NCBI GenBank assembly: GCA_937919795.1
Contig: CALFOA010000291.1
Span: 1-13,157, forward strand
Length of the DNA stretch: 13,157 nt
Origin: an uncultured Neisseria sp.
GTDB lineage: Bacteria > Pseudomonadota > Gammaproteobacteria > Burkholderiales > Neisseriaceae
Direction: 5' to 3'
Under the pieces are notes generated by a model. It did not search any database, was not told the DNA's origin, and saw only the letters and a program-made list of their open reading frames with translations. Numbering within the stretch: the stretch's first letter is position 1; every line of letters begins with the position of its first letter. Of the stretch, positions 1 through 13,157 are shown piece after piece. A program made the position numbers and the translations under genes.

Positions 1-2
1 CC

Positions 3-1346
3 GGAGATGCCAGCTGGAGCAGCGTGGATGGTCGTTTCCCTCCTCAATTGGAAGCAGCATCGGCGCAGCTGGCGCTGGTTTGGGAGGCTTTCCAGTCCGC
101 GCTGGCGCAGACCGAAGCTGCTGCTGCAGACGACGCCGCTCCTCTGCCCACGGTGCCTGTCTGGGCCGATGAAATTCGCGTGGCCCGTGGCCTGCCACCT
201 GAGGCAGCGCCTGTGGAAGCCGTCAAGCCCGCTGCCCGTGCAGCTGCTGCAGGTCGCGGCAAGCCTTCGCCCGAGCAAGTGGAAGCTGCCAAGGCTGCCT
301 TGGGTCAGGCTTTGCAGGCACTGAAGGAAGAAACGGCGGCTGGTAACAGCAAGGCCGGTTCTGCTGCTGTGCAAGCTCTGCGCGCTGCCATCAAGACGCA
401 TGGCCGTTTTGTCGAAGAGGCCCTGGTCGCAGAAGTGCACGAAGCCCTGCTGGCTGCGGGTGAAGCCGACGGCTGGCAGCGTCAGAATGCAGACAAGCTG
501 CGTGAAGAGCTGGTGGCCAAGGCCGAAGCTTTGCTCAACCGTCCCGAAGGTCAGGCTCTGGGTGGTCGCAAGATTCAGGAAACCCTGCGCAGCCTGCGCG
601 AGCAGTGGAAGCAAGCCGACCAGGGCGCCATGGCCAACCACGCTCTGTGGAAGAAGTTTGACGAGGCCTGCAACGCTGCCTACAAGGTGGTCGAGTCCTG
701 GCACGACAAGATCCGCCAGGACAGCACGCAGGCCAAGGCCCAGCGCATGGCTCTGATCGAAGAGATCAAGGCCTGGGCTGCAGAGCATTCGGCCAGCCAG
801 GACTGGAAGAGCATGTTGCGCGCGCTGCGCCAGTTTGGTGAGCGCTGGCGTGAAAGCGGCCATATCGGCGAAAAGCTGTTTGCCGAACTGATGCAGGTGG
901 CCGGCCGCGCCGGTCGCGCCGATGCCGCCGGGCGGGTGTTGATTCAAACCCAGTTGCCCGAGCATCCGGTGTTCGCCGCCGTGCAAAGCCAGCAATATCC
1001 CGCTTTTGCCGAACACGAATTGGCCGAACGCCGCCTGTTTGCCATGCCGCCGTTTGCCTTTCAGGCCGCCATCCGCGCCGATGCACCAAGCATCGAGCAG
1101 GCGCGGGATTTTTTGGCCGACCTCAAAGCGCTGGCCGAACCGCAACTGGCACCCGATGTATCGCTGCTGGGGCCGGTGCCGATGTTTATGCAGCGGCTGG
1201 CCGGCCGTGAACGCGCCCAAGTGTTTCTCGAATCACCGTCGCGCAAAAATCTGCACCGCGCCGCTGCGCTGTGGCTGCATTTATTGCAAAGCAGTCGAGA
1301 CAGCCAGATACGTTGGTCGATTGATATCGATCCGTTGGAAATGTAG
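3..1346 (+). CDS. Chimeric ORF: DUF349 protein fused in frame to the PriA C-terminus (5' partial)
   Basis: The frame is open from the window edge, so the true start lies upstream; the GTG at 24 is merely the first possible start inside the window. The first ~285 codons give an Ala/Glu-rich, helical protein with tryptophan-containing DUF349-type repeats (LREQWKQADQGAMANHALW, then WKKFDEACNAAY). DUF349 proteins have no settled function. The sequence style (Ala-rich, high GC, CTG/AAG codons) resembles Burkholderiales such as Comamonadaceae. From the codons for LFAELMQVAGRAGR (about 879 onward) the protein becomes the end of PriA helicase. A fusion protein would contain only helicase motif VI and the PriA tail, with no ATPase core, so it should have no helicase activity. 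I think this is a misjoined contig or recombination scar; the in-frame join may be chance. Confidence 0.75.
   Translation, partial: GDASWSSVDGRFPPQLEAASAQLALVWEAFQSALAQTEAAAADDAAPLPTVPVWADEIRVARGLPPEAAPVEAVKPAARAAAAGRGKPSPEQVEAAKAALGQALQALKEETAAGNSKAGSAAVQALRAAIKTHGRFVEEALVAEVHEALLAAGEADGWQRQNADKLREELVAKAEALLNRPEGQALGGRKIQETLRSLREQWKQADQGAMANHALWKKFDEACNAAYKVVESWHDKIRQDSTQAKAQRMALIEEIKAWAAEHSASQDWKSMLRALRQFGERWRESGHIGEKLFAELMQVAGRAGRADAAGRVLIQTQLPEHPVFAAVQSQQYPAFAEHELAERRLFAMPPFAFQAAIRADAPSIEQARDFLADLKALAEPQLAPDVSLLGPVPMFMQRLAGRERAQVFLESPSRKNLHRAAALWLHLLQSSRDSQIRWSIDIDPLEM
879..1346 (+). pseudogene. priA: priA 3' fragment (primosomal replication restart helicase, C-terminal part only)
   Basis: The ~155 residues match the end of PriA, the superfamily 2 DNA helicase that reloads the replisome at stalled forks. 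QVAGRAGR is helicase motif VI. It is followed by VLIQTQLPEHPVF, the AFAEHELAERR block, the LLGPVP motif and the family's typical ending, a basic/aromatic strand running into DIDP-L/I-E. This lines up segment by segment with the end of E. coli PriA as I remember it. The Walker motifs, DEAH box, zinc-binding region and DNA-binding domain are absent; what lies upstream is an unrelated DUF349 sequence. Either the rest of priA lies elsewhere in the true genome and the contig is misjoined, or the gene was truncated by recombination. An uptake sequence overlaps the region just after the stop. Confidence 0.85.
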
Positions 1347-1347
1347 T

Positions 1348-1359
1348 TTCAGACAGGCA
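1348..1359 (-). repeat. DNA uptake sequence, TGCCTGTCTGAA on the minus strand
   Basis: Exact 12/12 copy (TTCAGACAGGCA on the plus strand), two bases after the priA stop codon. It faces a second exact copy at 1508-1519, so the two frame the palindromic repeat between them. Confidence 0.9.
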
Positions 1360-1388
1360 TTTTTTAGTACGGTTTGCACACTCAGCTA

Positions 1389-1467
1389 CGTCATACTCGG
1401 GCTTGACCCGAGTATCCCGCCTTTACTTAGGAATAAAAAGATACTCGGGTCAAGCCCGAGTATGACG
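1389..1467. repeat. Palindromic intergenic element: 28-bp perfect inverted repeat, each arm itself a palindrome
   Basis: Bases 1389-1416 and 1440-1467 are exact reverse complements over 28 bp, separated by a 23-base AT-rich spacer. Each arm is also a hairpin: ATACTCGGG, five-base loop CTTGA, CCCGAGTAT. The single-stranded form can therefore fold as one long hairpin or as two small ones. It lies between priA and the EamA gene and between two inverted uptake sequences. A diverged relative with a similar spacer (ACTTAAAGA-like) lies at 5211-5277 and, through the later duplication, at 5961-6027. It resembles in style the short dispersed palindromes of Neisseria genomes such as dRS3, but the sequence differs. 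It may also act as a bidirectional transcription stop, although a T-run is lacking. Confidence 0.75.
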
Positions 1468-1507
1468 CAGGTTGTAATGAATCAAATGGCAGGTTTTCCC
1501 CAGCTTA

Positions 1508-1519
1508 TGCCTGTCTGAA
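1508..1519 (+). repeat. DNA uptake sequence, exact copy
   Basis: TGCCTGTCTGAA, 12/12, 29 bases before the start codon of the EamA-family gene. It is inverted relative to the copy at 1348-1359. Confidence 0.9.
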
Positions 1520-1548
1520 ACCCCTTCACCCTCAAATAAAAGACCACC

Positions 1549-2457
1549 ATGACTTCTTCCTCCAGCTATCCTTACCATCTGCGCCTGCTCGGCATGGCCG
1601 TTATCTGGGGTGCGTCTTGGCCGTGGGGGCGGGTGGTGGCGCAAAGCATGCCGCCGCTCACCGGCGCGGCTTTACGCTTCCTGCTGGCGGGCATCGCCTT
1701 GCTGGTGTGGTTGTTGTCCGCCCAAGGCACTGCGCCGCTGCGGCGCTTGAGCGGCGCGCAGTGGCTGGGTTTGAGCGCGGCGGCGGCCAGCGGCATTTGT
1801 GCGTATGCGGTGTTTTTTATGTACGGACTGCAAAGCGTGGCCGCCGGGCGCGCTTCGGTGGTGGTGGCCTTGAATCCGGTGCTCACCTTGCTGCTGGCGG
1901 CCTGGCTGTTTCGCGAACGGCTCAATCTCGGCATTGTGCTGGGGATGTTGTTAGCCGTGATCGGCGCGTTGACGGCGATTACCCAAGGCCATCCGTTGCA
2001 AATACTCAATGGCGGCATGGGGCGGGGCGAATTGCTGTTGCTGGGCTGCGTGGTGAGTTGGTCGGCCTATACTTTGCTTGGCCGTAAAGTGTTAAAAGGC
2101 ATTGATGCGCTCACCGCGACCACGGTGGCGGCGGTGTTGGGTTCGCTGATGTTGTTGCTGGCCGCAGCTTGGATTGAAGGCGTGGCGGGCTGGCAACAGG
2201 TATTCTCCGCGCCGCTAAAGGCTTGGGTGAGCATTGCGGCGTTGGCGTTTGGTGCCACCACACTGTCTTATTCTTGGTATTTCCGCGGCGTGCAGCACTT
2301 GGGCGTTGGCGTGGCGGCGGCTTATATCGTGTTGGTGCCGATTTTCGGCATCCTTTCTTCCGCGCTGATGTTGGGCGAACCGCTACACGCCTCGCTGGCT
2401 TGGGGCGGCTTGCTGGCTGCCGGCGGCATGATGTGGATGAATCTGGCGCGCCGTTGA
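1549..2457 (+). CDS. EamA-family (drug/metabolite transporter superfamily) inner-membrane permease
   Basis: This is a 302-residue, very hydrophobic protein of the usual EamA length, with about ten predicted membrane helices arranged as two EamA repeats (roughly residues 12-140 and 158-297). Typical family features include the first-helix block AVIWGASWPWGRVVA, the AALRFLLAGIALLVW helix 2, FFMYGLQSVAAGRASVVVALNPV in the first repeat, and its second-repeat counterpart GVQHLGVGVAAAYIVLVPIF. Members export or import amino acids, metabolites or drugs, but substrate cannot be read from the sequence. The ATG at 1549 follows only a weak purine stretch (AAAAGA). The gene stands alone, with repeats on its left and a ~215-bp non-coding stretch on its right, so it is probably monocistronic. 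RhaT/YdcZ-like names are possible; I do not assign one. Confidence 0.9.
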   Translation: MTSSSSYPYHLRLLGMAVIWGASWPWGRVVAQSMPPLTGAALRFLLAGIALLVWLLSAQGTAPLRRLSGAQWLGLSAAAASGICAYAVFFMYGLQSVAAGRASVVVALNPVLTLLLAAWLFRERLNLGIVLGMLLAVIGALTAITQGHPLQILNGGMGRGELLLLGCVVSWSAYTLLGRKVLKGIDALTATTVAAVLGSLMLLLAAAWIEGVAGWQQVFSAPLKAWVSIAALAFGATTLSYSWYFRGVQHLGVGVAAAYIVLVPIFGILSSALMLGEPLHASLAWGGLLAAGGMMWMNLARR

Positions 2458-2673
2458 TTGAATGAGGTGGCAGCAGATTAACGCGTGAAAGGGTTGATTC
2501 GACTGTCACACACTCCCTTCCCCGTGGGGAGAGGCAAAACGATCTTGCTTCCATAACGGTTCAAAATACCAAGCTTCCACTACCGCCTCTCAATCTTTCA
2601 GACAGGCATTTATCTTTTCAGCATCAAAATCATTTAAAATAACAAACTGTCTTTCAAATGAATAAAAAACAAA
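2458..2673. other. Intergenic stretch between the EamA gene and dacB
   Basis: No gene is supported here. It holds a short imperfect C-rich/G-rich hairpin around 2513-2535 (CCCC then GGGG), without a T-run, and one minus-strand uptake sequence at 2597-2608. The part after 2610 is AT-rich. I see no convincing -35/-10 pair for dacB. Confidence 0.5.
2597..2608 (-). repeat. DNA uptake sequence, exact copy on the minus strand
   Basis: TTCAGACAGGCA on the plus strand, 12/12. It pairs in inverted orientation with the copy at 2686-2697 that overlaps the dacB start region. Confidence 0.9.
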
Positions 2674-2685
2674 ATGAACTCACTA

Positions 2686-2697
2686 TGCCTGTCTGAA
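2686..2697 (+). repeat. DNA uptake sequence overlapping the dacB start region
   Basis: TGCCTGTCTGAA, 12/12, running directly into an A8 run (2696-2703). The 12-mer lies where the N-terminus of the dacB signal peptide should begin, which makes the start codon hard to place. Confidence 0.9.
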
Positions 2698-2728
2698 AAA
2701 AAACATCCGCCGCAGTTTTGCCGCGCTA

Positions 2729-4108
2729 TTGTGTTGCCTGCCCCTTGCCGCTTTTGCACTGGATACCGGCAAAATTGCACCGCAGGAAATCGCGGTGTAT
2801 GTGCAGGATATGCAAACCGGCCAAGTGTTGGAAGCCCACCGTGCCGATGTGTCTATGCAGCCCGCTTCTGTGATGAAGCTGGTGACCACATTTGCCGCTT
2901 TGCGCGCACTGGGGCCGGATTTCAGTTGGCAGACCGAATTTAAGAGCAACGCGCCGGTTCGCAACGGCGTATTGGAAGGTGATGTTTATTGGGTGGGCAG
3001 CGGCAATCCGGTGTTCGACCAGAAAGACGTACTGCAAATGCAACAGCAAATGCGTGCGCAAGGTATTCAGCATATCCGCGGCCAGCTGGTGTTTGACGAC
3101 AGCGTTTGGAGCAGCAACGGCAGTGCCGATGATTTCGAGAGCGATGCCGGTGAAACCTTCGCCACCCCGCCCAGCCCGCACATGCTGGCGTATAAAGTGG
3201 TGTGGGCGAAAGCCATCCGCAATCCCTTGGGCGACATCGCTTTTGAAACCAATCCGCCGCTGCCCGCTATTCCTCATCAGATCGACGTACAAAGTGGTGG
3301 CCTCGGCAACTGTACTTCGCTGAAAAACTACGTTTCCGCCGCCTACCGCAGTGGCGTGCTGCATTTCAACGGCAAGTTGCCGGATAGTTGCCTCGGCAGC
3401 GAAATGTTTATCAATATGCTGGATATGGATGAGTTTGCCAGCCAGAGTTTTATCAACCAGTGGCGCAGCGGCGGCGAAATGGCCGACGGCTACCGCGCAG
3501 GGAAAGCACCTGCCCGTGTGCAAACACTGGCCAGCCACCGCTCGCCGCCTTTATCGCAGGTGTTGCGCGATATGAACAAGAATTCCAATAATGTGATTGC
3601 CCGCAGCCTGTTCCTCACCTTGGGTGCACAGCGGGCAGGGCAGCAAACCGTGCAAAACGCCCGCGCCGAAGTGCGCCGCGAATTGGTAGCGGCAGGATTG
3701 GACGACGAAGCGCTCAATCTGGAAAACGGCTCTGGCTTATCACGTCGCGAACGCGCCACCGCCCGTATGCTGGGCGAAATGTTGTCTGTTGCCTGGAAAT
3801 CACCTTTCAGACAGGCATTTATCGACAGCCTGCCGATAGGCGGAGTGGACGGCACTTTAAAAAGCCGTTTTGCCGCGCCCAATCAAAACGGCCGCTTTTA
3901 TCTGAAAACCGGCACCCTCGATAATGTGCGCGCGTTGGCAGGTTACTGGTTGCCTGCCAACAGCAGCGAAGGTAACCCGCTGGCGGTGGTGGTAATGGTG
4001 AACAGCAAACAGGCCAAGCAGTATTTAGGTGAGATGGATAAAGTAGTCGGCCGGGTGGTTACAAATAAGCTGCCGGCCGTTATCGACACCGGAATATCCG
4101 ATTTCTAA
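2729..4108 (+). CDS. dacB: D-alanyl-D-alanine carboxypeptidase/endopeptidase (PBP4-type, serine peptidase family S13)
   Basis: This periplasmic penicillin-binding protein trims or cleaves peptidoglycan cross-link peptides. Counting from the TTG at 2729, all three active-site motifs are present: S-V-M-K with nucleophile Ser47 and Lys50, S-N-N at 286-288, and K-T-G at 393-395. The family block GGVDGTLKSRF precedes KTG. The length of about 460-470 residues suits the Neisseria PBP3/DacB family. The start is uncertain. From TTG the signal peptide would be only ~10 residues with no basic end. The same frame extends upstream through KKNIRRSFAALLCC, a proper signal peptide, but offers only a CTG at 2693 before a TGA at 2675. 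An ATG at 2674 would join this frame if the A8 run at 2696-2703 lost one A. An exact uptake sequence lies inside the gene at 3806-3817 without breaking the frame. Confidence 0.9.
   Translation: MCCLPLAAFALDTGKIAPQEIAVYVQDMQTGQVLEAHRADVSMQPASVMKLVTTFAALRALGPDFSWQTEFKSNAPVRNGVLEGDVYWVGSGNPVFDQKDVLQMQQQMRAQGIQHIRGQLVFDDSVWSSNGSADDFESDAGETFATPPSPHMLAYKVVWAKAIRNPLGDIAFETNPPLPAIPHQIDVQSGGLGNCTSLKNYVSAAYRSGVLHFNGKLPDSCLGSEMFINMLDMDEFASQSFINQWRSGGEMADGYRAGKAPARVQTLASHRSPPLSQVLRDMNKNSNNVIARSLFLTLGAQRAGQQTVQNARAEVRRELVAAGLDDEALNLENGSGLSRRERATARMLGEMLSVAWKSPFRQAFIDSLPIGGVDGTLKSRFAAPNQNGRFYLKTGTLDNVRALAGYWLPANSSEGNPLAVVVMVNSKQAKQYLGEMDKVVGRVVTNKLPAVIDTGISDF
3806..3817 (-). repeat. DNA uptake sequence inside dacB
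   Basis: TTCAGACAGGCA on the plus strand, 12/12, read in frame as part of SPFRQAF. It shows that the element is tolerated within coding sequence. Confidence 0.9.
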
Positions 4109-4325
4109 ACCGCATAAACTGTATAAAATCAGTAGAATATGTTGGGGAGATGAATCGGCAGCAGAATAAAATTCACCTAGCCGCTTGCAAAACTTTATCC
4201 TGCTCCCCATATTTGTCATAATTCGTAGTCGTCATTAAAACCATACTAACAAGTTTTGTTGCACAGTTTTAGAATCATTCACTGAAGCGGTTGCACAAAA
4301 CCACCACTCATTATTTGGAGATGTC

Positions 4326-4589
4326 ATGCAAACCGTAACCCTGTATTCCGGCCCTTATTGCCCTTACTGCACAATGGCCAAACAACTTTTAAACCAAATC
4401 GGTGTCACCGAAATCGTTGAAATCAAAGAAAAAGACGATCCGGAAGCGTTTCGTGCCATGCGCGAAGCCACCGGTACCCGCAGCGTGCCGCAAATTTTTA
4501 TCGGCGAAACCCACATCGGCGGTTTCGATGATACTTATGCCCTGCATAAAAAAGGCGAGTTGTTGCCACTTTTGAATCTGGGCGAGTAA
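4326..4589 (+). CDS. grxC: Glutaredoxin 3 (glutathione-dependent dithiol oxidoreductase)
   Basis: This is an 87-residue cytoplasmic thioredoxin-fold protein that reduces disulfides and glutathione mixed disulfides using glutathione. The dithiol active site C-P-Y-C is at residues 12-15, the cis-proline loop T-R-S-V-P-Q at 51-56, and the glutathione-binding G-G-F-D-D at 65-69. Length is standard for bacterial GrxC. The ATG at 4326 follows GGAG at the right distance. It lies 64 bp upstream of secB on the same strand with no terminator between them (only a small GCCGC/GCGGC hairpin without a T-run), so the two are probably co-transcribed. This grxC-secB pairing is common in proteobacteria. Confidence 0.95.
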   Translation: MQTVTLYSGPYCPYCTMAKQLLNQIGVTEIVEIKEKDDPEAFRAMREATGTRSVPQIFIGETHIGGFDDTYALHKKGELLPLLNLGE

Positions 4590-4653
4590 ACCCGTTTCCC
4601 TTTCCTGCCGCCCACCAGCGGCTCAAACCCTCTTTACTTAAAGCGAGATAAAT

Positions 4654-5118
4654 ATGAGCGAACAAGATCAAGTCGCAACCGAAGCACAAACCGAAGCGCA
4701 ACCCGTATTCAGCATCGAAAAACTGTACGTTAAAGATTTGTCATTGGAAGTGCCGCACGCTCCGCAAGTTTTCCTGGAAAACACCGATCCCAATGTTGAT
4801 ATGCGCGTGGCCACCGAAAGCCAAAAGTTGGAAGACGAATTCTACGAAGTAAGCGTTACCGTTACTGTTACCGCTAAATTGGCCGACGAACGCGTGATGT
4901 TCCTCAACGAAGTTACCCAAAGCGGCATTTTCCGCTTGGCCGGTATCCCGGACGAAGACGTACAACTCTTGCTGGCCGTAGCCTGCCCGAACATCCTGTT
5001 CCCGTATGCGCGCGAAACCATTTCTTCAACCATTACCCGCGCAGGCTTCCCGCCGGTATTGCTGGCTCCGATTAACTTCGAAGCGCTCTACCAGCAACAA
5101 CAGCAACAAAATGCTTGA
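4654..5118 (+). CDS. secB: Protein-export chaperone SecB
   Basis: This is a 154-residue acidic cytosolic chaperone, the same length class as E. coli SecB (155). As a homotetramer the family keeps precursor proteins unfolded and hands them to SecA for Sec export. Family blocks are clear: [20 protein letters not shown] near residues 19-38, [18 protein letters not shown] around 96-113, then [20 protein letters not shown] and [11 protein letters not shown] near the C-terminus. The tail is a run of glutamines (QQQQQQNA). The ATG at 4654 has a purine-rich AAAGCGAGA upstream. The gene is followed at once by a strong terminator framed by uptake sequences. Its last ~35 codons and the terminator are the left end of the tandem duplication that starts at 5015. 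Confidence 0.97.
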
Positions 5119-5122
5119 TTGA

Positions 5123-5134
5123 TGCCTGTCTGAA
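5123..5134 (+). repeat. DNA uptake sequence, left half of the terminator-flanking pair
   Basis: TGCCTGTCTGAA, 12/12, four bases after the secB stop codon. It faces the inverted copy at 5175-5186. Confidence 0.9.
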
Positions 5135-5168
5135 AAAAACGCCCGATTTTTATCGGGCATTTTTTTTG
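5133..5168 (+). terminator. Rho-independent terminator of (grxC-)secB
   Basis: Stem GCCCGAT (5141-5147), loop TTTT, stem ATCGGGC (5152-5158), then a T-run to 5167. A-run on the left and T-run on the right extend the stem. The uptake sequences on both sides can lengthen the hairpin further, a layout common in Neisseria. Confidence 0.9.
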
Positions 5169-5174
5169 CTCTTT

Positions 5175-5186
5175 TTCAGACAGGCA
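5175..5186 (-). repeat. DNA uptake sequence, right half of the terminator-flanking pair
   Basis: TTCAGACAGGCA on the plus strand, 12/12, inverted relative to 5123-5134. Confidence 0.9.
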
Positions 5187-5210
5187 TTTACTAATCGTAT
5201 GATTTATTCT

Positions 5211-5277
5211 GTGATGCTTGGGTTAACCCGAGTGTTTTGTACTTAAAGAGGAAATACAGGGATAACCCCTAGAATGC
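5211..5277. repeat. Degenerate copy of the palindromic element seen at 1389-1467
   Basis: The order matches the intact element: an arm like TGGGTTAACCCGAGT, an AT-rich spacer with TACTTAAAGAGGAA, then ATACAGGGATAACCCC and AGAATG. Arms are mutated, so the long hairpin is weak. It abuts an uptake sequence at 5275-5286. Confidence 0.6.
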
Positions 5278-5286
5278 CTGTCTGAA
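5275..5286 (+). repeat. DNA uptake sequence in copy A
   Basis: TGCCTGTCTGAA, 12/12. The matching place in copy B has lost this site. Confidence 0.9.
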
Positions 5287-5300
5287 ACGGGTAGCTGTTG

Positions 5301-5361
5301 ATGACAAAAAACGGCAAAGCATTTGCTAGAAGTGGCTGGTAAATGACGAAAAATGGCAGAA
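5301..5361 (+). promoter_or_regulatory. Paired 19-bp direct repeats upstream of the -24/-12 promoter (candidate activator site, copy A)
   Basis: ATGACAAAAAACGGCAAAG at 5301-5319 and ATGACGAAAAATGGCAGAA at 5343-5361 match at 15 of 19 positions and start 42 bp apart, four helical turns. Both are kept in copy B. They sit about 130-190 bp upstream of the promoter, where an enhancer-binding activator such as PilR would bind for a sigma-54 promoter. The role is inferred from position only. Confidence 0.4.
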
Positions 5362-5475
5362 AGATCAATCGAGTGATCACAAATTGACACTTACGAATAA
5401 TTATTCCAAACTGATTTGTTTTTAATAATTCAATAAAAACAAATAGTTGTATATATTTTTGGGTGGTTTTAAGAG

Positions 5476-5493
5476 TTGGCACGCAATATGCTT
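5476..5493 (+). promoter_or_regulatory. Putative sigma-54 (-24/-12) promoter of micro-pilin ORF A
   Basis: TTGGCACGCAATATGCTT has the -24 GG (5478-5479) and -12 GC (5490-5491) with exact family spacing, and TGGCACG is the consensus core; the -12 element is ATGC rather than TTGC. It is unchanged in copy B although bases around it differ. Start of transcription would be near 5503, leaving a leader of about 225 nt. Sigma-54 promoters are well known for pilin genes in other bacteria. Confidence 0.6.
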
Positions 5494-5552
5494 GAATATT
5501 ATTATCTGTAAGAAATAACCGAATAACGGAACTACAGATACTTGAAAAAAAC

Positions 5553-5685
5553 CTGGCCGGATACGTTCGGGAAAACGCAAAGCCAAGTCTATTAAGGCAA
5601 AAAAAACAGGCCAAATACATTACGGGAATCAAAAACAGGCCAAACACATTGCGGAAAACAGCAGTACATTGCGGGCTAAAAATAA
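5553..5685 (+). repeat. Imperfect direct repeats in the transcribed leader, copy A
   Basis: Units begin at 5553 (CTGGCCGGATACGTTCGGG), 5607 (CAGGCCAAATACATTACGGG), 5636 (CAGGCCAAACACATTGCGG) and, shortened, 5662 (CAGTACATTGCGGG). The last three are spaced 29 and 26 bp. They lie between the promoter and the micro-pilin start, so they would be in the RNA. Role unknown. Confidence 0.55.
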
Positions 5686-5728
5686 AAAAATCAATCAATT
5701 AAAATAGATTTTAAAGAAAGAAAAAATT

Positions 5729-5821
5729 ATGAAAGCAATTAAAAAGGGGTACTCGTTGGCAGAATTATCAATGGTGGTTCTGATCGTGAGTATGGTGTCG
5801 TATTTGGTGGTACCGTCATAA
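5729..5821 (+). CDS. Micro-pilin ORF A: 30-residue type IV prepilin-like peptide
   Basis: The 30-codon ORF encodes a 7-residue basic leader (MKAIKKG), then YSLAELSMVVLIV and a hydrophobic helix ending in P-S and a stop. Aligned with type IV prepilins, the Gly is the PilD cleavage site, the mature Glu is at +5 and a Pro at +22, the same places as in PilE. If cut, the mature peptide would have 23 residues and no globular domain. Tyr instead of Phe/Met at +1 is unusual but known to be tolerated in pseudopilins. An AAAGAAAG stretch upstream is a weak ribosome site. A -24/-12 promoter lies ~240 bp upstream and a copied terminator ~70 bp downstream, so it could form its own transcription unit. It may instead be a pilin gene cut short by rearrangement. 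Expression is not shown. Confidence 0.55.
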   Translation: MKAIKKGYSLAELSMVVLIVSMVSYLVVPS

Positions 5822-5876
5822 AACCATTGCTTCAATGATTACTTGCGCCGGCTTCTACCAGCAACAGCAAGCTTGA
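5821..5876 (+). pseudogene. secB 3'-end remnant in copy B
   Basis: Bases 5821-5855 match secB 5015-5049 at 29 of 35 positions, then jump across a 39-bp gap to the TACCAGCAACAGCAA tail and the GCTTGA stop. Both gaps are multiples of three, so the leftover still reads TIASMITCAGFYQQQQA and stop in the secB frame. It has no start of its own and is not expected to make a protein. Confidence 0.75.
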
Positions 5877-5880
5877 TTGA

Positions 5881-5892
5881 GGCCTGTCTGAA
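5881..5892 (+). repeat. Variant DNA uptake sequence GGCCTGTCTGAA
   Basis: 11/12, first base T to G. Its partner at 5926-5937 carries the matching change, so the terminator pair changed on both sides together. Confidence 0.75.
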
Positions 5893-5927
5893 AAAAAAAC
5901 GCCCGATTTTTATCGGGTGTTTTTTTT
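5893..5927 (+). terminator. Rho-independent terminator, duplicate of the secB terminator
   Basis: Stem GCCCGAT (5901-5907), TTTT loop, ATCGGG (5912-5917) and a T-run to 5927, preceded by an A9 run. It now lies downstream of micro-pilin ORF A and would end that transcript. Confidence 0.85.
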
Positions 5928-5937
5928 CAGACAGGCC
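5926..5937 (-). repeat. Variant DNA uptake sequence, inverted partner
   Basis: TTCAGACAGGCC on the plus strand (GGCCTGTCTGAA on the minus), 11/12. Confidence 0.75.
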
Positions 5938-5960
5938 TTTGTAATGCGATATGACTTATT

Positions 5961-6027
5961 TCATTCTACTCGGGCCAGGCCCGATATTTTTGTGCTTAAA
6001 GGAGAGATCGGGTTAAGCCCGCAATAA
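5961..6027. repeat. Degenerate palindromic element in copy B
   Basis: TACTCGGGCCAGGCCCGATAT, then TGTGCTTAAAGGAGAGA, then ATCGGGTTAAGCCCG, the same order as the intact element at 1389-1467. It is homologous to 5211-5277 through the duplication. Confidence 0.6.
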
Positions 6028-6038
6028 ACCTCCGTTTT

Positions 6039-6100
6039 ATGACAAAAAGCGGCAAAGCATTTGCTAGAAAATGGCAGGTGCATGACGAAAAATGGCAGAA
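6039..6100 (+). promoter_or_regulatory. Paired direct repeats upstream of the -24/-12 promoter (copy B)
   Basis: ATGACAAAAAGCGGCAAAG at 6039-6057 and ATGACGAAAAATGGCAGAA at 6082-6100, start to start 43 bp. The second unit is identical to that in copy A. Confidence 0.4.
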
Positions 6101-6214
6101 ATATAAATTGGGTTATCACAAATTGACACTTCTGAATAACTATTCCAAATTTGTTTTGTTTTAAAAACGTATAAAAAACAAATAATTGTGTGATTTTTTG
6201 AATAATTTTAAAAG

Positions 6215-6232
6215 TTGGCACGCAATATGCTT
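6215..6232 (+). promoter_or_regulatory. Putative sigma-54 (-24/-12) promoter of micro-pilin ORF B
   Basis: TTGGCACGCAATATGCTT, identical to the copy A site, with -24 GG at 6217-6218 and -12 GC at 6229-6230. The bases just before and after it differ between copies. Confidence 0.6.
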
Positions 6233-6291
6233 GAGTATTATTGTCTGTAAGAAATAACCGAATAACGGAGCTGCAGATACTTGAAAAAAAC

Positions 6292-6420
6292 CTGGCCAAA
6301 TACGTTAGGGAAAACGCAAAGCCAAGTCTATCAAGATAAGAAAAAAACAGGCCAAACATGTTACGGGAATCAAAAAACAGGCCAAACACATTGCGGAAAA
6401 CAGTAGCACATTACGGGCTA
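6292..6420 (+). repeat. Imperfect direct repeats in the transcribed leader, copy B
   Basis: Units begin at 6292 (CTGGCCAAATACGTTAGGG), 6348 (CAGGCCAAACATGTTACGGG), 6378 (CAGGCCAAACACATTGCGG) and, shortened, near 6401. Same layout as copy A. Confidence 0.55.
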
Positions 6421-6468
6421 AAAATAAAAAATCAACTAACTAAAATAGATTTTAAAGAAAGAAAAATT

Positions 6469-6561
6469 ATGAAAGCAATTAAAAAGGGGTACTCGTTGGC
6501 AGAATTATCAATGGTGGTTCTGATCGTGAGTATGGTGTCGTATTTGGTGGTACCGTCATAA
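6469..6561 (+). CDS. Micro-pilin ORF B: 30-residue type IV prepilin-like peptide, identical to ORF A
   Basis: All 93 bases match ORF A and the ~30 bases before the start differ only by one A. The prepilin leader, Gly/Tyr cleavage site, Glu at +5 and Pro at +22 are therefore the same. The frame happens to stay open upstream to an ATG at 6358, but that extension is not kept in copy A and would bury the prepilin leader, so I use the ATG at 6469. Downstream, the same frame has TAA and TGA stops and then 53 open codons (6568-6726) that do not resemble a pilin body. This transcript would probably end at the hairpin at 6738-6777. Confidence 0.55.
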   Translation: MKAIKKGYSLAELSMVVLIVSMVSYLVVPS

Positions 6562-6582
6562 GGTTGAATCCAGCAATATCAA

Positions 6583-6729
6583 TTGAATGATCGCATCACT
6601 TTAGACCGTCACCAAAAAAAGCCCGCCAATGTGCGTAAGCGTCAGCAGCAGTATGCAGACGTGCATGGGCGTTCGATGCAAGCTGCTCCCGGCAAATTAA
6701 AGGGAAAGCTGGACGGCAGAATGCAGTAA
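6583..6729 (+). CDS. Small unrecognised ORF or gene remnant
   Basis: About 48 codons from a possible TTG start encode a basic, Gln/Lys/Arg-rich peptide (for example NVRKRQQQYADVHGRSMQ and GKLKGKLDGRMQ). It has no clear ribosome site and no family I recognise. It shares the frame of micro-pilin ORF B past two stop codons and is followed at once by a strong terminator, which suggests it is the tail of a once longer gene. It could be a chance ORF. Confidence 0.2.
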   Translation: MNDRITLDRHQKKPANVRKRQQQYADVHGRSMQAAPGKLKGKLDGRMQ

Positions 6730-6737
6730 TAGCCGAG

Positions 6738-6777
6738 CACCTTGTATACCGATGTATACAAGGTGTCTTTTTTATTT
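6738..6777 (+). terminator. Rho-independent terminator
   Basis: Perfect 12-bp stem CACCTTGTATAC (6738-6749) and GTATACAAGGTG (6754-6765), four-base loop, then TCTTTTTTATTT. It closes the transcription unit of micro-pilin copy B and the small ORF. Confidence 0.85.
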
Positions 6778-7258
6778 AGTTTCAAAAGTAACTAATGTTT
6801 GGGTTATAGTTTGTCGCGCTTTTGGCCAACAAATCTGCCGATTTTATGTGGGGAGCAGAATGGTAATGAGCGCAGATAGAAATCTGGATGGTGGTTTTGT
6901 TAGTGAGATTAAAATGCCAATATAGTTATATGCAATTAAGATTAATGTATGACTAATTGATGAGGTTACAATTTTGCTTTAAAATTTTCTATAATGTCAT
7001 TTTATGTCAAGAAAATAACAAGGGGCGGGGTGTTGTAAGCGTTTTTAAAGGCTGAGTAAGTGGTTTTGTTGGAAGACAGTTACAACAGTTTAACGTAGAG
7101 AGCACTAAGGTAGTGATAACCAAGAAAAGTAAAGGTTGTCGACTGAAAATCTAAAGAACAGAGCGCGTTGAAGGACAAGCAGAAAGCGGTCGGTCACTCT
7201 CAGCTTCATTAACGGAGTTGGTGTGATGAAAAATATTCAATAAAATAAAGGTATTGCA
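6778..7258. other. Non-coding region and 5' leader before the adhesin
   Basis: No gene is supported in this stretch. The left part is AT-rich and holds the likely adhesin promoter; from about 7000 to 7258 it would be transcribed as a leader of about 260 nt. A five-codon ORF (ATG AAA AAT ATT CAA TAA) starts at 7226 behind GGAG and ends 16 bases before the adhesin start. It could be a tiny leader peptide or chance. No uptake sequence is present. Confidence 0.4.
6966..6995 (+). promoter_or_regulatory. Possible sigma-70 promoter for the adhesin
   Basis: A perfect -10 box TATAAT (6990-6995) follows a weak -35 candidate TTACAA (6966-6971) after 18 bp, in a strongly AT-rich setting. Transcription would begin near 7002, some 257 nt before the start codon. 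Confidence 0.4.
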
Positions 7259-10200
7259 ATGAATAAGATTTATCGTACGGTTTATAACGAAACAACAAAC
7301 ACGTGGGTGGCAGTAGCTGAAATTTCTACCGCTAAGGGGAAAAGCAACAGCCGCGATGTAGTGGCTACTGCTGTTGAGTCTGCCGAATCTTCAATATTCC
7401 GTTTCTCTCCCCGCAGTCTGCTGATGGCGATTGTTGGGGCATTTACGTTGTTGACCGGGCAGGCGTATGCCGCAAACGGTGCAACAATAACGACTGCCGG
7501 TAGCGGAACCACCCAAAATGCACCGATTATTGTCAGTACTGGTATAACTTCGACTGATGTAACCACAGGCTCAGGAGGCGCAACACTTACTGCGTATAAT
7601 TTTGGTGCTATGCTGAATGATACTAACAATCCAAGCAATCCAGCGCAAACAGGAGCGGTCAGCGGTATCTGGAATACCCGGCCCGCTTATGGTTTAGTTG
7701 TAGGTAATAACGCCACCGCAAACAACTTTGCGGGCTTGGCATTCGGCGGCGCTGCCACTGCCACCGGCGGGGGGGCCACTGCTTTAGGCGGTTGGTCGAA
7801 TGCCACCGGTCCTTCCAGTGTAGCCATCGGCCTTGCTGCACTCGCCAAGGGTAACGGTTCTTTGGCAATGATGCGGCAATCGGCCGCAACCGGTGCACAA
7901 TCCATGGCAATCGGATCTTCAGCGCAGGCCACCGTAAATGGAGCCATCGCAGTGGGGCAGTCAGCTGCTGCAACAGGTGTACAATCGCTTGCTATAGGCA
8001 CATCAGACACTGGTGCTGCCGGTAATAACACTTATGATGGAACTACCAATACCAAAGCCAGCGGCTTAAAATCTATCGCCTTGGGTGCGGGTGCCAATGC
8101 CGGCGCAGAAAAAGCGATTGCCATCGGTGCCGGTGCACAAGCCACGGCTACCCAGTCTATTTCCGTCGGTGTGGGTAATGTGGTTTCCGGTGCTAACTCC
8201 GGTGCGTTCGGCGACCCATCCTATGTTTCAGGTACCGGTACTTATACCTTAGGTAATGATAATGGTACGGCAGCCGCCCCAATTGCGGCGAATAACGCCG
8301 GTGCATTCGGTAATAATAACGCCATGACTGCCGCTGCTTCAGGCAGCCGTATTGTCGGCAACAGTAACAACGTACAATCTGCCAACGCGATGGTGATGGG
8401 CAACAATGTCACCGTCGGCACAGGCTTGGATGGAGCGGTGGTATTGGGTAATAACTCTACCGTCTCTGCTTCAACCCCTACTAATAGCGCCACTGTCAAC
8501 GGCATTAGCTACAGTGGCTTCGCCGGTAGCACTCCCACAGCAGGCGGAGTGGTGTCGGTAGGTTCTGCTGCAGCACCGCGTCAAATCCAAAATGTGGCCG
8601 CAGGTCGTGTGACCGCTGATTCCACCGATGCCATCAACGGCAGCCAGCTTTATGCCGGTTTACAACAAGCTCAATATCATTATTTCAGCGTTAATCCGAC
8701 TTACAATGTTCGTACTAATTCGGATGCAACCAATTACACCAATCAAGGAGCCACCGGTGCACGAGCTATGGCAATCGGTTATTCTGCCTCGGCCACGGAT
8801 ACTAACGCTGTTGCAGTGGGTCCTGAGGCAGTAGCATCTGGAAACAACAGTGCTGCTTTTGGTGCGGGTGCCCAAGCCACAGCAACTGCGGCGAGTGCGT
8901 TTGGTATGAATAGCCGGGCAAACGGTACTTACAGCACTGCATTCGGTTTTCAAGCAAATGCAGGCACCAATTGGGGCACGGCTTTTGGTTACAATGCACA
9001 AGCGACCGGAAATAATTCACCGTTGGCTGTGGGTACCCAAACTTTGTCTACCGGCGGCAGCTCAGTTGCAATCGGTGACTGGGCTACAGCCACGGCTGAC
9101 CGTGCCATTGCTTTGGGTGCTCAAGCAGGTGGAACGCATACGGCAGGCGGTGCAACTCATGCATCGGGTGTGGATAGTATCGCCATCGGTACCAAAGCAC
9201 AATCGACTGCCTATAACGCGATTGCAATCGGTAATCAAGCCACAGCTTCCCGAGCAGGAGATGTAGCTCTGGGTGCCAACAGTGTATCGGCTGCGCCTCA
9301 TACCGGTAATTTTACTTTGAACAATAGCTATACTGCTGCCGCTACCGCGCCGACCAGTGTGGTGTCTGTCGGTAATGTCGGTAGCGAGCGCCAGATTCAG
9401 AATGTGGCTGCGGGCGTCCTTAGTGCCACCAGTACCGATGCCATCAACGGCAGTCAGCTTTATGGGGTGGCTAATGATTTACAAAATAAAATCAATGGTA
9501 TTGGCGGTAGTCATTATGTCAGCATAAGAAGTAACCTCAGTGGAGCCGGCACCAACTATAACAATGATGGAGCTACCGGCAATAATGCTATAGCAGTAGG
9601 TTTGCGTGCTGCATCAGCAGGTGTAGATGGATTGGCGGTTGGTGTCGATACTGCAGCCAGTGGTAATCAATCTGTAGCGTTGGGTACCGCGGCTAAAGCA
9701 CAAAATGTAGGTACAACTGCACTTGGTAATGGTGCTATATCCAGCGGAGACAGTGCTGTGGCCATTGGTAGAAGCGTAACGGCCAGCGGTGAAGAAGCAA
9801 CTGCGGTGGGTAGAACCAGTACTGCAGCTGGTGCTCGGTCAATTGCTTTAGGTAAGTCGGCTAGTGCCGCTTCAGGGGATGCGATTACTATTGGTACGGG
9901 CGCGACCGTTGAAAAGGCTACCAGCACCAGCGCGATTGTGATTGGTAATGGTGCAAAAGCCACTTCTTCTACCACTTCTACAACAGATGAGGGTAAGGAT
10001 GTGGTGGCTATCGGTTATTTGGCTCAGGCAGGCGCATCAAGCAATATCGCTTTGGGTTCACAAGCCAAAGCCAGTGGTAATGCACAAGCAACTGCCATCG
10101 GCTACAACACCAATGCGCAGGGGTATCAGTCCATAGCTTTGGGTTCCGGAGCCAGTACCACCGCCGGTGGAGGTAGTAGTGTGGCGCTTGGTCGTGACGC

Positions 10201-13157
10201 GGTCGCTTCACATGGCAATGCTGTGGCTTTGGGTAGTGGATCCACTACTTCTTTAGCTGTGGGTACCGCCTCTGCCGCCGTCGGTGGTACCACTTACAGC
10301 GGTTTTGCCGGTACAACTCCAAACTCGACTGTCAGCATCGGTTCGGCTGGGAATGAGCGTACTCTCACTAACGTGGCAGCAGGCCGTATTACCTCTGCTT
10401 CCACTGATGCCATCAACGGCAGCCAATTGTTTGCCGTGGCTTCCCAATTGCAAGCAGGTCAAACGCATTATTACAGCGTGAATGATAATGGTGTACGCGG
10501 CAGTAACTACAACAATAACGGTGCAACCGGTGCGAATGCCTTGGCGGCTGGTATTAACGCCAGCGCAGCCGGCAATGATTCGGTTTCGATGGGCTATGTT
10601 ACCCAAGCCAATGCGGAAGGTTCTGTATCGGTCGGCTCTCATAACACCACAAATGGTGTTACTTCTGTTGCCGTTGGCCATACCGCCAATACCGCCGCAG
10701 ATGCCACCAATGCCGTTTCGATGGGTTTCTCCACCAACGCCAATGCAAAAGATTCCGTATCGGTTGGTTATAAAACCACCAGCGCGGGCGAGTCTTCTGT
10801 GGCGATGGGTTTCGATTCAGCCGCTAATGGTCGTTTATCTATGGCGGTTGGTAGAAGTGCGCAAACTACCGCTAATGCGGAAGCGGCGGTTGCTATGGGT
10901 GTGAGTGCTAATGCCAATGCAAAAGATTCCGTATCCATCGGTTACAACACCATCAGTAATGCGGTTTCCTCTACCGCAGTAGGTGTTTCCTCTACCGCTA
11001 ATGCTGCTGAATCCGTTGCAATGGGACGATCTGCCGCAACTTCAAGCAACGCAACTAATGCAGTTTCTGTCGGTTATTACAGCAACGCCAACGCTGCCGA
11101 TTCCGTATCTGTTGGCTTTAAAACCACCAGCGACGGTACCAATTCTGCTGCCGTCGGCCAAACCGCTGTGGCCAAAGGAAATAATTCCGTCTCTTTCGGC
11201 TCTTCAACCACTGCTAATGCGGATACTTCCGTCGCAATGGGTCGTTCTGCCACCACTGCCGCCGGTGCAACCAATGCCGTTTCAGTGGGTGTTAATACCA
11301 ACGCCAACGCTTTAGATGCCGTATCTGTGGGTCGTTCAACTACTGCTGCGGCAGAAGCAGCGACTGCTATGGGTTCCGCCACCACAGCCAATGGTAGCAA
11401 TTCTGTTGCAATGGGTTCTAGCTCTATTGCCAATGGTGCCAGCTCAACGGCAATCGGCCGCCAAGCAACTACCGCAGCTACCGCCAATAATGCCGTATCC
11501 GTTGGTTTCCAAACCAGTGCCAATGCGGCAGATTCTATAGCAGTAGGTCGCGGTGCTAATACGGCAGCGGCTGCTACATACGCTACGGCAGTTGGTCATA
11601 CCGCCAGAGCCAATGAGCAGCATGCACTTGCCATCGGTTCTTCTTCGACCGCCAATGGCGCCTCTTCTACTGCCATTGGCCGCTTAGCTACCGCCAGTGG
11701 TCGGGCAGCAACAGCGTTGGGTACGAATGTGCAAGCAACAGCTGCCACCTCAGTAGCCATTGGTTCTAATACTACTGCCGATAAAGAGAATTCTGTTGCC
11801 TTAGGTTCCAACAGTACTACCGTGGGTCAAGCTGCCGAACAAATCAATTCTGCCAATGTTAATGGTATTGTTTATTCTGGCTTCCAAGGTGAAGAAAATA
11901 TCATCAGTGGTGATTTTGTTTCTATAGGTTCAGTTGGCCAAGAACGTCAACTGAAAAACCTAGCCCCCGGTGCAATTACCGCAACCAGTACAGATGCCAT
12001 CAACGGCAGCCAGTTGTATGCCGTGGCTTCCGAATTGCAAGCAGGTCAAACGCATTATTACAGCGTGAATGATGGTGGTATTCGCGGCAATAATTACACC
12101 AATAATGGCGCCACCGGCACCAATTCAATGGCTGCCGGTGTCGGTGCTGCTGCCTCTGCCCTAAATACTACCGCAATCGGCCATTTAGCTAATGCTTCTG
12201 CCAATAATGCCACCGCTGTGGGTAACAATACGGAGGCTTCTTTCAAGGATGCGGTTGCGATTGGTGAAAGTGCTAAGGCAACTGCAGACAGCACGGTAGC
12301 TTTGGGTAAAAACGCTAATGCGGGCAGCGATTATGCAGTTTCCATCGGTTTGGATTCTCAGGCCAGTGGTAATGGTGCTGTGTCTTTGGGTTCTGGTGCG
12401 GTTTCCAGTGCCAGAAGCGCCACCGCTATTGGTAATGATGCACAGGCCAGCGTACAACGTGCAACCGCTGTTGGTAATTTGGCCAACGCATCCGAAGAAG
12501 ATGCCGCCGCTTTTGGCCGTTTGGCACACGCTTCGGCTAACCGAGCACTGGCTTTAGGCTCAGAAAGTAACGCGCTTAATGCTAACGATGTGGCGCTGGG
12601 TGCCGGTTCCGTTACCGCTGCCGCAGTACCGACCACTTCAGCCACTGTCGGCGATGTGACTTACAACGGTTTTGCCGGTACTGCCCCCAACTCAACCGTC
12701 AGCATCGGTTCTGCCGGTAACGAGCGTACCCTGACCAACGTGGCAGCCGGTCGTATTCAAGCCGACTCCACTGATGCCATCAACGGTAGCCAATTGTACG
12801 CTGTCGCCAACAAACCCATCACCTTCTCGGGTGACAGCGGCGGTGATGTGGATCGTATTCTCGGCCAAAAACTAGAAATCAACGGCGGCGCGACCGGTGA
12901 ATTGTCGAACAACAACATTGGTGTGGTTGCCAACGGTACCGATACGCTGAACATCCAATTGGCCAAAGAGTTGACCGATTTGACCAGCGCCCAGTTTGTG
13001 GACGCCGCCGGTAACAGCACCACCGTTGGCGGCAACGGTATCAACATCACCCCTGCCAACGGCAACCCGGTAAGCCTGTCTGAAAGCGGTCTTAACAACG
13101 GCGGTAACGTGATTTCCGGCGTAGCCGAAGGTCAGGCCGGTACCGATGCGGTGAACG
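7259..13157 (+). CDS. Trimeric autotransporter adhesin, YadA-like multi-head (3' partial)
   Basis: One uninterrupted frame of ~1,966 codons runs off the window. The ATG at 7259 follows AAAGGT. Residues 1-29 match the extended signal peptide region (MNKIYRTVYNETTNTWVAVA), followed by a hydrophobic stretch and a likely signal peptidase cut after AYA (residue 71). The passenger is made of ~14-16-residue YadA-head repeats (S-x-A-I/M/L-G and variants) that form left-handed beta-rolls. Five neck motifs of the type NVAAG...STDAINGSQLY start near residues 441, 711, 1034, 1563 and 1823; most are preceded by a YSGFAG-type insert, and four are followed by HYYSVN...GATG, which opens the next head. After the fifth neck come a stalk-type domain (GDSGGDVDRILGQ, NNIGVV) and the start of a sixth neck (NNGGNVISGVAEG). 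Such proteins reach the outer membrane as trimers and bind host surfaces or partner cells. The YadA anchor must lie beyond the window. Confidence 0.95.
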   Translation, partial: MNKIYRTVYNETTNTWVAVAEISTAKGKSNSRDVVATAVESAESSIFRFSPRSLLMAIVGAFTLLTGQAYAANGATITTAGSGTTQNAPIIVSTGITSTDVTTGSGGATLTAYNFGAMLNDTNNPSNPAQTGAVSGIWNTRPAYGLVVGNNATANNFAGLAFGGAATATGGGATALGGWSNATGPSSVAIGLAALAKGNGSLAMMRQSAATGAQSMAIGSSAQATVNGAIAVGQSAAATGVQSLAIGTSDTGAAGNNTYDGTTNTKASGLKSIALGAGANAGAEKAIAIGAGAQATATQSISVGVGNVVSGANSGAFGDPSYVSGTGTYTLGNDNGTAAAPIAANNAGAFGNNNAMTAAASGSRIVGNSNNVQSANAMVMGNNVTVGTGLDGAVVLGNNSTVSASTPTNSATVNGISYSGFAGSTPTAGGVVSVGSAAAPRQIQNVAAGRVTADSTDAINGSQLYAGLQQAQYHYFSVNPTYNVRTNSDATNYTNQGATGARAMAIGYSASATDTNAVAVGPEAVASGNNSAAFGAGAQATATAASAFGMNSRANGTYSTAFGFQANAGTNWGTAFGYNAQATGNNSPLAVGTQTLSTGGSSVAIGDWATATADRAIALGAQAGGTHTAGGATHASGVDSIAIGTKAQSTAYNAIAIGNQATASRAGDVALGANSVSAAPHTGNFTLNNSYTAAATAPTSVVSVGNVGSERQIQNVAAGVLSATSTDAINGSQLYGVANDLQNKINGIGGSHYVSIRSNLSGAGTNYNNDGATGNNAIAVGLRAASAGVDGLAVGVDTAASGNQSVALGTAAKAQNVGTTALGNGAISSGDSAVAIGRSVTASGEEATAVGRTSTAAGARSIALGKSASAASGDAITIGTGATVEKATSTSAIVIGNGAKATSSTTSTTDEGKDVVAIGYLAQAGASSNIALGSQAKASGNAQATAIGYNTNAQGYQSIALGSGASTTAGGGSSVALGRDAVASHGNAVALGSGSTTSLAVGTASAAVGGTTYSGFAGTTPNSTVSIGSAGNERTLTNVAAGRITSASTDAINGSQLFAVASQLQAGQTHYYSVNDNGVRGSNYNNNGATGANALAAGINASAAGNDSVSMGYVTQANAEGSVSVGSHNTTNGVTSVAVGHTANTAADATNAVSMGFSTNANAKDSVSVGYKTTSAGESSVAMGFDSAANGRLSMAVGRSAQTTANAEAAVAMGVSANANAKDSVSIGYNTISNAVSSTAVGVSSTANAAESVAMGRSAATSSNATNAVSVGYYSNANAADSVSVGFKTTSDGTNSAAVGQTAVAKGNNSVSFGSSTTANADTSVAMGRSATTAAGATNAVSVGVNTNANALDAVSVGRSTTAAAEAATAMGSATTANGSNSVAMGSSSIANGASSTAIGRQATTAATANNAVSVGFQTSANAADSIAVGRGANTAAAATYATAVGHTARANEQHALAIGSSSTANGASSTAIGRLATASGRAATALGTNVQATAATSVAIGSNTTADKENSVALGSNSTTVGQAAEQINSANVNGIVYSGFQGEENIISGDFVSIGSVGQERQLKNLAPGAITATSTDAINGSQLYAVASELQAGQTHYYSVNDGGIRGNNYTNNGATGTNSMAAGVGAAASALNTTAIGHLANASANNATAVGNNTEASFKDAVAIGESAKATADSTVALGKNANAGSDYAVSIGLDSQASGNGAVSLGSGAVSSARSATAIGNDAQASVQRATAVGNLANASEEDAAAFGRLAHASANRALALGSESNALNANDVALGAGSVTAAAVPTTSATVGDVTYNGFAGTAPNSTVSIGSAGNERTLTNVAAGRIQADSTDAINGSQLYAVANKPITFSGDSGGDVDRILGQKLEINGGATGELSNNNIGVVANGTDTLNIQLAKELTDLTSAQFVDAAGNSTTVGGNGINITPANGNPVSLSESGLNNGGNVISGVAEGQAGTDAVN
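7769..7775 (+). repeat. G7 homopolymer within the adhesin reading frame
   Basis: Seven consecutive G, near codon 171, read as Gly-Gly-Gly in a YadA-head repeat. Gain or loss of one base would stop the protein early. Neisseria often uses G runs as phase-variation switches, though usually longer ones. Confidence 0.5.
13073..13084 (+). repeat. Variant DNA uptake sequence inside the adhesin
   Basis: AGCCTGTCTGAA, 11/12 (first base T to A), read in frame as part of VSLSESG. It is the only such site seen in almost 6 kb of this gene. Confidence 0.6.

Follow-up and report, generated by a model that had tools for sequence, protein, structure and literature searches.

The two short ORFs of the window (the whole 13,157-nt stretch of Neisseria DNA analysed here) raise the question of whether a prepilin N-terminus that stops just after Pro22 is a working gene or a relic of a pilin gene. 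Both ORFs (positions 5729-5821 and 6469-6561, plus strand, 93 bp each) translate into the same 30-residue peptide, MKAIKKGYSLAELSMVVLIVSMVSYLVVPS, followed by a stop. The identity of the two 93-base ORFs claimed in the first-pass annotation is thereby confirmed, and Gly −1, Glu +5 and Pro +22 are found in both, as it had stated. The model of the prepilin N-terminus (TIGR02532, NCBIfam) scores the window peptide at 18.2 bits and its counterpart in a related Neisseria genome, G032, at 20.1 bits, both above the curated cut-off of 16.3 bits; the cut-off of Pfam N_methyl (PF07963, 21.2 bits) is not reached by either, the scores being 16.0 and 20.3, respectively. The C-terminal globular domain of about 100 residues that marks a full type IV pilin is absent, as the stop follows residue 30 in both window copies and residue 31 in G032, i.e. 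one and two codons past Pro22, respectively. A PilD cleavage site is predicted from the sequence, and residue +1 of the mature micro-pilin is Tyr, which is atypical among pilins. The ribosome-binding site upstream of the micro-ORF, AAAGAAAG, is weak and lacks GGAG, in contrast to that of several pilE genes.

The search of the PDB with the micro-pilin, up to an E value of 10, gave the short Geobacter pilin 9egp as the sole match, at a non-significant E value of 0.42. The peptide found no match in phage and plasmid records, nor did the DNA of the locus in plasmids. No micro-pilin is described in the titles and abstract openings of the papers listed in searches on truncated or small pilins, pilE leaders with sRNAs, and Geobacter PilA-N, and we know of no prepilin-type protein shorter than 30 residues.

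The locus of G032 has the same order as the window, namely priA, an EamA transporter, a dacB-like gene, a glutaredoxin gene, secB, the micro-ORF and a YadA-like adhesin gene, with a single unit instead of a duplicated one. Its micro-pilin, MKSIKKGYSLAELSVVVLIVSMVAYLVVPIS, matches the window peptide with an E value of 9.4e-11 and shares 26 of 29 residues with it; among the matches listed, the next (E 8.5e-4) is a pilin-length frame. The first-pass annotation had envisaged that relatives might carry a full-length pilin at this position; G032 has the same truncated ORF there. The comparison of synonymous and non-synonymous changes that it had suggested gave 13 nucleotide differences in 29 codons (a divergence of 15%), distributed as 5, 0 and 8 over the three codon positions and leading to only three conservative amino-acid changes. 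In a neutral simulation (13 substitutions placed at random in each of 200,000 draws, kappa 2, uniform sites), a fraction of 2e-4 of the draws gave no stop and at most three amino-acid changes (P ~2e-4). These values support selection over decay for the micro-ORF as judged from one species pair. The promoter-to-ORF region aligns with that of G032 at about 80%, as does the surrounding coding DNA, and no blastn alignment with G032 was obtained for window positions 6620-7258. The 3' end of the micro-ORF bears an indel between the species (VVPS* in the window, VVPIS* in G032), and the closest full-length relative within G032, the PilE N-terminus, is only about 45% identical. Retention of this very small gene at the corresponding position in a sister species makes it likely that it functions, as a micro-protein or as an RNA, rather than being junk. 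The window and G032 showed no shared downstream partner ORF.

Repeat analysis revealed the micro-pilin locus of the window to be a tandem duplication with a unit and spacing of about 740 bp, extending from the secB 3' end through the micro-ORF stop. The stop of the first micro-ORF abuts a remnant of the secB 3' end that is shortened and carries internal deletions, followed by a second copy of the terminator-like hairpin of secB (5823-5935, plus strand). That the first transcript ends here is a guess; the hairpin scan placed the duplicated hairpin (5902-5917) solely on the minus strand, the next plus-strand candidate lying at 5970-5984. An intrinsic-terminator-like hairpin of 13 pairs (6737-6766, plus strand) was found by the terminator scan between the second micro-ORF and the YadA-like gene, and a similar hairpin was noticed by eye after the micro-ORF of G032.

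The upstream halves of the two copies differ in 64 of 440 aligned columns as compared to 0 of 93 in the ORFs, and the longest exact run between the units, 100 bases, covers the ORF, the runner-up being 31 bases long. The probability of an unchanged 93-mer at the upstream divergence rate is about 4e-7, and that of all of the approximately 20 synonymous sites being unchanged is about 0.04. The earlier statement that the surrounding DNA has drifted is thus correct and is completed by the tandem arrangement with its intervening secB remnant. Its preference for selection or gene conversion over decay can be divided: selection is supported by the G032 orthologue, whereas the complete identity of the copies is likely better accounted for by local gene conversion, with or without selection, since the synonymous sites are also unchanged between the copies yet differ from those of G032.

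Distribution of the micro-ORF is narrow. When the peptide was searched against 83 genomes of the family, 74 gave some match at E values up to 10; nearly all matches listed were ordinary pilin-length frames, G032 gave the sole strong match, and the micro-ORF was found, among the matches listed, in this one genome of the 83. Seven further short pilin-like frames were present among the matches listed, and the four inspected comprised two contig ends and two remnant-like frames with Gln at +5. At the DNA level, 21 of 46 genus genomes matched, with G032 alone at full length (80% over positions 2-522 of 522) and the remaining 20 over 23-67 bases each. In many genomes, short AT-rich matches to the DNA preceding the micro-ORF lie close to a gene that is pheS-like by eye, or to the neighbour of that gene, and were dismissed. 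The order-wide DNA search, scored on the best two candidates of each genome and evidently run on a sample lacking G032, matched 2 of 399 genomes, both with dismissed matches of this kind. A search of GTDB contigs for secB yielded at least 80 loci, L001-L005 of which are from Neisseria or Conchiformibius; tblastn of the peptide in the DNA of the 80 loci did not detect the micro-ORF, nor any pilin in L001-L005. CATTRCGG pairs were found at 35 places in 30 of the 83 genomes, the controls giving counts of a similar order, and only the two pairs of G032 at the micro-pilin locus were used. Two other Neisseria genomes (L229, L230) contain short pilin-like frames that end in GYSLIQLLVVMLLVSILAT, have Gln at +5 and look like decayed remnants.

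The region upstream of each micro-ORF resembles the control region of pilE. In copy 1, a pair of TGAC[AG]AAA boxes of upstream-activator type (5302-5358, boxes starting at 5302 and 5344, 42 bp apart) precedes a sigma-54-type promoter of GG-N10-GC form, TTGGCACGCAATATGCTT (5476-5493), and copy 2 has the same promoter sequence at 6215-6232 behind a box pair at 6040-6097 (boxes at 6040 and 6083, 43 bp apart), all on the plus strand. The counterpart promoter of the micro-ORF in G032 is TTGGCATACAGGATGCTT. In all seven units compared, the boxes are 42-43 bp apart and the first box lies 174-177 bp before the promoter; the corresponding values for the pilE of G032 itself are 43 and 164 bp. The TGAC[AG]AAA box is present in 24 of the 34 rows of the pilin search (the micro-ORF row included) as compared to 2.8% of shuffles. 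Among the 15 full-length pilin rows with at least two boxes, three (L083, L111, L112) have them 43-44 bp apart and the others 10-75 bp apart; box spacing is not a fixed trait of pilE.

In commensal Neisseria, pilE is reported to be transcribed by RpoN at a GG-N10-GC promoter, with the activator Npa acting at an upstream sequence and Nps as the sensor (PMC6528607). Both sequence features of this regulon, the GG-N10-GC promoter and upstream activator-like boxes, are present at the micro-pilin locus. Sigma54_DBD has one match each in G032 and G001, and both genomes carry, after a parC-like gene, a membrane sensor kinase gene followed by a sigma-54 activator gene, which were named nps-npa-like by eye and by order. 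As G032 and G001 each possess a second strong sigma-54 activator elsewhere, the Npa-like protein is one candidate for the activator of the locus.

The leaders also share an element with pilE. The leader of copy 1 is taken to span 5503-5728 and that of copy 2 to span 6242-6468 (plus strand), the starts being deduced from the promoters. At up to four mismatches, the 17-nt element GGCCAAAYACATTRCGG occurs twice in the first (5609-5625, 5638-5654) and three times in the second (6294-6310, 6350-6366 and 6380-6396, with 2, 2 and 0 mismatches, respectively), against a chance expectation of mean 0.016 in 2000 first-order resampled copy-1 leaders. With two or fewer mismatches, 19 of the 33 other pilin-search rows have it at a distance of 58-113 bases before the start, and all 19 also carry a sigma-54-like site. 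The rows are not independent, as related species are among them; the 14 rows without the element include a mis-framed one (L179), and some of them have a sigma-54-like site. In the genus-wide search, the element was found at up to one mismatch in 43 of 46 genomes, the reversed pattern giving two matches in all, and coordinate comparison placed at least nine of the sites among the matches listed just upstream of a pilin.

The element also occurs outside pilin genes, as 26 of 30 element loci (L116-L145) contain the sRNA-like sequence CCAAACACATTACGGGGAAAACGTCTTACTCA, often preceded by a hairpin. For the micro-pilin RNA and its ORF-less sister, no family reached its Rfam gathering score (window, L091 and L109), and none did so in the 20 loci L116-L135; L098, which is similar to the sRNA-like loci, reaches that of IR_84. 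The sibling sRNAs NmsR/NgncR are reported to sit between dsbB and lrp (PMC5362039). The shared element was rejected as a mark of these sRNAs, since the elements of L098, L103 and L105 lie in a different gene neighbourhood, flanked by lspA-like and pseudouridine-synthase-like genes (by eye). The literature searched on pilE leaders with sRNAs and on IR_84 held no description of a leader element common to pilE and several sRNA-like sequences. Such an element would make post-transcriptional pilin control directly testable in commensal species.

Four further genomes (G001, G011, G030 and G042) carry units with the box pair, the sigma-54 promoter and three to five leader elements, with no pilin ORF. 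These candidate RpoN-type RNAs (L218 2340-2850 in G001; L222, reverse strand, in G011; L220 1620-2130 in G042; L221 1547-2060 in G030) share two flanking genes, one M23-peptidase-like (by eye) and one starting MYEVNR, and end in a terminator-like hairpin (by eye). When searched in the 46 genus genomes, the G011 version was detected along its length in G011, G030 and G042, partially in G001, and not in G032; in none of these 46 genomes were the ORF-less type and the micro-pilin type found together. As these sisters show, the RNA can exist without the peptide, and no other observation weighs more heavily against a reading based on the peptide alone. The first-pass annotation had overlooked the pilE-type control region, the repeats of the leader element and the sister RNAs that lack the ORF, and it is because of these that a function at the RNA level comes into view.

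The reading that we prefer, with somewhat less than even confidence, is that the locus is a real and selected gene of the pilE regulon whose small RpoN-type transcript also encodes a mimic of the pilin transmembrane helix. RpoN together with an enhancer-binding activator, presumably of Npa type, would drive a short transcript with several pilE-leader elements and, at its end, the frame for a prepilin of 30-31 residues. The peptide, if translated, would insert as a single transmembrane helix, and cleavage by PilD after Gly7 would leave a helix of 23-24 residues with E5 and P22 and no globular head. This helix would most likely mimic unassembled pilin of the inner membrane, chiefly towards the sensor kinase Nps as its putative target, and thereby trim pilE expression. 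In addition, the reiterated elements of the leader may sequester whatever factor binds to that of pilE. PMC6528607, citing Kilmury and Burrows 2016, gives Arg24 of PilS and Glu5 and Pro22 of PilA as important for the PilS-PilA interaction and states that Nps and PilE of Neisseria possess these residues. The retention of E5 and P22, the stop one or two codons further on and the pilE-type promoter favour a sensor-directed mimic over a structural role. Feedback on a sensor of the Nps/PilS type would suit the retained residues at least as well as the earlier proposal that the helix dopes, caps or blocks the pilus machine. The micro-pilin would thus offer a natural helix-only test of pilin sensing by PilS-type kinases. 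In an extended form, which we consider rather unlikely, the RNA would have a dual function, its leader elements acting as an RNA decoy and the helix of 23-24 residues as a ligand mimic telling Nps that the membrane is full of pilin; if true, pilus output would be tuned at two levels from one promoter type.

The locus has partial parallels among known systems. With Neisseria pilE under RpoN/Nps/Npa, as described in PMC6528607, it shares the GG-N10-GC promoter, upstream boxes, leader element and prepilin N-terminus, and it differs in having several leader elements and a product that ends shortly after Pro22, without the globular domain. The Geobacter geopilin domain 1 protein (9egp) is likewise a short prepilin consisting mainly of the N-terminal helix, although its chain has 69 residues as compared to 30 in the micro-pilin. 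The single-helix peptide MgrB acts on the membrane kinase PhoQ, as is proposed here for the micro-pilin; no homology is claimed, and the micro-pilin, unlike MgrB, would mimic the kinase's own ligand. The dual-function RNAs SgrS/SgrT also combine a regulatory RNA part, possible in the present case, with a short ORF, whereas the present locus has sigma-54-type control, repeated pilE-leader elements and a membrane peptide, and its RNA activity is putative.

Given the weak ribosome-binding site and the existence of ORF-less sisters, a function of the RNA alone is a serious rival, which we hold to be possible but on the unlikely side. The product would then be a small RNA transcribed under RpoN, with repeated elements that titrate some partner of the leader of pilE, and the pilin-like ORF would be a passenger derived from the pilE 5' end; the occurrence of the element in the sRNA-like sequence and the separation of ORF-less and micro-pilin types in different genomes agree with this. 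The synonymous-biased change and intact frame in G032 argue against it, as does the 100-base exact run covering the ORF, which far exceeds every other unchanged stretch between the copies; moreover, the copy-2 leader is not unusually structured, its folding being no better than that of shuffles (z −0.69). Functionless decay of a pilE duplicate which has lost its 3' part and whose copies are kept alike by gene conversion appears improbable. The indel at the truncation point, the narrow distribution and the remnant-like frames of L229 and L230 are compatible with decay, but there is little amino-acid change despite the 15% nucleotide divergence, G032 has no full-length relative closer than 45%, and the promoter geometry is preserved between the window and G032.

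A direct action of the peptide on the pilus machine, whether it is built into or caps the base of the fibre or instead occupies PilD or the assembly platform, was the idea of the first-pass annotation and is now considered quite improbable. It draws on the complete prepilin cleavage site, E5 and helix, all read from sequence, and on the alteration of envelope signalling by a truncated, though far longer, PilA in P. aeruginosa, as reported in PMC3684759; however, nothing separates this reading from the sensor model. An assembly artefact joining the loci of two strains into a false duplication is very improbable. The left end of the contig may be a chimeric join, since a DUF349 protein (bases 1 to about 870) is joined in frame to a C-terminal portion of PriA within window positions 1-905, where priA continues in G032. 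There is no step in G+C content at this end of the window, and the suspected join lies more than 4 kb from the micro-pilin ORFs. The secB tail between the copies has internal deletions, which are not expected from the intact secB of another strain, and G032 independently shows the single unit.

Some other features of the window were recorded. A gene for a YadA-like trimeric autotransporter with an ESPR signal occupies 7259-13157 and runs past the window end, and a similar gene follows the micro-ORF of G032. Eight exact occurrences of TGCCTGTCTGAA, which we take to be a DNA-uptake-type word, are found at 1348-5286, the chance expectation being a mean of 0.01. The intergenic stretch 1393-1463 contains a perfect inverted repeat of ACTCGGGTCAAGCCCGAGTAT, possibly a small mobile repeat, and a similar stretch is present in L109 near 9080-9160.
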